Assembly: GCA_020351305.1 (NCBI GenBank)
Contig: CP070730.1
Location: forward strand, 1,249,758-1,313,686
DNA from: Candidatus Bathyarchaeota archaeon
Lineage (GTDB): Archaea; Thermoproteota; Bathyarchaeia; Bathyarchaeales; SOJC01
Direction: 5' to 3'
DNA length: 63,929 bases
In this document: positions 1 to 63,929 of the stretch, piece by piece
Position numbering within the stretch: position 1 is the first letter of the stretch
How the letters are laid out: every line of letters begins with the position of its first letter
Translations under genes and position numbers: made by a program
Notes under the pieces: model-generated
The model's database searches: none
Told to the model about the DNA's origin: nothing
What the model saw: the letters and a program-made list of their open reading frames with translations, nothing else

Positions 1-1012
1 CTACAATCTTTGTGTCAAATAACTCGAGCGTAACAGAACTAGGAAGCTTTATTGCCTTTAGAGTTATTGTTGCGATGGTTCCATTTCCTTCTGCAAATAC
101 TGTCCAGCTTGGGGTTCCTGTAATGTTTGGCCACAGGACTATTCCGACTACAAAGTAGTCTGCTCCGATTCCTGCATGCTCATCGTACCAAACGAAAATT
201 GTTCCATTGTCTGCGGTGTTTGGCGGTGTCACGAATTGCTTCATGAAGGGCCCTTCTGTAACATCAACGAGTTCCAGAACGTCTGGATGATAGCGCAATT
301 TGAATTCTACGCCTATGGCACGCCAGTCTACAACAAGATTGTTCATTGTCACGTTGATTTCAAAGGTTTCCCCTAAATGCATCACGCTATTCTCTGCAGG
401 TTCTACTTTCAAGACTGGTTCTGGCAGAGGAGGATACGAATACTCATATATTCCGTCTACTGTAGTGAATGATAGTGATGGTTCTAGCTTCGTGAAAAAT
501 GAGGCTTCACCAGCTGTTACTATGTGAAGTGGACATGTAAGCATACCCGCTACTGGTGGAGCAGCTGTGATGTTGAACTCTAGTTGACAGAGTCTGCCTT
601 CCGACACGTTTACTGGTGTAGCACCGATGCCTAGGGCTACAGCCCATAAAGCGTATCCCTGGATGTTGTTGATGTCTTGTGCAACTGGAAAGTGACTTTG
701 ACCAGCAAAGACATGGTCTGAAGGCAAGGTCATATCAAGACATTCTAAATAAGCAGGGTTCCATGTTATGTTTGCTTGCCATCCATTTAGACCCGTTACA
801 TTAAAGACTGAAATGTTCGCGAAGAAAGTATCACCAATGCTTGTAGTGTCGGTGTAAAAAGTGAAATTTCCATCTCCACTTGATGGGTTGATGACTTTCA
901 CTTCAGTACCATTTGCAGCTAGCACATAAATAGTAGGTTGATTAGCTACCATGAACACGCTTGAAATTAACATGAATACAAAGCTTAAGCTAAGTAACTT
1001 CCGTATTTTCAC
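1..1012 (-). CDS. Secreted cohesin-like protein, 3' end beyond window
   Basis: Partial: the frame is open to the window edge, giving at least 337 residues. I place the start at GTG 1010-1012 because it is followed by a classical signal peptide (basic MKIRKLL, then a hydrophobic stretch); the ATG at 973 would cut into that hydrophobic core. Two cohesin-like beta-sandwich modules can be read. The first (about residues 35-180) opens with NPSSGDGNFTFYTDTT and ends with GEASFFTKLEPS, the same framework as the proteins at 1940 and 5857. The second (about 195-337) resembles the second module of the protein at 5857, with a shared GPFM segment. The cohesin assignment rests on pattern and on the neighbouring dockerins. 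Whether this protein ends in a dockerin, an anchor or neither lies outside the window. Confidence 0.75.
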   Translation of the reverse strand, partial: MKIRKLLSLSFVFMLISSVFMVANQPTIYVLAANGTEVKVINPSSGDGNFTFYTDTTSIGDTFFANISVFNVTGLNGWQANITWNPAYLECLDMTLPSDHVFAGQSHFPVAQDINNIQGYALWAVALGIGATPVNVSEGRLCQLEFNITAAPPVAGMLTCPLHIVTAGEASFFTKLEPSLSFTTVDGIYEYSYPPLPEPVLKVEPAENSVMHLGETFEINVTMNNLVVDWRAIGVEFKLRYHPDVLELVDVTEGPFMKQFVTPPNTADNGTIFVWYDEHAGIGADYFVVGIVLWPNITGTPSWTVFAEGNGTIATITLKAIKLPSSVTLELFDTKIV

Positions 1013-1148
1013 ATAACCTTCTTTCAATAATGTCACCGTAGCCAGAGGTATGCAGTTTAAGAGTATTTAAATCTTAAAGATTCCAAAATTAGACTAGAGA
1101 TTCAGTTTTCATGAATACCTTGTCCGAATTAGCTAATTCCCTTTCTGG

Positions 1149-1160
1149 AAAAAAAAGAGT
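1149..1160 (-). terminator. T-tract terminator after the anchored cohesin gene
   Basis: On the minus strand a CACTC segment runs into eight T residues (A8 at 1149-1156 on the plus strand), about 40 nt after the stop of the gene at 1193. Archaeal RNA polymerase terminates at T-tracts. The same C/T-then-T design follows three other genes of this window. Confidence 0.5.
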
Positions 1161-1192
1161 GTTTGTTTGAATTCTCTTTTTGACAATTAAGG

Positions 1193-1852
1193 TTACTTAA
1201 GAGCGAGATATCTTCTTCTGGCAAAGAGGACCGCGAAACTCACGATTATCAGGACGGGAACAAGCAGCATCATCGGTAACTCTGGGTAAATCTCTATTTC
1301 ACCCCGTACCGCTGTGGGGAAAACCTCCACTGTCGATCCTAATGGATCGGGAAGAGTGCTAAGTTTCGTCACTATTGTCCCTTCAGATGCAAAGGTAACA
1401 TTGCTCCATCCCTCGGCAATACCTCGGAATTCAATCTGGCACAACTTGCCCTCAGTGACATTTATGGGATCGTATTGCACAGAACCGTTTAAGCCTTGAG
1501 CTACAGCCCAGACTACAAATCCAGCACTGTTATTGATATCTTTTGCAACTTCGAAAACATTCTGCCCAGCAAAGACGTGGTCGTCAGGAAGAGAAATGTC
1601 AAGTGCTTCCAGTATAGTTGGATCGAAGGTTATGTTGACTTGCCATCCCTTAAGAAAGGAAATGTTCTGAACAACTGCGTTAACCACAAATGGATCTGTA
1701 GGAACATTAGGGCCCACATTTACAGGGGTAGGCAATATTCTTACGGTGGTTTGATCTTGACCCAATGCAGAGTACATATATGTAGCAGAGGAAAGCAAAG
1801 AAGCCAATATCACTGCAAGTGTAATTGTCTTAAGTGAGAATCTTTTAGCCAT
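1193..1852 (-). CDS. Membrane-anchored single-cohesin surface protein
   Basis: 219 residues: an N-terminal hydrophobic signal segment (about 8-30), one cohesin-like module (about 38-185, with NISFLKGWQVNITFDP and DDHVFAGQNVFEV matching the paralogues) and a C-terminal hydrophobic helix (about 193-212) followed by RRRYLALK. The layout is that of an extracellular domain held at the membrane with its tail inside, so it could serve as the anchoring cohesin for the dockerin proteins encoded next to it. It is the only protein of the cohesin group here with a visible C-terminal anchor. Start: ATG at 1852. The binding partner is not shown by sequence. Confidence 0.7.
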   Translation of the reverse strand: MAKRFSLKTITLAVILASLLSSATYMYSALGQDQTTVRILPTPVNVGPNVPTDPFVVNAVVQNISFLKGWQVNITFDPTILEALDISLPDDHVFAGQNVFEVAKDINNSAGFVVWAVAQGLNGSVQYDPINVTEGKLCQIEFRGIAEGWSNVTFASEGTIVTKLSTLPDPLGSTVEVFPTAVRGEIEIYPELPMMLLVPVLIIVSFAVLFARRRYLALK

Positions 1853-1920
1853 GTGTCTTTCACCTTGATTTGTCCCTTATTAAAGGTTACATGAATATTA
1901 GTTTTTAGGTGTTTGTCCTA

Positions 1921-1935
1921 ATAAAAAGAGAGAGG
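1921..1935 (-). terminator. C/T-rich T-tract terminator
   Basis: Minus-strand CTTCCCTCTCTC followed by T5 lies a few bases after the stop of the three-cohesin/dockerin gene. It matches the pyrimidine-rich signature seen at 5811 and 7828. Confidence 0.5.
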
Positions 1936-1939
1936 GAAG

Positions 1940-3886
1940 TTAACAATGATTGCCGAAATTGATTATCGCTATTGTGATGTCAGTTATGTCTATGATTCCA
2001 TCTTGATTAAAGTCTGCATCAGGATTCCATCGAGGATGACCTGGGTCTGAACCAAAAGCATCTATAGCAATCCAAATATCCGTCACATCGACAATTCCAT
2101 CGCCATTAATGTCGCCCATTAATTTGATTTTTACCCCACCATCAATAAATACGTTATCAGCAGTGTCAATTTCATATGGGACTGGGATGGCTTCGGCTTT
2201 TATAGTGTAATTGTGGCATGGTTCTACGCCAGTTGTATCCCAAACAAAAGTAACTGTGATTTCAGTGTCCGGTGCCAGAGGAGCTACAACGTTTATCGTT
2301 CCTATAAGATTGTTGTCGTAGTAGGCTTCTACCTGAAAGGTCTCGGAGACATTTCCTTCGTTTTTGAGCGTGACGTTTATTTCAACTGTCCATCCCTCAT
2401 AGGCAATGGTTGTTGAGGTGGTAACATTAATCACCGCTATATCTCTTATGATCGCTAGGAAAAAGCCATCATGAGCTTCATGAGATATTGAATTGCCTTG
2501 ACAATCGAAGAGATAGGTATCATGGAGATCTAAAGGCGTGGCACCCATGCTTTCTACTCTGAAGATTAAAGTGAGTAGTGCGACAGGTTCCATTGTCTGC
2601 AGTGGTTGAGAAGGAGGATAGTAGGAAACGTTGACCCAAGTAAAGCCTTCAGTGTTATTTGCCACAAAGTCGGGCGTATAGTAAGTTTCGTTCAGAGCGT
2701 CGAGAAATATTATTCCGATACATGCAAGGATTTCTGGATCATAACTTAGAGTGAATTCATATGCACACACTGCTTCGACATCATCTAGTGTGATGTTTAT
2801 CTCGAATGTTTTTGGTGGAATGAGGGTTGGGTCTATTATTTCCTCCGGATCGACTGCTAGCTTGGCGACTAACATGTTGTTGAAGTATCCGTTAGCGACA
2901 TCATGAGTTATCGGTCCACTGAACTGATCTTGGAGAATGGTGTCAGTGAGAGTTAGATTAGTGGCGCCCAGTTCAAGAACATGAAAAGCGATTGTTGCAA
3001 GTGTGCCATTGCCAGTTCTTGCTGGTTCGGGTGGTGTGAGTGCTGCGGAGAATTGTATTGTGCCAGCTGTGTAGTTTATTATTATAGTAGGTGTGACGTT
3101 TGCTGGAAAGAAGCTACCCAAATCTACGGATGTAGCATTGAGAATGGTTGAGTTAAAGGTTAATGTGAAATTAAAGCTATAAAGATTCATTACATTCGCA
3201 ATGTCTATGTCCACTGTGAAGTTGTGGCAGGGTGTTAGAGATGAGTTAACTGTGCGTTCAGGATTAACATAAAGGTGGGCAAGCATTGTTTCTTCTGATG
3301 AGATATATTCGTATTGTCCATCTGACGGTGTGAAGGCAAGCGAAGTTTCCAGTTTCGTGAAAAATGAGGCTTCACCAGGCATTACTATATGGATTGAAGA
3401 AGAAAACGTGCCCCCAGGTGATGGAGCTGCTGTTATATTGAATTCCAGCTGCACTACTGTACCATTACCAGTGAAGCTGCCGCTTAATACAGCTGCTGCC
3501 CACAACACCCAACCATCAGCATTGTCAATAGTTTTGGCTGTTGGCAGAAAGGCGCCTAAACCTGCCAAGACATGGTCTGTTGGGACAGTTATATCAAGCA
3601 ACTCTAAATAACTGGGATTCCACGTTATGTTTACCTGCCAACCATTAAGACCTGTCACATTGGTGACTGAAACGTTTGCGAAGAAAGTATAGCCAACGCG
3701 TGTAGTGTTGGTGTAGAAAGTGAAGTTCCCGTCACCTGAGGTTGGATTAATAATGGCTAACTGGGTTTGCGATGTTGCTGAGGCTGATGGCAAGGTGAGT
3801 GGATTTGTGATAAGTGCAAGTGTGGTAAGAAACCAGAGTAAAATTGTTATTTTTGTAACTATCTTTTTGTTTTGCTTTCTGTACAT
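1940..3886 (-). CDS. Secreted protein with three cohesin-like modules, CARDB-like domain and dockerin
   Basis: 648 residues. After a signal peptide (about 10-38) come a cohesin-like module (about 43-195, shared almost word for word with the protein at 5857), two more divergent cohesin-like modules (about 200-335 and 340-480), a CARDB-like beta-sandwich (about 485-590, with EGWTVEINVTLKNEGNVSE) and a C-terminal type I-like dockerin (591-648). The dockerin carries two EF-hand-like calcium loops, DINGDGIVDVTD and DFNQDGIIDITD. Having both cohesins and a dockerin, the protein could be an adaptor scaffoldin that receives dockerin proteins and itself docks. There is no transmembrane anchor at the C-terminus. 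Function is inferred from modules only. Confidence 0.75.
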   Translation of the reverse strand: MYRKQNKKIVTKITILLWFLTTLALITNPLTLPSASATSQTQLAIINPTSGDGNFTFYTNTTRVGYTFFANVSVTNVTGLNGWQVNITWNPSYLELLDITVPTDHVLAGLGAFLPTAKTIDNADGWVLWAAAVLSGSFTGNGTVVQLEFNITAAPSPGGTFSSSIHIVMPGEASFFTKLETSLAFTPSDGQYEYISSEETMLAHLYVNPERTVNSSLTPCHNFTVDIDIANVMNLYSFNFTLTFNSTILNATSVDLGSFFPANVTPTIIINYTAGTIQFSAALTPPEPARTGNGTLATIAFHVLELGATNLTLTDTILQDQFSGPITHDVANGYFNNMLVAKLAVDPEEIIDPTLIPPKTFEINITLDDVEAVCAYEFTLSYDPEILACIGIIFLDALNETYYTPDFVANNTEGFTWVNVSYYPPSQPLQTMEPVALLTLIFRVESMGATPLDLHDTYLFDCQGNSISHEAHDGFFLAIIRDIAVINVTTSTTIAYEGWTVEINVTLKNEGNVSETFQVEAYYDNNLIGTINVVAPLAPDTEITVTFVWDTTGVEPCHNYTIKAEAIPVPYEIDTADNVFIDGGVKIKLMGDINGDGIVDVTDIWIAIDAFGSDPGHPRWNPDADFNQDGIIDITDITIAIINFGNHC

Positions 3887-4110
3887 TTATTCTCTTTCTC
3901 CCGTAATAATAGAACTTGACAATTGTGATTATAAAGGTTCTGGAATCTAATTCCAATGAAAGCGAAGAGTCCTTTTTAAGGTGCATACATCTCTATGAAT
4001 CACTTATTCACTCGTGACTTAAGTTAGTTCTATTGATCTAATGTACTTTGCCGTAACAACTTGCAGTGCCTTAGCTGTAGTTTTGGCTACGCCAACAATT
4101 TTGCGGTTAG

Positions 4111-5721
4111 CTATAGTGTTTCCCCGAAATGGACTATGACTATAGTGATGTCGGTTATGTCCACGACGAGGTCGTTGTTTAAGTCGTAATTTGAGTTCCA
4201 ACCTGGGCTGCCAGGTGTAGTGCCAAAGGCATCAATAACAAGGACAATATCTGTGATGTCTACAATGCCATCACCGTTAACATCACCAATCAGTGGAGGT
4301 GCTTCACTAACAATCACTGTTTGTTCTAGTGTATCGTTTAATCCTTGAGTATCAGTCACGGTTAGAGATACAGTGTAGTTTGCTACACTAGTGAATGTGT
4401 GGTCTATTGTTGCACTTGACGTTGATGTGATGTTTCCGTCCCCGAAATTCCATGTGTAATCAACTATTGGTGCTTCTGCTACACCATTCCATCCAGGTAA
4501 GGAGCTTGAAGCATCGAATCTTACAGATTGGTTTGCATTAGGTATAGGTGGTGACCAAGTGAAGTCAGCGGTAGGGCCAATAGGTGGTTGGACAGATATG
4601 GGCTTTGCAGTCGTTGACCACAACCCTTCAGTGTCAGTAACGTTTAGAGTAACTACGTACGTTCCATTTTGCGTATATTGGTGTGTTGTAGTTGGAGGTG
4701 CTGGGTTACCTGTTCGTATCACTGGAGGTGATCCATCCCCGAAATCCCATTCAAATCTGGTTATGTTATCATTATAGCCTTCTGCAGAGGAGGCTGCGCC
4801 ATCAAAGGTTATTGTCTGGTTGACGAAGGGATCAGCTGGGGAATAGCTGAAAGCTGCCTGCGGTGGGTATGGACCTTGCAGTATTTCATAATTAGATGAA
4901 GTTCTTGATTCGAATCCGTCATATGTTGCGCTTGAGTATATGATTCCTTCTCCTGACTTCATTTCTGGGTGTAACTTGAGTGTCGCATTATATGTTCCGT
5001 TGATTGTATCTGGAGTAAGATTAGGTTCTCCAGTGAAGGTTGTGATTCCATATCTGTCTGTGATTTGAAATGCAGCGTAACTTTCGGGGCAAATTGCAAC
5101 TCCACCATTTGAGGGACGGGTTGAGTATACGCCTGCGCATGCTAAGGCTGTTCCTCTGTAAGGCCAGTTCAGTAAAGGGTATGTAAGCACAAATTCTGGC
5201 TCAGTGTTGCTCCTCAAGAGATAAGGTCCTTGAGTAATTGCGCCAGGAAGTGCAACACTATTTCCATCAAACACTGTGACTGCAATAATCACATTTCGGT
5301 CATTAGGTTCGTTGTTTTTTATTGTTATGTGAAAATATGCGAAACTAGCTGTGAAAGGTGCTGCTATTTTAAAGTCTGTCACTGGATCGCCCACTGAATC
5401 AGAGGGCATAATGTTAGTGATCTCTACTGGCCATTGACTTGCTGATATGTCTCCAGTTGGCAAAGTTCTTAAAGCGACAAGTCCAATGTCATCTTGAATT
5501 TCAAGAGCCACCAAAGCGGTGCTTACTGGTATCCCATCGAAAGTTACGTTGCCACTTATGCTTAAAGAATCTCGTAGATAATATGACTGCTTGGTGATAT
5601 TCAGTGTTATGCTTAGTGAAGCAGCATAGACTGGAATTGTAGAAAAACTCGATAGTGCTAGTATTCCTAAGAAAGTAAAACGAAATAATAATGAAGGGAT
5701 TTTGCTTAATCCTCTATTCAT
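4111..5721 (-). CDS. Secreted PKD-repeat protein with C-terminal dockerin
   Basis: 536 residues: signal peptide (about 12-33), a 250-residue N-terminal beta-rich region I do not recognise, two PKD domains (about 287-375 and 382-470, each with the FxWxFGDG core: FEWDFGDGSPP and YTWNFGDGNIT) and a dockerin (479-536, loops DVNGDGIVDITD and DLNNDLVVDITD). PKD domains are extracellular spacer or binding folds. No catalytic motif was noticed. The dockerin closely resembles those at 1940 and 7865, which argues that all three dock on the same cohesin type. No T-tract terminator was seen after this gene. Confidence 0.75.
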   Translation of the reverse strand: MNRGLSKIPSLLFRFTFLGILALSSFSTIPVYAASLSITLNITKQSYYLRDSLSISGNVTFDGIPVSTALVALEIQDDIGLVALRTLPTGDISASQWPVEITNIMPSDSVGDPVTDFKIAAPFTASFAYFHITIKNNEPNDRNVIIAVTVFDGNSVALPGAITQGPYLLRSNTEPEFVLTYPLLNWPYRGTALACAGVYSTRPSNGGVAICPESYAAFQITDRYGITTFTGEPNLTPDTINGTYNATLKLHPEMKSGEGIIYSSATYDGFESRTSSNYEILQGPYPPQAAFSYSPADPFVNQTITFDGAASSAEGYNDNITRFEWDFGDGSPPVIRTGNPAPPTTTHQYTQNGTYVVTLNVTDTEGLWSTTAKPISVQPPIGPTADFTWSPPIPNANQSVRFDASSSLPGWNGVAEAPIVDYTWNFGDGNITSTSSATIDHTFTSVANYTVSLTVTDTQGLNDTLEQTVIVSEAPPLIGDVNGDGIVDITDIVLVIDAFGTTPGSPGWNSNYDLNNDLVVDITDITIVIVHFGETL

Positions 5722-5810
5722 TCATGGACCTCATAAACGTTAAAAGCTCTCGTCAATTTAAACGTTCTGAAATTATGTTCTATTAAGTTAGTTGGCTTTA
5801 CAGAATGATT

Positions 5811-5829
5811 AAATATAAAAAAAGAGGGA
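5811..5829 (-). terminator. C/T-rich T-tract terminator
   Basis: On the minus strand TCCCTC leads into T7 (A7 at 5817-5823 on plus), about 35 nt downstream of the stop of the cohesin gene at 5857. Confidence 0.55.
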
Positions 5830-5856
5830 ATGGGGATAGGATTTTCAGATGGTTTT

Positions 5857-7659
5857 CTATGGCATCCTTAGGATTCTGAACTCTGCTTGTACTTCTGGAC
5901 AGTACGGATGACCACCTTCGGATGGCCAATCGCTTAGTGCGTTGACTATAGCTGTTCCTGTGCCTACAAATGCATGTTTCGGCAGGTATACACAGAGTGT
6001 TATGTTGTACTCAAGGAATGTACACCACTCGTGCTCTCCGCCAACATAGACCCACATATAGGCGAATCCAATTGGCACGTCGAGGTCGTCTGTGACAACT
6101 AGTGTAATCAGTGTCCAGAATGGTTGTTCTGCGTATGTTCTGAAGTATATGTCGAAGCAAGCTGTTTCGGTCTTGTTCCACTCAGTTGCTTTAGGTATGA
6201 CTTCTGTGATTTCTACGCGCCACCAGACCTTGAACCACAGCCAGTCCTCAACAACTTCGCATCCAATGTCAACAGTAGCCACGACCTCCCAAATACCGAA
6301 TATCTCGGTTTCAGGGTCGATGCATGGCCATGGAAGCTGGAAGCACACCGTAGCGTATCCAGTCTCATTGCTGAATGCGCTGAAGATGTAGACTTGTCCA
6401 TATGGACCTCGCACTTCGAAGGCTACTAGCTTGTGTTGCACTGGGTCTAGGTTGTAGGTGACGAGAGCTGTCAGGCACACTGTCTTCTGAGGCCAGAACA
6501 TGTCGCTTGTCTTGTTAATGCCCTGTCCACCATAGGGGTCAGGCCATTGTGTGAAGACATCGATGTTGCGGCCAAGGATGTATCCAAGGACTCTTGCTGT
6601 GCCGTTTTGCGCTGGATCAAAGTCAATGTATCTAAGGTCAGGGTCGATAGCCCAGTTACCGAAGAGTGGCTCAACGTCTATCGGAGAGTCCTCATACCAT
6701 GGGAACTCTTCCTCATAGATTACTTCGAAGTCAATCGTTACTAGCGTTCCGCTGCCACTGGGGTATGTTGTCATAGCTGTGTGGTTGTTAATGAATATAC
6801 CAAACACAAGTTCTGTGCCGTCGTCGTGCCCTGCAAACCAAGTCGCTGGTGAAGTGGCTGGGGGTGCATAGCTTGCCATGAAAGGTCCTTCTGTCCAACC
6901 AAGTACATCGAGTAATGTGGTGTTGTAGTTTGTGACTTTGAACTGGACGGCTACCATTCGCCAGCCAGCGGCTAGGTTGTTTATGTTGATGTCAACAGAG
7001 AATAGTGCTGAGGGTGTTCCAACGATTGGAGCTCCTCCGCCTAATTCTGTGTAAGATGGTTCTACGCTAATGTATGGTGTGGTTGTTGGTGGAGCATAGA
7101 TGAAGTAGTAATCTGCGTCAGTTGTTGTGAATGAAATGCTAGGTTCTAGTTTGCAGAAGAAAGAGGCTTCACCTGATAATACGAGGTGTATTTGAGAGTG
7201 TAGGAATGTGAATGGTGCTGGTTCAGCAGCTATCTGGAATTCCAGTTGAGCCACTGTACCACTGCCGTTGAAGTGACCGCTTAGGACAGCAGCTGCCCAC
7301 AACACCCAACCATCAGTATTGTCAACGGTCTTGGCTGTTGGCAGAAAAGTACCCAACCCAGATAGGACGTGGTCTGCTGGAACAGTTATGTCAACTAACT
7401 GTAAGTGGCTAGGATTGAATGATACATTAAGCTGCCAACCGGTCATCTGCACAGCGTTGACGACTGTAACATTGGCATAGAATGTGTCACCTAGTGATGT
7501 GGTGGAAGTGTAGAAAGTGAAGTTGTTAGTACTACTGATTGGATCCACGACATTCAGTTCATCAGCATCTGCACCGACAGCAGTGCCAATGACGAAGATA
7601 GAAGCAACGTTAAGCATTAATACGATAGCAAGCAAAGTGGAAAGTAGTTTTCTGTTCAA
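5857..7659 (-). CDS. Secreted protein with two cohesin-like modules
   Basis: 600 residues with a signal peptide (about 5-28). The first cohesin-like module (about 35-190) shares long near-identical stretches with the first module of the protein at 1940, such as GTFLPTAKTVDN and DGWVLWAAAVLSG. The second (about 195-365) resembles the second module of the window-edge protein. The C-terminal 230 residues look like one or two immunoglobulin-like domains rich in Trp. Neither a dockerin nor a C-terminal membrane helix is visible, so retention on the cell is unexplained; it may bind through its Ig-like part. Three genes of the island follow this N-terminal module plan, so they are tandem paralogues. 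Confidence 0.7.
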   Translation of the reverse strand: MNRKLLSTLLAIVLMLNVASIFVIGTAVGADADELNVVDPISSTNNFTFYTSTTSLGDTFYANVTVVNAVQMTGWQLNVSFNPSHLQLVDITVPADHVLSGLGTFLPTAKTVDNTDGWVLWAAAVLSGHFNGSGTVAQLEFQIAAEPAPFTFLHSQIHLVLSGEASFFCKLEPSISFTTTDADYYFIYAPPTTTPYISVEPSYTELGGGAPIVGTPSALFSVDININNLAAGWRMVAVQFKVTNYNTTLLDVLGWTEGPFMASYAPPATSPATWFAGHDDGTELVFGIFINNHTAMTTYPSGSGTLVTIDFEVIYEEEFPWYEDSPIDVEPLFGNWAIDPDLRYIDFDPAQNGTARVLGYILGRNIDVFTQWPDPYGGQGINKTSDMFWPQKTVCLTALVTYNLDPVQHKLVAFEVRGPYGQVYIFSAFSNETGYATVCFQLPWPCIDPETEIFGIWEVVATVDIGCEVVEDWLWFKVWWRVEITEVIPKATEWNKTETACFDIYFRTYAEQPFWTLITLVVTDDLDVPIGFAYMWVYVGGEHEWCTFLEYNITLCVYLPKHAFVGTGTAIVNALSDWPSEGGHPYCPEVQAEFRILRMP

Positions 7660-7746
7660 TGTTCGTTCTCCCTTCTCCTTTTCAGCACTATGAATACTGA
7701 TTTTTTCCCCATTTAAGCATTCCGGAAATATCTTCTATTTTACTGA

Positions 7747-7756
7747 AATGCGCATT
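7747..7756. repeat. Palindrome AATGCGCATT, intergenic copy 1
   Basis: A perfect 10-bp palindrome about 90 bp ahead of the cohesin gene that starts at 7659. The identical palindrome recurs at 20193-20202, and longer variants occur at 38856 and 54459, all intergenic. Confidence 0.4.
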
Positions 7757-7827
7757 CATAATGCAAAAAACTCAGTAACCAAAAATTCGTCTACACTTGT
7801 GTGCATAGAATGCTCTGTTTTGGTTAA

Positions 7828-7845
7828 AGATAAAAAAGGGGGGTT
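7828..7845 (-). terminator. C-tract/T-tract terminator of the solute-binding protein gene
   Basis: Minus-strand run of six C followed by six T (A6 then G6 on plus at 7832-7843), about 20 nt after the stop of the gene at 7865. Confidence 0.55.
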
Positions 7846-7864
7846 AGGAAATTTTGGAAGCTTA

Positions 7865-9952
7865 TTATGGTAGTGTTACGGCGCCGAATTTCGAGATTAT
7901 GCGTACGATGTCGGAAATGTCTGTCACGTAGTCAGCGTTTACGTCACTCTTGCCGTATGACCATCTTGGATGTCCTGGTTCACTACCAAAGTCTGCAATT
8001 CCTTCCACAATGTCTGTGATGTCGACAACGCCGTCAAAGTTGGTGTCCTCTCTGAGGAATGGTGCCCAGTACGTGCTGCCTCTGTTGGCTGATACACGGA
8101 TTACCTGAGCAGTTGTATCGAATGAGTGGAAGACATATGGTCCACAGCCGATTAGAGCCGTCAAGAATGGGAATTCTGCAGGCTTTGCGTTGCCTGTGTG
8201 AGTGGTGTAGTCTACTTCCCAAGGACGGAATGCGTTCAGTGTTGTGTAGTTCATGCCAGCATAGATTTGTGGCGCACATAAAGCTATGTTGCCTAAGTAG
8301 GTTTCTACGTTGAACAGACCGGTTGCGTTGAACCAGACAGTCATGCGTGTTGATGAGTGTACGGTGGCGTTTACGTAGCTTGTTCCGATGAAGTAGAGCT
8401 GACGAGCGCTACTGCAGTTAACTGCGAATTCATAGTTAAATAGAATGTCTGATGTGTCGAAGACTTGGCCATCATGCCATGTTATGCCGTTTCGTAGAGT
8501 CATGGTGAGTTCTGTGCCGTCCACCCATTGTCCGTAGGTGTTTGTGCCATTCATTCGGCTGTAGCTCCAGTCACTTACCATCCAATTCACTGTCTCGTGT
8601 GTGAATGGATTTGTGACTATGCCACCGTCAAGAATGACTGACAGAACGTCGGCTTCGTAAGCAGATGAGAATATTGTGGGGTTAAGGTTGTCGACTGGTC
8701 CAGTTTCGTGATAGGTCATGTTCATTTTTGTCAGGTCAGTCCAGTGGATGAAGTTCTTTGTGAAGAAGTTGTTGGAGCCAAATCCTAGAGACTCAATCCA
8801 TCCGTGCACACCAGGTGCGTAAGCGTTGTGGTAGGCTCGTGAATACAGTGGGATGTAGGGCACGAGGAAGTAGAGATCCCATTGAATCTCATCAACTATC
8901 TCTTTCATGGCAGGCTTTCCGATCACGGCTGTGCCGTTAGGCCACTCCCAGTAGGCACAAGCATACAGCTTGTCTTCTAATGAGTTGTCATCAGTTCTTA
9001 GTCCTGGACTGTTCCAACCGTCGTAGAAGTCTGTGTCAGGGTGGAAGAACCAGTACAGATAGTCTGGATCTTTACCTAGACCCCAGCACAGGAAGTAGAT
9101 GTCGAAATCTCGGTTCATGAATACCCATTCTACCTCATCGTAGAAGCTTTCTGCATAGTTGTAGAAGTATTCATCAGTGCCATGGTATCCTGATCCTACG
9201 CTTGTAGGACCGAAGAAATCGTTCCAAGCTTCAACACAGAGGCCCGTAAGAGCCACAGATGGTGGGGCTTCTGATGGAGAAATTACGTATAATGGTCGCA
9301 TTTCGTTTCCATCAGATGTCTTCCAAAAGCCTGAAGAGTTGTCCATGTTCAATCCTGCTGGATCGGTTAGGACTTCATAGGCTAAAGTCGTGTTGTAAAC
9401 GACTGGTGGGACGTCAGTGTTGAAGTAGTATACGTTTGCTGGTGGGATGTTTGTGTCAAGTCGAACGTTGATAAACCTGTATAGCGTTGCGATCCAAGAG
9501 GTTTTCTGGCATCCGAGAAGTACGTTGAGGGCAAACCTGAAGTCGCTCTCGTTGAGCGGATACAGTTCGAACGATGGTGTACGGTTACCATAAGGTGCAC
9601 CAGTCATGTAGGGTTCATCTGGCGGACCAGCTAGAACTGGTGGAGTGTCCCTACTGTTAATGCCTAGGTAGCACATGTGGAAACCGGCGCTAGCACTGAT
9701 AGACCATGACATGTTTAGGTCTAGTTCGTCAACGTTGTCAGGGTCAATCATGCCGACCATGTTGTCAAGTTCGCCTGCTCTCGCTGCAACCATTGCGGTG
9801 GCTTCAGGATAGCTAATTTTGAGGAAGAGGTCGTCAAGTCGTGGGAAGTCGTCCAGATCAACATCAGCATAGACGGGGCTCATAGCTGCAAGGGTTGGTA
9901 GTACAAGTAATGCAATAGTCATAACAGCTGCTATTCTGAGTATTTTATGCAA
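7865..9952 (-). CDS. Circularly permuted family-5 solute-binding protein with C-terminal dockerin
   Basis: 695 residues; signal peptide 1-29 without a lipobox Cys. The family-5 (DppA/OppA-type) fold is present with its halves swapped. Residues 40-405 match the middle and C-terminal part of the family: ARAGELDNMVG (57-67), the Ala-rich LNVLLG helix, FDIYFLCWGLGKDPDYLYWFFHP (split around residue 294) and YIPLYSRAYHNAYAPGVHGW. Residues 420-632 match the N-terminal part: VDNLNPTIFSS, the DGTELTMTLRNG strand, WHDGQVFDTSDILFNYEF and CGPYVFHSFD. A dockerin follows (636-695). It diverges from dppBCDF across about 200 bp and is the evident receptor for that transporter. RBS: GGAGAAAGGAAA just before ATG 9952. 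No membrane anchor is seen. Confidence 0.85.
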   Translation of the reverse strand: MHKILRIAAVMTIALLVLPTLAAMSPVYADVDLDDFPRLDDLFLKISYPEATAMVAARAGELDNMVGMIDPDNVDELDLNMSWSISASAGFHMCYLGINSRDTPPVLAGPPDEPYMTGAPYGNRTPSFELYPLNESDFRFALNVLLGCQKTSWIATLYRFINVRLDTNIPPANVYYFNTDVPPVVYNTTLAYEVLTDPAGLNMDNSSGFWKTSDGNEMRPLYVISPSEAPPSVALTGLCVEAWNDFFGPTSVGSGYHGTDEYFYNYAESFYDEVEWVFMNRDFDIYFLCWGLGKDPDYLYWFFHPDTDFYDGWNSPGLRTDDNSLEDKLYACAYWEWPNGTAVIGKPAMKEIVDEIQWDLYFLVPYIPLYSRAYHNAYAPGVHGWIESLGFGSNNFFTKNFIHWTDLTKMNMTYHETGPVDNLNPTIFSSAYEADVLSVILDGGIVTNPFTHETVNWMVSDWSYSRMNGTNTYGQWVDGTELTMTLRNGITWHDGQVFDTSDILFNYEFAVNCSSARQLYFIGTSYVNATVHSSTRMTVWFNATGLFNVETYLGNIALCAPQIYAGMNYTTLNAFRPWEVDYTTHTGNAKPAEFPFLTALIGCGPYVFHSFDTTAQVIRVSANRGSTYWAPFLREDTNFDGVVDITDIVEGIADFGSEPGHPRWSYGKSDVNADYVTDISDIVRIISKFGAVTLP

Positions 9953-9954
9953 TT

Positions 9955-9966
9955 TCCTTTCTCCTT
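9955..9966 (-). promoter_or_regulatory. Strong ribosome-binding site for the solute-binding protein
   Basis: The minus-strand sequence GGAGAAAGGAAA lies immediately 5' of the ATG at 9952 and contains GGAG, complementary to the 16S 3' end. It fixes the start and suggests high expression, as expected for a receptor made in excess over its permease. Confidence 0.5.
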
Positions 9967-10157
9967 AATTTTCAGCAACTTTATTAGAACTGAGTCATGT
10001 TTAAAAAGTTTATGGAATATTTTTACATAAAAAAGTAACATGGAAAATCCAACTTGGTTGGGCCTTAACCCCTCAAAACAGGCACATTAGTGGCTTATAT
10101 CATTGAAGACTAAGACTTAAATATTGAGTGAAGCTCAGATAGGACGAGGAAAATCTC

Positions 10158-11180
10158 ATGGGATTTAGGGAATACCTAGCCAAAAGGATAATTGTTTCAT
10201 TCTTGGTCATATTTTTGGTAGCTACTCTCAACTTCTTGATTTTCATTGTTTATCCTGCAGATCCTACAAGGTACCTGTTGGATCCACAATTGGCAAGGAC
10301 GCCAGGCTTAGTAGATGTAATAAGGGATCAGTACGGCCTGAATGAACCTCTCCATGTAAAATACGTTAAATATCTTGGCAACATGTTTTCCTTCGGCATT
10401 CTTCCACCACACTTCGGTTACTCCTTCCAAACCCATGACTTCGTTGCCAACGAAATGGCGTGGCGCATGCCGTTGACAATTCTGCTTTTAGGCTTAGCTC
10501 TTGTAGGCAATGTAATTATAGGAATCCCACTTGGAATTTTTGCAGCTTCAAGAAGAGGAACCAAAACTGATGTAGCCGTTATCGGGGCAGGATTGTTCAC
10601 TTATGGTGTGCCAACTTTCTTTGTTCAACTGCTAATGATACTCTTCTTCATAAGCTTTGTTTATCAGACATACGGAATTAAAATCTTCCCAGCTGGCGGA
10701 TGGATATCTTATCCTAACCCTGAAGGCCTGATAAATGTCATGGGAGATATTCTATGGCACATGGCATTGCCAGCATTAACATTAGTTGTCGCGGGATTTG
10801 CAGGCTGGGCATTATACACAAGGAACATGTTGGTTGACGCCTTAACTCAAGACTACGTGGCTACTGCCCGCGCGAAAGGGCTTAGCGAAAGAACAATTCT
10901 CTTCAAGCACGCGTTTAAGAGCATTCATCCACAAGTTGCCACACTTTTAACGCTAAGTCTTCCAGGGCTTGTCACAGGTGCAATAATAACAGAAACAATC
11001 TTCGGTCTCGAAGGAGTTGGAAAATGGTATCTCTCTTCTCTCGACAGATCTAACCCAGATTTCCCAGTTGTGCAAGCAGTTCTTTTCGTGGTTGCCACTT
11101 TAGTCGTCGTCTGTAATCTTGTTGCAGACCTGTTATATGGTGTATTAGATCCTAGAATACGTGTTGGACAAAGAAGGTAG
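10158..11180 (+). CDS. dppB: Oligopeptide ABC transporter permease, DppB type
   Basis: 340 residues, the usual family length. N-terminal membrane helix (about 10-32), then the BPD_transp_1 core of about five helices. The permease EAA-like loop is clear as DYVATARAKGLSERTILFKHAFK (split at residue 245), which contacts the ATPases on the cytoplasmic side. First gene of dppBCDF. A TATA-like TTAAATAT is at 10115-10122 and GAGGA at 10146-10150 precedes ATG 10158. The substrate is probably short peptides, judged from family and neighbours, but family-5 systems also carry other solutes. Confidence 0.9.
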   Translation: MGFREYLAKRIIVSFLVIFLVATLNFLIFIVYPADPTRYLLDPQLARTPGLVDVIRDQYGLNEPLHVKYVKYLGNMFSFGILPPHFGYSFQTHDFVANEMAWRMPLTILLLGLALVGNVIIGIPLGIFAASRRGTKTDVAVIGAGLFTYGVPTFFVQLLMILFFISFVYQTYGIKIFPAGGWISYPNPEGLINVMGDILWHMALPALTLVVAGFAGWALYTRNMLVDALTQDYVATARAKGLSERTILFKHAFKSIHPQVATLLTLSLPGLVTGAIITETIFGLEGVGKWYLSSLDRSNPDFPVVQAVLFVVATLVVVCNLVADLLYGVLDPRIRVGQRR

Positions 11181-11189
11181 GAGACAAGT

Positions 11190-12779
11190 ATGAAACTTAA
11201 GAGCCCAATCAGCGAGTATCGAGTCCAGCTTTGGACAAGAAGAATCAAGAATTTCTGGTTAGACTATTCTCATAATAAAATTGGATTGGTAGGTTTGGTG
11301 ATCATCGTTGGATTTGTGTTTACAGCCGTTACCTCGCCTTGGCTCGCCCCTTACTCTGTAGAGGAGGTTAGACCAGATGCTCTCAAATATAACGCAGATG
11401 GCTATGCTGTACCCGCTTGGTATCCCATTTTCTTCCCAGCCACAGCTAACTACCCTCCACAGCATGAGCTTAAACTTAATTGGTCTATGGCTGCTGGTGA
11501 GCTCCCACAATCCTTAACTGCTAACGGGTCGGGACGATCATTCAGAGTTTATTATGACGCGAATATAACAGGAAGCTCTGATCCTGTAGAAGCCGTGTTT
11601 GTTTCGAAGTTTGAGTACCCCTATAAATACATGCGAATTTTTGAAATGCAGTTCACCTACAATCCTCGACCAGAGAGCTTTGTGGAGATTAGGAGGTTCA
11701 TAGCGGGGAAGTGGAGGGTAATAGGGACAACAGGTTCCATGCTTTGGAAAATCGAGTTTGAACTGGTTCGCCCAGACAACGCTACTTTTCCTTTCTGGGA
11801 TAATAACTGGGAAAGGAATAAGTATGTAAACCCCCACGCCTTGCCAGATTTTTCAGACGATGCTACAGGCGACACAATAACACTAATTTCAAGTGATCGT
11901 ACTCTACCACCGAAGCTTGGATATGAAGCTTGGGAAACTTCGCTAATGACAGCACACCTTTTCCTAAAGCCCGGGGAGTACCTAGTGCGTGCAAAAATAA
12001 CTTTCAAACCACCTGATGATATACCTGTAGAAGAAGCCGCAGGAAGCATTGAGATTTCAAACTTTGATGTTGAAATTAGGGGGCGCATACATGGGTTACT
12101 TGGAACTGACGCTTTTGGTCATGACGTATGGTCGCAGCTTCTTCATGGTGCTGCAATATCACTTCTATTCGGAATTTCCTCAGCAGCGATTGCTGTAAGC
12201 CTTGGAATACTTGTAGGTGTCACAGCAGGATTTGTTGGCGGCGCAGTAGATGAAGTAATGATGCGAATTGTTGACATACTCCTTTGTATCCCAGTCCTAC
12301 CTATACTACTTGTCTTGATTGCTGTTTTCGGTTATAGTCTTTGGTATTTGGTTCTCATTATCGCCATATTTGGATGGCAGGGATTATCCAGAGTCATAAG
12401 GTCTCACGTACTATCCCTACGTGAGATGGCGTTTGTAGAATGCGCAACAGCGTCTGGGGCATCCAAAGGATACATCATACTCAAGCACATTGTGCCCAAC
12501 GTATTACCCACAGCCCTTGCATCAATGGTGCTTTCAGTACCTGGAGCCATAATTCTTGAGGCTGCACTAAGCTTCTTGGGTTTCGGAGACCCGTTAGCAC
12601 CTACGTGGGGAAAAATGTTGCAAAACGCATACGCATTTGGGGCATTCTCGCCAACGAACTTAGCCTTATGGGACATATTGCCCCCTGGAATAGCGATCGT
12701 TTTGATATGTATGGGATTCGTCTTCCTGGGCCATGCTATAGACGAAGTAGTTAATCCTCGACTTCGGAGACGACGATAA
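11190..12779 (+). CDS. dppC: Oligopeptide ABC transporter permease, DppC type, with large extracellular insert
   Basis: 529 residues against roughly 280-310 for the family. Helix 1 (about 33-55) ends at the conserved SPWLAPYS. In ordinary DppC that is followed within some 40 residues by the HPLGTDxxGRD motif, but here the motif (HGLLGTDAFGHD, 301-312) comes only after about 245 residues. The intervening segment is soluble, rich in aromatic and beta-forming residues, carries N-glycosylation sequons and by topology lies outside the cell. The C-terminal permease core and EAA loop (REMAFVECATASGASKGYIILKH, split at residue 420) are normal. The insert could contact the unusual receptor or a surface scaffold. 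The start lies 9 bp after dppB. Confidence 0.9.
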   Translation: MKLKSPISEYRVQLWTRRIKNFWLDYSHNKIGLVGLVIIVGFVFTAVTSPWLAPYSVEEVRPDALKYNADGYAVPAWYPIFFPATANYPPQHELKLNWSMAAGELPQSLTANGSGRSFRVYYDANITGSSDPVEAVFVSKFEYPYKYMRIFEMQFTYNPRPESFVEIRRFIAGKWRVIGTTGSMLWKIEFELVRPDNATFPFWDNNWERNKYVNPHALPDFSDDATGDTITLISSDRTLPPKLGYEAWETSLMTAHLFLKPGEYLVRAKITFKPPDDIPVEEAAGSIEISNFDVEIRGRIHGLLGTDAFGHDVWSQLLHGAAISLLFGISSAAIAVSLGILVGVTAGFVGGAVDEVMMRIVDILLCIPVLPILLVLIAVFGYSLWYLVLIIAIFGWQGLSRVIRSHVLSLREMAFVECATASGASKGYIILKHIVPNVLPTALASMVLSVPGAIILEAALSFLGFGDPLAPTWGKMLQNAYAFGAFSPTNLALWDILPPGIAIVLICMGFVFLGHAIDEVVNPRLRRRR

Positions 12780-12781
12780 AG

Positions 12782-13738
12782 ATGGAACTTCTTAAACTAC
12801 AAAATCTTAAAATGTACTATGGAACCCTTAGAGGGGATGTACGCGCTGTAGACGACATCAGCTTCACGATGGAAAAGAAAGACACCGTGGGACTTGCAGG
12901 TGAGTCAGGATGCGGCAAAACAAGTGCTATGCTAGCCATATTACGATTACAGCCCCCAAACGCGAAAGTCAGTGGAGAGATTCTTTTTCAAGGAAAAAAC
13001 CTGTTGAAAATGAGTGATAGCGAGTTCAGAAAAAATATTAGATGGAAAAAGATCTCTACAATATTTCAAGGGGCGATGAACGCACTTCACCCCACGCTGA
13101 GAGTTGGAGACCAAATCACTGAGGCGATACTTGCCCACGAATCCCGGAGCAAACAGGAAGCCACGGAGATCGCTGGGAAGCTCTTCGATCTGGTTGGAAT
13201 TGGTTCAGAAAGATTAGACAGGTACTCACATGAATTAAGTGGAGGAATGAAACAGCGAACTATGATTGCCATGAGCCTAGCCTGTAATCCAGAATTAATA
13301 ATAGCTGATGAGCCTACTACAGCTTTAGATGTGATCATAGAAGCACAAGTTTTGAAAGTGATGAAGGAACTCCAAGAAAAGCTTGGTCTCTCTATGATAG
13401 TAATTTCACATGACCTTTCTATGATTGCAGAAACCTGTAATAAGGCTGCAATCATGTATGCAGGTAAAATTGTGGAGTTTGGGGGAATTGTCAAGGTCTT
13501 CACAGAACCCCTACACCCTTACACCCAGAAGCTAATTGCAGCGTTTCCAAGTATTCTCGGAAGTATGAGGGAACTTGCCTCAATAAGCGGATTCCCACCT
13601 GATTTGCTTTCACCACCTCCAGCATGTAGATTTCATCCAAGATGCCCCTATGCAATGAATATTTGCAGGAAGGAAGAGCCAAGATATATAGAGGCTGACC
13701 AAAACAGGTATGTTGCATGCCATTTAGTCAGTAGGTGA
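12782..13738 (+). CDS. dppD: Oligopeptide ABC transporter ATP-binding protein, DppD type
   Basis: 318 residues: Walker A GESGCGKT (about 40-47), ABC signature LSGGMKQR, Walker B LIIADEPTTALD and a switch His in VISHD. The C-terminal oligo_HPY region has four cysteines (ACRFHPRCP, NICRKE, VACHL), the pattern associated in some DppD/OppD proteins with an iron-sulphur cluster. The ATG at 12782 comes 2 bp after the dppC stop codon, so translation is probably coupled. Confidence 0.93.
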   Translation: MELLKLQNLKMYYGTLRGDVRAVDDISFTMEKKDTVGLAGESGCGKTSAMLAILRLQPPNAKVSGEILFQGKNLLKMSDSEFRKNIRWKKISTIFQGAMNALHPTLRVGDQITEAILAHESRSKQEATEIAGKLFDLVGIGSERLDRYSHELSGGMKQRTMIAMSLACNPELIIADEPTTALDVIIEAQVLKVMKELQEKLGLSMIVISHDLSMIAETCNKAAIMYAGKIVEFGGIVKVFTEPLHPYTQKLIAAFPSILGSMRELASISGFPPDLLSPPPACRFHPRCPYAMNICRKEEPRYIEADQNRYVACHLVSR

Positions 13739-13742
13739 GAAA

Positions 13743-14741
13743 ATGAACAACGAATCAGTTATGAAGATCAGTAACCTGAAAAAGTATTTCCCGATAAAAG
13801 TGGGCTTCATAAAATCTTTAGCATCAAAAGAGATTCCAGCGGTTCGTGCTGTTGATGACATCAGTTTTGACATCAGAAAGGAAGAAATTTTTGGTCTTGT
13901 TGGGGAAAGCGGATGTGGGAAAACAACTACAGGTAGACTCACGATAAGACTTCTAGAACCTACTGAGGGAAGCGTGTTTTTCGAAGGAAAAGACTTGGCA
14001 GTAGTTCCAAACGATGTGATGCGCAAATTGCGCCAGAAACTGCAAATAGTCTTCCAAGATCCGTATGAATCATTAAATCCGAGAATGAGCGTATTTGATA
14101 TCATAAGTGAACCGCTGCACATACAGAATATCACAGCAAGTGAAGAGCAGACTCGGGATAGAGTTCACAAGGTTATGGAGGAAATGGGATTGGTTCCTCC
14201 GGAAGAATTCTTGTATAGATTCCCCCATGAAATTAGCGGAGGTCAAAGGCAGAGAGTTGCTATCGCTAGAGCCTTTGTTCTAGGTCCAGAATTTATTGTT
14301 GCAGACGAACCTGTCTCTATGCTGGATGCTTCGATTAGAACTCAAGTCTTGAAGTTGATCAAGAAACTAGTGAAACAGTTCCATGTTTCATTCTTATACA
14401 TCACACATGATATAGCAACATCCCGTCATATGTGTAACCGTCTGGCAGTCATGTATCTCGGAAAAATCGTAGAGATGGGCCCCACGGAATCTGTGATAAA
14501 AAATCCCTTCCATCATTACACTGATGCTCTAATTGCTGCGGTTCCAGTTCCAGACCCAACTGCCCGAAGAATTGAAGTTGTAATCAAAGGGGAAGTTCCA
14601 AGCGCATTCAATCCTCCACCAGGATGCAGATTTCATACTAGATGTCCAAGAGCCCAAGATATCTGCAAAAAAGAAGAACCAGAGCTGATAGACTTGGAAA
14701 AAGAAAGATACGTAGCTTGTCATTTCCCCTTAGGGAAATAA
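13743..14741 (+). CDS. dppF: Oligopeptide ABC transporter ATP-binding protein, DppF type
   Basis: 332 residues: Walker A GESGCGKT, Q-loop in IVFQDPYESLNPRMS, signature ISGGQRQR, Walker B FIVADEPVSMLD, and an oligo_HPY tail with four cysteines (GCRFHTRCP, DICKKE, VACHF). It pairs with DppD as the nucleotide-binding heterodimer. It starts 4 bp after dppD and is the last gene of the operon; a convergent gene ends 34 bp downstream. Confidence 0.93.
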   Translation: MNNESVMKISNLKKYFPIKVGFIKSLASKEIPAVRAVDDISFDIRKEEIFGLVGESGCGKTTTGRLTIRLLEPTEGSVFFEGKDLAVVPNDVMRKLRQKLQIVFQDPYESLNPRMSVFDIISEPLHIQNITASEEQTRDRVHKVMEEMGLVPPEEFLYRFPHEISGGQRQRVAIARAFVLGPEFIVADEPVSMLDASIRTQVLKLIKKLVKQFHVSFLYITHDIATSRHMCNRLAVMYLGKIVEMGPTESVIKNPFHHYTDALIAAVPVPDPTARRIEVVIKGEVPSAFNPPPGCRFHTRCPRAQDICKKEEPELIDLEKERYVACHFPLGK

Positions 14742-14775
14742 TCCATCAAACTAAAGCTTCAGCTTCTATCTTAAG

Positions 14776-15180
14776 TCAATCTTTTTTCAGATGAGTGTAG
14801 ACATATAAGATAATCTCTGGCAGATTAACTCCAGCGATATACCCATTTATTAGCAAAAGCACACCTGCGGGTTCTAAAACCAATACTACTAGAAAGGGAA
14901 TGAACATAACAACAATCAGGGCTATTAACAAAGGCCAAAAAGGAGCCCCAGAGCCTACCGAAGATTGGCTAGCATTTAAACTACGGGAGTAAATATAGGC
15001 TTTAATAAAGAAGGAAGCAATAGCGAATAGAAATACCGTGACAAAATATAGCGACAATAAAAATAAATTGATAAAGAAAATGGCTGAGAATATCAAAGAA
15101 GCAGAAACTAAAATAACACTGAGGATAAAGAGTTTCTTACTCGTTTGATAAGTTAAATGATTAGTCTTGAAAAATCTCAA
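14776..15180 (-). CDS. Small membrane protein, unknown function
   Basis: 134 residues, with three or four predicted membrane helices (about 17-40, 42-62, 80-103 and possibly 105-125). No recognised motif. The start is TTG 15178-15180, overlapping the TGA of the gene at 15177 by TTGA, so the two are translationally coupled and probably act together at the membrane. The product is lineage-specific as far as I can tell. Confidence 0.6.
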   Translation of the reverse strand: MRFFKTNHLTYQTSKKLFILSVILVSASLIFSAIFFINLFLLSLYFVTVFLFAIASFFIKAYIYSRSLNASQSSVGSGAPFWPLLIALIVVMFIPFLVVLVLEPAGVLLLINGYIAGVNLPEIILYVYTHLKKD

Positions 15181-15680
15181 GACATTTCACCATTGTAAAT
15201 GGGGTAGCGCCGAGTCCATACTTGCCCTAATATTGGAACATGACGAATTATAATTGTAGTCTCAAAAATCCAAGTTTTCTCTAGGTCATTTAAGGGAAAG
15301 CGGTTTATGGGGACAGAGAAGTCCATCTCGATTGACTCATTCGAGTTAGGACTCAACAAAGCGACATAGCCTAAACCAGGACGTTTTGGGAAATAAGGTG
15401 GATTCCCATCTTCACGTGTCAGCCAAAATGCATTTACGCCAACATGTGTACCAACATAGTCAATTTTAAGAGTGAGTTCACTTGGGTTCTGTAGTAGAAG
15501 CTCTGTATGGATAAATACTGTAGATTCTTGAACCGTGTAATTCACGTTTTTCACACTCACTCCAAATACAATTGGCACAGCATAGGAGCGAAAGTATATT
15601 GTGGCAGCATCTACTATCATAAACATTGAAACTGCTGTAACTACAATAAGAAATATTGCGAAAAATTTTCGGAAAGACAT
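15177..15680 (-). CDS. Membrane-anchored LEA14-like protein, unknown function
   Basis: About 167 residues from ATG 15680 (MSFRKFFAIFL). A longer TTG start at 15710 is possible but would spoil the signal-anchor. One N-terminal hydrophobic helix (about 5-27) precedes an extracytoplasmic beta-rich domain with VNYTVQESTVFIHTELLLQNPS, resembling LEA14/WHy-type folds. It forms a two-gene unit with the membrane protein downstream. The promoter region is shared with the divergent gene at 15773 and carries two palindromes. Confidence 0.6.
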   Translation of the reverse strand: MSFRKFFAIFLIVVTAVSMFMIVDAATIYFRSYAVPIVFGVSVKNVNYTVQESTVFIHTELLLQNPSELTLKIDYVGTHVGVNAFWLTREDGNPPYFPKRPGLGYVALLSPNSNESIEMDFSVPINRFPLNDLEKTWIFETTIIIRHVPILGQVWTRRYPIYNGEMS

Positions 15681-15717
15681 CCTATTATCCCATTTACATA
15701 CGCGCACCAATGCATAC

Positions 15718-15741
15718 TAAAAGGTAATATATTACCTTTTA
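15718..15741. promoter_or_regulatory. 24-bp perfect palindrome in a divergent promoter
   Basis: The halves TAAAAGGTAATA and TATTACCTTTTA are exact reverse complements with no spacer. The AT-rich centre (TAATATATTA) could serve as a TATA element in both directions: the expected start sites, about 25 bp to either side, would give leaders of 15-25 nt to GTG 15773 (plus) and ATG 15680 (minus). A dimeric repressor bound here would control both genes. No known regulator is identified. Confidence 0.6.
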
Positions 15742-15750
15742 CTTTTGGTT

Positions 15751-15762
15751 ATTTCGCGAAAT
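15751..15762. promoter_or_regulatory. 12-bp palindrome ATTTCGCGAAAT
   Basis: Perfect palindrome 9 bp from the 24-bp one and 10 bp ahead of GTG 15773, near the expected plus-strand transcription start. It may be a second operator. Confidence 0.45.
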
Positions 15763-15772
15763 AAGTGAGGCT

Positions 15773-16186
15773 GTGAAAATTTTGGTTCATATTCAATTTG
15801 GGGCGCAAAGAGCCAAAGATCTGATTTTGTGGATACTCATTTTTTTAGGGATTAGCCTCAGTCACACGAATGCATATTTGATGGTTTTTATTTCGAATAG
15901 CGGTTTATTAATTTATACTATAATAGTATTTATTATAAGCCTAATATTCAGTATTTTCATCAAGAATCTGAAAGGAAGTTTATTTTTCGCATATGCATCT
16001 CTTGTAGCAGGGGCAATTATTTGTGCGATGATATTATTAACTCCGCCTATGATCCATGGGGGGGTTGAGTTGAGTACATTTGTCATGGAGGCGTATACTA
16101 CCCTTCTTGCGAAACTGTTTTTCATTGCCATTCCAGTGAATTTGTTCGCTGCCCTCTTAGGAAGCCTAATAAGCGGTGGCATCTGA
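15773..16186 (+). CDS. Small membrane protein, unknown function
   Basis: 137 residues from GTG 15773, with four hydrophobic segments (about 15-35, 42-62, 70-90 and 110-133), consistent with an integral membrane protein. No recognised family. It is divergent from the LEA14-like/membrane pair, with palindromic operators between, so it is likely co-regulated with them. Confidence 0.55.
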   Translation: MKILVHIQFGAQRAKDLILWILIFLGISLSHTNAYLMVFISNSGLLIYTIIVFIISLIFSIFIKNLKGSLFFAYASLVAGAIICAMILLTPPMIHGGVELSTFVMEAYTTLLAKLFFIAIPVNLFAALLGSLISGGI

Positions 16187-16329
16187 CCAACGTGCACAGA
16201 GGGACAATACAACAACTCCACATGTTTCAACTCACGAACTCGGTTGACATTATATCATGTGGTTTTCCGAAAATTCAAGATCTAGAAACTTAAGGCGATC
16301 ACCAATCATGTTATTAATATGTCAAGCAT

Positions 16330-16345
16330 TCTCACGATTGTGAGA
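16330..16345. promoter_or_regulatory. Inverted repeat TCTCAC-GATT-GTGAGA beside a TATA box
   Basis: A perfect 6-bp inverted repeat with 4-bp spacer, ending 8 bp before the TATA box at 16354. This is the usual place for an archaeal operator or activator site controlling the leaderless gene at 16382. Confidence 0.4.
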
Positions 16346-16353
16346 CAACACTA

Positions 16354-16360
16354 ATATAAA
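16354..16360 (+). promoter_or_regulatory. TATA box of a leaderless gene
   Basis: ATATAAA, centred about 26 bp before ATG 16382. The predicted transcription start therefore falls on or next to the start codon, and no Shine-Dalgarno sequence is present. Confidence 0.5.
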
Positions 16361-16381
16361 CCTCTCAAGATAATTTAGAAT

Positions 16382-17299
16382 ATGAGGATTCCTAGGTCTA
16401 GGCGCATATTGCTAGTTTTTTGTATCTACTTATGTGCCTTCTCAACGTTAACGACCTTTATCACTAGATGGTCGTTAGGTGCAGATGGGCCGTTAGAACT
16501 GCTAAGCCATTCTAGTCTCATTTATAGCGGAACAACATATATTATTGTTGGCGAAGTACAGAATAAAGGAACTCTACCTCTCAATAAAGTGAAGTTGAAT
16601 GCGACCTTGTATGATTCTAATAATCAAGTTGTTGATACAGCGACAGGTACAACTTCATTAGGTTTGATTATGCCAAATAGAACAACACCGTTTATAATTT
16701 ATTGGAATATTAGGGAAGAATTACCTCAGGTTGAATATTATCATCTAACTTGGACCTATGAAGAAACCGAAGTCATCAAACCAGAGGGGTTAGTGATAGT
16801 ATGGACTCGTTTTGATCCTCCCACTGTGAGAGGAGAAATCTTTAATGAAGGCAACGAAACTGCCACTTTTATAGTTGTAGTGGCGACATTCTATGATGAA
16901 AACAAGATAGTCATCGGTGCAAGTGCTGATTTTCTTCAAGCAGTTGAGGCTGGTGACTCAAATCCATTCCAGATTGACTTCCCGTTTACAGGAAACGTAG
17001 ATCTCGTAGACCGTCTTGAATATACAATTATTGCGGCGGAGTCACGACAATACATATTTAGGGTAATTCCAGGAAATCAGAACTCCAATAATGATCCAAA
17101 TATGCTCTTCATAATCATGGTGATTCTATTGGTTTCTATTGTGGCAATAATTTCATCTGCGCTTATTCTTTGGAAGAGAAAAAACCCTCGTAGGAGGAGA
17201 AAAAGCCGCATTTCAAGAAAAACCAATCCGCTAAGCACCAGAAAAAGGTCGGCTTTTCAAATGCACATGCTTGCCTTTATCAAGATAACATCGCTTTGA
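16382..17299 (+). CDS. Surface protein with FxLYD-like domains and C-terminal anchor
   Basis: 305 residues: signal peptide (about 8-32), an FxLYD-like beta domain (about 45-120, with IVGEVQNKGTLPLNKVKLNATLYD), a second related domain (about 130-230, with VRGEIFNEGNETATFIVVVATFYDE) and a membrane helix (about 240-262) followed by a very basic tail, KRKNPRRRRKSR. It is an extracellular protein with a positively charged cytoplasmic end. The start at ATG 16382 is supported by a TATA box 26 bp upstream (leaderless). Function unknown; a structural or accessory surface role is likely. Confidence 0.65.
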   Translation: MRIPRSRRILLVFCIYLCAFSTLTTFITRWSLGADGPLELLSHSSLIYSGTTYIIVGEVQNKGTLPLNKVKLNATLYDSNNQVVDTATGTTSLGLIMPNRTTPFIIYWNIREELPQVEYYHLTWTYEETEVIKPEGLVIVWTRFDPPTVRGEIFNEGNETATFIVVVATFYDENKIVIGASADFLQAVEAGDSNPFQIDFPFTGNVDLVDRLEYTIIAAESRQYIFRVIPGNQNSNNDPNMLFIIMVILLVSIVAIISSALILWKRKNPRRRRKSRISRKTNPLSTRKRSAFQMHMLAFIKITSL

Positions 17300-17369
17300 A
17301 TTTGGAGGAGGAGTATTCAAGAATACTTATAAGAATGTAAATATTTGTAAATTTTGTAGATCCTAGCCC

Positions 17370-18137
17370 GTGAATTCATTGAAGAAAAATTTTACTCTAA
17401 TGCATGCATTCATTTTTATCATCGTATCAAGCTTCGCGCTAGAAGCATTTGCTGCTAGTTATTCTCCTTACCCATTCAAACGTGGAAATTATATAAAATA
17501 TAGAACATGGGCCGGGACCAATGCAACTGCGGATCCGCGCCTACAGATTCCGGATATTGTTAAGCAGACGAATGCTATCAAGTGGATTTCGCTTAATATT
17601 CAGGGGGCAACAGGAAAAATAGTTACAGTCTCTGAAACAATAAGATTTGAGAATGAAACAGAAGAAAATATGATACACTACATCAATGTGCAAACAGGGG
17701 AAGGAGTTCCAGGTCTTCCTTTGATAATCGCTTACCGTCTAAACGCAGGAGATTATATCTATCTGCCTTCTGTGGGCACATCGCCTCCACGGATAGAGAA
17801 CACAAACTGGGAGAATACATATCTAGGATATTGGCGGCACATAAATTCCGTAAACATAAACCAAGTGCCCTCCCCAGTATCTGAAGTAGGAACTCATACG
17901 CAATTTTTTTGGGATAGGGAAACTGGAATTCTCTGCGAAATGCAGACTTTGAATCGTTACGAGGAACGATTAGGACCTAATGAGGTAGTGCTGGTTGATG
18001 TCCTTTGGACGATGGAAATAATTGAGTTAGATGCCAGTTTATGGAGCTCCCAAAATGAAACACCACTACTTCCCGTGGCAATAATTGTAATAGTACTCAT
18101 AGCTGCAGTTGTCCTAATACTCTTAAGGAGATATTAG
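17370..18137 (+). CDS. Signal-peptide protein with C-terminal membrane helix, unknown function
   Basis: 255 residues from GTG 17370. An N-terminal hydrophobic signal (about 10-30) precedes a roughly 190-residue extracytoplasmic domain of beta character (YSPYPFKRGNYIKYRTW, then paired strands) and a C-terminal helix (about 232-251, LLPVAIIVIVLIAAVVLILL) ending RRY. Same orientation and topology as its upstream neighbour, 70 bp away, so they may be coexpressed. I do not recognise the ectodomain. Confidence 0.6.
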   Translation: MNSLKKNFTLMHAFIFIIVSSFALEAFAASYSPYPFKRGNYIKYRTWAGTNATADPRLQIPDIVKQTNAIKWISLNIQGATGKIVTVSETIRFENETEENMIHYINVQTGEGVPGLPLIIAYRLNAGDYIYLPSVGTSPPRIENTNWENTYLGYWRHINSVNINQVPSPVSEVGTHTQFFWDRETGILCEMQTLNRYEERLGPNEVVLVDVLWTMEIIELDASLWSSQNETPLLPVAIIVIVLIAAVVLILLRRY

Positions 18138-18208
18138 CTGAACACTACCTATAGTTGTTCGCTGAACATTCCCAAAGAAGCAAATAGTTATTTCAGTCAA
18201 GCAAGTGT

Positions 18209-19396
18209 TTAAGCTGGCTGGTTCACTTCATCTTGCTCGTATTCCCTTCCTTTTCTCCTCAGCAACAATCTCGGCATTATCACAAGGGTAGCAATTCCCA
18301 CCATGAATAGTACCAGCAAAATGCCTACTAGCGGCGTGTAGGGTGTTTGTTCGTCTCTAACCTGAACAAACTCGCTAACGAAGGGATATCTATCGATGTT
18401 GTCTTGGTCTATGATATATGGCACATCACCAACACCATCCGACCCAGTAACATTTTGATAAAACCCCCTATAGAGATCGGTGACTACATGATTACTCCAA
18501 TGATTCCCTGCTTCTGGATATGCTAAGTTCCATGAATTTGGTGAATCACCTAACACCTGCGCTTGTCTAGTGTTATTTATGAAGTTGTTATGATATATGA
18601 GGTTCTCTTTAGAAATAAAAACATATATTCCACCCCTATTTTCCGTTATGTTATTACGTCTAACCACATTATCCAATGCTATAACGCCATACAAGTAAAT
18701 TCCATCAAGGGAATTTTCATAGATAACATTATCCTCGATGGTGTTATTCCATGAGTTGTCAATGTAAACACCATTATGGTTTCTGAAAATTGTGTTACCA
18801 TTTACTTTTGTCCCAGAAGAGTATGCCCCAAGTCTTACACCCTCTCCATTATCCTTCATAGTGTTGTTCTTCACTATGTTACCTTGACCATGATACCAAA
18901 GAAGCACACCCACTTTGTTATTCTTAAAAACATTTTCTTCAATTTGGGTATAGTCAGAGGTATCAACCCTAACACCTACATCGCATTGGCTGAAGATATT
19001 GCCAATGATAACACTAGCATTTGTGTCTAGAACATGCGCCCCTGCACCCATCAACTCTCCTGAGTTTTGGATTATAAAACCCTCAATTCTTATGTTCTGC
19101 TCCAGTATTCTGATAACTGTGCCTGTCCCATTTCCATCAATTATTGCTTCATGTAAGTTTACGCTCTTCAATGAAATCGACTTGTTCACGATTAGATGTT
19201 CATAATAAGTTCCAGATGAAACTAATATGATGTCCCCAGGGCTAGCTGCATTAATCGCCTCTTGAATTGTTGCGTAGTGAGTAGGCACTTCAATAGTATC
19301 ATTGTCTTCAAGAGTTGACATAGTAATGAAAGATGAAGAAGAAATAATCAACAAGAAGAGAATCATATCAAAAATAACAAGCCTATTTCCGTCCAA
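18209..19396 (-). CDS. NosD-like right-handed beta-helix surface protein
   Basis: 395 residues from TTG 19396 (GGAAGTG upstream serves as RBS). Hydrophobic signal segment (about 8-27), then the PbH1 beta-helix family opener HYATIQEAINAASPGDII and YYEHLIVNKSISL. About ten imperfect turns of the type NNTIEDNVIYENSLDGIYL follow, then the family's terminal NHWSNHVVTDLYRGFYQN, and a C-terminal membrane helix (about 352-373) with the basic stop RLLLRRKGR. In copper systems NosD works in periplasmic maturation, but most archaeal members are surface proteins of unknown ligand. No nos genes are nearby. Confidence 0.75.
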   Translation of the reverse strand: MDGNRLVIFDMILFLLIISSSSFITMSTLEDNDTIEVPTHYATIQEAINAASPGDIILVSSGTYYEHLIVNKSISLKSVNLHEAIIDGNGTGTVIRILEQNIRIEGFIIQNSGELMGAGAHVLDTNASVIIGNIFSQCDVGVRVDTSDYTQIEENVFKNNKVGVLLWYHGQGNIVKNNTMKDNGEGVRLGAYSSGTKVNGNTIFRNHNGVYIDNSWNNTIEDNVIYENSLDGIYLYGVIALDNVVRRNNITENRGGIYVFISKENLIYHNNFINNTRQAQVLGDSPNSWNLAYPEAGNHWSNHVVTDLYRGFYQNVTGSDGVGDVPYIIDQDNIDRYPFVSEFVQVRDEQTPYTPLVGILLVLFMVGIATLVIMPRLLLRRKGREYEQDEVNQPA

Positions 19397-19695
19397 TTGA
19401 ACTGCACTTCCACCAACTGGATAATGTATATGAAAGCATGCCGAAGTTTATATATGAAACGGTTCAAGAACAGCTGATCAGTAACAGCGATTCTCTACCT
19501 TAAAAGCGAATTCTGCAATCTAATTACCTCCTCATGAAAAAAGACATGGAAGCATCGTGAGTGCTCCAACCTCGGCGAATTTGCATATCATAAGCTGTTA
19601 ACCTGTTACTAAGGGAGATAGAAAGCAGTTTCTAAGTCAAGAGTTAAATAGTCTTCCTCCATTGTGTATTTTTATATCCTAGCCTTTGAGAGAGT
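19397..19695. other. Intergenic region without a recognisable gene
   Basis: A divergent promoter region. A TATA-like element near 19448-19454 would serve the beta-helix gene. A TTAAATAG element near 19644-19651 lies about 50 bp before GTG 19696. A similar GTTAAATAGTC stretch occurs at 28941. I see no RNA gene or conserved short frame. Confidence 0.4.
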
Positions 19696-20145
19696 GTGCC
19701 TTTGGGAAGAGCATTTGAAGCAGTTTTAGGGGTTTTAGTAAACATTGTTGGCATTGTAGTGAAATGCTTTAGCTGGGTTGCCCGAAAACTTGAAGATCAC
19801 TATGATGGTCGCCTGGCAGGTTTACCTCAAACAGTTTTTGCACTCGGTGTAACATTCACGGCCTTTAGTCCTTTTGTCATATACACAATATTGTTAGCGT
19901 TACGGTTAACGCCACCTTACAGTTATATCGGCTTTGCACTATGGATCGCCTTTGTAGGCGCAATAATGACTGGCGCTGCTTATATGGACTACACACGTGG
20001 ACAAGCTACTATGGACAGCTTATCTAAAGATTTCACATGGGATATAGAACAGTATACCAAAGATTACATGGATTTACTTGAAAACAAGCAAACCAAGCGA
20101 CAGAAAAACGCCACTTCAAACAAGGTACAAAAAAGCGAAGAGTAG
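19696..20145 (+). CDS. Small membrane protein with charged C-terminal tail
   Basis: 149 residues from GTG 19696: an amphipathic or hydrophobic N-terminus (1-28), two strong membrane helices (about 48-70 and 76-97), then a charged, probably cytoplasmic tail ending in Lys-rich QTKRQKNATSNK. No recognised family. It is followed by a 236-bp gap before the AOR operon, so it is likely transcribed on its own. Confidence 0.55.
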   Translation: MPLGRAFEAVLGVLVNIVGIVVKCFSWVARKLEDHYDGRLAGLPQTVFALGVTFTAFSPFVIYTILLALRLTPPYSYIGFALWIAFVGAIMTGAAYMDYTRGQATMDSLSKDFTWDIEQYTKDYMDLLENKQTKRQKNATSNKVQKSEE

Positions 20146-20192
20146 AGCATCATAACAAAATACGGTTTCCATTTCTCCAATGCAACTCATGT

Positions 20193-20202
20193 AATGCGCA
20201 TT
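20193..20202. repeat. Palindrome AATGCGCATT, intergenic copy 2
   Basis: Identical to the palindrome at 7747-7756; here it lies in the gap ahead of the aldehyde oxidoreductase operon. Confidence 0.4.
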
Positions 20203-20381
20203 CGAGTTTCTACTACAACCTATTCATATTCATCAGGCACTGGCAAAGTTTTCTTTCTCTTTACTATAGCATCACTGCTACAAAGAATGTGTCAAGGCTT
20301 CAGATGTGAAAAATAAGAAAGCTTATTTGGCTGTCCGTTCTCATTGTTTTCCAAACGTAAAGTACATTTGGAGGAGAAATT

Positions 20382-22247
20382 GTGTTAGCCTATGCGGGAC
20401 GTATATTACGTGTTGACCTTTCATCTGGAAAAGCTGAAACAGAGCCATTGACTGAGGAGATGGCGAAGAAGTATATTGGAGGCATAGGGCTTGGTATTCG
20501 TCTGCTTATGGATAACTCCAAACCAGGTTCTGACGCTTTCGATCCTGATAACCCATTGATTTTTGTGACTGGCCCTCTTAGTGGCACCATGGGGCCTACT
20601 GCAGGAAATGGGTATGCAGTTGTTTCGAAGTCCCCTGCAACTGGAAGTGTAGCGGAATCCAAAGCGCATGGTTTCTTTGGACCTGAACTGAAACGAGCCG
20701 GCTACGATGCAGTTATATTCACAGGAAAGTCTGAAAAACTTGTGTATGCATGGATAGACGATGACTCGGTTCATCTGCTGGATGCCCAGCATTTGAAGGG
20801 AAAATCCCCTTACGAAGCTGACGAAATTATCAAAGAAGAGCTAGGAGACCACTATATTCGTGTATCGGCAATTGGCGAAGCAGGTGAAAAACTCGTACGT
20901 TACGCCTCGATTATAAATGATGAGTTCAGAGCAATTGGCAGAACTGGCATGGGTGCTGTAATGGGGTCAAAGAATTTAAAGGCTGTGGCTGTTCGTGGAA
21001 CAAAGGATGTAAATGTCGCTGATCTTGAAGGATTTAAGGAATTCATAAAGACAATACATGAACGCATGAAAGGCCCCGCGACAAGAAAATATAGAACATT
21101 GGGAACACCCGAAAATGTCCTCGTTCTAAATGCTCTTGCAGCACTACCAACTCGAAACTTCACTCAAGCAACATTTGAAGGAGCTGAAAAAGTAAGCGGA
21201 GAATACTTGAACGAGCATTATGTTAAAAAAATCATCGGATGCGCAACATGTGCAATGCGTTGTGACCATGTTGCGGTTGTTCCTGAAGGCCCATATAAAG
21301 GATCCACCTCAAGAATGGAATTTGAATGCCTCTGGGCACTCGGACCGAGTTGTGGCGTCGATCGCTTGGATGCCATAATTGAAGCGATGCGATTATGCAA
21401 CCATTATGGTACGGATGGCATTTCGACAGGTGTTACTATCGGTTTCGCCATGGATCTCTATGAGAATGGAATTCTCACAAAAGAAAACACTGAAGGTTTA
21501 GACCTTCGCTTCGGGAATCATGAAGCCTTAATAGAAATGGTGAAGAAGATTGGCAGTCGAGATGGCTGGTTGGGCGATGTGCTGGGAGAGGGAACTAAGT
21601 TAGCTGCTGAAAAAATTGGCAAGGGCGCTGAGAAATATGCTTGCCATATCAAAGGTTTAGAGTTACCAGGCTATGATATAAGAGGTCTGAAGACTGCTGC
21701 TTTAGGGTTTGCAGTCTCCTTCCGAGGAGCTTGCCACCTTCGAGCAGGCTCTTACTCCCCGGATGTTAAAGGAAAAGTAAATCGCTTTGCCATTGAGAAA
21801 GGAAGGGGAAAGATAGTCATGGAAGGCGAAGACTTGTACAACGTCGTTGACTCCTTAATATTATGCAAATTCTCACGAGGTACATATTATGATGGCCTTG
21901 AAGACATGGCAAACTATTATACACTGGCAACAGGGCTCAAAACCTCTGCTGAGGAATTAAGAAAAGCAGGTGAAAGAATAAACAACCTAGCAAGACTCTT
22001 CAATATCCGAGAAGGCGTGGGAACAAGAGAGTTCGACACATTACCAACCAAGATAATGAATGCTCCCATACCTGACGAAGGAGTCGCAAAAGGAAGTGTT
22101 GTTGGCAAAGAAGAATTCGAGTTGGGATTAGATGATTACTACACCACAAGGGGATGGACAAAAAAGGGTTTTCCCACGATAAACAAGCTAAAAGAATTGG
22201 ACTTAGGTGAGTTTGCCAGCATAGTAAAGAACGGAGGAAAGAAGTGA
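20382..22247 (+). CDS. aor: Tungsten aldehyde:ferredoxin oxidoreductase
   Basis: 621 residues, close to the usual 600-620. It oxidises aldehydes to carboxylic acids using a tungsten bis-pterin cofactor and one [4Fe-4S] cluster. The cluster ligands are visible as Cys 287, 290 and 294 (CATCAMRC) and Cys 495 (SLILCKF), nearly the positions known for the Pyrococcus furiosus AOR. Pterin-binding regions include the N-terminal GGIGLGIRLL and FRAIGRTGMGAVMGSKNLKA (split around residue 190). GTG start 20382 with GGAGGAG 5 nt upstream. The next two genes encode its likely electron-transfer subunits. The exact aldehyde substrate cannot be read from sequence; aldehydes from amino-acid breakdown are plausible given the peptide importer. 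Confidence 0.93.
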   Translation: MLAYAGRILRVDLSSGKAETEPLTEEMAKKYIGGIGLGIRLLMDNSKPGSDAFDPDNPLIFVTGPLSGTMGPTAGNGYAVVSKSPATGSVAESKAHGFFGPELKRAGYDAVIFTGKSEKLVYAWIDDDSVHLLDAQHLKGKSPYEADEIIKEELGDHYIRVSAIGEAGEKLVRYASIINDEFRAIGRTGMGAVMGSKNLKAVAVRGTKDVNVADLEGFKEFIKTIHERMKGPATRKYRTLGTPENVLVLNALAALPTRNFTQATFEGAEKVSGEYLNEHYVKKIIGCATCAMRCDHVAVVPEGPYKGSTSRMEFECLWALGPSCGVDRLDAIIEAMRLCNHYGTDGISTGVTIGFAMDLYENGILTKENTEGLDLRFGNHEALIEMVKKIGSRDGWLGDVLGEGTKLAAEKIGKGAEKYACHIKGLELPGYDIRGLKTAALGFAVSFRGACHLRAGSYSPDVKGKVNRFAIEKGRGKIVMEGEDLYNVVDSLILCKFSRGTYYDGLEDMANYYTLATGLKTSAEELRKAGERINNLARLFNIREGVGTREFDTLPTKIMNAPIPDEGVAKGSVVGKEEFELGLDDYYTTRGWTKKGFPTINKLKELDLGEFASIVKNGGKK

Positions 22248-22248
22248 C

Positions 22249-22752
22249 ATGGCGAAGCTACATGAAAAGAAATTTGTATCAGGAGATCCCGAAAAATGCA
22301 TCGGCTGCTGTGTTTGTGAATATGCCTGTTCGATGGTGAAGGAAAAGACTTTCAACCCAACAAAGGCGCGCATACGGGCAATACGGCTTGGTCCCCTCGT
22401 GAACCTAGCTGTGGCCTGCAGACTTTGTGAAGACCCAGCTTGCGTCGCTGCTTGTCCAAGAGACGCACTAGCCCAAGAAGAAGGCACGGGAATAATCGGA
22501 GTTGACGATGACAAATGCAACGGATGTGGATGGTGTATCGAAGCCTGTGATTATGGCGCAATCATGCTGCACCCGGAGACAAAGGTGGTCTATGTATGCG
22601 ACACATGTAAAGAGCTGGGTGAACCCCAGTGTGTAGAGTGGTGTCCCGAAGAAGCGTTAGACTTTGTGACTGCTGATGTCCTTGCGCAAAAAGCAAGGCG
22701 AACCGCAGTAAAAAAGCTATTCCAAGAATCCGTAGAAAAGGCATCTGAATAA
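22249..22752 (+). CDS. Four-cluster ferredoxin subunit of the aldehyde oxidoreductase, copy 1
   Basis: 167 residues of the HycB/CooF/AorA type, with four sets of four cysteines for [4Fe-4S] clusters: CIGCCVCEYAC, CRLCEDPACVAACP, CNGCGWCIEAC and the CDTCKELGEPQCVEWCP set. It starts 1 bp after the AOR stop codon, so it is translated with it. It probably accepts electrons from the AOR cluster and passes them on, like the AorA subunit described for Aromatoleum aromaticum. Confidence 0.88.
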   Translation: MAKLHEKKFVSGDPEKCIGCCVCEYACSMVKEKTFNPTKARIRAIRLGPLVNLAVACRLCEDPACVAACPRDALAQEEGTGIIGVDDDKCNGCGWCIEACDYGAIMLHPETKVVYVCDTCKELGEPQCVEWCPEEALDFVTADVLAQKARRTAVKKLFQESVEKASE

Positions 22753-22764
22753 ACAACGAACGAC

Positions 22765-23382
22765 ATGCTGGGGACCTCAGTGATAGCAGAGGAGCAAGCA
22801 GCTGCTAAAAAATTTCTATCTGTTAACCCTGAGAAATGTGTCGGATGTAGCATATGCGAGTTTGCGTGCTCGTGGGAGAAGGAAAACAAGCTCAATCCCC
22901 TTAAATCACGAATTCGAATACTACGAGGTCCCCCGTTTATTCACTTAGCGACGACTTGTAGACAATGTGAAGATACACCTTGTATAAGAGCTTGCCCTGA
23001 AGATGCATTATATCAATCAAAGGAAACTGGAGCTATACTTGTTGACAACAAGAAATGCAATGGGTGTATGTGGTGTCTAGAAGCATGCGAGTATGGCACC
23101 ATAAGATATGACAAAGATATCGAAACAGTGGTCATCTGCGATCTTTGCGACGGAGATCCAAAGTGTAAAGAAATGTGCCCTGAAGAAGCAATAGACTTTG
23201 TGGCTGAGGAGTCTGAGATTGTCAAAGCTTGGGTTGCAGCCTCAAAGAAATGGATTGATGCTTCGGAAAAACTTGTCAAGATGGCAAAGGGCAATGGAGT
23301 AGCGGATTTTCTTGCAGACAGCAAAGAAATTATGGAACGTATCGACGAAAAATATAAAGAACTTTTCGCAAAGAAAAAATGA
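22765..23382 (+). CDS. Four-cluster ferredoxin subunit of the aldehyde oxidoreductase, copy 2
   Basis: 205 residues, a clear paralogue of the preceding gene with the same four cysteine sets (CVGCSICEFAC, CRQCEDTPCIRACP, CNGCMWCLEAC, CDLCDGDPKCKEMCP) plus a 15-residue N-terminal and about 40-residue C-terminal helical extension. It begins 12 bp after copy 1. Having two AorA-like subunits beside a single AOR is unusual: they may form a mixed electron-conducting chain or serve different acceptors. Confidence 0.85.
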   Translation: MLGTSVIAEEQAAAKKFLSVNPEKCVGCSICEFACSWEKENKLNPLKSRIRILRGPPFIHLATTCRQCEDTPCIRACPEDALYQSKETGAILVDNKKCNGCMWCLEACEYGTIRYDKDIETVVICDLCDGDPKCKEMCPEEAIDFVAEESEIVKAWVAASKKWIDASEKLVKMAKGNGVADFLADSKEIMERIDEKYKELFAKKK

Positions 23383-23449
23383 TTAACTTTCTTCACTGCA
23401 TACAAGATTTCTTAGGTTCAAGGAGATGGATGTCCAGTCATTGGGAAGA

Positions 23450-23800
23450 TCATGTGATTCTTCTTGTCATTTCATGGATGTTAAAAGAAGAAGGTTTTAA
23501 AGCGTCTTTCACGACTTCCCATCCGATTTTTGGGTTTATTTCTTCGCTGCATATAAAGATGTCCAAAGCAGCATAATGATACTCGGGCCACGTGTGAATT
23601 GATATATGAGTTTCTGCCAGTATAAGGATGACAGTTATGCCAGTAGGCGAAAATTTGTGTGATACAGTTTTTACTACTTTGCTTCCCATACTCCGGGCTG
23701 CAGATCTTAAAATCCCCACCAAGAATTCTACACTATCAAGGCTGCCTTGACAACCATATAAGTCAACTAGCAGCTCATTAATTCGTTTCAATTCTTCCAT
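23450..23800 (-). CDS. speD: S-adenosylmethionine decarboxylase family protein (SpeD) with Thr at the pyruvoyl site
   Basis: 116 residues, the prokaryotic small-subunit type. The family makes decarboxylated SAM, the aminopropyl donor for polyamines, using a pyruvoyl group formed by self-cleavage before a Ser. The catalytic block reads AETHISIHTWPEY: His 69 and Cys 84 are in their expected places, but the residue that should be Ser (64) is Thr, codon ACT at plus-strand 23609-23611. Self-processing at Thr would give a 2-oxobutyryl rather than a pyruvoyl group, if it occurs at all. Family members are also known to have become arginine or ornithine decarboxylases. It overlaps the branched-polyamine synthase gene by 23 bp, so a role in the same pathway is very likely. 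Confidence 0.85.
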   Translation of the reverse strand: MEELKRINELLVDLYGCQGSLDSVEFLVGILRSAARSMGSKVVKTVSHKFSPTGITVILILAETHISIHTWPEYHYAALDIFICSEEINPKIGWEVVKDALKPSSFNIHEMTRRIT

Positions 23801-25433
23801 CGCTCTTCTCTTTCAAATATTTTCTCATTGTAGAATGTTCACTTCTAAAACCAACTTCTTCAAAGAATGTTTTTGCCTCATAGTTAGTGGCGGACACTAT
23901 GAGATCTACTCGGTGGACTCCCTTGCTTAAGAAGTATTGGTTGGCTGATTCAATGAGTTTCCTTCCGAATCCGTTTCGGCGATGTTCAGGTTTGATAATA
24001 ATAGTCTTGATATAGCCAAACTTTTCATTTATAGTCCGATCTCTTTCAGTTCTTAGCCACATCCAACCTATAATCTCATTATCCAGAAGCGCGACTTTCT
24101 GCCCATTGGGCTCCTTAGCCATTGCGCTTTCTAATTTCCTCCGATGATACTCTCGATCTAAAATTGGAGCCTTTGGAAAGGATTTTTTCGCGATTTCTCT
24201 CTCGAACTCAAGTATACTAGGAAAATCAGCCCATTCAAAATCCCGCAACACAAGTCTCCTAGCCAAGGTTTCCTTAAGCTTCTCTTTCTTTATCAACTTG
24301 AAACCTTTCTTTCTTTCACAATTGGGACACCCCTTCGCCTTCAGTTCTTCAATTGTTCTGAACCTCTCTGTTGTACCCACTTTTATTTTCTCGTTGCATT
24401 GACATTGGTATGTTCGTACGGTAAGAGTAATTTCTCCTGTATAGAACTTGTTTTTAAAGACACCTTTAACTAGGGGCTTCATTTTTTCAGTGGTCCGAAG
24501 CTGCGCTAGAAAAGTCGTGTTAGCAAGCATCTCTGCGCCCTCATATATGTTGAATCTTGGAATATATTCGACAATAGCAAGCCCCATTGCACTCAAAGTT
24601 TTTTGCACCGCTAACATTCTTTTTGGGGGTTGATGGGCAAAGGCCAAGTAGATGCTTTCGCCTTTCCGATAGAGAGCAGTTATACCTCGTGAGATAAACA
24701 ATGCTAAACCAGCAATTGTATAAGGGGGATCAGTGAAAACGACATCATATTTTTGACGAAGATGTTGCGGAAGAGGGTTTCGAAGATCAGATTCAACACA
24801 AGTTATATTGAGATTCTCTTTCTGAGAAATTTGCCCAATAGCTTGTAGCAATCTTTGATCTATGTCCACAACAGTAATTTCCTTCGCAGCTTGTAACAAT
24901 GCGACTGAAATGGATGTGAAGTCATCGTCCCCCAAAAAAATGATTCTCCTTCCCTCAACATCACCTTTCTCTAGCATGAAGAGAGATCTTCGAAGAGCCG
25001 TTTCTGGGGTCCCATGTGTTTGATCTAGCCAAAGCAATGGCTTTGGTCGAGTGCAAAAATACGCTTTGAGTTTTTCCAGTAAAGGCATAAAACTGCCTGG
25101 AACCTGGAAGATTTCATGTTGAAACTGCAATCCTTTGATTCGATGTGGATAAACAAGTCCCAGCTGTTCCTTGACGAACTCCTCACCCTTTTTTGTTAAA
25201 AAGGCTCCTCCGTTTCTAGCCACTAATTCTTCATTTTCTAGTTCTTTTCTAATGGCGGCAACAACAGGCACTGGAAGTTGTGTGATGTAAGACAACTCTT
25301 TTGTGCTTATTTTCTTGTTTCTAAAAATTTCGCGAAGGACTCTTCTAACAGCCTCATCACCTTCTTTCACCCTCGCTTTTTTGGAAACAATCTCTAATAA
25401 GTCGAGTCTGTTCTGCCTTTTCTCTGATCGCAT
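23778..25433 (-). CDS. bpsA: Branched-chain polyamine synthase fused to a zinc ribbon and GNAT acetyltransferase
   Basis: 551 residues. Residues 1-340 match BpsA (the former DUF43 aminopropyltransferase of Thermococcus that makes N4-bis(aminopropyl)spermidine): a winged-helix N-domain (about 25-95), the GDDD motif at 168-171, DPPYT at 235-239 and GAEMLANTTFLAQLR at 299-313. A CxC...CxxC zinc-ribbon-like segment follows (Cys 344, 346, 369, 372). Residues 395-540 form a GNAT domain with the acetyl-CoA loop RRNGFG (485-490) and the terminal NYEAKTFFEEVGFR. Known BpsA is about 350 residues and lacks the acetyltransferase. The fusion suggests that branched polyamines, or a ribosomal or other target, are acetylated in the same step. 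speD overlaps downstream. Confidence 0.88.
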   Translation of the reverse strand: MRSEKRQNRLDLLEIVSKKARVKEGDEAVRRVLREIFRNKKISTKELSYITQLPVPVVAAIRKELENEELVARNGGAFLTKKGEEFVKEQLGLVYPHRIKGLQFQHEIFQVPGSFMPLLEKLKAYFCTRPKPLLWLDQTHGTPETALRRSLFMLEKGDVEGRRIIFLGDDDFTSISVALLQAAKEITVVDIDQRLLQAIGQISQKENLNITCVESDLRNPLPQHLRQKYDVVFTDPPYTIAGLALFISRGITALYRKGESIYLAFAHQPPKRMLAVQKTLSAMGLAIVEYIPRFNIYEGAEMLANTTFLAQLRTTEKMKPLVKGVFKNKFYTGEITLTVRTYQCQCNEKIKVGTTERFRTIEELKAKGCPNCERKKGFKLIKKEKLKETLARRLVLRDFEWADFPSILEFEREIAKKSFPKAPILDREYHRRKLESAMAKEPNGQKVALLDNEIIGWMWLRTERDRTINEKFGYIKTIIIKPEHRRNGFGRKLIESANQYFLSKGVHRVDLIVSATNYEAKTFFEEVGFRSEHSTMRKYLKEKSDGRIETN

Positions 25434-25620
25434 AATGTTGTCGCAGCTCTAACGATTGATCACATCCATCAATGAAAATGGAGAGAAGTATATAGTGTTT
25501 ATGTTACAGGAACTCCTATTAGAGGAAATAGAGAGAAGGTTTTTGTGTATTTATGTTGGGCACCTATGCAGCAATGTTTATTAGAAATAAATATCTGAAA
25601 TACCACTAGACACTACAAAG

Positions 25621-26010
25621 TTGGTGTTTTTGAAGCCAGAAAGTCTTGCTTGTCCTTATTCCAGGTGTGGGCGCCTGTTTAAACAACCAGTGATGGTTAC
25701 AGATCACTCTAAGCTTCCTAGGGAAACATATTATGCTTGCCCCCATTGCATGTTGCGATTGGAGTTGCTGGTTGATACTGATGAGCAAGATGGCTTGGAG
25801 CATGTTCTTGTGAAGGCTGTCAATGACACAATTTTTTCAGGGTTAAATGCAAGGGACAAGGAGGAAGCAGTTTCGAGTCCACACGCAACTAGACCTTCCA
25901 AGAGCTGCAGGCATTTCTTGGGGCATCTAAGGTGCCTTGACGAGGATGCAGATATCCCAGATGAGTGCGCTGTTTGCCCAAGCATCGTACAATGCTATGT
26001 TAAGAGATAG
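25621..26010 (+). CDS. Small double zinc-binding protein, unknown function
   Basis: 129 residues from TTG 25621 (GTG 25624 is an alternative). The N-terminal zinc ribbon has CPYSRCG and, 25 residues on, CPHC. The C-terminal segment has CRHFLGHLRCL followed by CAVCPSIVQC, a second cysteine-rich unit that could bind zinc or a cluster. The middle is charged and variable. Stand-alone gene between divergent and convergent neighbours. The family is probably archaeal and uncharacterised. Confidence 0.6.
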   Translation: MVFLKPESLACPYSRCGRLFKQPVMVTDHSKLPRETYYACPHCMLRLELLVDTDEQDGLEHVLVKAVNDTIFSGLNARDKEEAVSSPHATRPSKSCRHFLGHLRCLDEDADIPDECAVCPSIVQCYVKR

Positions 26011-26057
26011 CGGTGATTTTCTATGAAAAAATGCGTATAACTTGCTTTTACACGCAA

Positions 26058-27719
26058 CTATTCTTCGTCTTCATGCAACCCAACTTTTTTTTGAGCTCCA
26101 TGCGCATGATTCGATAGATATACAGTAGCTATTATGAAGACTGCAGCAATAGCTGCACAAGCATATGTCAAGTCTCGAATTCTGTTTGTGGTTTCAGAAT
26201 AAACCACTTGATGCTCTTGATTTTGATTATTCAATTCCTGAAGAAGAACACTATAGTTACCCAAAAGATCATAGAACATAGCACTTAAGTTGGAGAGCTG
26301 ATGATTTTGATTATTCAATTCCTGAAGAAGAACACTATAGTTACCCAAAAGATCATAATATGTCGTGTTCATGTTCAGAAACTCTGAATAATGATTAGCT
26401 AGCTCCAGATTGAGGACGGTATAATTACTAAGGAATTCATAGAATGTCATGTTTAATTTAGTGAATTCGATTTGAAGCTTGGTATAATTTTCAAGTAGCT
26501 CATTGTAAAGATGTAGAATCTCAGGAGAAACAATTGTTATGGTTTGATCGTCATGATTGTAGGTAAAATAGAGTAAGATTTGTGTTTCATTCAAGGCTTC
26601 AAGAAGGGTTGGTGTTATTTCTTTGCTCCCAGCTAAAATTAAATATGGATATGCCATCAACTCAGAAGGAATTACTACTCTACAAAACCCAATAGAAGCA
26701 TTTTCGCCAGCAACATTAAATCTTATTATTTTACTCCCAGTTTCGACCCCAATTTCAAACCTGAAATTATTGATTGAAGAATTACTAATAATAGAGACTT
26801 GATATGATTCTCCCTCCAAAGGTGTAAAAATTGAGAATGCTCCCAACAGAGGATAATTGTCTTGTTCATCTGCATCGATAAGATACGGAGTATCGCCAAT
26901 CCCATCACTGCCTGTTTCATTCTGAAAAGGTCCTCTGTACACATCGATCCCATTATAACTACTCCAATAGTTGCCTTCTCCCCCAAAATCCCAGATGTTT
27001 AGTGAATCAGGCCCAGAAGATGCATCGTCAAGATTATTGAAGTTATTGTGGTAAGCAGTGTTATTGTTGCTCTGCGAGAAAAAATATACTCCATAGAAAC
27101 CATTTGAAGTTATGGTATTTCTAGAAATCACATTATTACTAGAGGTGGAAAAAAAAATTCCATCCAAACTGTTCAACGTTATTGCGTTATCAGAAATCAG
27201 GTTGCTGCTAGAAGAATAAAGCTCGATTCCATTCACGCTATTCGCGGATATTATGTTATTAGAAATCACTGAACCATAAGATGTGTAAAGACCAACTCCA
27301 TAATGTGTGTTTGTTATCTTGTTGTTCCGTATAATATCCTGATTTGAGTGTTCTAAACTAATCCCATGCGAACAATTTCGGATAGTGAAACCCTGAATTG
27401 TCACATTGTCAGTCCGTCTAATTAAAATCGCATCGCCACTTCCTCCACCATCGATAATCGTGGAGACCATGTTTTCCCCAACAAGCAATATACTCTTATT
27501 CACAACAATATGCTCATAATAAGTTCCACTGTACACGAAAATAGTATCCCCAGAGGCTGCTGAGTCGATAGCACTCTGTATAGTTGGGTAATCTATTGTA
27601 GGGACATACAGAACATTCGGACTCGCACCTACTGACAGCCTACCTTTCAGTCCAAGGATTAGCGACAATAAACATAGAATCATAAACGATGTGGAAATAG
27701 CTTTTTTCAAGCCAATCAT
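26058..27719 (-). CDS. NosD-like beta-helix surface protein with repeat stalk and membrane anchor
   Basis: About 553 residues from ATG 27719 (MIGLKKAIST), preferred over a start at 27818 because it gives a proper signal peptide and avoids overlap with the upstream gene. Domains: beta-helix (about 35-285, with PTIQSAIDSAASGDTIFVYSG and turns like NNIISANSVNGIELY), a PEGA- or Ig-like segment (about 290-400), then a coiled stalk (about 410-515) in which LLGNYSVLLQELNNQN occurs twice exactly, and a C-terminal membrane helix. It looks like a ligand-binding head on a stalk. Many NxT/NxS sequons suggest glycosylation. Confidence 0.72.
   Translation of the reverse strand: MIGLKKAISTSFMILCLLSLILGLKGRLSVGASPNVLYVPTIDYPTIQSAIDSAASGDTIFVYSGTYYEHIVVNKSILLVGENMVSTIIDGGGSGDAILIRRTDNVTIQGFTIRNCSHGISLEHSNQDIIRNNKITNTHYGVGLYTSYGSVISNNIISANSVNGIELYSSSSNLISDNAITLNSLDGIFFSTSSNNVISRNTITSNGFYGVYFFSQSNNNTAYHNNFNNLDDASSGPDSLNIWDFGGEGNYWSSYNGIDVYRGPFQNETGSDGIGDTPYLIDADEQDNYPLLGAFSIFTPLEGESYQVSIISNSSINNFRFEIGVETGSKIIRFNVAGENASIGFCRVVIPSELMAYPYLILAGSKEITPTLLEALNETQILLYFTYNHDDQTITIVSPEILHLYNELLENYTKLQIEFTKLNMTFYEFLSNYTVLNLELANHYSEFLNMNTTYYDLLGNYSVLLQELNNQNHQLSNLSAMFYDLLGNYSVLLQELNNQNQEHQVVYSETTNRIRDLTYACAAIAAVFIIATVYLSNHAHGAQKKVGLHEDEE
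26218..26357. repeat. Direct 56-bp repeat with 84-bp period in the stalk coding region
   Basis: The plus-strand segments 26218-26273 and 26302-26357 are identical. The period of 84 bp is exactly 28 codons, so the reading frame is kept and one stalk unit has been duplicated recently. Upstream units are related but diverged. Confidence 0.85.
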
Positions 27720-27778
27720 GACTTTCTCTTTCTCATATCGAATTAAAAACATTAGGGTAAACTCCATGCGCTTGCTCC

Positions 27779-28390
27779 TTATGTTTGAGAGAGCAACTTT
27801 CCTAACACCAGGGAGCACACGACGCTTGTGAAAAGGGTTGACACAAAAATTATCAGATTAATGATAGGTTGTAGGAGCGCCCATACACTAGCAGTATAAA
27901 GTGCGCCTACCAAGAGGGCTAGTAGATAGACCCTCATTTTATTCCTCTTTCGTATAGTCGGAAGTGATTCTTGTTGGTTTAACATTGAATAGAGCTTGGT
28001 TTGTGCTCGTTTTATCTGGCTGTCTGTAGCTAAGATGACTTGGTTCTTGTCAATATCATTGAACCTGAAGCTTAGTAGAGCATATCTTTGCAAGGCCCAA
28101 GGCTTCTTCTTTGGCAGGATCTTGACGACGTTGCTCTTCTCCATTTTTTTTAAGACTGTCTGGATTTTGCGAACAAATTGAACGTCGTCAGCGCGTTCTT
28201 CTCCATAGAGTCTAGTAATTATGTCCTTGACATTGGGAAAAAAAAGTTCCAGCTGAAAGGATGCCATTGATTTAACCAGATCATATTGATATTCACCTTC
28301 TCGCAAACGTACATCACTTGTCTTAGCATCAGCACTTAAAACTTCGAGCAGGAGCTGCACTTCACGCGGGGTTAATTTACCCAAAGACAA
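27779..28390 (-). CDS. Winged-helix-like protein with C-terminal membrane hairpin
   Basis: 203 residues from TTG 28390. Residues 1-120 are helical and charged, with a winged-helix look (LTPREVQLLLEVLSA, then IQTVLKKMEKSNVVKILPKKKPWAL split). Residues 152-200 hold two strong membrane helices. The gene ends 60 bp before the beta-helix surface gene in the same orientation, so they probably share a transcript. A membrane-tethered regulator or sensor is possible, but DNA binding is not proven from sequence. Confidence 0.55.
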   Translation of the reverse strand: MSLGKLTPREVQLLLEVLSADAKTSDVRLREGEYQYDLVKSMASFQLELFFPNVKDIITRLYGEERADDVQFVRKIQTVLKKMEKSNVVKILPKKKPWALQRYALLSFRFNDIDKNQVILATDSQIKRAQTKLYSMLNQQESLPTIRKRNKMRVYLLALLVGALYTASVWALLQPIINLIIFVSTLFTSVVCSLVLGKLLSQT

Positions 28391-28569
28391 ACTGTTGACT
28401 CCTAGTCAATATTTTCAATTGAAACAACATACAAATACTTTGTGTCCAGAACTAGATTTTTCCATCAAATTTTTACGCGTGCCTGCATAATTTTTACTAA
28501 CTTCAGTGCTTTTCAATTAAGTCTACTGACAAAACGCGTAAGTTTTTCAACATTGATAAACAAGTATAG

Positions 28570-28902
28570 GTGGGTGAAGTGGCGAACCATAAGGGAAATG
28601 TCAGTTTGCGGTATTTATCTCTGCATAGACCTCGGCAAGAAGTACGTTCTGTCTTCAAATATAGAGATAGACTTACAATTCTAATCGATATTCTGAAGTC
28701 CACACAGACTTCCAAAAATGGGAAGAAAAAGACGCAGATTCTTCAGAGTGCTAATTTGAGTTACCACCAACTAAACAAGTACTTGTATTTATTATTGACC
28801 AACGGATTTATTGCTGTTAACAAGAATGGGATGTACAGGATAACTGCTGAAGGTTCACGCTTTGCGAATGCTTTGGAACCTTTTAACATGAAACTGACAT
28901 AG
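28570..28902 (+). CDS. Small winged-helix transcriptional regulator (HTH_45-like)
   Basis: 110 residues from GTG 28570 (GTG 28579 also possible). The region YRDRLTILIDILKS, KKKTQILQSANLSYHQLNKYL and LLTNGFIAVNKNGMYRITAEG is the typical archaeal PF14947-type wing. The protein is a small DNA-binding regulator, probably dimeric. Its target cannot be read from sequence; it lies divergent from the membrane winged-helix gene and upstream of hmgA. Confidence 0.7.
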   Translation: MGEVANHKGNVSLRYLSLHRPRQEVRSVFKYRDRLTILIDILKSTQTSKNGKKKTQILQSANLSYHQLNKYLYLLLTNGFIAVNKNGMYRITAEGSRFANALEPFNMKLT

Positions 28903-29128
28903 ATTTTTCAGTAGCTATGACATGTGCGAAAGTTCAAAGTTAAATAGTCATCCTATTGATGCAGCGAGGTTTTTGACTCAATCAAGACTTATTGTATAAT
29001 AATTGAGCATTAGGTGGATGATGTGTTGCAGCTAACTGATACGTGGAGTCAGCCTTTAATTTATTACCGCTTCTGAGTTAAGTTCTTATTCTCCCTGCAA
29101 CTGTTAGTTAACCCTTGGAGTTTCGAAT

Positions 29129-30403
29129 ATGAACAAAACATCTGCATTTTCGGGCTTCTACAAGTTTTCGATAGAAAAACGGCTTCAACATGTGAAAGAG
29201 TTTGCTAATCTTACGGATGAGGAATCAAATCTTCTAAAAAATACAGGTTCGTTACCGTTGAAAAGTGCTGATCGCATGATAGAGAACGTAATCGGTGCAT
29301 TCCCAGTTCCTCTCGGCATAGCAGTCAATTTCCTTATTAATAAGCGAGATTACCTCATTCCCATGGCCATAGAAGAGCCCTCAGTTGTAGCAGCTGCAAG
29401 CTACGCGGCGAAAATGGCTCGTGAAGGTGGAGGTTTCTACACGAGCAGCACACCCCCGATTATGATAGGTCAAATCCAAGCAGTTGATGTAAAAGCCCCA
29501 CATCGAGCTCGTATGATAGTTTACTCTCATAAAAAAGAAATTCTCAAGAAAGCTAACGAACAAGACCCCGTTCTAGTCTCTTTGGGTGGTGGTGCTAAAG
29601 ACCTGGAAGTGAAAATCATCAGGACTCCTATTGGCACTATGCTCATAACTGAGCTTCATGTCGATTGTCGGGACATCATGGGTGCCAACGCAGTTAACAC
29701 AATGCTTGAAGCTGTTGCTCCTTTTATAGAAAAGATAACTGGAGGTCATGTCCATTTACGAATCATTAGCAATCTCGCGACTAAACGTTTAGCTAGAGCA
29801 CATGTTACTGTGCCTAAAGAAGTGATAGGAGGAACAGACGTTGTAGATGGTGTAGTTCAAGCTTATCACTTTGCAGCAGTGGATCCGTATCGAGCAGCTA
29901 CTCATAACAAAGGTATCCTTAATGGTGTGATTGCAGCAGTTCTCGCCACCTGTAATGATCACCGCGCGGTAGAAGCAGGTGCTCACGCTTACGCTGCTCG
30001 TACTGGGCATTATACAACTTTATCAATGTGGGAAAAAAATAAAGAGGGGGATCTAGTGGGTTCACTAGAAATGCCTATGGCAGTTGGTACTGTAGGTGGT
30101 GCTATTAGTACTCATCCCGTTTCCAGAATTGCACTCAAGATTCTCCGTGTGAAGTCAGCTAATGAACTTGGTGAAGTTATAACTGCATTAGGCTTGGCTC
30201 AGAATCTAGCTGCTCTTCGTGCATTATCACAGGAAGGAATTCAACGTGGTCATATGCGATTGCATGCTCGAAACATAGCAATCGCTGCTGGCGCTACGAA
30301 TGAACTCGTAGACATTGTCAGTGAGCAGATGGTGAAGGAGAGAAAAATTCGCATTGATAGGGCTAGAGAGATTCTTGGGCAGTTTAGGAAGACAAGTGTA
30401 TGA
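29129..30403 (+). CDS. hmgA: 3-hydroxy-3-methylglutaryl-CoA reductase, class II type
   Basis: 424 residues. Reduces HMG-CoA to mevalonate, the committed step to archaeal isoprenoid lipids. The catalytic residues of the class II enzyme are in place: Glu 83 (EEPSVVAAAS), Lys 261 (THNKGILNG), Asp 277 (CNDHRA) and His 375 (QRGHMRLHAR), along with the class II opener LPLKSADRMIENVIGAFP. Class I, the form in most archaea, differs in these blocks. It heads a tight operon in which the next gene overlaps by 4 bp. A 226-bp leader region precedes it. Confidence 0.93.
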   Translation: MNKTSAFSGFYKFSIEKRLQHVKEFANLTDEESNLLKNTGSLPLKSADRMIENVIGAFPVPLGIAVNFLINKRDYLIPMAIEEPSVVAAASYAAKMAREGGGFYTSSTPPIMIGQIQAVDVKAPHRARMIVYSHKKEILKKANEQDPVLVSLGGGAKDLEVKIIRTPIGTMLITELHVDCRDIMGANAVNTMLEAVAPFIEKITGGHVHLRIISNLATKRLARAHVTVPKEVIGGTDVVDGVVQAYHFAAVDPYRAATHNKGILNGVIAAVLATCNDHRAVEAGAHAYAARTGHYTTLSMWEKNKEGDLVGSLEMPMAVGTVGGAISTHPVSRIALKILRVKSANELGEVITALGLAQNLAALRALSQEGIQRGHMRLHARNIAIAAGATNELVDIVSEQMVKERKIRIDRAREILGQFRKTSV

Positions 30404-31272
30404 TAATTCTGCCGGGCCCAGCAAGTCTGGACTTAGCGAATAACATTATGTTGGAGTTGGATGCTAGACTGGTTCCAGTCTTCTACAAGAAATTTCCTGA
30501 TGGTGAAAGCAGCATACGCATTGACGGTAATGTTAATGATGAGAAGGTTGTGATTGTCCAAACAACAAGTCCTCCTCAGGACGAACGACTAATGCAGCTT
30601 TTTCTTATGGCTTCTGCTGCAAAAGATCAAGGAGCCAAAAAAATTGTCGCAGCAATTCCTTATTTTGCATACAGTCGCCAAGATAAAGTGTTCCTTCCTG
30701 GGGAAGCATTCAGTGCAAAGATAGCTGTCGACATACTCAAAGCTTGTGGGGTTACCCAAATAATAACTGTTAACGCTCACAACCCTGTAACTTTGAATAA
30801 CTTCTCCATCCCAATAAGAGATGTTTCAGCCATTTCTTTGTTGGCAACACATTTCAGAGATCAAAGCTTTGAAGACTCGGTTTCCTTATCAGTGGGAAAA
30901 AAGGGACTAGCTGTGGCAAAAGAAGCTGCCACAATACTCAAAGGACCGTTCGATTACATTCCGACTCACAGGGACCGACATACTGGTGAGGTTTCCATTG
31001 AATCTAAACCTTTGAAGGTGGACGGCAAGGTCACAATCCTCTTCGACGACATTATAAGCAGCGGTGGAACGATGATAAAGGCTGTTTTTCATGCAAAGAA
31101 GCAAGGAGCAAAGAAAGTGTATGTTGCTTGCGTTCACCCACTCCTGATTAACAACGCCAAGGAGAGAATTATGCAAAGTGGAGCAAGCGGAATTGTAGGC
31201 ACCGACACTGTTCCTAGTTCTATAAGTGATGTCTCCGTAGCCCCCGCGATTGCCAAAGCACTGACCGAGTGA
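30400..31272 (+). CDS. prs: Ribose-phosphate pyrophosphokinase
   Basis: 290 residues, the short archaeal form. Makes PRPP from ribose 5-phosphate and ATP for nucleotide and histidine synthesis. Motifs: the ATP-binding flap region PYFAYSRQDKVFLPGE and the PRPP-binding loop VTILFDDIISSGGTM. The ATG lies inside the end of hmgA (ATGA overlap), so the two are translationally coupled. Confidence 0.93.
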   Translation: MIILPGPASLDLANNIMLELDARLVPVFYKKFPDGESSIRIDGNVNDEKVVIVQTTSPPQDERLMQLFLMASAAKDQGAKKIVAAIPYFAYSRQDKVFLPGEAFSAKIAVDILKACGVTQIITVNAHNPVTLNNFSIPIRDVSAISLLATHFRDQSFEDSVSLSVGKKGLAVAKEAATILKGPFDYIPTHRDRHTGEVSIESKPLKVDGKVTILFDDIISSGGTMIKAVFHAKKQGAKKVYVACVHPLLINNAKERIMQSGASGIVGTDTVPSSISDVSVAPAIAKALTE

Positions 31273-31287
31273 GGAGCATCAACATTA

Positions 31288-32325
31288 GTGCCCCCTATTT
31301 TCTTCCTTCTTTCGGGTGAGCATAAAACACTACCTTTCGCTGAACTGGAAGCAATACTAGAAGCCGAAGGCATAGCTTATAGAGAGATTCAAAGACTGCC
31401 ACAGGTTCTACGGCTTCAAACAGATATCACCGCTACTGAAGCTGTCAAGCGACGAGCTGCATTGACTAGAACCTGCTGCCACGAACTTTTTTGTTGCCAA
31501 GCCTTTTTAGATACTATTACAAAAAATATGCAATCTGTACAATTAGACAGCCTGCTTCAACCTGGAGAAAGCTTTGTCGTCCGAGTTCGAAGGGTGGGCA
31601 AATCAGCTCGAAATCTTATAGGTATGAATGTGGAACGGAAACTCGGGGAACTTATCCTGAGCAAGGTTAAGGGGGTGAAGGTAAACCTCAGATTGCCAAA
31701 AAAAAACTTCTTCGGAGTGATAACTGCCAGCAGCTTTGTTTTTGGGTTAAAACTTGCCGAAATATCACCCACTCCTTTCATGCAAAGGCGACCTCGAAAG
31801 CGTGCATTTTTTCATCCCTCTGCAATGCCAGCGAAGTTGGCGAGATGCATGGTTAACTTAGCCAGATCTAAGAGTGGCGAATTGATTTTAGACCCTTTCT
31901 GCGGAACTGGCAGCTTTCTCATAGAAGCAAGCTTGCTGGGTTGCAGGGTGTTAGGTTGTGACATCAAGAAACATATGCTTAAGGGGAGCATGCAAAATCT
32001 AAAGTTTCTAGATTTAGAATATGATGGCTTGATTGTTGCTGACGCTAAACACTTACCAATGATGAAAGTGGATTGCATAGTTACAGACCCTCCATATGGT
32101 CGGTCTGCATCCACGATGGGTTACACAACTAAGCAAATCATTCAAGATTTCTTAAATATGTCTACTGATAGGATTGCAAAAAAAAATTACATATGTATAG
32201 CTGCTCCTAAGACGGTCAACATAGTCGATATTGTGAAGCCATTAGGTCTGAAACATGTTCAATCACATCTTGTTTATGTACACAGGAGCCTTACTAGAGA
32301 GATTGTGGTGTTGGAGAAAGCGTAA
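31288..32325 (+). CDS. trmG10: tRNA (guanine10-N2)-methyltransferase, THUMP domain
   Basis: 345 residues from GTG 31288. An N-terminal THUMP domain (about 50-150) recognises the tRNA 3' end. The C-terminal Rossmann methyltransferase has the SAM loop DPFCGTGSFLIEA and the amino-methylating motif TDPPYG. It matches the archaeal Trm-G10 enzyme that makes N2-methyl- or dimethylguanosine at position 10. The stop codon abuts the RNase Z start codon directly. Confidence 0.88.
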   Translation: MPPIFFLLSGEHKTLPFAELEAILEAEGIAYREIQRLPQVLRLQTDITATEAVKRRAALTRTCCHELFCCQAFLDTITKNMQSVQLDSLLQPGESFVVRVRRVGKSARNLIGMNVERKLGELILSKVKGVKVNLRLPKKNFFGVITASSFVFGLKLAEISPTPFMQRRPRKRAFFHPSAMPAKLARCMVNLARSKSGELILDPFCGTGSFLIEASLLGCRVLGCDIKKHMLKGSMQNLKFLDLEYDGLIVADAKHLPMMKVDCIVTDPPYGRSASTMGYTTKQIIQDFLNMSTDRIAKKNYICIAAPKTVNIVDIVKPLGLKHVQSHLVYVHRSLTREIVVLEKA

Positions 32326-33252
32326 ATGAGCCTTTCAATAATTTTTCTTGGGACAGCTGGCAGCGTACCTACAACAATGCGGTCTTTACCAGCTATTGTA
32401 ATACAGAGAAAAGGCGAGATAATCCTCTTCGATTGTGGCGAAAGTGCTCAACGCCAAATGTTGAAGGCAGGTTTAAGCTTCAATAGAAATATGAAAATAT
32501 TCATAACTCATATGCATGGCGACCACATCCTTGGCTTGCCTGGATTGATTCAGACTATGTCGCTCCTAGATCGCACAAAGAAACTGGTAATATATGGACC
32601 AGTAGGTTTGGAAGATTTCATTAGCGCTATCAAAGAAACTGTGCAATTCACACTCACATTTCCCCTTGAAATAGCTGAGATCAAAGATGAAGGGATTGTC
32701 TGTAGAGAGAAAGAGTATAAGATCTATGCAGCGAGGGCAAATCATGTTACCACTGCCTTTGCTTACAGTCTTGTTGAAAAGCTACGTCCAGGAAAGTTCT
32801 ACCCAGAAAAAGCTAAGGAACTAGGTGTTCCTGAAGGGGTATTATGGTCGAAGCTTCAACACGGAGCATCAATCAAACTTCAGAACGGGAGCATAGTTGA
32901 ATCTAAACAAGTTGTTGGCCCGTCGAGATCAGGGAGAAAAATAGTATATACAGGAGATAGCAGGTTTTCAAAGTCTCTGGTTGAGTTGGCCAAAAATGCC
33001 GACCTCCTAATTCATGATTGCACTTTTGATGACGAGTTAGCTGAAAGAGCCGAGGAAGATGGCCATTCCACGCCTACTCAAGCAGCGAAAACTGCGAAAA
33101 AAGCAAACGCAAAGCAACTAATTCTAACGCATATCAGTGCGCGGTACAAAACTCCTGATCTCTTGCAAAGTCAAGCTGCAAAGGACTTCTCAAAAGTTGA
33201 TGTAGCTAAAGACTTCATGAGGATTAGTTTACCATTGCCAGATGTCACTTAA
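32326..33252 (+). CDS. rnz: Ribonuclease Z
   Basis: 308 residues. A tRNA 3'-end processing endonuclease of the metallo-beta-lactamase fold: the HxHxDH metal motif reads THMHGDHILGLPG, a further ligand is in TGDSRFS, and the HST box is present as EDGHSTPTQAA. It follows trmG10 without a gap, grouping tRNA modification with tRNA maturation. Its end overlaps the convergent gene at 33245 by 8 bp. Confidence 0.93.
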   Translation: MSLSIIFLGTAGSVPTTMRSLPAIVIQRKGEIILFDCGESAQRQMLKAGLSFNRNMKIFITHMHGDHILGLPGLIQTMSLLDRTKKLVIYGPVGLEDFISAIKETVQFTLTFPLEIAEIKDEGIVCREKEYKIYAARANHVTTAFAYSLVEKLRPGKFYPEKAKELGVPEGVLWSKLQHGASIKLQNGSIVESKQVVGPSRSGRKIVYTGDSRFSKSLVELAKNADLLIHDCTFDDELAERAEEDGHSTPTQAAKTAKKANAKQLILTHISARYKTPDLLQSQAAKDFSKVDVAKDFMRISLPLPDVT

Positions 33253-34027
33253 GAAGCCTCTGCAACCTCACAATACTTTCTTCTATATTGGAGTAGGACT
33301 CCACCATTATAAGCCCTCCATATCTAATCCTTTTAATATCAACAGCAAACTGCTGCCAATCTACAGTGCCATGTCCAACTCCAAGATGCAAATCATGTTT
33401 TCCATCATTGTCGTGAGCATGAATATGGACAATCTTCTTGCTGAAAGTTTCCATCAGAGCGCGGGTTTGACCATTTATGTTGGAATGCCCAACATCTAAA
33501 ACTAATCCAATCTCTTCGTTCATATCGTTGAAAAAACGGGAGAGCTGAATAACATCCTTCAGCAAAAACCCGTAGGGCTCAGGACAATTTTCCAACGCAA
33601 GCTCTACACCATGTTTTCTTGAAAGAGTGACTAGTTTATGAGCAGACTCGATATTTACTTTCCAATCCAGATCCGGATAGAAGCTGCTTATTCCTGTGTG
33701 CAAGCCAGGATGAATTACTAGAAGCCTACATTCAAGTCGTCCTGCAAAATCCATAGATTTCTCGAGTCGCTTAAGAATGAAGTTGCGCATGTCTTCTGCT
33801 GGTGCTGCAATGTTGATATTCGCAAAAGGTGCATGCATTGTATAAATTAAGCCTTGTGAGTCGCCAATATTCTTCAGTTGTCTCACGCGCTCCTCGCTGA
33901 GTGCATGCCAACCATCATCAATCAGTTCTATATGCTGCACTGCAACTTCGCGTAGTCTTTGACAAAGACTTGAAAACGGTTTGCCTAACCAGTGCAGCAT
34001 GGATAAACCGATATCAATCTTGGCCAT
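33245..34027 (-). CDS. Sugar phosphate isomerase/epimerase-like TIM-barrel protein
   Basis: 260 residues of the xylose isomerase-like (AP endonuclease 2) superfamily: metal-ligand segments include LVIHPG, ALENCPEP, LVLDVGHSNING, VHIHAHDNDGKHDLHLGVGHG and LIMVES. These fit a divalent-metal TIM barrel acting on a sugar or a similar small molecule. The substrate cannot be assigned. It lies 16 bp downstream of the dehydrogenase gene at 34044, probably in the same transcript. Confidence 0.8.
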   Translation of the reverse strand: MAKIDIGLSMLHWLGKPFSSLCQRLREVAVQHIELIDDGWHALSEERVRQLKNIGDSQGLIYTMHAPFANINIAAPAEDMRNFILKRLEKSMDFAGRLECRLLVIHPGLHTGISSFYPDLDWKVNIESAHKLVTLSRKHGVELALENCPEPYGFLLKDVIQLSRFFNDMNEEIGLVLDVGHSNINGQTRALMETFSKKIVHIHAHDNDGKHDLHLGVGHGTVDWQQFAVDIKRIRYGGLIMVESYSNIEESIVRLQRLLK

Positions 34028-34043
34028 AACAGCTTCTTTTCCG

Positions 34044-35195
34044 TTAAGATATGCTGTGAGACATCTGGCTTGTTTCTAGAATTCTTACTCCCCTTTTAGC
34101 TAACTCATCAAAAAAGGAATCGAATCTGATGCCTTTTTCAGAGGGCAAAATCCCTTTCTCAGATATTTCGCTTTTACCTAACATTTGAGCTACTATGGAC
34201 AAAGGCATTCCTGTTAGATAAGCTAGCGCGCTCACGCCATAGTTTTCATGAAATTCGTAAGTGAGGTTATATGTTTGCTTCGTTTTATTTCCATCTTTTT
34301 CACCAATCACCTCAACAACCACTCCCGCAGCGTCTTTAACATAAACGTCTGGTGGTGGCGCGCAGCTCAACAGAAAGTCTCTTGGAGAGATTTCCAAACC
34401 TTTCACTTTTATTGGTTCTATTCTAGTTAACCCCATCTCATTCAAAACATGAATTCTCTGCTCGTCTTCATCACTGCAGGACATGGCACAATCTATAACC
34501 CTAACACCTTTACCAATACTTTTTGGTAGTGAAGCTATGCCTGAATACAATGCATAACAACAGGAGCGTTCTCCTATCGGTGCAGGAAATTTGAACACAT
34601 GTTTACCAGAGAATGGTTGTAACTGCTTAAACTCGCCGTTCAAGTAAATTACAGGTCCTTTAGTGTATTCCTCTAAAACGGTTCGAAAAGACCACTTGTA
34701 TTTCACTGGATCAAGGTTTTTCTCACCGTAGTGAATATGCACCTCGTTAACACTATCAAGCATATTAGCGCCATACTTAGCCAAGACATCTGCTATACCC
34801 GGCGCAACACCACAGCCCAAAACAATAGTTACCCCAGCATCATATGCTTGTTTATTAAGCTCTAACTGTCTTAATGTCATGTAATAAACTCCACCCAAGT
34901 CAGTCAGAGGTCTTTGGGCAGCAATAGCGGCTTCAGTTACGTTCAAATTAAGGTGATAAGGCGCTGCATTGGCAATAACATCATTATCTGGCAATATGTT
35001 GATCAAACTTCCAATGTCAGTTATGTCAACCTTACACACAGACACTTTTTCACTCTTTGTCCACTTCGCAACCTTTTCAGCTTGTTTCAAGTCAGCCTCG
35101 CCAATAACCACTTCGGAGACTGCAGGGCTTTCAGCTAGGTCTCGAACTGTTACCATGCCCATAGCCCCTCCACCACCTAGGACAATAACTTTCAC
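34044..35195 (-). CDS. Saccharopine dehydrogenase-like NAD(P) oxidoreductase
   Basis: 383 residues: an N-terminal Rossmann fold with VIVLGGGGAMGM (3-14), followed by the saccharopine dehydrogenase-type catalytic domain (DLGGVYYMTLRQLELN, GCGVAPGIADVLAKYGAN, EVHIHYGEK). The family includes lysine 6-dehydrogenase and carboxynorspermidine-type enzymes. Given an archaeon with branched polyamines, a carboxy-polyamine role is conceivable, but nothing in the immediate neighbourhood supports it. Confidence 0.82.
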   Translation of the reverse strand: MKVIVLGGGGAMGMVTVRDLAESPAVSEVVIGEADLKQAEKVAKWTKSEKVSVCKVDITDIGSLINILPDNDVIANAAPYHLNLNVTEAAIAAQRPLTDLGGVYYMTLRQLELNKQAYDAGVTIVLGCGVAPGIADVLAKYGANMLDSVNEVHIHYGEKNLDPVKYKWSFRTVLEEYTKGPVIYLNGEFKQLQPFSGKHVFKFPAPIGERSCCYALYSGIASLPKSIGKGVRVIDCAMSCSDEDEQRIHVLNEMGLTRIEPIKVKGLEISPRDFLLSCAPPPDVYVKDAAGVVVEVIGEKDGNKTKQTYNLTYEFHENYGVSALAYLTGMPLSIVAQMLGKSEISEKGILPSEKGIRFDSFFDELAKRGVRILETSQMSHSIS

Positions 35196-35244
35196 TGCAT
35201 CTTATCTCCTCTCGAAAGAGGATATAGAAACGTTCAAATGATGT

Positions 35245-35664
35245 TTATATGTTTCCATAGTTGGTTCTGGGGGCAAGCCAGTTGATAAGCTCTATAGAAT
35301 CATCACATGAAATTTGGACTTCTATAGGTCCCAAAGGGCTTTCTGCAATAGGTTCGCAAAATGATATGTGCCCTGCGTAGGCGACTTGCTTGTTCAGATA
35401 GAACGTGATAGTATTCCCCTTTAGACCCTTGAACAGGATGCTGCGTGCAGCGTCCTGGATGCGTTCTCGATGCAAAAGGTTGACAAACTTGGACAAGCTT
35501 TCCGAATTTTCTTTCTTAGCTGTGAGCAAGCATCCTTCTCGGTGTGCTTTTTTTGCCAGCTCGAAAGCACCAAAAATGTTTTCTACAGCTTGCTTGACTT
35601 TTTCTTTATCTTCAGTAGGGTAAACTTCAACCTTTACTTGAACTTCTACTTTCAGCGTCTTCAA
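35245..35664 (-). CDS. UPF0201 (DUF54) archaeal protein
   Basis: 139 residues, with the opening VEVQVKVEVYPTEDKEKVKQAVENIF and the closing CEPIAESPLGPIEVQI characteristic of the UPF0201 family, which is thought to bind RNA (a ribosomal L5-like fold). It overlaps the UPF0200 gene by 38 bp; the same pair is linked in many archaea. Confidence 0.82.
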   Translation of the reverse strand: MKTLKVEVQVKVEVYPTEDKEKVKQAVENIFGAFELAKKAHREGCLLTAKKENSESLSKFVNLLHRERIQDAARSILFKGLKGNTITFYLNKQVAYAGHISFCEPIAESPLGPIEVQISCDDSIELINWLAPRTNYGNI

Positions 35665-36241
35665 TCACATTCTCCAAGGTTTTTTTCACTTCAGCTTTAA
35701 GGGTTGCTTTTCGACCCTCATTCACTATCATCATATCAGCAGAAGCAATCGCACTTCCAATTCCAACCCGAAGCTCGCGCCAATCGCGTTCCAAGAAAGT
35801 TTCCCACCCAGCTGGGTCATCGCTTCGCCTTCGCTTAAATAACCTTTTGAATCGTGTTCCAGGAGATGAATGGATGGCTAGGAGCTTGAAATTCCGAAAA
35901 TGCTTTTTGAACTCGTCAGCTTCATAAATACTGCGAATACCATCAATAATGATAACAATATTCTTCATTTTCTCGATTTTTGGGATGCACCGCTTCGCGA
36001 TTGATGCAGGACCACCTTCCTGACGCATCTTCAGCATAATTCTGCCTACATTTGCTGGTGTTTGTTCCAAGCCTTGACACTGGGTTTCCTCTCTCACCTC
36101 ATCACCCATTATAACAACCCCGTAGTCCATCTTCTGGGCAATTTCGATAACGGTTGCTTTTCCAGCTCCAGGCATCCCAGTAACCCCGATGACAACCGTG
36201 TTTTTCATTATCAATTCGTCCAGCTTATCTAAAACCATCAT
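35627..36241 (-). CDS. UPF0200 P-loop kinase-like protein
   Basis: 204 residues. P-loop GVTGMPGAGKATV near the N-terminus, then an adenylate/dephospho-CoA kinase-like core (GDEVREET, IIIDGIRS, and the Arg-rich lid RFKRLFKRRRSDDP). The family is predicted to be a nucleotide or small-molecule kinase, reaction unknown. Start 36241 is kept because a TATA element about 20 nt upstream implies a leaderless mRNA; ATG 36208 (MKNTVVIG) is the alternative. Confidence 0.8.
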   Translation of the reverse strand: MMVLDKLDELIMKNTVVIGVTGMPGAGKATVIEIAQKMDYGVVIMGDEVREETQCQGLEQTPANVGRIMLKMRQEGGPASIAKRCIPKIEKMKNIVIIIDGIRSIYEADEFKKHFRNFKLLAIHSSPGTRFKRLFKRRRSDDPAGWETFLERDWRELRVGIGSAIASADMMIVNEGRKATLKAEVKKTLENVIEDAESRSSSKG

Positions 36242-36254
36242 TAAGGTTAAAGTT

Positions 36255-36262
36255 CTTATAAA
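36255..36262. promoter_or_regulatory. TATA element in a 54-bp divergent gap
   Basis: CTTATAAA (plus) reads TTTATAAG on minus. The gap between the UPF0200 start and the thpR start is only 54 bp, so the two promoters must overlap, and this element is spaced suitably for both (about 38 bp to ATG 36296, about 18 bp to ATG 36241). Confidence 0.4.
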
Positions 36263-36295
36263 TGGTTATAGTGAAACTGTGAAGAAGGATCCTAA

Positions 36296-36865
36296 ATGTC
36301 AGAATCTATTCGCAGTTTTATCGCCTTTGACATTGATAACAAAGAAATCTTGATGCAAGTAGCTCAAGCTCAAGATAAACTGAGGGAAACGGGTGCCAAC
36401 TTGAAGTTTGTTCAGCCTGAAAACATTCACATCACGATGCGCTTCTTGGGAAACATCCAGCCAAGTATGATTGACAGGATCTACAATGAGATGAAAAATG
36501 TGACTTTCTCACCTTTTGATGTGAACATTCGGGGGCTTGGAGCTTTCCCAAGTCGCAAATATGCTCGAGTTGTTTGGGCAGGCATCACTAAGGGCGCTGA
36601 TGAGCTTGAGGTCATTTTCTCTCAGTTAGAACCTCGCCTTAGAAAGTTAGGATTCAAACCTGATCTGAAGGGATTTAGACCTCATATTACGATTGCGAGA
36701 GTAAGAACAGGTCGCAATAAAGTAGAACTTGCTCGTTTCATACGCGAATATGCAAACCACGAGTTTGGAGTTTTAAGGGTTGAATGTTTAAAACTTAAGC
36801 AGAGTATTTTAATGCTTAATGGACCGTTATACTCCACATTGAAAGAGACGCACGCTCACACGTAA
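36296..36865 (+). CDS. thpR: RNA 2',3'-cyclic phosphodiesterase (2'-5' RNA ligase family)
   Basis: 189 residues with the two HxTx motifs, HITMRFLG and HITIARVR, that form the active site of the 2H phosphoesterases. It opens tRNA or RNA 2',3'-cyclic phosphates and can ligate 2'-5' in vitro. AAGGATC precedes the ATG at 36296. It sits 12 bp ahead of cca, fitting a tRNA-end repair unit. Confidence 0.9.
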   Translation: MSESIRSFIAFDIDNKEILMQVAQAQDKLRETGANLKFVQPENIHITMRFLGNIQPSMIDRIYNEMKNVTFSPFDVNIRGLGAFPSRKYARVVWAGITKGADELEVIFSQLEPRLRKLGFKPDLKGFRPHITIARVRTGRNKVELARFIREYANHEFGVLRVECLKLKQSILMLNGPLYSTLKETHAHT

Positions 36866-36877
36866 AAGGCGTATGTA

Positions 36878-38296
36878 ATGGCTCCAAACCTTGAGAACAT
36901 CCTGTTAAAAGTGTCTAAGAAGACAAGTCCTAGTTGTGAGGAAAAGAGTCATCTTCTTGCGTTGGCAGATAAACTTAAACAAAGAGTTGAGAAGGTTATC
37001 AAGAGTAAAGGGATAGATGCAGAAACAAGAGTGGAAGGCTCAGTTGCAAAAAATACATGGTTAAAAGATTCCCCAGATGTCGATATTTTCATCCGTGTTC
37101 CTTTAACCGTGCCATTGGAAGTTTTTGGCACCCTTTATCTAAACGTAGCGAAAAAAGCGATGCAAGGCGCTAAGCAGATTGAACGCTTCGCAGAACATCC
37201 CTACTTGGAGGCAATAATGGATGATGTCCGGATCAACATTGTTCCTTGTTATCGAGTAGAAAAAGGTGAGTGGAAAAGCGCGACAGATCGTACACCGTTT
37301 CACACCGATTATGTGAAACCATTGTTGGATAAAGAGCTTTGCAACCAAATTAGGCTCTTGAAACAATTCATGAAAGGAATTGGGGTTTATGGTTCTGAGA
37401 TTAAAGTTGGCGGCTTCAGCGGGTATCTATGCGAACTCCTTGTTCTCTTTTATGGCTCTTTCTTGCAGGTTTTAAAGGCAACAAGCAATTGGAAGACTCG
37501 AATATCAATTGATCTAGAAGACCATTATAAGGGACAAGAGGACAAACTGAATCAGCTCTTTGATGCACCCTTAGTCGTTGTTGATCCTGTTGATAAGAAA
37601 AGAAACGCTGCATCAGCTGTACGTCAAGAATGCCTGGACGAACTCTTGGCAGCAACCAGGGTCTTCCTAGATAAGCCGAGGATAGATTTCTTCTACCCTT
37701 CAAAGGTGAAGCCCTTCACTATTGAAAGATTAGCTCAAACAATGAACAAGCGTGGTTCAAATTTTATTTTTATAAAATTTAAAGGCATTGAATCTGTTCC
37801 TGACATTTTATGGGGTCAGCTTTATAAATCTCAAAGGTCGCTTCGAAAGCTTGTCAAGCGATATGATTTTAAAATTATTCGAGACGCGGTATGGAGTGAT
37901 GAAGAAGATCTAAACATATTTATCCTTGAGCTGGAACAATTGCAGCTTCCACTTATGAAAATGCACCTCGGACCACCGTTAGAAAAACAGAGTGAATGCG
38001 AGAGATTCCTTCAAAAACACATCGCTTCAACACAGACATTATCCGGTCCCCGTACAGAAGAGGGGCGATGGATCGTAGGAACAATGCGGAGATACACAAA
38101 TGCAGTTAAAATGTTACAGGTAAAGCTTAAAGACGGGGGAAAAGGCGTTGGAATTGCGGAATTTGTTTCACTAGCCTTGGGAAAGACTTTTGAAATTCTG
38201 GTTAATGAAGAAATATTTCCAACATATTCCTTCAGTAGCAACTTTGCGAGATTCATGACGGAGTATCTTCAAGGAAAACCGATATGGCTGGCTTGA
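36878..38296 (+). CDS. cca: CCA tRNA nucleotidyltransferase, archaeal class I
   Basis: 472 residues. Adds or repairs the CCA end of tRNAs. The nucleotidyltransferase motif GSVAKNTWLKDSPDVDIFI has the two metal-binding Asp residues, and RINIVPCY carries the third carboxylate-region strand. The length and the GGFSGYLCELL segment match the archaeal class I enzyme. It is cotranscribed with thpR. Confidence 0.94.
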   Translation: MAPNLENILLKVSKKTSPSCEEKSHLLALADKLKQRVEKVIKSKGIDAETRVEGSVAKNTWLKDSPDVDIFIRVPLTVPLEVFGTLYLNVAKKAMQGAKQIERFAEHPYLEAIMDDVRINIVPCYRVEKGEWKSATDRTPFHTDYVKPLLDKELCNQIRLLKQFMKGIGVYGSEIKVGGFSGYLCELLVLFYGSFLQVLKATSNWKTRISIDLEDHYKGQEDKLNQLFDAPLVVVDPVDKKRNAASAVRQECLDELLAATRVFLDKPRIDFFYPSKVKPFTIERLAQTMNKRGSNFIFIKFKGIESVPDILWGQLYKSQRSLRKLVKRYDFKIIRDAVWSDEEDLNIFILELEQLQLPLMKMHLGPPLEKQSECERFLQKHIASTQTLSGPRTEEGRWIVGTMRRYTNAVKMLQVKLKDGGKGVGIAEFVSLALGKTFEILVNEEIFPTYSFSSNFARFMTEYLQGKPIWLA

Positions 38297-38345
38297 GACA
38301 GGGGGACAATGTATAATCAGAACGTTAGATTTGCCTTCCTGCCAT

Positions 38346-38819
38346 TTACCCACCAGGTGTGCCATGAAACGGAACGTTTTTCCAAAGAATTTCCCACCAA
38401 TCCTCTTCGGTTATAGCCTCTTTCTTTACAACTAATTCCATTATCTTGGTTAGGAGCTTATGATGTTTTCTTTCGTCAGCAACGATGGATTCCAATAGAA
38501 ATCTGATTTTCTTGTCTTTTATTTCGGGCATTATCTTATCAAGATTGACTATTGCTCTTTCTTCATCCACAATATGCTTTGCAGTTATTTTTTCGAGTTC
38601 CCTATACTCTTGGTCTGTTAACGCTGGGGTGATTTTCACAATGGACATGGCTGCGTTGTAGATTCCAGCATGCTTTTGAGAGTCAAAAGCTATTGCCCGT
38701 AGAACCTGCTTCACAACTGGGCTTCTTACATTCTTAAGACTGTTTGTCACTGATTCGACAATGTTGTGTTCAAGTTTGATTTGATCTTTGAAGAATGTTG
38801 TCATTTCACTTTTTTTCAT
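38346..38819 (-). CDS. Ferritin-like/rubrerythrin-like diiron protein
   Basis: 157 residues, a four-helix bundle with Glu and ExxH-type ligands (KLEHNIVES, DSQKHAGIYNAA, DEERAIVNLD, ADERKHHKLL). It lacks the rubredoxin Cys domain of rubrerythrin. Roles in iron or oxygen handling are likely but unproven. RBS AAAGGAGC lies ahead of ATG 38819. Single gene. Confidence 0.7.
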   Translation of the reverse strand: MKKSEMTTFFKDQIKLEHNIVESVTNSLKNVRSPVVKQVLRAIAFDSQKHAGIYNAAMSIVKITPALTDQEYRELEKITAKHIVDEERAIVNLDKIMPEIKDKKIRFLLESIVADERKHHKLLTKIMELVVKKEAITEEDWWEILWKNVPFHGTPGG

Positions 38820-38855
38820 TTGCCATTGCTCCTTTAAAATATCTGATTTTTAAGG

Positions 38856-38869
38856 AATGCGCGTGCATT
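38856..38869. repeat. Near-palindrome AATGCGCGTGCATT
   Basis: A longer relative of AATGCGCATT with one mismatched pair, located between the divergent regions of the ferritin-like gene and uppP. Confidence 0.35.
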
Positions 38870-38895
38870 ATGTAATTATTATTGAAGAGAGCACA

Positions 38896-39678
38896 CTAAA
38901 GTGTTTGGGAGAATATTATTAGAGTACCCATAATCCAGCAATAAAATGCAAACCAGTGAAACTTCTGATTCATAACCGCTCTCATCAAGGCTTTCAGGGA
39001 CAAGTAACCCACAATCATCGAGACTACAACACCTACTAGCATTGCAAGTACATCTTCACCGCTAACCAGTAGATTCAACTCGTTAGATGTTGCAATAAGA
39101 GCTCCAAGAATCGCGGGAATTGATAGAAGAAAAGAGAATTTTACGGTGACTTTTCTATTAATTCCACGAAGCAATCCCGTAGAGATTGTGGCCCCACTTC
39201 TTGAAACCCCTGGAATTATGGCGATACCTTGAGCTACGCCCAAGAGCAAAGAATCCAAGTAATTCAGAGCTCTATTGTCTCCCACCCTTCGCTTGGTAAT
39301 GAAAAGTAGGAACCCAGTGACAAAAAATGCTATGCTGACTACAAAAAGGTTGCTGAAAAAGGATTCAAATAGATCTTGAAAAATATAACCAATAGCTGCA
39401 GTGGGTATGTTGCCAAAAACTACAAAAAAACCAAGCTTGCCCTCCTCTGAATTAAAATCCCGTCGAGTCAATGCTCCAAAGACTCTCCATATATCCTTTC
39501 GAAAATACATGACAATGACAGAAAGAGTCCCCAAATGAAGTAGAACATAAAAAATTGTAGGAGGCTCCCAATCAAAGAATGACTGTAAGAATGCCAAATG
39601 TCCTGAACTCGACACAGGCAACCACTCTGTCAAGCCTTGAACTAACCCGAAAATCACCGTTTCAATGATTGAAACCAT
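38896..39678 (-). CDS. uppP: Undecaprenyl-diphosphatase (BacA/UppP family)
   Basis: 260 residues, with seven or more membrane helices. The catalytic motifs are intact: GLTEWLPVSSSGHLAF and PGVSRSGATIS. It dephosphorylates a polyprenyl diphosphate so that the lipid can be reused as sugar carrier; in archaea the likely substrate is a dolichol-type diphosphate used for surface glycosylation. It stands alone, but glycosyltransferases and a flippase-like protein lie within 15 kb. Confidence 0.88.
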   Translation of the reverse strand: MVSIIETVIFGLVQGLTEWLPVSSSGHLAFLQSFFDWEPPTIFYVLLHLGTLSVIVMYFRKDIWRVFGALTRRDFNSEEGKLGFFVVFGNIPTAAIGYIFQDLFESFFSNLFVVSIAFFVTGFLLFITKRRVGDNRALNYLDSLLLGVAQGIAIIPGVSRSGATISTGLLRGINRKVTVKFSFLLSIPAILGALIATSNELNLLVSGEDVLAMLVGVVVSMIVGYLSLKALMRAVMNQKFHWFAFYCWIMGTLIIFSQTL

Positions 39679-39749
39679 AGAAGTTCAATAGACCTATCGG
39701 CATATTAAGTTTCCATAAGAAATCACTTGCATTGAGTATGACACGCCCT

Positions 39750-40529
39750 TCACCAACGATCAGGTATCAACATCAGAATTTTTCGCGGAGAAAAATGCAC
39801 AAAAGATGTTTTAGGCAGTTGTCTCCCAAGCTTTGGCACTAAGCCTGCCGCATCCGTTCCTAATTTGGGGACAACAACATGCTCAACAATGCCCAAAGAT
39901 TCAACACTCAACACATCACGTTGGAGCCTTGCCTTCTTAACAGCTTCTCTTACAGTGCTGCCTAATGCTCCCAAAACAACGAGACGATCAACCCGTGAAT
40001 CAATCCAACGACTGTAAAGCCTTAACTGGTTCTCTGTCAATTCTGCCTCAAACTTGGTTGACTTAATCCTAATAACTCGAACCTCCAGTGGAAGCTCATC
40101 AGCCAATCCGAATAACTTTACGATTCGTTCAAGCGAAAACTTTCTGTTATCAGTCAGCTGACCTTGAAGCTGTTGCAAAGGAAGCGATGCGTAAATAGGT
40201 TTGGGCGAGATAACTCCAACATCCACTAATATCTCAAGATTATTTGACTTCGAGAATACAACTCTTCCCTGTAAAACAGAAAATTGTCTTATATGCTCCT
40301 TATTAATTGGAGCCAACCCTACTTCTCTTTCAAGAAAAAGAGAAGCAACCTCTTCGTCTTCACCAGAAATAATTGTTTTAACCCATCTGTTTTTCAGCAA
40401 GCTGAAGCCAGATAACTCAACTCTTAAACCTCCACATAACTGCTTTAAAAATTCTTCAAATTGACTGAGAGAAACTTCGCCATAAATCTTCTGAAGCAGC
40501 ACAGTCTCAAGCAAAAGCTGTTCCTTCAC
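39750..40529 (-). CDS. DUF2110 family archaeal protein
   Basis: 259 residues, no known catalytic motif. The N-terminus (VLLQKIYGEVS) and the central ISPKPIYASLPLQQLQGQL segment fit the archaeal DUF2110 family. It lies 5 bp after the HD-domain gene, which in turn overlaps TFE, so it belongs to the TFE operon and may have an RNA- or transcription-related role. Confidence 0.65.
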   Translation of the reverse strand: MKEQLLLETVLLQKIYGEVSLSQFEEFLKQLCGGLRVELSGFSLLKNRWVKTIISGEDEEVASLFLEREVGLAPINKEHIRQFSVLQGRVVFSKSNNLEILVDVGVISPKPIYASLPLQQLQGQLTDNRKFSLERIVKLFGLADELPLEVRVIRIKSTKFEAELTENQLRLYSRWIDSRVDRLVVLGALGSTVREAVKKARLQRDVLSVESLGIVEHVVVPKLGTDAAGLVPKLGRQLPKTSFVHFSPRKILMLIPDRW

Positions 40530-40534
40530 TACAA

Positions 40535-41053
40535 TTATATAGACAATTCGTCATGCCATTGCTTGAAACGCTCAATAGAAGCCTTGGGAATATTTTTATC
40601 CTGACGAAACCTTTCTACAGCCACTTCAATGGGCATTCGAATTGAACCTACAATTAACTTGTCCGCATAAGCAACAATCCGCTCCTCCAAGGACTCGGGG
40701 ATATAATTCTTAACCAACCATCCTAGCTTCTCTGCCTCTTTTGCGCTTATTCCACTACCAACATGTCTTTCAATAATAAAAACAATTACACTTGGCAAGC
40801 CCTTTTCTCTTGCCATCTGAGCGCCCACAATGCTGTGGTCAATACAGTGAGTTTTTGCCCTTCCAATATCATGTAGAAGGGCCCCGATTCGTACAAGCTC
40901 AACATCAACTTCAAAACCTTTATCCTTACAAGAATTGGCTATTTCAGCAGCAAGATCTGCCACAGTAATACAGTGTTCTACGACTTTCTTTGAACAGCCA
41001 ACCTGGGCTAGAAGATTCAGCGCCTCCTCTTCAGAAGGCAGCTGCCTACTCAC
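40535..41053 (-). CDS. HD-domain phosphohydrolase, archaeal TIGR00295-type
   Basis: 172 residues. Metal-binding HD motif in GALLHDIGRAKTHCIDHS with an upstream His (VVEHCITVADLA), and further His and Asp in ERHVGSG and AYADKLI. The family is predicted to hydrolyse nucleotides or phosphoesters; the substrate is unknown. It overlaps the TFE gene by 8 bp, implying coupled translation. Confidence 0.82.
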   Translation of the reverse strand: MSRQLPSEEEALNLLAQVGCSKKVVEHCITVADLAAEIANSCKDKGFEVDVELVRIGALLHDIGRAKTHCIDHSIVGAQMAREKGLPSVIVFIIERHVGSGISAKEAEKLGWLVKNYIPESLEERIVAYADKLIVGSIRMPIEVAVERFRQDKNIPKASIERFKQWHDELSI

Positions 41054-41558
41054 CTAACTCCTTCCTTAATTGGTCAACCTTTTGAGACAAGATCTCGACT
41101 ACTTCACCATTATCAAAATGCATCATAGCCCCACTACACGTCGGGCACTGAAAAAGGAGCTCCATTGCTTCTTCGAAGGGAATGCGTTTGCATCCTGGAG
41201 ATCCACAATAATAAAAATCGTGGTTCTTTTCGTAACCAAGTCTTGCATCCAACTTTTGTAGGACATGCCTTTTCTGGTTCATAATGAACCCTTCAAGCTG
41301 GTCCGGTTGCAGTTTCCAGTGAAATATGAACCACCCTGTATTTTGGTCTCTTGATCTTCTCAACGAAACGAGAGAATGGTCATAAAGTTTGTAGAGTATC
41401 TTGCGAACAGAATTCAATCTTATTCCAGTTTTGTTTGCTATTTGATCGTCTGTAATTTCCCCTGCGTCCTTTAACGTATAGATGATTTCAATAGCTTCTT
41501 CTTTTCCCAACACTTCAGCAACTTTTACCAAGGCTTCATCGTCTACGAAAGTCAACAT
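41046..41558 (-). CDS. tfe: Transcription factor E, alpha subunit
   Basis: About 170 residues from ATG 41558, preferred over TTG 41570 because GAGG lies 6 nt upstream. It helps RNA polymerase open the promoter, like the N-terminal part of eukaryotic TFIIE alpha. An extended winged helix (about 1-85, with ITDDQIANKTGIRLNSVRKILYKL split at residue 50) is followed by a zinc ribbon CGSPGC...CPTC and an acidic C-terminal helix. First gene of TFE-HD-DUF2110. Confidence 0.93.
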   Translation of the reverse strand: MLTFVDDEALVKVAEVLGKEEAIEIIYTLKDAGEITDDQIANKTGIRLNSVRKILYKLYDHSLVSLRRSRDQNTGWFIFHWKLQPDQLEGFIMNQKRHVLQKLDARLGYEKNHDFYYCGSPGCKRIPFEEAMELLFQCPTCSGAMMHFDNGEVVEILSQKVDQLRKELGE

Positions 41559-41909
41559 CAAATTCCTCAACCATTGAGTAATATTTTATATGAACCAGAC
41601 ATAAACCTCTTCAAAACTAAAAAATTGATGGCATTAATGCAGCTCATCATCATTTTTAAGCAGCAATTGAGCTTTTGATCTTTCACGATTTCCATATAAT
41701 AAACCTCTCTTACAATAATATAAAACTAACTCATGCATACATGCGTTCCGCTTTGTGCCTAGCCTATTAGATAATTTGCTCCTCAGGTCGCTGGCAATAA
41801 TTCTTTCCTATCTATATACCCAGAAAATCTTTCCTGTTTTTCGTTGACCAATAAGAAAAGTCTTTGCGGCAGTATATACAGAAAATGTCTAGCAGGATGT
41901 TCTGATTCT
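41559..41909. other. 351-bp non-coding stretch between tfe and trm56
   Basis: Contains the tfe promoter (minus-strand CATATAAAATATT, plus 41586-41598, about 33 bp before ATG 41558) and otherwise AT-rich sequence with ATGCATACATGCG near 41732. I found no tRNA, no C/D-box pair I trust and no gene. A minus-strand open frame running in from Trm56 is out of frame and unlike protein. Confidence 0.45.
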
Positions 41910-42461
41910 TCATTTAGGTTTGACTTTTGAGATAACTTTCTTTCCATGCTTCTGAGGGATGATCTGTAGCACTGCATCCTCAAACTTTTTGATTTTTCCT
42001 TTGAAAAGACGATCGAGAAAAACTGCGAGACTCGCGCATTCTGAGTGAGGCTGATTTCCAATAGCAATGTTGAAATCCGAGATTTCAGGAGAAAAGAATT
42101 CGCTTGGGACCTTTTGGCTACCTACGATGACCAATATATCTTTTCCAGTTTCCTTTACCCGTTGGATGACGTCACCTACTTGGATGTTCTCACCATAAGC
42201 AGTTAGATGAACGACAAGACCATCTTTAGCTCTCCAATCTCTAAGAGCAGCTTTCCATGAAACGCCCATCTTGAAAAAGAATGGGCCGCCCCATTTGCTA
42301 ACGACTTCATCTATAGTTTTCTTGATTCTTTCATCCTTAACATCAGTTAATATTAAACCTGACGCACCCAAAGCTCTAGCTGTGAGAGCAACATGAGTTG
42401 TCAATCTTTCATCTCTATGCCGATGCCCCCATCTCAAAACTACAGCTTTAGACAAAGCCAT
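41910..42461 (-). CDS. trm56: tRNA (cytidine56-2'-O)-methyltransferase
   Basis: 183 residues. Archaea-specific SPOUT enzyme that methylates C56 of the T-loop. The diagnostic N-terminus VVLRWGHRHRDERLTTHVALTARALGA (split around residue 20) and the knot region VIVGSQKVPSEFF and NIAIGNQPHSE are present. It starts 4 bp after hflX, in the MBF1-HflX-Trm56 operon. Confidence 0.93.
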   Translation of the reverse strand: MALSKAVVLRWGHRHRDERLTTHVALTARALGASGLILTDVKDERIKKTIDEVVSKWGGPFFFKMGVSWKAALRDWRAKDGLVVHLTAYGENIQVGDVIQRVKETGKDILVIVGSQKVPSEFFSPEISDFNIAIGNQPHSECASLAVFLDRLFKGKIKKFEDAVLQIIPQKHGKKVISKVKPK

Positions 42462-42465
42462 TCCC

Positions 42466-43725
42466 TCAACTATCTAATTCTACAAGTTTTCTAACAGTTC
42501 CACCATGCTGTTTTACGCGTCCGAGAGCTTTATCTACAAAGTCGGGTATCGCTTCAAAGACAACATAAACAAAATTGTTCTCGTATTTCACGTTTTTCAC
42601 GTTAGTAAAATCGAAGAGCCATGAAAGAAAGGAGAGGGATTCATCCGAGAGTGGTATAGAAAAGGTTGCCTGTACATAATTTCTAAGATGCTTAGAGATT
42701 TGTTGTGTAAGTAGGTCAATGTTTATTTTTTTCAGGGCTGAGGTAGGTACAATATTTGCGGTGAAGTCTTCCAACGCCTTTGCTCGTTGTAGGATTTCAG
42801 ACTTTGATAAAAGATCTATCTTGTTAAGAGCAGTAACCACTGGAATGCCGTACGCTCCGATTCTTTGAATGGTATCAATGCATACAGAAAGCTTTCTTTT
42901 AATTTCATTCAGCTGTTCACTTGCATCAACAATTAGAAGTATTAAATCTGAGAAAATCGTTTCTTCCAAGGTTGAGTGAAAAGCCTCTACAAGTGTAAGC
43001 GGAAGTCGGTCAATGAACCCGACGGTGTCCGTAAAAAGCACCCGTTTCCCCATTAGGGTTACCATACGTGTTGTTGTTGAGAGTGTTGTAAACAATCCTT
43101 TGCCAGTCGAAACCGTTTCCTGAACTAGTGCATTGAAAAGTGTGCTTTTTCCAGAGTAGGTGTAACCCGCTAACGAAACAGATATGAACCCAAGTTCCCT
43201 CCTTCGTCTTCTGTGCATGCCTCTCTTTCTCTTAATTCTCTTCAACTTTTCTTGTATCGTATGAATTTGTTTCTGTACAGCTTCATGGTAAACATCAACT
43301 TCATAGGCACCGAGTCCCATGAAACCAGGCTGTTCTTCCATTTTCGCCAAGCGAACCTTTTCCTTTGCATGTGCCAGTTCGTATCGGAGTTTGGCTAGCT
43401 GAATTTGGAGCTTAGCCTCAGTTGTTGAAGCTCTCCTTGTAAATATTTCGAGAATCAGTTGAAGTCTATCTATTGATTCTACACCAGTGACTTTTGCCAC
43501 ATTGTAGGCTTGGACTGATTTGAGTTCATTGTCAAAGATTATCTTATCTACATTGTTTTTCTTGACCAATCCTGCAATCATTTCCACCTTACCTTTACCT
43601 ATCTGAAAGCGTGGATCTGCTTTACGAATTTGTTCAACAGAGGCAACAACTCTGTATCCAGCAGCTTTTGCCAAGTTTTCAAGTTCTTCCAGGCTACTTG
43701 GTTTGTTTGCTAATCGTCGTTGCAC
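42466..43725 (-). CDS. hflX: HflX-family ribosome-associated GTPase
   Basis: 419 residues from GTG 43725. N-terminal nucleotide-binding domain and coiled linker (KVRLAKMEEQPGFMGLGAYEVD), then a G domain with GYTYSGKSTL (G1), TTRM (G2), DTVGFIDRLP (G3), NKID (G4) and TSAL (G5). HflX splits or rescues ribosomes. The gene is packed between the MBF1 gene (10 bp) and trm56 (4 bp). Confidence 0.93.
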   Translation of the reverse strand: MQRRLANKPSSLEELENLAKAAGYRVVASVEQIRKADPRFQIGKGKVEMIAGLVKKNNVDKIIFDNELKSVQAYNVAKVTGVESIDRLQLILEIFTRRASTTEAKLQIQLAKLRYELAHAKEKVRLAKMEEQPGFMGLGAYEVDVYHEAVQKQIHTIQEKLKRIKRKRGMHRRRRRELGFISVSLAGYTYSGKSTLFNALVQETVSTGKGLFTTLSTTTRMVTLMGKRVLFTDTVGFIDRLPLTLVEAFHSTLEETIFSDLILLIVDASEQLNEIKRKLSVCIDTIQRIGAYGIPVVTALNKIDLLSKSEILQRAKALEDFTANIVPTSALKKINIDLLTQQISKHLRNYVQATFSIPLSDESLSFLSWLFDFTNVKNVKYENNFVYVVFEAIPDFVDKALGRVKQHGGTVRKLVELDS

Positions 43726-43735
43726 GATTATAGCC

Positions 43736-44266
43736 CTAGTTATTTTTTTGCCCCCGATCTTTCTTAATATTAATCAGATCGCCTAACGTGAGAGTTTTTG
43801 ATGTAGTAGCAGAGAGTTTTTTCGAAAGCTTTTCCTCAGTTGAGGGAACTAAAAGTTTGATTCTTAGCGCATATTGAAGTTTTTCAGTAAGTTTTTTGTC
43901 AGGCACCATTTTGCGGCTCTCAAGTTTCTTGAGCACAGAAACCTTCTCATTGATTTTTCTACCTAAATCTTCATGACTAAGGTCTTGCACTTCTCTGGCT
44001 CGACGTATTCTAACATTAAAATCATCAACTAGCTCTAGCGTTGACTCTAAAGGGAACTGACGCTTTGACGAGGGTCTCGATTCTCGTTTCAATTGTTTTT
44101 TAGGCCTAGTAGTAGTTATATTTGGTTTTTTTGTATTCATTTCCCAGCTCATTGAAGCAAGTTTGGCACAATCGCTGCAAACCACAAGTCGAGCTCGTTC
44201 AATTATAGCTTTGTAGGGCTTTCCTATTATGCGCTGGCCACAAACTTCGCACTGCAAGCTATGCAC
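43736..44266 (-). CDS. mbf1: Multiprotein bridging factor 1 (MBF1)-like protein
   Basis: 176 residues from GTG 44266. N-terminal zinc ribbon with CEVCGQRI and, 25 residues on, CSDC; then a basic linker and a cro-type helix-turn-helix (about 80-140, RRAREVQDLSHEDLGRKINEKVSVLKKLE split), and a Lys-rich tail. This is the archaeal MBF1 layout, and MBF1 has been linked to translation in archaea. It heads the hflX-trm56 operon. Confidence 0.88.
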   Translation of the reverse strand: MHSLQCEVCGQRIIGKPYKAIIERARLVVCSDCAKLASMSWEMNTKKPNITTTRPKKQLKRESRPSSKRQFPLESTLELVDDFNVRIRRAREVQDLSHEDLGRKINEKVSVLKKLESRKMVPDKKLTEKLQYALRIKLLVPSTEEKLSKKLSATTSKTLTLGDLINIKKDRGQKNN

Positions 44267-44326
44267 CTAAACTGTTTTACATACCTTCAGTTCTTTATAG
44301 TTGTCGTGTTGAATAAAGGTGCCACA

Positions 44327-44830
44327 ATGATAGATAACCCTTTGCAGAGAATCCGTTCTATCGCTGACTATCAGTTTGGACGATCAACAGGAGAAGTGGT
44401 TTTCCCCAACAGCGTGAATATTTCCGTTTCAAGTCGGACTGGCAGATTAAGATACATTCATTTAAATGGCAAGCTTTTGGCTACTCTACGCCCCACTGAC
44501 GGTCTTTTTTCGTTAACCCTCGAAGGTGCGCGCCGAATCATGCTTATTAAACCTCATCGATCGTGGGTCAAAATTCAAATCATTGCAGCTGATTTCATCG
44601 CTGCCGGGAAAAGCGTTTTCGCTAAACATGTTGCTGATTGTGATATGGAAATAAGACCTGAAGAAGAAGTTGTTGTCATTGATGATCGCCTTAGAGTCTT
44701 AGCTGTTGGAAGAGCAGTTTTGACTGGTGAGGAAATGAAATCCTTCAAAAGTGGCGTTGCTGTTCGAGTTAGACGAGGAGCTTCACAAGATTTGCAAGCG
44801 CAAAAGATGAAAGTTAAGAAGGAGAAATGA
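44327..44830 (+). CDS. PUA-domain RNA-binding protein
   Basis: About 167 residues from ATG 44327 (MIDNPLQRIRSIADYQFG), preceded by GGTG; earlier in-frame codons extend into the MBF1 start and are not needed. The C-terminal half is a PUA domain (about 78-155, with RPEEEVVVIDDRLRVLAVGRAVLTGEEM split), like that of archaeosine transglycosylase and related RNA enzymes. The N-terminal part has no catalytic motif. Probably a tRNA- or rRNA-associated factor. It is followed after 18 bp by the NAC gene. Confidence 0.78.
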   Translation: MIDNPLQRIRSIADYQFGRSTGEVVFPNSVNISVSSRTGRLRYIHLNGKLLATLRPTDGLFSLTLEGARRIMLIKPHRSWVKIQIIAADFIAAGKSVFAKHVADCDMEIRPEEEVVVIDDRLRVLAVGRAVLTGEEMKSFKSGVAVRVRRGASQDLQAQKMKVKKEK

Positions 44831-44848
44831 GAACTAAGTCTGGAGTAG

Positions 44849-45211
44849 GTGAAATTGCGCAAAGGCATGAGTCCCAGAGAGACAAAGCGGCTAATGAAAC
44901 GTATGGGCTTGATTATGGAGACAATGTCTGATGTTCAGCAAGTTATATTCAAAACTAATGAAAAAGAAGTAGTTGTGGAAGAACCAGAAGTAGCTGTTGT
45001 GAACCTTAAAGGGCAAAAAATGTTTCAGGTCACTGGAGGAAAAATCATTGAAAGAGAATTGACTGTTGAAGGAGAAAAACTGACGATTCCTGAAGAGGAT
45101 ATAAAGCTAGTGGCTGACCAGACTGGGAAAAGTATGGAAGAGGCAAAGCAAGCATTGGAGGAAAGTGGTGGAAACCTTGCTAAAGCGATTCTTCTTCTTC
45201 AAACAGGATAG
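44849..45211 (+). CDS. nac: Nascent polypeptide-associated complex protein (NAC alpha)
   Basis: 120 residues from GTG 44849. Binds nascent chains at the ribosome exit. The NAC domain (about 15-75, with VNLKGQKMFQVTGG) is followed by a UBA domain (about 82-118, EDIKLVADQTGKSMEEAKQALEESGGNLAKAI split). The length matches archaeal NAC. It stops directly against the convergent pyrI gene. Confidence 0.93.
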   Translation: MKLRKGMSPRETKRLMKRMGLIMETMSDVQQVIFKTNEKEVVVEEPEVAVVNLKGQKMFQVTGGKIIERELTVEGEKLTIPEEDIKLVADQTGKSMEEAKQALEESGGNLAKAILLLQTG

Positions 45212-46697
<1,486 letters not shown>

Positions 46698-46746
46698 AGG
46701 AAACTTCAAAAAAAAATCGTGCGCGTATTTTTTTAGTCATGGATTT

Positions 46747-47790
46747 CTAATTCTTCGCTCGCTTTAGTATTGTTTTAGCATTTCTCCATTGGTCACTTAT
46801 TATTTCCATGTTGCCTAAAACGTTTGCATGCAGAGAATAGAACATGTAGCACATATAGGAACATTTTGTGCATTTCTGGTAAGTTTTTCTCAACCTTTCA
46901 AGTCTTTGGCTTTGCCACATATTAGGTAGATCAAAAATGGTTGCAACAGGCTCTTGAAGATGACATCCAGCTACTCTTCCAAGATGGTCAATCATGAAGA
47001 ATGACTGAAGAGCTTTGCAATCCCATGCCCTATGGCCAGTTAAATATAATTCATTCAATGTATCCAGCATTTTTCTGGTTATTAGAATACCTCGATTTTT
47101 GCGTTTCTTTTTGGTAAGTGTGGTGAAAATTCCTGCAAGGTCTTCCTTATCGATGATTTCAAGTTCTTTATCATTTTCACCAATTTTGAATAGTGGTTGT
47201 GGAAGAGAATCATGTTGATATAAGCAGTAAAGAACTGGAATCTCTCTCTCTATGAAATATTCTGTAAAATCTAAGATCTCGTACATGTTAAGTTGTGAGA
47301 TTGTGGGGGAAACTCCTACTGTAATGCCTTGGTTGTGCAGAGTTTGAACTGTGTTCATTGCATTTTTCCAAGCTCCGTGGATCCCCTTAAGGTGGTCATA
47401 TTTTTTCTCGTCTAGAGTATCAAGAGATATTGCGACGAAATCAACTTTACGTAGGGCTTCTATTTTTCTTAGTGCTTGGCTTCCATTGTCGTAGATTGTT
47501 GTGATGAAGTGGTTGGAGGCGTAATCGATTATTTCTCCAATGTCTTCACGGAGAAGAGGGTTTCCTCCAGATAGTACAATTTCCATAACTCCAAGTCTGT
47601 GAAGTATATTTAGGCCTTCTTTTACTTTCTTCGTAGAAAGTTCCATTACTGGTCTCTTCTCTCTCCATACACCACAGCTTTTGCAGCGATAATTACACCG
47701 ATTAGTAAGCATCCATTGTACATGATGAGGCTTGTTAAGTGCAAGAGAACGCTTGAACAGGCTAAGAACTTTATAAACGGAAAGCCTCAT
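46747..47790 (-). CDS. Radical SAM protein with C-terminal Cys cluster motif
   Basis: 347 residues. The radical SAM triad is CNYRCKSC (Cys-x3-Cys-x2-Cys), with the SAM-binding GGNPLLR block. The C-terminal part has GCHLQEP and CTKCSYMCYMF, resembling the auxiliary-cluster region of SPASM-type proteins, though shorter. The reaction is unknown: the family includes peptide, lipid and sugar modifiers. RBS GGAG is 9 nt before ATG 47790. It is divergent from two glycosyltransferase genes, so a lipid or surface-glycan substrate is possible. Confidence 0.82.
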   Translation of the reverse strand: MRLSVYKVLSLFKRSLALNKPHHVQWMLTNRCNYRCKSCGVWREKRPVMELSTKKVKEGLNILHRLGVMEIVLSGGNPLLREDIGEIIDYASNHFITTIYDNGSQALRKIEALRKVDFVAISLDTLDEKKYDHLKGIHGAWKNAMNTVQTLHNQGITVGVSPTISQLNMYEILDFTEYFIEREIPVLYCLYQHDSLPQPLFKIGENDKELEIIDKEDLAGIFTTLTKKKRKNRGILITRKMLDTLNELYLTGHRAWDCKALQSFFMIDHLGRVAGCHLQEPVATIFDLPNMWQSQRLERLRKTYQKCTKCSYMCYMFYSLHANVLGNMEIISDQWRNAKTILKRAKN

Positions 47791-47924
47791 TTAAGATGCT
47801 CCATTGAAGGATTCTGCTTTTGAAGTGAGTTGTCCGGTTATTTAAGCATAAATGTTATAAGTGCTTTGTCAAATGAAGGAACCTAGGAAAACATTAAACC
47901 AAAAAAGTTGAGCTGAGTATTTTA

Positions 47925-48662
47925 ATGAAGGTAGATGTAGTTGTCCTAACTAAGAACAGTGAAAGAACATTGGATAAGTGCTTAGACTCCATCTACTTGA
48001 ATGTTCCAATCAACCGGCTAATTGTGGTGGATGGTTATTCAACAGACAAAACCTTAGAAATAATCGAGAAATACAATAAGAAATATAATAATGTCCTTCT
48101 GCTTTTTGAGAAAGGAACGAGAGGAAAGGCAAGACAAAAGGCTATTGAAGTGGTCACGACGGAATGGTTCATGTTCGTTGACAGCGATGTTATCCTATGT
48201 AATGAATGGTTCAATAAGGCGAAAAGGCTGATCAAAAGTAGCGTAGGTGCGATATGGGGAATAGAGGTTTGGTCAATTCTAAGAAATATGACCATCTTAA
48301 GGTTGTTTGAAAGAGTTACAATGAAGATTTTTGGAAAAAGAGGTGGCACTCATGATTTATTGGTTCGCCATAAGGCGGTTAAAAAAATTAAAATCCCTTC
48401 GAATTTACATGTTTATGAAGATGCTTATATCAAATCGTGGATTTGTAAGGAAGGATACAAGGTTGTTTCCGCTTATGAGCCTTATTGTATTCATTACCGA
48501 CCAGTAATTGTTTGGACAATTAAAAAAAGTGTTTCATTGGTGGCTAATGAATTGAAATTTGCAATTCGTTATCCACAACTATTGCTGTCATATGCTTTGT
48601 ATACAGCTATTGTCCTATATCAGAACCTGTTGCACAATATTAGAGCCAAATGCCAAGGCTAG
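47925..48662 (+). CDS. Family 2 glycosyltransferase, membrane-associated
   Basis: 245 residues of GT-A fold: VVVLTKNSERTLDKCLDSI at the N-terminus, VVDGYSTDKT for the nucleotide sugar, and the metal-binding DSD in MFVDSDVIL. A mildly hydrophobic C-terminus (LLLSYALYTAIVLYQNLL) may bind the membrane. Acceptor and sugar unknown. Probably acts in surface or lipid glycosylation with the gene at 48752. Confidence 0.85.
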   Translation: MKVDVVVLTKNSERTLDKCLDSIYLNVPINRLIVVDGYSTDKTLEIIEKYNKKYNNVLLLFEKGTRGKARQKAIEVVTTEWFMFVDSDVILCNEWFNKAKRLIKSSVGAIWGIEVWSILRNMTILRLFERVTMKIFGKRGGTHDLLVRHKAVKKIKIPSNLHVYEDAYIKSWICKEGYKVVSAYEPYCIHYRPVIVWTIKKSVSLVANELKFAIRYPQLLLSYALYTAIVLYQNLLHNIRAKCQG

Positions 48663-48751
48663 TTCTTGTTGAGAAGACAGCTTTGATATCCATATGCGTC
48701 TTAATATTTCATGTGTGGTAAATAGAAAAATCTTTTCAGAGGGAAGACTGA

Positions 48752-49519
48752 GTGGGTGTCTCTGTGGTCATTAGGTGTATTGGTCGTGAAAAATTATTTT
48801 GCGGAGTCCTAGATCATATACTCTGTCAAACGATCGCTCCCTCTGAGATATTAGTTGTCATGGATTCCATCAATGAGAGAGAAACAGCATACGTCAACAA
48901 GCATTTAGAAGCATATCCTAATTGCAAGCTTCAAACTTTTAGACATGAAGAGTTCTCACACCCATATTCGGTGAACCTAGGCGTAGATTCTTCAAAAGAG
49001 GATTTTGTATGTATCACTAACGGACACTCATTACCATCATCACCACATTGGTTGGGAAGTGGGTTGCGACATTTTGAAGATGAAAAAGTTGCGGCTGTGG
49101 GTGGCTTCTTTTTTCCCTCAAATAGAGGTTTTAGCAAGAACCTTTTCTTTCTAGTTGAGGGCCCAGCAAAGAGAATAAGTTGGGTTTCTACTATCAATTG
49201 CATTATTCGGAAATCAAGATGGGAAGAATATCCTTTCGATGAAAATTTATTAAATATTATTCCAGAAACGAAAAAATATGGTGGAGAAGATTACGACTGG
49301 ACTTTGGAAATGATTTCCAGAGGATTTAAGGTGGTTTTAGATCAAGATTTCAGTGTAGTACATGCTCATGAAAAAGACATTGTACTTGAAATTTGTAGAA
49401 ACTTGAGGAATTATTTCATCTACAGAAAACTACAGGAAAAAATTAAGAAGCTTAGGAGACCGAGAAAAGCCTTAAAATTTTCAAGGAAAGAATATGCGGA
49501 TAAAGAATTGCCCTCGTAA
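48752..49519 (+). CDS. Family 2 glycosyltransferase
   Basis: 255 residues from GTG 48752, with GAGGGAAG as a strong RBS. GT-A features: VSVVIRCIGREK, SEILVVMDS, NLGVDSSKEDFVCITNGHS (a TNG in place of the usual DxD), and GGEDYDWTLEMISRGFK, resembling the acceptor-site ED of family 2. The missing classical DxD is worth noting, though the HA-like GEDYDW region supports an active enzyme. It follows the first glycosyltransferase by 89 bp. Confidence 0.82.
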   Translation: MGVSVVIRCIGREKLFCGVLDHILCQTIAPSEILVVMDSINERETAYVNKHLEAYPNCKLQTFRHEEFSHPYSVNLGVDSSKEDFVCITNGHSLPSSPHWLGSGLRHFEDEKVAAVGGFFFPSNRGFSKNLFFLVEGPAKRISWVSTINCIIRKSRWEEYPFDENLLNIIPETKKYGGEDYDWTLEMISRGFKVVLDQDFSVVHAHEKDIVLEICRNLRNYFIYRKLQEKIKKLRRPRKALKFSRKEYADKELPS

Positions 49520-50527
49520 TCACTTTTTAAGAGCTTGCCATAAATGATCGGCTTTTGGTCTAGCAAGTGCCTTTGCCCCGCCACCTTTGAGAAGCATAAG
49601 GCGTTTCGCTGGAGTTGGTAAAAGTTCACCTATGATAGCTGCGGTAATCCTATTCTTCTTTAAAAGTTCCACAACATTGTTTGCATAGTCTTTCTCTGCA
49701 GCAATCAATAGACTTCCGGAGGCAATCAGCTGAAGTGGGTCAACTTGGAAGTACTCACAAATTCGAAGGGTCTCTTCAGCAACATATATTTTTTCTTCAT
49801 AGACCTTGAAGCCTAAATTTGAAGCGTCAGCTAGTTCATGTAATCCACCAGCAACTCCTCCCTCTGTTGGGTCATGCATCGCTGTCACGTGACCTGTCTG
49901 GAAGGCTAGAATGGCTTCTTCCACGATGCTCACCTGTCTGAAGAACCTCTCAGCCTTTTCTAAAGTTGAGCTACCAAGTTCCCTCTTAAGTTGGATGTTT
50001 TTATCTGTGGCCAGAATCGCTGTACCTTCAATTCCTGCAGATTTTGTGAGGATTAACCTGTTGCCAGTTTTGGCCCCTCGAGCTGTCACATATTGCCCTT
50101 TGTCTGTGACGCCCATGCAGCAGCCAACGATTACAGGAAATTGAAGGTTAGGGGTGGTTTCAGCGTGACCTCCTGTTACAGCAACACCAAGTTTCTTGGC
50201 GCCCAAGTTTATTTGTTTACAAATGGTTTCCACGGTTTCATTTGTCGAATTTTCAGGTAGTAGAAGGCAAGAAGAGAAAAAAGCTGGTTTTACACCAAAG
50301 GTGGCCACATCATTCGCGTTTATATTCACAGCCAACCACCCTATTCTTTCTAAGGCACCCGTAATTGGGTCCATAGAAGTGACAAGTGATTTGTTCCCAA
50401 CTTCGATTACAGCTCCGTCTAAACCATGAGCTGGCCCGACAGTAACCTCCCTGAGTTTTGCACCCAAATAGTTAAAAACTATCTCCTCGAGAATTTTGGA
50501 TGGAACTTTCCCAGCGGGAAGCTTCAT
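49520..50527 (-). CDS. AIR synthase/HypE-like protein without the HypE C-terminal Cys
   Basis: About 335 residues from ATG 50527 (GAGGT 6 nt upstream; ATG 50533 also possible). It belongs to the PurM/HypE/SelD superfamily: MDPITGA, the metal- and ATP-binding AVNINANDVATFGVKP, VTGGHAETTP and MHDPTEGGVAGGLHE. True HypE ends in a Cys that receives the carbamoyl group, but this protein ends HLWQALKK. No hydrogenase or other hyp gene is in the window. It is most likely an ATP-dependent enzyme of unknown substrate, as in the archaeal HypE-related family. Confidence 0.78.
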   Translation of the reverse strand: MKLPAGKVPSKILEEIVFNYLGAKLREVTVGPAHGLDGAVIEVGNKSLVTSMDPITGALERIGWLAVNINANDVATFGVKPAFFSSCLLLPENSTNETVETICKQINLGAKKLGVAVTGGHAETTPNLQFPVIVGCCMGVTDKGQYVTARGAKTGNRLILTKSAGIEGTAILATDKNIQLKRELGSSTLEKAERFFRQVSIVEEAILAFQTGHVTAMHDPTEGGVAGGLHELADASNLGFKVYEEKIYVAEETLRICEYFQVDPLQLIASGSLLIAAEKDYANNVVELLKKNRITAAIIGELLPTPAKRLMLLKGGGAKALARPKADHLWQALKK

Positions 50528-50612
50528 ACACATACCTCACAACGTCATGATATCTACGCTAGTAACATTGTAACTACGCCCAAAAAACCAGAATGAACAA
50601 AGCTCTGAAAAA

Positions 50613-51119
50613 TTAGGTCTCAATGATTTCAGGCAATCGTCTCCGTAAAATCACAGCTATTGGAATACCGACAACTCCCCCAATTGCTATTTGACCTATA
50701 TTACCTGGAATTTCTAGGAGTGCGGCTCCTATGCCCCACAAATAAACTTCAGTTATGAAATATCCGAAAATCATTTCAATGCCAGCCACAGTCACGGCGA
50801 TTATGTCTCTAAAAGGGCTTCTTCTATCAGAGATGAGACCTGCAAGAAAACCTTCTAAACCTTTTATGATTAGAGTGGGGACTGCGAAAACAGGGAATCC
50901 AATCAGATCCGCTAATGAGGATCCTATTCCTCCAGCAATGCCACCAACAACAGGGCCAAATGTTAACGCGCTGACAAAGATCATGACATCTCCAACATTG
51001 AAGTATCCTCCCATTGGATTAGGGATGCGTATAAGTAGAGTTGCTGCACACACTAGAGCTGCCATTATTGCCCAAAGCGATATTTGAATTAGCTTTGCCT
51101 TCGTAGAGTTGGTTTGCAT
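50613..51119 (-). CDS. ECF transporter S component
   Basis: About 168 residues from ATG 51119 (MQTNSTKAKLIQ). A TATA element about 29 bp upstream argues against the longer start at 51158. Five or six membrane helices, with the S-component signature GGYFNVGDVMIFVSALTFGPVVGGIAGGIGSSLADL (split around residue 55). S components capture vitamins or related molecules for energy-coupling-factor importers. No A or T components are here, so the ligand is not assignable and the energising module must be shared. Confidence 0.82.
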   Translation of the reverse strand: MQTNSTKAKLIQISLWAIMAALVCAATLLIRIPNPMGGYFNVGDVMIFVSALTFGPVVGGIAGGIGSSLADLIGFPVFAVPTLIIKGLEGFLAGLISDRRSPFRDIIAVTVAGIEMIFGYFITEVYLWGIGAALLEIPGNIGQIAIGGVVGIPIAVILRRRLPEIIET

Positions 51120-51142
51120 GCCTCTTAATCTGAAGAAAGGCA

Positions 51143-51153
51143 TATAAAAATAT
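51143..51153 (-). promoter_or_regulatory. TATA box of the ECF S-component gene
   Basis: The minus-strand sequence TATTTTTATAT is centred about 29 bp before ATG 51119, indicating a transcript with almost no leader. It helps decide the start. Confidence 0.4.
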
Positions 51154-51332
51154 CCCAACTAGACGCTACTACTCTTCTCTCTTTCGAGTTAGAAATCAGG
51201 GCAAGTGTCAGAGCAAGTGAAGGAGCAACGAAAGATGTTTCGAGATGCACGCGTGGCACTTGAGGAGATACATGTTCGCAAAGGAAACCTCCACCTAGTT
51301 TACGGAATGCCATTACCAGAAAGTCTGCGAAA

Positions 51333-51342
51333 TGCGCGCGCA
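51333..51342. repeat. Palindrome TGCGCGCGCA before the pepF promoter
   Basis: Alternating purine-pyrimidine palindrome immediately 5' of the TATA box at 51344-51357; related to the sites at 38856 and 54459. Confidence 0.35.
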
Positions 51343-51343
51343 G

Positions 51344-51357
51344 CATATATTTTTATA
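51344..51357 (+). promoter_or_regulatory. TATA box of the oligoendopeptidase gene
   Basis: CATATATTTTTATA, centre about 34 bp before ATG 51384. The predicted start site near 51376 makes the GTG at 51360 untranslated and supports ATG 51384 or 51393. Confidence 0.45.
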
Positions 51358-51383
51358 GTGTGTTGTTGAATTCATCAACTGGT

Positions 51384-53174
51384 ATGATTTTAATGACAAA
51401 GAATGAAATGGTTTGGGATCTTTCGCAGCTTGTTGAGAGCACTGAGCCAGTATGGATTCAAGAGAAATTAAAGTCTATGGTTGTTGAGGTCGAAAAGTTC
51501 CGTGAACAGTATCATGGAAAGGTTATCAACATGAGCGCAAAGGGCATTTTAGAATTCCTAGAAATGAAGGATGAGCTCTATCTCAGGTTTGAAGGCGTGA
51601 TGAAATATTGTCGTTTGATGTATTCTGCTAATTCTCTTGATAATGTCGCAAAACAGCTTAATGATGCCGCTGAAAGTGCACTTATGAAACTCGGTCAAGC
51701 GATGGCGTTTGTGGACATTGAGTTGGCTAAGCTTGTTTCTAAGACTCCATCTCTGTTCAATGACCCTGCGCTTGCTGAGTATAGGCATTTTCTTGAAAGA
51801 ATAGCCAAAAGAGCACCACATATTCTTTCAGAGATTGAGGAGCGCCTTATTATCATGAAGGATAAGAACGGAGTTAATGCTTGGGAAAAACTACAGGGTG
51901 ATTGGCTTTCAACACGAACTTTTAAAATTGAGATTGATGGTGAAATGAAGACTCTACCATATGGGAAGATGCGTGGTCTGTACCAGAGCCCTGATCGTGA
52001 TTTGAGGAAGCGAGCTTATCAGATAGTTCACAAAGAACTTGGAGGATATGAAATTATTTGGTCGAGTGCACTTCGAGCAGTTTGCGATGACCATTTGCAG
52101 GTTTCAAAACTTAGGAAATACGAGGATTCGATGACTCAAAGCTTGATTGATAATGATGTTGACAAGAAAACCATTGAAAGTCTTATGAGAACAATTGAGA
52201 ATAACGTGAGCCTTTACCAAAGATATCTCAGGTTGAAAGCTAAGCTAATGAAACTTGATAAGTTGGCTGATTTTGATTTGTTTGCTCCCTTGCCACATGT
52301 TCCAGACATGAAATATAATTGGCAGAAATCCCGAGAAGAAATCGTAGCTGCCTATGGTGATTTCGATAGAGAGATAGGCAAGTGGATTGATGAAATGTTT
52401 GATAAGAAGCACATTGACGGAGAAATACGGAGAGGTAAGTGGTCAGGAGCCTTCTGTTCTTCGTGGATTTCTGGAAAGACTGCATTCATACTTCAAAGCT
52501 TTAATGAAAGAATAGGAGATGTGTATACCCAAGCTCACGAGCTTGGTCATGCTATTCATGCGTATTTGGGTTCTAGGGCGCAGAAACCGAGTAATCTTGA
52601 AATTGGTAGTTGCATTGCAGAGACTGGTAGTATTTTTGGAGAGCTTCTAGTTACTGAGCAGTTACTCGCTAACGCTAAGACGAAAGAGGAGAGGCAGGCT
52701 ATACTTATCACTATATTAGATGAGTTTGGTATTGCAGCCTTTCGAGTTTCTGCTAGAGTTTTCCTTGAGCAAGATTTGTATAATGCGTTATCGCAGGGCA
52801 GATTTTTAGATGGTAAGGCTGTAGCTAAAATGTGGGTAAGGGCTAGGGATAGAATCTTCGGAAATTCGGTTGATTGGTTAGACGCAATGCAATGGGAATG
52901 GACTCGTACACCACATTATTTCTTTGCAAACTATCGTTTCTACAACTACCCATATGTATATGCTCAGCTGTTTGTATTTGCCCTGTACAAGCTTTACAAG
53001 GAGCAAGGTGCAGAATTTGTCCCTAAATTAAAGAAGTTGTTAGCAGCAGGATCGAGTGAATCTCCAAGGGATTTAGCAGCAGAGATTGGTTTAGACATTG
53101 CTGACGAAGCCTTTTGGGAGAAGGGTATGAAGCAGGCTGAAGAATTCATTGAAATGCTTGAGGTCACTCTATAG
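51384..53174 (+). CDS. pepF: Oligoendopeptidase F-like M3 metallopeptidase
   Basis: About 596 residues from ATG 51384. The zinc motif HELGHAIHAYLGS (His 385, Glu 386, His 389) and the third ligand Glu 413 in CIAETGSIFGE are those of the M3B family. It has no signal peptide, so it acts in the cytoplasm on short peptides. It suits an organism importing oligopeptides through the Dpp system. Transcribed alone, convergent with the flippase-like gene. Confidence 0.9.
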   Translation: MILMTKNEMVWDLSQLVESTEPVWIQEKLKSMVVEVEKFREQYHGKVINMSAKGILEFLEMKDELYLRFEGVMKYCRLMYSANSLDNVAKQLNDAAESALMKLGQAMAFVDIELAKLVSKTPSLFNDPALAEYRHFLERIAKRAPHILSEIEERLIIMKDKNGVNAWEKLQGDWLSTRTFKIEIDGEMKTLPYGKMRGLYQSPDRDLRKRAYQIVHKELGGYEIIWSSALRAVCDDHLQVSKLRKYEDSMTQSLIDNDVDKKTIESLMRTIENNVSLYQRYLRLKAKLMKLDKLADFDLFAPLPHVPDMKYNWQKSREEIVAAYGDFDREIGKWIDEMFDKKHIDGEIRRGKWSGAFCSSWISGKTAFILQSFNERIGDVYTQAHELGHAIHAYLGSRAQKPSNLEIGSCIAETGSIFGELLVTEQLLANAKTKEERQAILITILDEFGIAAFRVSARVFLEQDLYNALSQGRFLDGKAVAKMWVRARDRIFGNSVDWLDAMQWEWTRTPHYFFANYRFYNYPYVYAQLFVFALYKLYKEQGAEFVPKLKKLLAAGSSESPRDLAAEIGLDIADEAFWEKGMKQAEEFIEMLEVTL

Positions 53175-53214
53175 CGGGCACGAAATCTGTTGAGAAGGTA
53201 GTGATGGATACAAG

Positions 53215-53253
53215 TATGCATGCATAAACATGCACATATACATTCATATGTGC
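53215..53253. repeat. Palindrome cluster between convergent genes
   Basis: Holds TATGCATGCATA (53215-53226, perfect) and a hairpin GCACATAT-ACATTC-ATATGTGC (53232-53253, 8-bp perfect stem). It lies between the pepF end and the end of the gene at 53311, where a bidirectional RNA 3' structure would be expected. Confidence 0.45.
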
Positions 53254-53310
53254 CTTTATTAAAAGGGAGACCCATCTCTCTGAATACTATCTAACGGATA
53301 CATGCATATC

Positions 53311-54399
53311 TCACACTTCGTTCTTCTTCTCAATAAGACCCCCACTACCCATCAAACTTGTAACACCAAGCCATTGGACTGCAATGAATCCAATGCTGAA
53401 CCTTAACAAAACTGTTATGATTCTCGTAAGTACTGTGGCTGCAGCAGCGATGTCTGGAGGTATACCAAAAAGAATGAAAGATGTGGTTAAGAATATGTCT
53501 GGTAGCCCAACCTCCGCTGGAACACCTAAAGGGATTGATTTTATTGCAACCAGAAGGGTGTAGACAATAACAACCTGTAGAAAGAGAATAGGCATACTCG
53601 GTTCCACATAGCCTATTGCAATGAAAACCAAGATAATTATCGTGATACTGGAGAACCATGCTAAAACATAAAACAACACAGGCAGAACAAGCTTGGCTGG
53701 TTTGGATCCAAAAGTTCGTAATGACTCATAAAATGTTCTTAAAGAGTCAACAATCCTGGTCTGAATGGTTTCCAGTTTGAAGCGCCCTCTGGAAACACGT
53801 TCCAAAAAGCGCATTATTGCGTTGACCAATCTCTCAGTCCATTTTTCCTTCAAGCAAAGTAGCACTAAAAATCCGAAAGCTAATACACTTATACCAGTAA
53901 TGGTCACCAGGATCTGTAGCATCAAGCCTGACACAGGGTAATCAAGAATCAGCAGTCCCATAAAACCTATAGACAGTGTGGCAGCTGTCGTTATAGTTCC
54001 AAGAATCCGTTGGCTTACAAGAGATGCAACAACTTTTCCTGGATCAGCATTTGGCTCTTTAGACATCAGATAGGTTTTAGCTATCTCTCCGCTAACAGAT
54101 TCAGCGGGAATAAGAAGGTCCGCAAATACACCTATCCAGACATATGCAAAGGTCTTTCTCAAAGGAACCTTCACCGATAGGGGGAGCAGGAGGTACTGCC
54201 AGTTCAAGGTGAATAAGAAAGCTTCCAAGATCAGTGCTAGAGCTGCAAAGGGGTAAACAATCATGTTAACTTGTTGTATTATGTTTATCATCTCTGAAAT
54301 ATTCACGAATACAACTAGGTAAAGTGCAAAGACTAAGAGACCAATTAAAAGAAAGGGAACTGTTCTCAGGAGTACTTTACGCCTTTCGTTCATTTTCAT
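53311..54399 (-). CDS. Lysylphosphatidylglycerol synthase-like (UPF0104) membrane protein, flippase type
   Basis: 362 residues, with seven or eight membrane helices and the family segments PAESVSGEIAKTYLMSK and IPLGVPAEVGLPDIFL. The family covers the flippase-like half of MprF and related proteins that move lipids across the membrane. No synthase domain is attached. With UppP and the glycosyltransferases of this window, it could move lipid-linked glycans, but this is speculative. Confidence 0.8.
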   Translation of the reverse strand: MKMNERRKVLLRTVPFLLIGLLVFALYLVVFVNISEMINIIQQVNMIVYPFAALALILEAFLFTLNWQYLLLPLSVKVPLRKTFAYVWIGVFADLLIPAESVSGEIAKTYLMSKEPNADPGKVVASLVSQRILGTITTAATLSIGFMGLLILDYPVSGLMLQILVTITGISVLAFGFLVLLCLKEKWTERLVNAIMRFLERVSRGRFKLETIQTRIVDSLRTFYESLRTFGSKPAKLVLPVLFYVLAWFSSITIIILVFIAIGYVEPSMPILFLQVVIVYTLLVAIKSIPLGVPAEVGLPDIFLTTSFILFGIPPDIAAAATVLTRIITVLLRFSIGFIAVQWLGVTSLMGSGGLIEKKNEV

Positions 54400-54458
54400 A
54401 CGCTACTCCAACGTTTGGAATAACAGCATTTGTTCTCCATGTGAATTACGTTAACTAA

Positions 54459-54472
54459 ATGCGCGCGCGCAT
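54459..54472. repeat. 14-bp alternating palindrome ATGCGCGCGCGCAT
   Basis: Perfect palindrome of alternating purines and pyrimidines, able in principle to adopt Z-form DNA, in the 82-bp gap between pyrG and the flippase-like gene. Confidence 0.5.
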
Positions 54473-54481
54473 ATTTTATTG

Positions 54482-56128
54482 TCAATCGACACTTCGATTT
54501 GCCACAAGTTTGGGCGCAGTCTTTCCAAGTTTCCTCTCTAAACAAGATTTCACAAATCCATAATACTCAGGGTCAGGTTTGGTTGGGCGGCTCTTGAATT
54601 CACCGTGGAATTGAGAAGCAAAAAAGAAGAAATTGTTCGAGAGTTCCAAAATCTCCATTCTTTTCCCGTCAACACTTTGACCTGAAAAGACTAAGCCATG
54701 CTTCAATAAAGTGGGCTTGTAGAATGGATTGACTTCGTACCTATGGCGATGTCGTTCATAAATCTCTTCGGACAGGTATAAGGAGTAGGCCACGGTTTCC
54801 GCTTTAATCTTAATTTTATGAGCGCCAAGGCGCATTGTGCCCCCTTTTATCTTCACACCATGTTGCTCGGGTATAAGATCTATCACCGGGAAGGGTGTGG
54901 AAGCATTTATCTCAGTGCTATTTGCATCTTTCATTCCGCATACATGTCTGGCAAATTCGACAACTGCCAATTGGAAACCATAGCATATACCCAAGAAAGG
55001 AATATTGTTCTCTCTCGCTAATCGAATCGCAGCGACTTTTCCTTCAGAACCTCGTGGGCCAAAGCCATAAGGCACAAATATGCCATCATAATTCTTGAGG
55101 GATTCAAGTGTCTTAGGCTGCCTTTCGAATCTCTCTGCCTCCAAGTAGTCCAACGAAACACTGGTTTGACATATAGCACCGGCATGCTTGAATGCTTCGT
55201 TCATGCTTACGTAACTGTCTGCTAAACCCGCGTATTTGCCAACCAACGCAATGTTAATCTTATTACGTGGATGCAGAATTATCTCAACAAATTTTTCCCA
55301 TTCGCTCCATTGAGGTTTTCGCGAAGACAGGTTCAAACGTTGTGCTATGAAATCACCCATTCCTTGCTTGTGCAATATAATAGGAACCTCATAGACGGAT
55401 TCAACATTGAAGGAGCAGAAAACAGCATTTTCAGGTATAGTTCCAAAGAGAGCAATTTTCCGCCGTGCTTCTTTGTTAATCATTTCTCTTGAGCGTGCAA
55501 CAATCATGTCTGGTTGTATGCCGATACGGCGAAGTTCGTTGACACTGTGTTGCAAAGGTTTAGTTTTCATTTCTTTTGTAACGTCTAATATTGGAACTAG
55601 GGCGACATGGATGTAAAGAGTATCTTCGTATCCCTTTTCAAGGCGCATCTGTCGTATAGCTTCGAGAAAAGGCAAGCCCTCTATGTCCCCTACTGTACCA
55701 CCACATTCAGTTAACACCACATCTACTCCAGACTTTCTTGCCACATTTTGGATTCGTCGCTTAATTTCGTCTGTGACATGCGGTACGATTTGTACACAAC
55801 TACCCAGATAATTTCCTTTTCTTTCTTTCTCGATGACAGATTTGTAAACCATGCCAGTTGTAACGTTATTATCCATCGTCAGGTTTAGATCCAAGAACCT
55901 TTCATACCATCCCAAATCGAGGTCTGTTTCCCCTCCATCGTCTGTGACATAAACCTCGCCGTGCATGTAGGGGTTCATCGTACCTGCATCAACATTTACA
56001 TAAGGATCGACCTTGATGGCCGTAACTTTAATCCCTTTTGTTTGAAGCATTTTACCAACTGAGGATGTAACAATGCCTTTTCCAACTGAAGAAAGCACAC
56101 CCCCTGTGATGAAAACATATTTCACCAT
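54482..56128 (-). CDS. pyrG: CTP synthase
   Basis: 548 residues, the usual length. Aminates UTP to CTP with glutamine. The amidoligase domain opens VFITGGVLSSVGKGIVTSSVG (split); it has the Mg/ATP site and TECGGTVGDIEG. The glutaminase domain has nucleophile Cys in LGICYGFQLAVVEFA and the His/Glu pair in FHGEFKSRP (HGEF where HPEF is usual). Completes the pyrimidine genes of the window with pyrB and pyrI. Confidence 0.95.
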   Translation of the reverse strand: MVKYVFITGGVLSSVGKGIVTSSVGKMLQTKGIKVTAIKVDPYVNVDAGTMNPYMHGEVYVTDDGGETDLDLGWYERFLDLNLTMDNNVTTGMVYKSVIEKERKGNYLGSCVQIVPHVTDEIKRRIQNVARKSGVDVVLTECGGTVGDIEGLPFLEAIRQMRLEKGYEDTLYIHVALVPILDVTKEMKTKPLQHSVNELRRIGIQPDMIVARSREMINKEARRKIALFGTIPENAVFCSFNVESVYEVPIILHKQGMGDFIAQRLNLSSRKPQWSEWEKFVEIILHPRNKINIALVGKYAGLADSYVSMNEAFKHAGAICQTSVSLDYLEAERFERQPKTLESLKNYDGIFVPYGFGPRGSEGKVAAIRLARENNIPFLGICYGFQLAVVEFARHVCGMKDANSTEINASTPFPVIDLIPEQHGVKIKGGTMRLGAHKIKIKAETVAYSLYLSEEIYERHRHRYEVNPFYKPTLLKHGLVFSGQSVDGKRMEILELSNNFFFFASQFHGEFKSRPTKPDPEYYGFVKSCLERKLGKTAPKLVANRSVD

Positions 56129-56192
56129 GCTTCTAAGCCCTCGCTATGACAAGAGCATACGGGAAACTTTGCATTTAAGCTCTTTGTGAATA

Positions 56193-57233
56193 TCAGGGGG
56201 TTATGGCAATTTTAATGTCTGACTTGGAGCTAGCTAGAGTCTCAAATGCCTCTTCAATTCCATCTAATTTCACTCGTTTCGTAACAAGAGGTTTCACGTT
56301 CAACACCCCTGATGCAATCAGGTTCAAGGCACTCTTGAAATGTCGTGGAGTCGCATGAAAAACGCCCATAATCGTTACTTCCCCATAGTGCAACGGTTCA
56401 GCATCTATGTTAATTCTAGTTCCAGGCGAACAGCCACCAAATTCAAGCACCGTGCCGCCTTTACTCACCATTTCCATCGCTTGCTCCCAGGTGTCTCGTA
56501 GACCTATAGCTTCAATTACTACATCAGCCCCATTTCCTGCGGTCAGATTTTTGACTTTCTCCACTGCATTTTCAGTCTTAGCACTTATCGTTTCGTCTGC
56601 ACCGAGCCGCTTAGCGAACTCAAGCCGTTCATTGACCAAGTCGCTTATGATAACAGTTGCCCCGAGTTTCTTTGCGACAAGTAGATGAAAAAGCCCGATA
56701 GGGCCAGCTCCAATTATTGCTACAATATTACCAAGTTGTATATTTGCCTCTTCAGCTCCATGGAGAACACAGGCAAGCGGTTCTGTCATTGCAGCTTCTT
56801 CATAACTAACGTGTGGCGGAATCTCCTGTGCATTGACCAGAATCATTTGGGAGGGAATTCGAATATATTCAGCGTACGCCCCCCATAGCCAAAGCATGGA
56901 CTCACACAAATTGAATTTTCCTTTTTGGCACATCCTGCAGCGCAAGCACGGAGCACTGTTTCCTGCACGAATTCGCATGCCTTTCTTAGGCCAAGTTACG
57001 CCTTCACCAACCTCTACGACCTCTCCAGCCCATTCATGCCCAAAAATTGTCGGTAATTTGATTACTTTCTCCACATACCCCCTCTGGAAAATCTTCAAAT
57101 CTGTCCCACAGGTTGTTGCAGCTTTGATCTTAGTTAAGACTTCTCCAAAACTTGCTTTAGGCTTTTCAACATCCTCAACTCGGAGGTCTTTCACTCCATA
57201 TAACATAGCAGCTCTCATTTTTTCAATAGTCAT
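56193..57233 (-). CDS. Zinc-dependent medium-chain alcohol dehydrogenase 1
   Basis: 346 residues. Catalytic zinc: TCGTDLK and GHEWAGEV. Structural zinc: CLRCRMCQKGKFNLC. NAD(P) fold: IIGAGPIGLFHLLVAK. The family holds threonine, sorbitol and butanediol dehydrogenases; the substrate is not determined. The start at 57233 overlaps the upstream gene by 11 bp; MRAAMLYG at 57218 is a possible alternative. Paired with a paralogue, it may supply the substrate of the 2-oxoacid/acetoin dehydrogenase operon upstream. Confidence 0.85.
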   Translation of the reverse strand: MTIEKMRAAMLYGVKDLRVEDVEKPKASFGEVLTKIKAATTCGTDLKIFQRGYVEKVIKLPTIFGHEWAGEVVEVGEGVTWPKKGMRIRAGNSAPCLRCRMCQKGKFNLCESMLWLWGAYAEYIRIPSQMILVNAQEIPPHVSYEEAAMTEPLACVLHGAEEANIQLGNIVAIIGAGPIGLFHLLVAKKLGATVIISDLVNERLEFAKRLGADETISAKTENAVEKVKNLTAGNGADVVIEAIGLRDTWEQAMEMVSKGGTVLEFGGCSPGTRINIDAEPLHYGEVTIMGVFHATPRHFKSALNLIASGVLNVKPLVTKRVKLDGIEEAFETLASSKSDIKIAITP

Positions 57234-58251
57234 TGAAAATAACCACTTTCAAACATTCTTTGCTTTTTGCAGCCACTTGGAATGCTTCTGCTGTTTTGCT
57301 CAACGGGAATTTATGCGTTATTAGTCTCTTTGGGTCAATCTTCTTGGCTTGAATAAGCTCCAAAGCAATTTTAGTTTCTATGTGTGATGTCGAATAAGAT
57401 GATACAAGTTTGATTTCTGAAAAGAATAGTTTGCCTGGGCTCAGTCGCATGAATTCCTCTCGTTGCGTAGGTGCAAAGACGCAAATAGTTCCCCCTTTGC
57501 GGCACAGTTCTACTCCAGCAAGATAGGCATTAACATTTGGCGCAGTGACTACTACAATGTCAGCGCCTCTTCCATCAGTTGCTCTCTTAACCATGTCGAT
57601 GAGGCTTTCTGTCTCTGGATTAACTGTCAAATCTGCGCCCAAAAGTTTAGCTGCCTTCAATCTATAATTAATAAAATCTGTGGCTATGACCTGGCTTGCA
57701 CCGAAAATTTGTAAAAGCATCGTGTGAATTATCCCGGAAGGCCCCGCGCCCATAACCACAGCTACATCTGATGGTTGTATTTCACACTTTTTTATAGCGC
57801 GTATACAGCATCCAACTGGTTCTATAAGAGTTGCTTCCTCGAAGGAAAGGTCGTGTGGGATTTTTAATGTATCTATCCAGAGGTTTTGTGCTGGAACCTT
57901 GAAGTATTCTGCAAATCCACCTGGTTGCAGATTGGTTTTAGAAAACTGCTCGCATAGTGTATAGGCTCCGTGTCTGCAGTAATAACAAGTCAAACAGGCA
58001 ACGTGATGATGGGCGAAAACTCTATCATCTACCTCGAATCCTTTAACTTTGTTTCCAACTTTAGTCACTATGCCTGATGGTTCGTGTCCAAGTATTAAGG
58101 GCGCACGTGTTTTCGTATACCACTCCATCAGGTTAGAGCCACATATACCACAAGCCTTCATCTTCACAAGAATTTCTTTTGGGCCAGTTTTAGGCATGGG
58201 CATGTCTTCAATTAGTATGTTGTCAAGGCTGTAGTACATTGCTGCTTTCAT
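57223..58251 (-). CDS. Zinc-dependent medium-chain alcohol dehydrogenase 2
   Basis: 342 residues. Catalytic zinc: CGICGSNLMEW and GHEPSGIV. Structural zinc: CLTCYYCRHGAYTLC. Cofactor fold: VVMGAGPSGIIHTMLLQ. A paralogue of the following gene, with overlapping ends. It begins 171 bp downstream of the E2 gene on the same strand, so linkage to the dehydrogenase complex is possible. Confidence 0.85.
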   Translation of the reverse strand: MKAAMYYSLDNILIEDMPMPKTGPKEILVKMKACGICGSNLMEWYTKTRAPLILGHEPSGIVTKVGNKVKGFEVDDRVFAHHHVACLTCYYCRHGAYTLCEQFSKTNLQPGGFAEYFKVPAQNLWIDTLKIPHDLSFEEATLIEPVGCCIRAIKKCEIQPSDVAVVMGAGPSGIIHTMLLQIFGASQVIATDFINYRLKAAKLLGADLTVNPETESLIDMVKRATDGRGADIVVVTAPNVNAYLAGVELCRKGGTICVFAPTQREEFMRLSPGKLFFSEIKLVSSYSTSHIETKIALELIQAKKIDPKRLITHKFPLSKTAEAFQVAAKSKECLKVVIFNDY

Positions 58252-58422
58252 ATGATAGTCGCCTTGTTTGAGAAAGGTTGTGATGCACTTAAGACTTTTC
58301 TATGAATTTTATTGGAATCAACATGCTGCATTTCGGGGAAGGAGCTGTCTTGCCTCAAGAGAATGCCGGATTTCGATCCCGGCTAATTTACATTGGATGC
58401 ATGTGATTCTTTCATTTCATTT

Positions 58423-59568
58423 TCAGAATGGCAGGTGTTCTTCAATTATATCTTTTATTTTCTTCAAGAACAGCGAAGCAGGTGCACCATCCACTATTCT
58501 GTGGTCGTATGCAAGTGTTAGAGTCATTACCGGCTTGATAACTATTTTGTCATCTGCCACAACTGGCTTCTTCACTGTGCGTCCTGCTGCTAATATTGCA
58601 GCTTCTGGGGGGTTAATTATTGGTAAGAATACATTTACATCATGCATGCCAAGGTTAGTCACTGTAAAGGTTCCACATGCTAATTGCTCTTTTGACAATT
58701 TTCCTTGCCTTGCTATGTCCACCAATTCTTCCAACTCGGAAGAGATTTTCAAAAGTTGCTTTTCATCTGCATTATGTATAACCGGGACCACAAGCCCTTT
58801 TTCTGTTGAAATAGCTATCCCAATATTGATGTCACTATATAGCCGAATTTTCCCGGCTAACAGCGTCGAATTTATCATACGGTGTTCATGTAAAGCCCTT
58901 GCCACTGCATAAATCAGAATTGCAGTGTAAGATACTTTGATTTTTTCCCGCAGCTTCACAGCTTCTGTTGCGTCAACATTCATTATGATAAAACTGTGAG
59001 GTGCTGTTCTGAAGCTAGAGGTAACACGTTCAGCAGAAATTTTCCTTATCCCTGTTAGCGGAAATTCCCTTTTTACGCTAGGTGACATTCGCGCTTTTTC
59101 TTCCATGAGACGAGTAACGTCTTGCTCAACGATCCTTCCTTCAAAACCTGAACCTTGTATTTGCGTCAAATCCATTTTATATTCTCTTGCTAGTCTTTTT
59201 GCTGCCGGTGAAGCTAAAACACGTTTTCTGAACATAACAAGCTTTGCATTTTCCCTTGCGCCCTCTTCCCTTTTTATAGACTCACTCGGTTGTTCCAGAG
59301 GTTTAATCTCTGTTTTAGGTAACCTTTCGTTTGGTGCAGTTATAAATGCAAGTGTTGCACCAACAGGCACGTCATAACCCTCCATGACCAAAATTTTTCT
59401 AAGAACACCTGTTATTGGACCTTCAACATCGTATGTGACTTTTTCGGATAACACTTCCACAACGGGCTCACCCTTTTTAATTGCATCACCTTCTTTCTTA
59501 TACCACTGGATTACACTGCCAGTTTTCATTGTTAGGCTAAGTCGGGGCATGAGAATTTTTGTGACCAA
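58423..59568 (-). CDS. Dihydrolipoamide acyltransferase (E2) of a 2-oxoacid/acetoin dehydrogenase complex
   Basis: 381 residues from TTG 59568. Lipoyl domain (about 1-78) with the modified Lys in LSEKVTYDVEG; peripheral-subunit-binding domain (about 112-148, SPAAKRLAREYKMDLTQIQGSGFEGRI split); catalytic core with YDHRIVDGAPAS (HxxxDG). It transfers acyl groups to CoA. It sits 13 bp after E1 beta in the operon. No E3 or lipoate ligase gene is in the window. Confidence 0.92.
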   Translation of the reverse strand: MVTKILMPRLSLTMKTGSVIQWYKKEGDAIKKGEPVVEVLSEKVTYDVEGPITGVLRKILVMEGYDVPVGATLAFITAPNERLPKTEIKPLEQPSESIKREEGARENAKLVMFRKRVLASPAAKRLAREYKMDLTQIQGSGFEGRIVEQDVTRLMEEKARMSPSVKREFPLTGIRKISAERVTSSFRTAPHSFIIMNVDATEAVKLREKIKVSYTAILIYAVARALHEHRMINSTLLAGKIRLYSDINIGIAISTEKGLVVPVIHNADEKQLLKISSELEELVDIARQGKLSKEQLACGTFTVTNLGMHDVNVFLPIINPPEAAILAAGRTVKKPVVADDKIVIKPVMTLTLAYDHRIVDGAPASLFLKKIKDIIEEHLPF

Positions 59569-59581
59569 AATTGTACAGCTC

Positions 59582-60583
59582 TTAAATTATTTCTCGGATT
59601 GTTTTTATTATTCTCCTTTCATCAGGTATTACGTATTTTTCCAAGGGAGGGCTGAAGGGGATAGGTGTGTCGGGTTCAGCCACGCGTCTTATTGGTGCAT
59701 CAAGATAGTCTATAGCTTCCTCAGCAACCATTGCAGCAATTTCAGCGGTTACACCAGCTGTTTTGCAATCTTCAGCTGCAATGACTAAGCGACCTGTTTT
59801 CTTGACCGAGTCAATTATGGTTTTTTTATCTAATGGGACAAGCGTTCGTGGATCAACTACTTCAATGCCTAAGCCTTCTTTCTTAAGCATTCTTGCTGCA
59901 TTTAGAGCTTTGTGAACCATGAACATTGTTGCAACTATTGTTAAGTCTTCTCCCTCATTTTTGATATCAGCAATCCCAAGTGGAATTGTATAGTCTTCTT
60001 CAGGCACTGGGCCCTCTGTTGGATAAAGGAGCTTGTGTTCACAGAATATTATCGGATTGCTGCCTTGTATCGCTGTTTTCAATAGTCCTTTTGCATCATA
60101 AGCGGTTGAAGGAACTGCGACAAGCAACCCGGGTATGTGCATGAACCACGCTTCTAGACTTTGAGAGTGGTGAGCTGCAATGTTAACTCCTCCTCCAAAA
60201 GGAGTTCGGATAACTAAAGGTACTTTTGCTTGTGCACCAAACATGTAATGAATTTTAGCTGCTTGGTTAGCTATCTGGTCCATGGCAAGTGTAGTTAAAT
60301 CACCGAACATGATTTCTGCAATAGGTTTCATGCCTGTTATTGCAGCCCCAACTGCTGTGCCGATTATTGCAGATTCGCTGATTGGTGTGTCTCTAACACG
60401 TTCATCACCAAACTCCTCTGCCAGCCCCTTCGTTACTTTAAATGCACCCTCCCAACAGCGACCGATATCTTCACCAAGAAGAAATACTGTGTTGTCGCGT
60501 TTCATTTCTTCTAGCAATGCTTCACGGATTGCATCCCTATAAGTTATTACTCGCATTTTCCCATCGCCGTTATGCATAGACAT
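59582..60583 (-). CDS. 2-oxoacid/acetoin dehydrogenase E1 beta subunit
   Basis: 333 residues. Transketolase-like beta subunit: VFLLGEDIGRCWEGAFKVTKGL, DTPISESAIIGTAVGAAITGMKPIAEIMFGD and the C-terminal TAGVTAEIAA. It forms the alpha2beta2 E1 with the preceding gene, whose end it overlaps by 14 bp (MRVITYRDAI at 60556 is an alternative start). Confidence 0.92.
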   Translation of the reverse strand: MSMHNGDGKMRVITYRDAIREALLEEMKRDNTVFLLGEDIGRCWEGAFKVTKGLAEEFGDERVRDTPISESAIIGTAVGAAITGMKPIAEIMFGDLTTLAMDQIANQAAKIHYMFGAQAKVPLVIRTPFGGGVNIAAHHSQSLEAWFMHIPGLLVAVPSTAYDAKGLLKTAIQGSNPIIFCEHKLLYPTEGPVPEEDYTIPLGIADIKNEGEDLTIVATMFMVHKALNAARMLKKEGLGIEVVDPRTLVPLDKKTIIDSVKKTGRLVIAAEDCKTAGVTAEIAAMVAEEAIDYLDAPIRRVAEPDTPIPFSPPLEKYVIPDERRIIKTIREII

Positions 60584-61523
60584 TTTCCAGAGCCTCCTCA
60601 GGTGGGGGATAAGGGCTGTCTATTGCGAATTGCGCAGCTTTTTCTATAATATCGTTTACTTCTCTCTCAATCTGGGCCATACCTGCATTCAGAAGGTATC
60701 CCTTTTCGAGAAGTTGTCTTTTTAAATTCTGAATTGGGTCTTTTTTGAGCCACTCTTCAACTTCTTCTTTTGGTCTGTAGGTTGCAGGATCGAAGCGGGA
60801 ATGCCCTTTGTGTCTGTACGTCTTACATTCTATTAATGATGGCCCATTGCCATGTCTAGCATGTTTGATAGCCTTTTCTGCTGTCTCATAAACAGCTATC
60901 GCATCGTTTCCATTCACTGAGACGCCGGGAATTCCATAAGCGGTGGCTCTTTCCGCTATATCTTTAATGAGCATAACTTGAGATTGGCAGGTGCCCATTG
61001 CGTAGAGGTTGTTTTCACATATAAAGACAACTGGAAGCTTCCAGACTGCTGCAAGGTTAATTCCTTCATGAAAAGTTCCTTGGTTTGCTGCACCATCACC
61101 AAAAAAGCAAGCAACAACTTGGTCGGTTCCTCTTAGTTTTATGGAAAGCCCTGCACCGGTGGCTATAGGAATCCCTGCACCTACAACTGCAGTGGCTCCT
61201 AGCATTCCTACACTGAAGTCTGCGATATGCATAGAACCACCCTTTCCTCTGCAGTACCCAGTTTTTTTACCTAATATTTCAGCCATAGTCATATCCAAAC
61301 GAGCTCCCTTTGCGATACAATGTCCGTGACCTCGATGTGTACTCACGATATAATCATCTTTGCGCAAATTTGAGCAAACGCCAGCAGCTATTGCTTCCTC
61401 TCCAATGTATAGGTGGATAGTTCCAGGCACAATATTTTGACCATACAACTCGAAGACTTTTTCCTCAAAGAGCCTGATTTCTAACATTTTTCGGTAAAGC
61501 TCAATTATTTTGCCTTTTTCCAA
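60570..61523 (-). CDS. 2-oxoacid/acetoin dehydrogenase E1 alpha subunit
   Basis: 317 residues from TTG 61523. Thiamine diphosphate motif GDGAANQGTFHEGINLAAVWKLPVVFICENN (split at residue 155). The phosphorylation-loop region reads YRHKGHSRFDPATYR. The GGSMHIADFSVGMLGATAVVGAGIP block is close to that of acetoin dehydrogenase AcoA. First gene of the three-gene operon. Substrate (pyruvate, branched-chain oxoacid or acetoin) uncertain. Confidence 0.92.
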   Translation of the reverse strand: MEKGKIIELYRKMLEIRLFEEKVFELYGQNIVPGTIHLYIGEEAIAAGVCSNLRKDDYIVSTHRGHGHCIAKGARLDMTMAEILGKKTGYCRGKGGSMHIADFSVGMLGATAVVGAGIPIATGAGLSIKLRGTDQVVACFFGDGAANQGTFHEGINLAAVWKLPVVFICENNLYAMGTCQSQVMLIKDIAERATAYGIPGVSVNGNDAIAVYETAEKAIKHARHGNGPSLIECKTYRHKGHSRFDPATYRPKEEVEEWLKKDPIQNLKRQLLEKGYLLNAGMAQIEREVNDIIEKAAQFAIDSPYPPPEEALENVYA

Positions 61524-61610
61524 AGCTTATTTCTCCTTCTTCGATTCCTCTAAAAGACAGTAAGCTCACTTATAAAAACTCTAAAAGATGGAAATGGTGA
61601 CTGTGCCCTT

Positions 61611-62042
61611 TTAATAAGAACGATGTTGAGGTCTAACGAGCTCTTCCAGTATGACTAGTATATTAGGTACTTGTGTCACTATATCTGTGAAAGTAAGTAT
61701 TCCAACAAGTTTTTCGTTGTCCATGACAAGAAGCCTTTTTATTCTCTTTCTCGCCATAATCTTCGCTGCTTCTTCTATGCTAGCTGTGTTGTTAATTGTT
61801 ATCACTGGGCTACTCATAACCTCTCTCGCTCGTAAGGCTTCTGGAGCTAAACATGGTTCGACAATCCTTCGAAGGATGTCTCGTTCAGTTATGATGCCCA
61901 CTGGGCGGTTACTCTTCACGACAACGATAGAACCTATGTCAAACTTATTCATTGTAGCAACAACTTCTTTGACAAGAGTGTCAGGTCTAACCACTCTTAC
62001 ATTCTTTGACATAATGTCCCTAACAAGTACTATTCCTGCCAT
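61611..62042 (-). CDS. Tandem CBS-domain protein
   Basis: 143 residues, two CBS domains (about 5-65, with RDIMSKNVRVVRPD, and 70-132, with REVMSSPVITIN and IMARKRIKRLLVMDNEKLVGILTFTD split). Such proteins sense adenine nucleotides or SAM. Flanked by the dehydrogenase operon and R15P isomerase, both on minus, it may sense AMP for either; that is inference. Confidence 0.88.
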   Translation of the reverse strand: MAGIVLVRDIMSKNVRVVRPDTLVKEVVATMNKFDIGSIVVVKSNRPVGIITERDILRRIVEPCLAPEALRAREVMSSPVITINNTASIEEAAKIMARKRIKRLLVMDNEKLVGILTFTDIVTQVPNILVILEELVRPQHRSY

Positions 62043-62139
62043 TCAAATGCGCTCTCCAAATATCCTATGTAGCAATACTTAGGCATAGTTTCTTAAGTGT
62101 TTTTCACCTTCACGTGTACTTAAAGAGGCAGAATTCATC

Positions 62140-63126
62140 CTAACTTAGCAGATGATAGGTTTGATACTTCATCGACTCATCTAATGCCTTTAAGCCGAAC
62201 TCCTCACGTATGATCATGAATGCTGCCTGAGGTGATATGATTCCCCTTTCTGTAATTATTAGATTTATGAGATGGGGAGGAGTGATGTCAAATGAAGGAT
62301 TTCGCACCTTTACCCCTGGCATTTCTTTGAGTTCTTCTTTTGATAGAATTTCTGAAGGATCACGTTCTTCGATTTTTGGATATTGTCCTAACATAGTCTC
62401 AGGGCTGAACTTGTAAGTTTCTGCAGCAACATAAAATGAAACTCTTGATTCATATGCAGTCAAAGCAACAGTTGAAGTCCCTATCTTGTTTATAACTGCT
62501 CCATTAGCAACCACTGTGTCAGCTCCAACAATCACCTTATCCATCCTTGACATGAAATGGCGAATTGCTCCATCCACAATTAATGTAGTAGGTATCCCGA
62601 TTTCATTCAGCGTTTGGGCCGTAATTCTGCCTTGTAGTCGTGGTCTCGTTTCACAGACAAAGATTTCGAAGTGTTTGCCCTGGTTAAAGGCGGTTTCAAG
62701 AATCGCAATAACTGCAGTGCTATTGCAATGAGTCATGATCAATTCGCCATCTCCTATCCTTTTAGCCCCGATTACTCCAATACTTTTCACGGCTTTTAAG
62801 GAGTTTTGGATGAAATCCGTTGCTGCTTTAATGGCAAGCTGGCGCAACTGTCTTAATTTTATGTTTCTTTTATGAGCCTCGATTACTCTAAACATGATGA
62901 AGCGTATACTGTTTGGTAAGGATACGGCTGTTGGACGTGTTTCAAGAAGAAGTCTTGCTGAGGTCTCAAGCTCTCTAACAAAGGTTGAAGGCTTTTTGGC
63001 TTTAGACTGTTGAGCAGTTATGAGAAGAGCTTCGGCAGCGTGTCGAGCAATCTTTCCTGCGCCACGTATTTTCATGCTCTTTATGTCACGGGCGATTTCC
63101 ACTACTTTCCTATTTGTACTCGGCAT
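62140..63126 (-). CDS. Ribose-1,5-bisphosphate isomerase
   Basis: 328 residues of the eIF2B-alpha/MtnA fold, the length and N-terminal helical region of archaeal R15P isomerase. Key segments: THCNSTAVI, CETRPRLQGR, VDGAIRHFMSRMDKVIVGADTVVANGAVINKIGT (split), and VRNPSFDITPPHLI. In Thermococcus the enzyme turns ribose 1,5-bisphosphate from AMP breakdown into ribulose bisphosphate for RuBisCO III. Neither AMP phosphorylase nor RuBisCO is in the window. An eIF2B-like or MtnA role is the alternative. Confidence 0.85.
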   Translation of the reverse strand: MPSTNRKVVEIARDIKSMKIRGAGKIARHAAEALLITAQQSKAKKPSTFVRELETSARLLLETRPTAVSLPNSIRFIMFRVIEAHKRNIKLRQLRQLAIKAATDFIQNSLKAVKSIGVIGAKRIGDGELIMTHCNSTAVIAILETAFNQGKHFEIFVCETRPRLQGRITAQTLNEIGIPTTLIVDGAIRHFMSRMDKVIVGADTVVANGAVINKIGTSTVALTAYESRVSFYVAAETYKFSPETMLGQYPKIEERDPSEILSKEELKEMPGVKVRNPSFDITPPHLINLIITERGIISPQAAFMIIREEFGLKALDESMKYQTYHLLS

Positions 63127-63249
63127 GTGTTTCCTCTCGGAATATTTTTAATCAGTTTCGGAAAAAAGCTTTACCACATTGCCACTGTTGCATTTTTGAA
63201 GGCTTTTTCTAAAATTCGCCGAATTCAGGCTTGTTTCGACGAAAAGATT

Positions 63250-63258
63250 TATTTATAA
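63250..63258 (+). promoter_or_regulatory. TATA box upstream of the membrane-protein gene
   Basis: ATTTATAAC-type element; the expected start near 63280 leaves a 45-nt leader to ATG 63327 with GGAG at 63311. Confidence 0.35.
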
Positions 63259-63326
63259 CCAATTTGAATAAAAGAGAATTCGTTCAGAGCCTTTCTGCCA
63301 AAAATAGAGATGGAGCGACCTGTAAG

Positions 63327-63698
63327 ATGGATATGGAACAAATAGGCGAATGGGCCTTCCTGCTATTCATAATCATAGCCATCATTGCCGGAGTTGCAAT
63401 AGGTGCAAATGTTATCGGCACAACGGATGCTCAATGGATCTCGTTAGCTTTGATCATACTGGGCTTATTGGTGGGTCTAATAACCATTACAGAGAAAGAA
63501 GCGTCACAATTTCTTATCGCTGCAATTGCTTTGATGGCCGTAAGTATCAGAGGACAAACTTTCACAAACATTGACCTCATTCTTGAACCTTTGGGCAGCA
63601 TATTGGATGCCATAGTAGTCAATATCACGGCATTCGTCGCACCTGCAGCAGTAATCTTAGCGATAAAAGCAGTCTATAACATGGCCAGCAAAAAGTAG
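63327..63698 (+). CDS. Small membrane protein, unknown function
   Basis: About 123 residues from ATG 63327 (MDMEQIGEWAFLL); GGAG at 63311-63314 supports it, and earlier in-frame codons look untranslated. Four hydrophobic segments (about 8-30, 36-54, 62-78, 93-115). Such small proteins recur in Bathyarchaeia-like genomes, but I assign no function. It ends at a strong T-tract. Confidence 0.6.
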   Translation: MDMEQIGEWAFLLFIIIAIIAGVAIGANVIGTTDAQWISLALIILGLLVGLITITEKEASQFLIAAIALMAVSIRGQTFTNIDLILEPLGSILDAIVVNITAFVAPAAVILAIKAVYNMASKK

Positions 63699-63708
63699 GC
63701 CCTCTCCA

Positions 63709-63726
63709 CCCATCCCTCCTTTTTTA
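63709..63726 (+). terminator. C/T-rich T-tract terminator
   Basis: CCATCCCTCC followed by six T (63720-63725), just after the stop at 63698. It is the plus-strand example of the signature seen on minus at 1921, 5811 and 7828. Confidence 0.55.
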
Positions 63727-63866
63727 CCCGCGCATTCTAGAAAATAAAGAACTCGATGTTTGTGAATGAGCTCGAAATAGAACAAACTCAGCATTATCGA
63801 AGCCTAAGAGATATAACTTTAGTCAGCTAATTCAACTTGTGGTTACGAGTGGCAAAGGTGATAAAA

Positions 63867-63929
63867 ATGTTGAAGGCTAACACGCTGAATTACATTCACA
63901 ATCTACAATCACCTATTGGGGTGTATCTA
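63867..63929 (+). CDS. Start of an unidentified gene, cut by the window edge
   Basis: Twenty-one codons from ATG 63867 (MLKANTLNYIHN) remain open to the edge. Support for a real start: GGTGAT 8 nt upstream as RBS and a TATA-like GATATAAC near 63811-63818. In-frame GTG codons at 63849 and 63858 are alternatives. Too short to identify. Confidence 0.35.
   Translation, partial: MLKANTLNYIHNLQSPIGVYL

Follow-up and report, generated by a model that had tools for sequence, protein, structure and literature searches.

Evidence for a natural circular permutant among the archaeal family-5 solute-binding proteins

The window, a 63,929-nucleotide stretch of a Candidatus Bathyarchaeota chromosome (CP070730.1), encodes on its minus strand a 695-aa solute-binding protein (SBP) in which the two parts of the family-5 fold stand in reversed order. 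We are confident that this protein, the product of 7865–9952, is a natural circular permutant of a family-5 (DppA/OppA/NikA, SBP_bac_5) binding protein, which most likely serves as a dockerin-tethered receptor of an importer. Complete proteins of the family were seen in three module orders only: the canonical N-C1-C2; C1-C2-N, hereafter CP1, to which the window protein belongs; and C2-N-C1, hereafter CP2. Natural circular permutants are thereby placed in a receptor family that is both very large and well studied, with repeatable breakpoints and with cultured strains among the carriers, which opens the constraints acting on folding, docking and anchoring in ABC importers to direct testing.

Table 1. 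Features of the permuted SBP gene and its neighbours in the window
Feature	Position	Strand	Basis or detail
Cohesin protein, possible dockerin tether	5857..7659	-	Pfam Cohesin 3.9e-9
CP1 (C1-C2-N) family-5 SBP with dockerin, 695 aa	7865..9952	-	
Dockerin, two repeats, residues 633-695	7868..8056	-	similarity to same-genome dockerins
Module N, residues 407-632 (canonical DppA 1-206), WHDG and GPYVF motifs	8057..8734	-	Pfam, HMM modules, breakpoint mapping
Module C2, residues 221-406	8735..9292	-	HMM modules, breakpoint mapping
Module C1, residues 33-220 (canonical DppA about 207-352)	9293..9856	-	HMM modules, breakpoint mapping
Signal peptide, about residues 1-30	9863..9952	-	sequence KILRIAAVMTIALLVLPTLAAMSPVYA
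DppB-type permease	10158..11180	+	Pfam BPD_transp_1
DppC-type permease, 529 aa, extracytoplasmic insertion	11190..12779	+	Pfam OppC_N 20-62, BPD_transp_1 339-527
DppC insertion, residues about 63-300, predicted beta-sandwich	11376..12089	+	AF2 model
DppD-type ATPase	12782..13738	+	homology and gene order
DppF-type ATPase	13743..14741	+	homology and gene order

Order of the parts and evidence for permutation

The frame is uninterrupted from a TTG start codon and runs from a signal peptide through the C-terminal part of the SBP_5 fold (residues ~33–406) and the N-terminal part (~407–632) to a dockerin; the first-pass annotation had set the two parts at 40–405 and 420–632, close to these limits. 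Pfam SBP_bac_5 matches the protein in two stretches (E 1.8e-18, 67.2 bits against a cut-off of 32.4), of which the best aligns residues 478–642 with profile positions 15–151, so that the start of the profile sits late in the protein. Since phmmer searches with the single 695-aa sequence gave a weak signal in either the native or the rotated order, proof of permutation rests on family profiles. Profile A1, an alignment of 13 homologues in their native order, was searched against solved structures, and nearly all of its best 60 matches to SBPs fell into two stretches in inverted order, the end of the query aligning with the start of the chain and its beginning with the end of the chain. By contrast, profile A3, built from seven proteins whose two parts had been swapped back, gave single stretches in most of its best 60 matches. 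Rotated in this way, the query aligned at 7–540 with residues 6–492 of 4oet (E 8e-48), and at 7–522 with residues 2–492 of E. coli DppA (1dpp), the N and C parts both being complete. It is by such a cyclic shift, seen here between the A1 and A3 matches, that a circular permutation is defined. In place of the canonical family-5 order, the protein has the order C1-C2-N, a cyclic rotation in which each part occurs once, a single breakpoint separates the new ends and the old termini are joined.

Module C2 finishes at the old C-terminus (FIHWT), from which a few residues bridge to the old N-terminus; the sequences of the permuted proteins likewise show the old ends joined by a few residues only. 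The opening of the canonical chain lies in the linker that corresponds to mature DppA 206/207, where the N..YW motif precedes the LD.L...GEID segment. An AF2 model of the protein reached medium confidence (pLDDT 75, pTM 0.77). Sequential Foldseek searches with this model retrieved NikA, AppA and OppA over about 365 columns with a TMq of about 0.4, as would be expected if an alignment in sequence order can take in just one part. On the strength of sequence and model together, the protein most likely retains the two-lobed family-5 fold, with its termini relocated.

E. coli DppA, B. subtilis AppA and NikA/NikZ (cluster C, PF00496) share with the CP1 proteins all sequence parts, the motifs and Dpp-type permease neighbours, but differ in having the order N-C1-C2 rather than C1-C2-N, the new ends of CP1 lying at DppA 206/207. 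Dockerin-bearing SBPs of the NikA/OppA type have been reported from ANME archaea (PMC9012536); these are archaeal and carry a dockerin as here, and an altered order of parts is not described in the available portion of that article. Engineered circularly permuted binding modules serve in FRET sensors (cited in PMC3454389), and these too were opened at a new site with function kept, although they are man-made whereas CP1 is natural and ancient. The first-pass annotation knew of no description of the arrangement, and the literature searched, which mostly did not extend to subscription papers, likewise yielded none of a natural permuted solute-, substrate-, periplasmic- or oligopeptide-binding protein. 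The order of the parts went unmarked because profile searches return two partial matches and because plasmid annotation is generic: plasmid-borne CP2 proteins are annotated just as 'ABC transporter substrate-binding protein'.

Importer, anchoring and the DppC insertion

The permuted SBP gene is divergent from dppBCDF, with 205 bp between it and the DppB gene. Judged from this neighbourhood, its product most likely works as the receptor for the adjacent DppBCDF importer and is tethered via a cohesin-dockerin pair. The receptor would catch an extracellular ligand and pass it to the divergently encoded importer, while its dockerin and the neighbouring cohesin protein would hold it at the cell surface. 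The dockerin contains two F-type calcium-binding repeats, in residues 633–691, and is about 40–53% identical to many other dockerins encoded in this genome; phmmer found a weak match to the cellulosomal GH48 dockerin 2y3n (E 0.042), and Pfam Dockerin_1 was not reported for the 695-aa protein at E 0.1. A cluster of cohesin and dockerin proteins occupies the minus strand beside the SBP gene (2–7659), and dockerins are numerous in this genome.

The presence of the dockerin would also suit a protein that has changed its role and does not serve an ABC importer, acting instead as a surface adhesin or as a scavenger of a cellulosome-like kind, and several dockerin-bearing CP1 genes (e.g. in L050–L057) have no permease genes detected nearby. 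Nevertheless, the window gene adjoins dppBC(DF), as do most CP1 genes for which the flanking DNA is long enough, and we regard a role apart from the importer as improbable. The proposal that permutation freed the C-terminus for the dockerin did not hold up, because canonical archaeal SBPs bear C-terminal anchors too (a transmembrane anchor in 14 of the 17 in our set); moreover, most CP1 proteins carry a transmembrane segment, not a dockerin.

In the window, DppC has an extracytoplasmic insertion of about 230 residues between TM1 and the transmembrane domain; for CP1 loci in general the insertion is roughly 200 residues long. Loci that hold both an SBP and a nearest DppC were scored for the length preceding the transmembrane domain. 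A long stretch was present at 28 of 30 CP1 loci, at none of 57 canonical loci and at 3 of 14 CP2 loci; for CP1 versus canonical loci this gives a Fisher p of 9e-21 with kinship ignored. The association of CP1 with a long DppC is strong and largely reflects shared descent. The two CP1 loci that lack the insertion (L125, and L222 from the genome that also holds L097) form one deep pair in the tree. Both kinds of system occur together in genome G227, where the CP1 system has a long DppC (L236) and the canonical one a short DppC (L242), and the window's own genome also has a canonical system alongside, with a DppC of 293 aa.

The DppC insertions of CP1 loci are mutually homologous, and the one in the window has homologues in nearly all of these loci. 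The AF2 model of the window insertion is beta-rich, and Foldseek found weak similarity to carbohydrate-binding modules. A CP1 receptor nearly always retains a DppC partner bearing an extracytoplasmic beta domain, and this domain may contact the permuted receptor. With family-5 SBPs occurring in all three cyclic orders, we tentatively entertain, at a little under even chances, that CP1 marks a separate subtype of importer in archaea, one whose receptor gained its new ends in co-evolution with the DppC beta domain and whose docking geometry is unlike that of known Dpp/Opp systems. At the roseobacter CP2 loci L158, L167 and L178, DppC is about 570 aa long (e.g. L158:6547-8262) with an apparently unrelated insertion; these insertions gave no match to a model of the CP1-locus insertions.

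Module orders, breakpoints and origins

Profile A1 was divided into the modules C1, C2 and N, with which every fetched frame was scanned. The 138 complete distinct proteins comprised 60 canonical, 58 CP1 and 20 CP2, counts that are not frequencies since CP1 queries were used for the sampling. None of the 138 showed any of the three possible non-cyclic orders, and neither a duplicated module nor a duplicated-module intermediate was seen in any complete protein scanned. The arrangement is not peculiar to one protein but belongs to a broad family: the CP1 order recurs in at least 58 distinct complete proteins, which come from Bathyarchaeia, other Thermoproteota and Asgard archaea (named carriers are Bathyarchaeota, Thermoprotei, Culexmicrobium, Hermod- and Hodarchaeota records). 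Of 121 genomes sampled from the window genome's own class, at least 23 had collinear CP1 matches, and further matches came from elsewhere in the phylum. Projected onto the mature chain of E. coli DppA, the cut lies at 206/207 in 16 of 16 sampled CP1 proteins and at 351–355 in 14 of 14 CP2 proteins; as module boundaries set the ends, these positions should not be taken as exact to the residue. These same-order homologues, their one conserved breakpoint and the rotated-profile matches bear out the initial proposal of a permutation with a single split.

Circular permutants usually arise by duplication followed by truncation, and that route, together with an in-frame TGA in the paralogue of the window's own genome, could be taken to favour two broken copies, the remnant of a tandem SBP pair that is now a decaying fusion. 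However, every module is present once and none is duplicated in complete proteins, the breakpoint is constant, the rotated profile matches in one stretch, and the order has been preserved across great divergence next to intact transporter genes; we therefore consider a fusion of broken copies very unlikely, as the first-pass annotation also held. A second, complete copy could not lie hidden next to the gene, since only 205 bp (9953–10157) separate it from DppB and the downstream gene encodes a cohesin protein. That assembly or binning exchanged the two halves is scarcely credible, as had been anticipated: the genome does contain joins filled with Ns, and one of them interrupts a canonical SBP gene (L008/L009), but the same order recurs in dozens of independent genomes and in the at least 58 proteins above, and the window frame is unbroken through signal peptide and dockerin.

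That canonical own-genome SBP appears at two places (L008:8800-10185 and L009:8939-9859), both broken by Ns and overlapping in sequence, which resembles a scaffolding join. The paralogue with the in-frame TGA is a second CP1 gene (L006:8686-13641), and the CP1 gene of L096 has one in-frame TAG in an otherwise long open frame; these genes may be pseudogenes, or the stops may reflect errors or recoding. A 413-aa CP1 derivative (L042:6705-7943) has kept module N and the dockerin but little of C1 and almost nothing of C2. The CP1 proteins of L049, L051 and L052 have large domains inserted within C1 close to the new N-terminus. Lastly, a CP1 SBP with a long DppC is found in a MAG labelled Clostridia (L123, PKEX01000033.1), through gene transfer or misbinning.

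A tree built from the rotated sequences places 39 of 40 CP1 proteins in one clade (SH-aLRT 99; 96 with a reduced set), the exception being L101, which lies outside it on a very long branch. The CP1 order most likely has a single, ancient origin within the archaea. The CP2 order is found in cultured bacteria, e.g. Alkaliphilus peptidifermentans and Sedimentibacter acidaminivorans, and also in roseobacters and haloarchaea; the CP2 loci from cultured bacteria and archaea are L130, L133, L141, L142, L158, L167, L168 and L178, and L031, L059, L083, L084, L086, L087 and L089. A single origin of CP2 was disfavoured (AU p 0.019), and this order probably had more than one origin.
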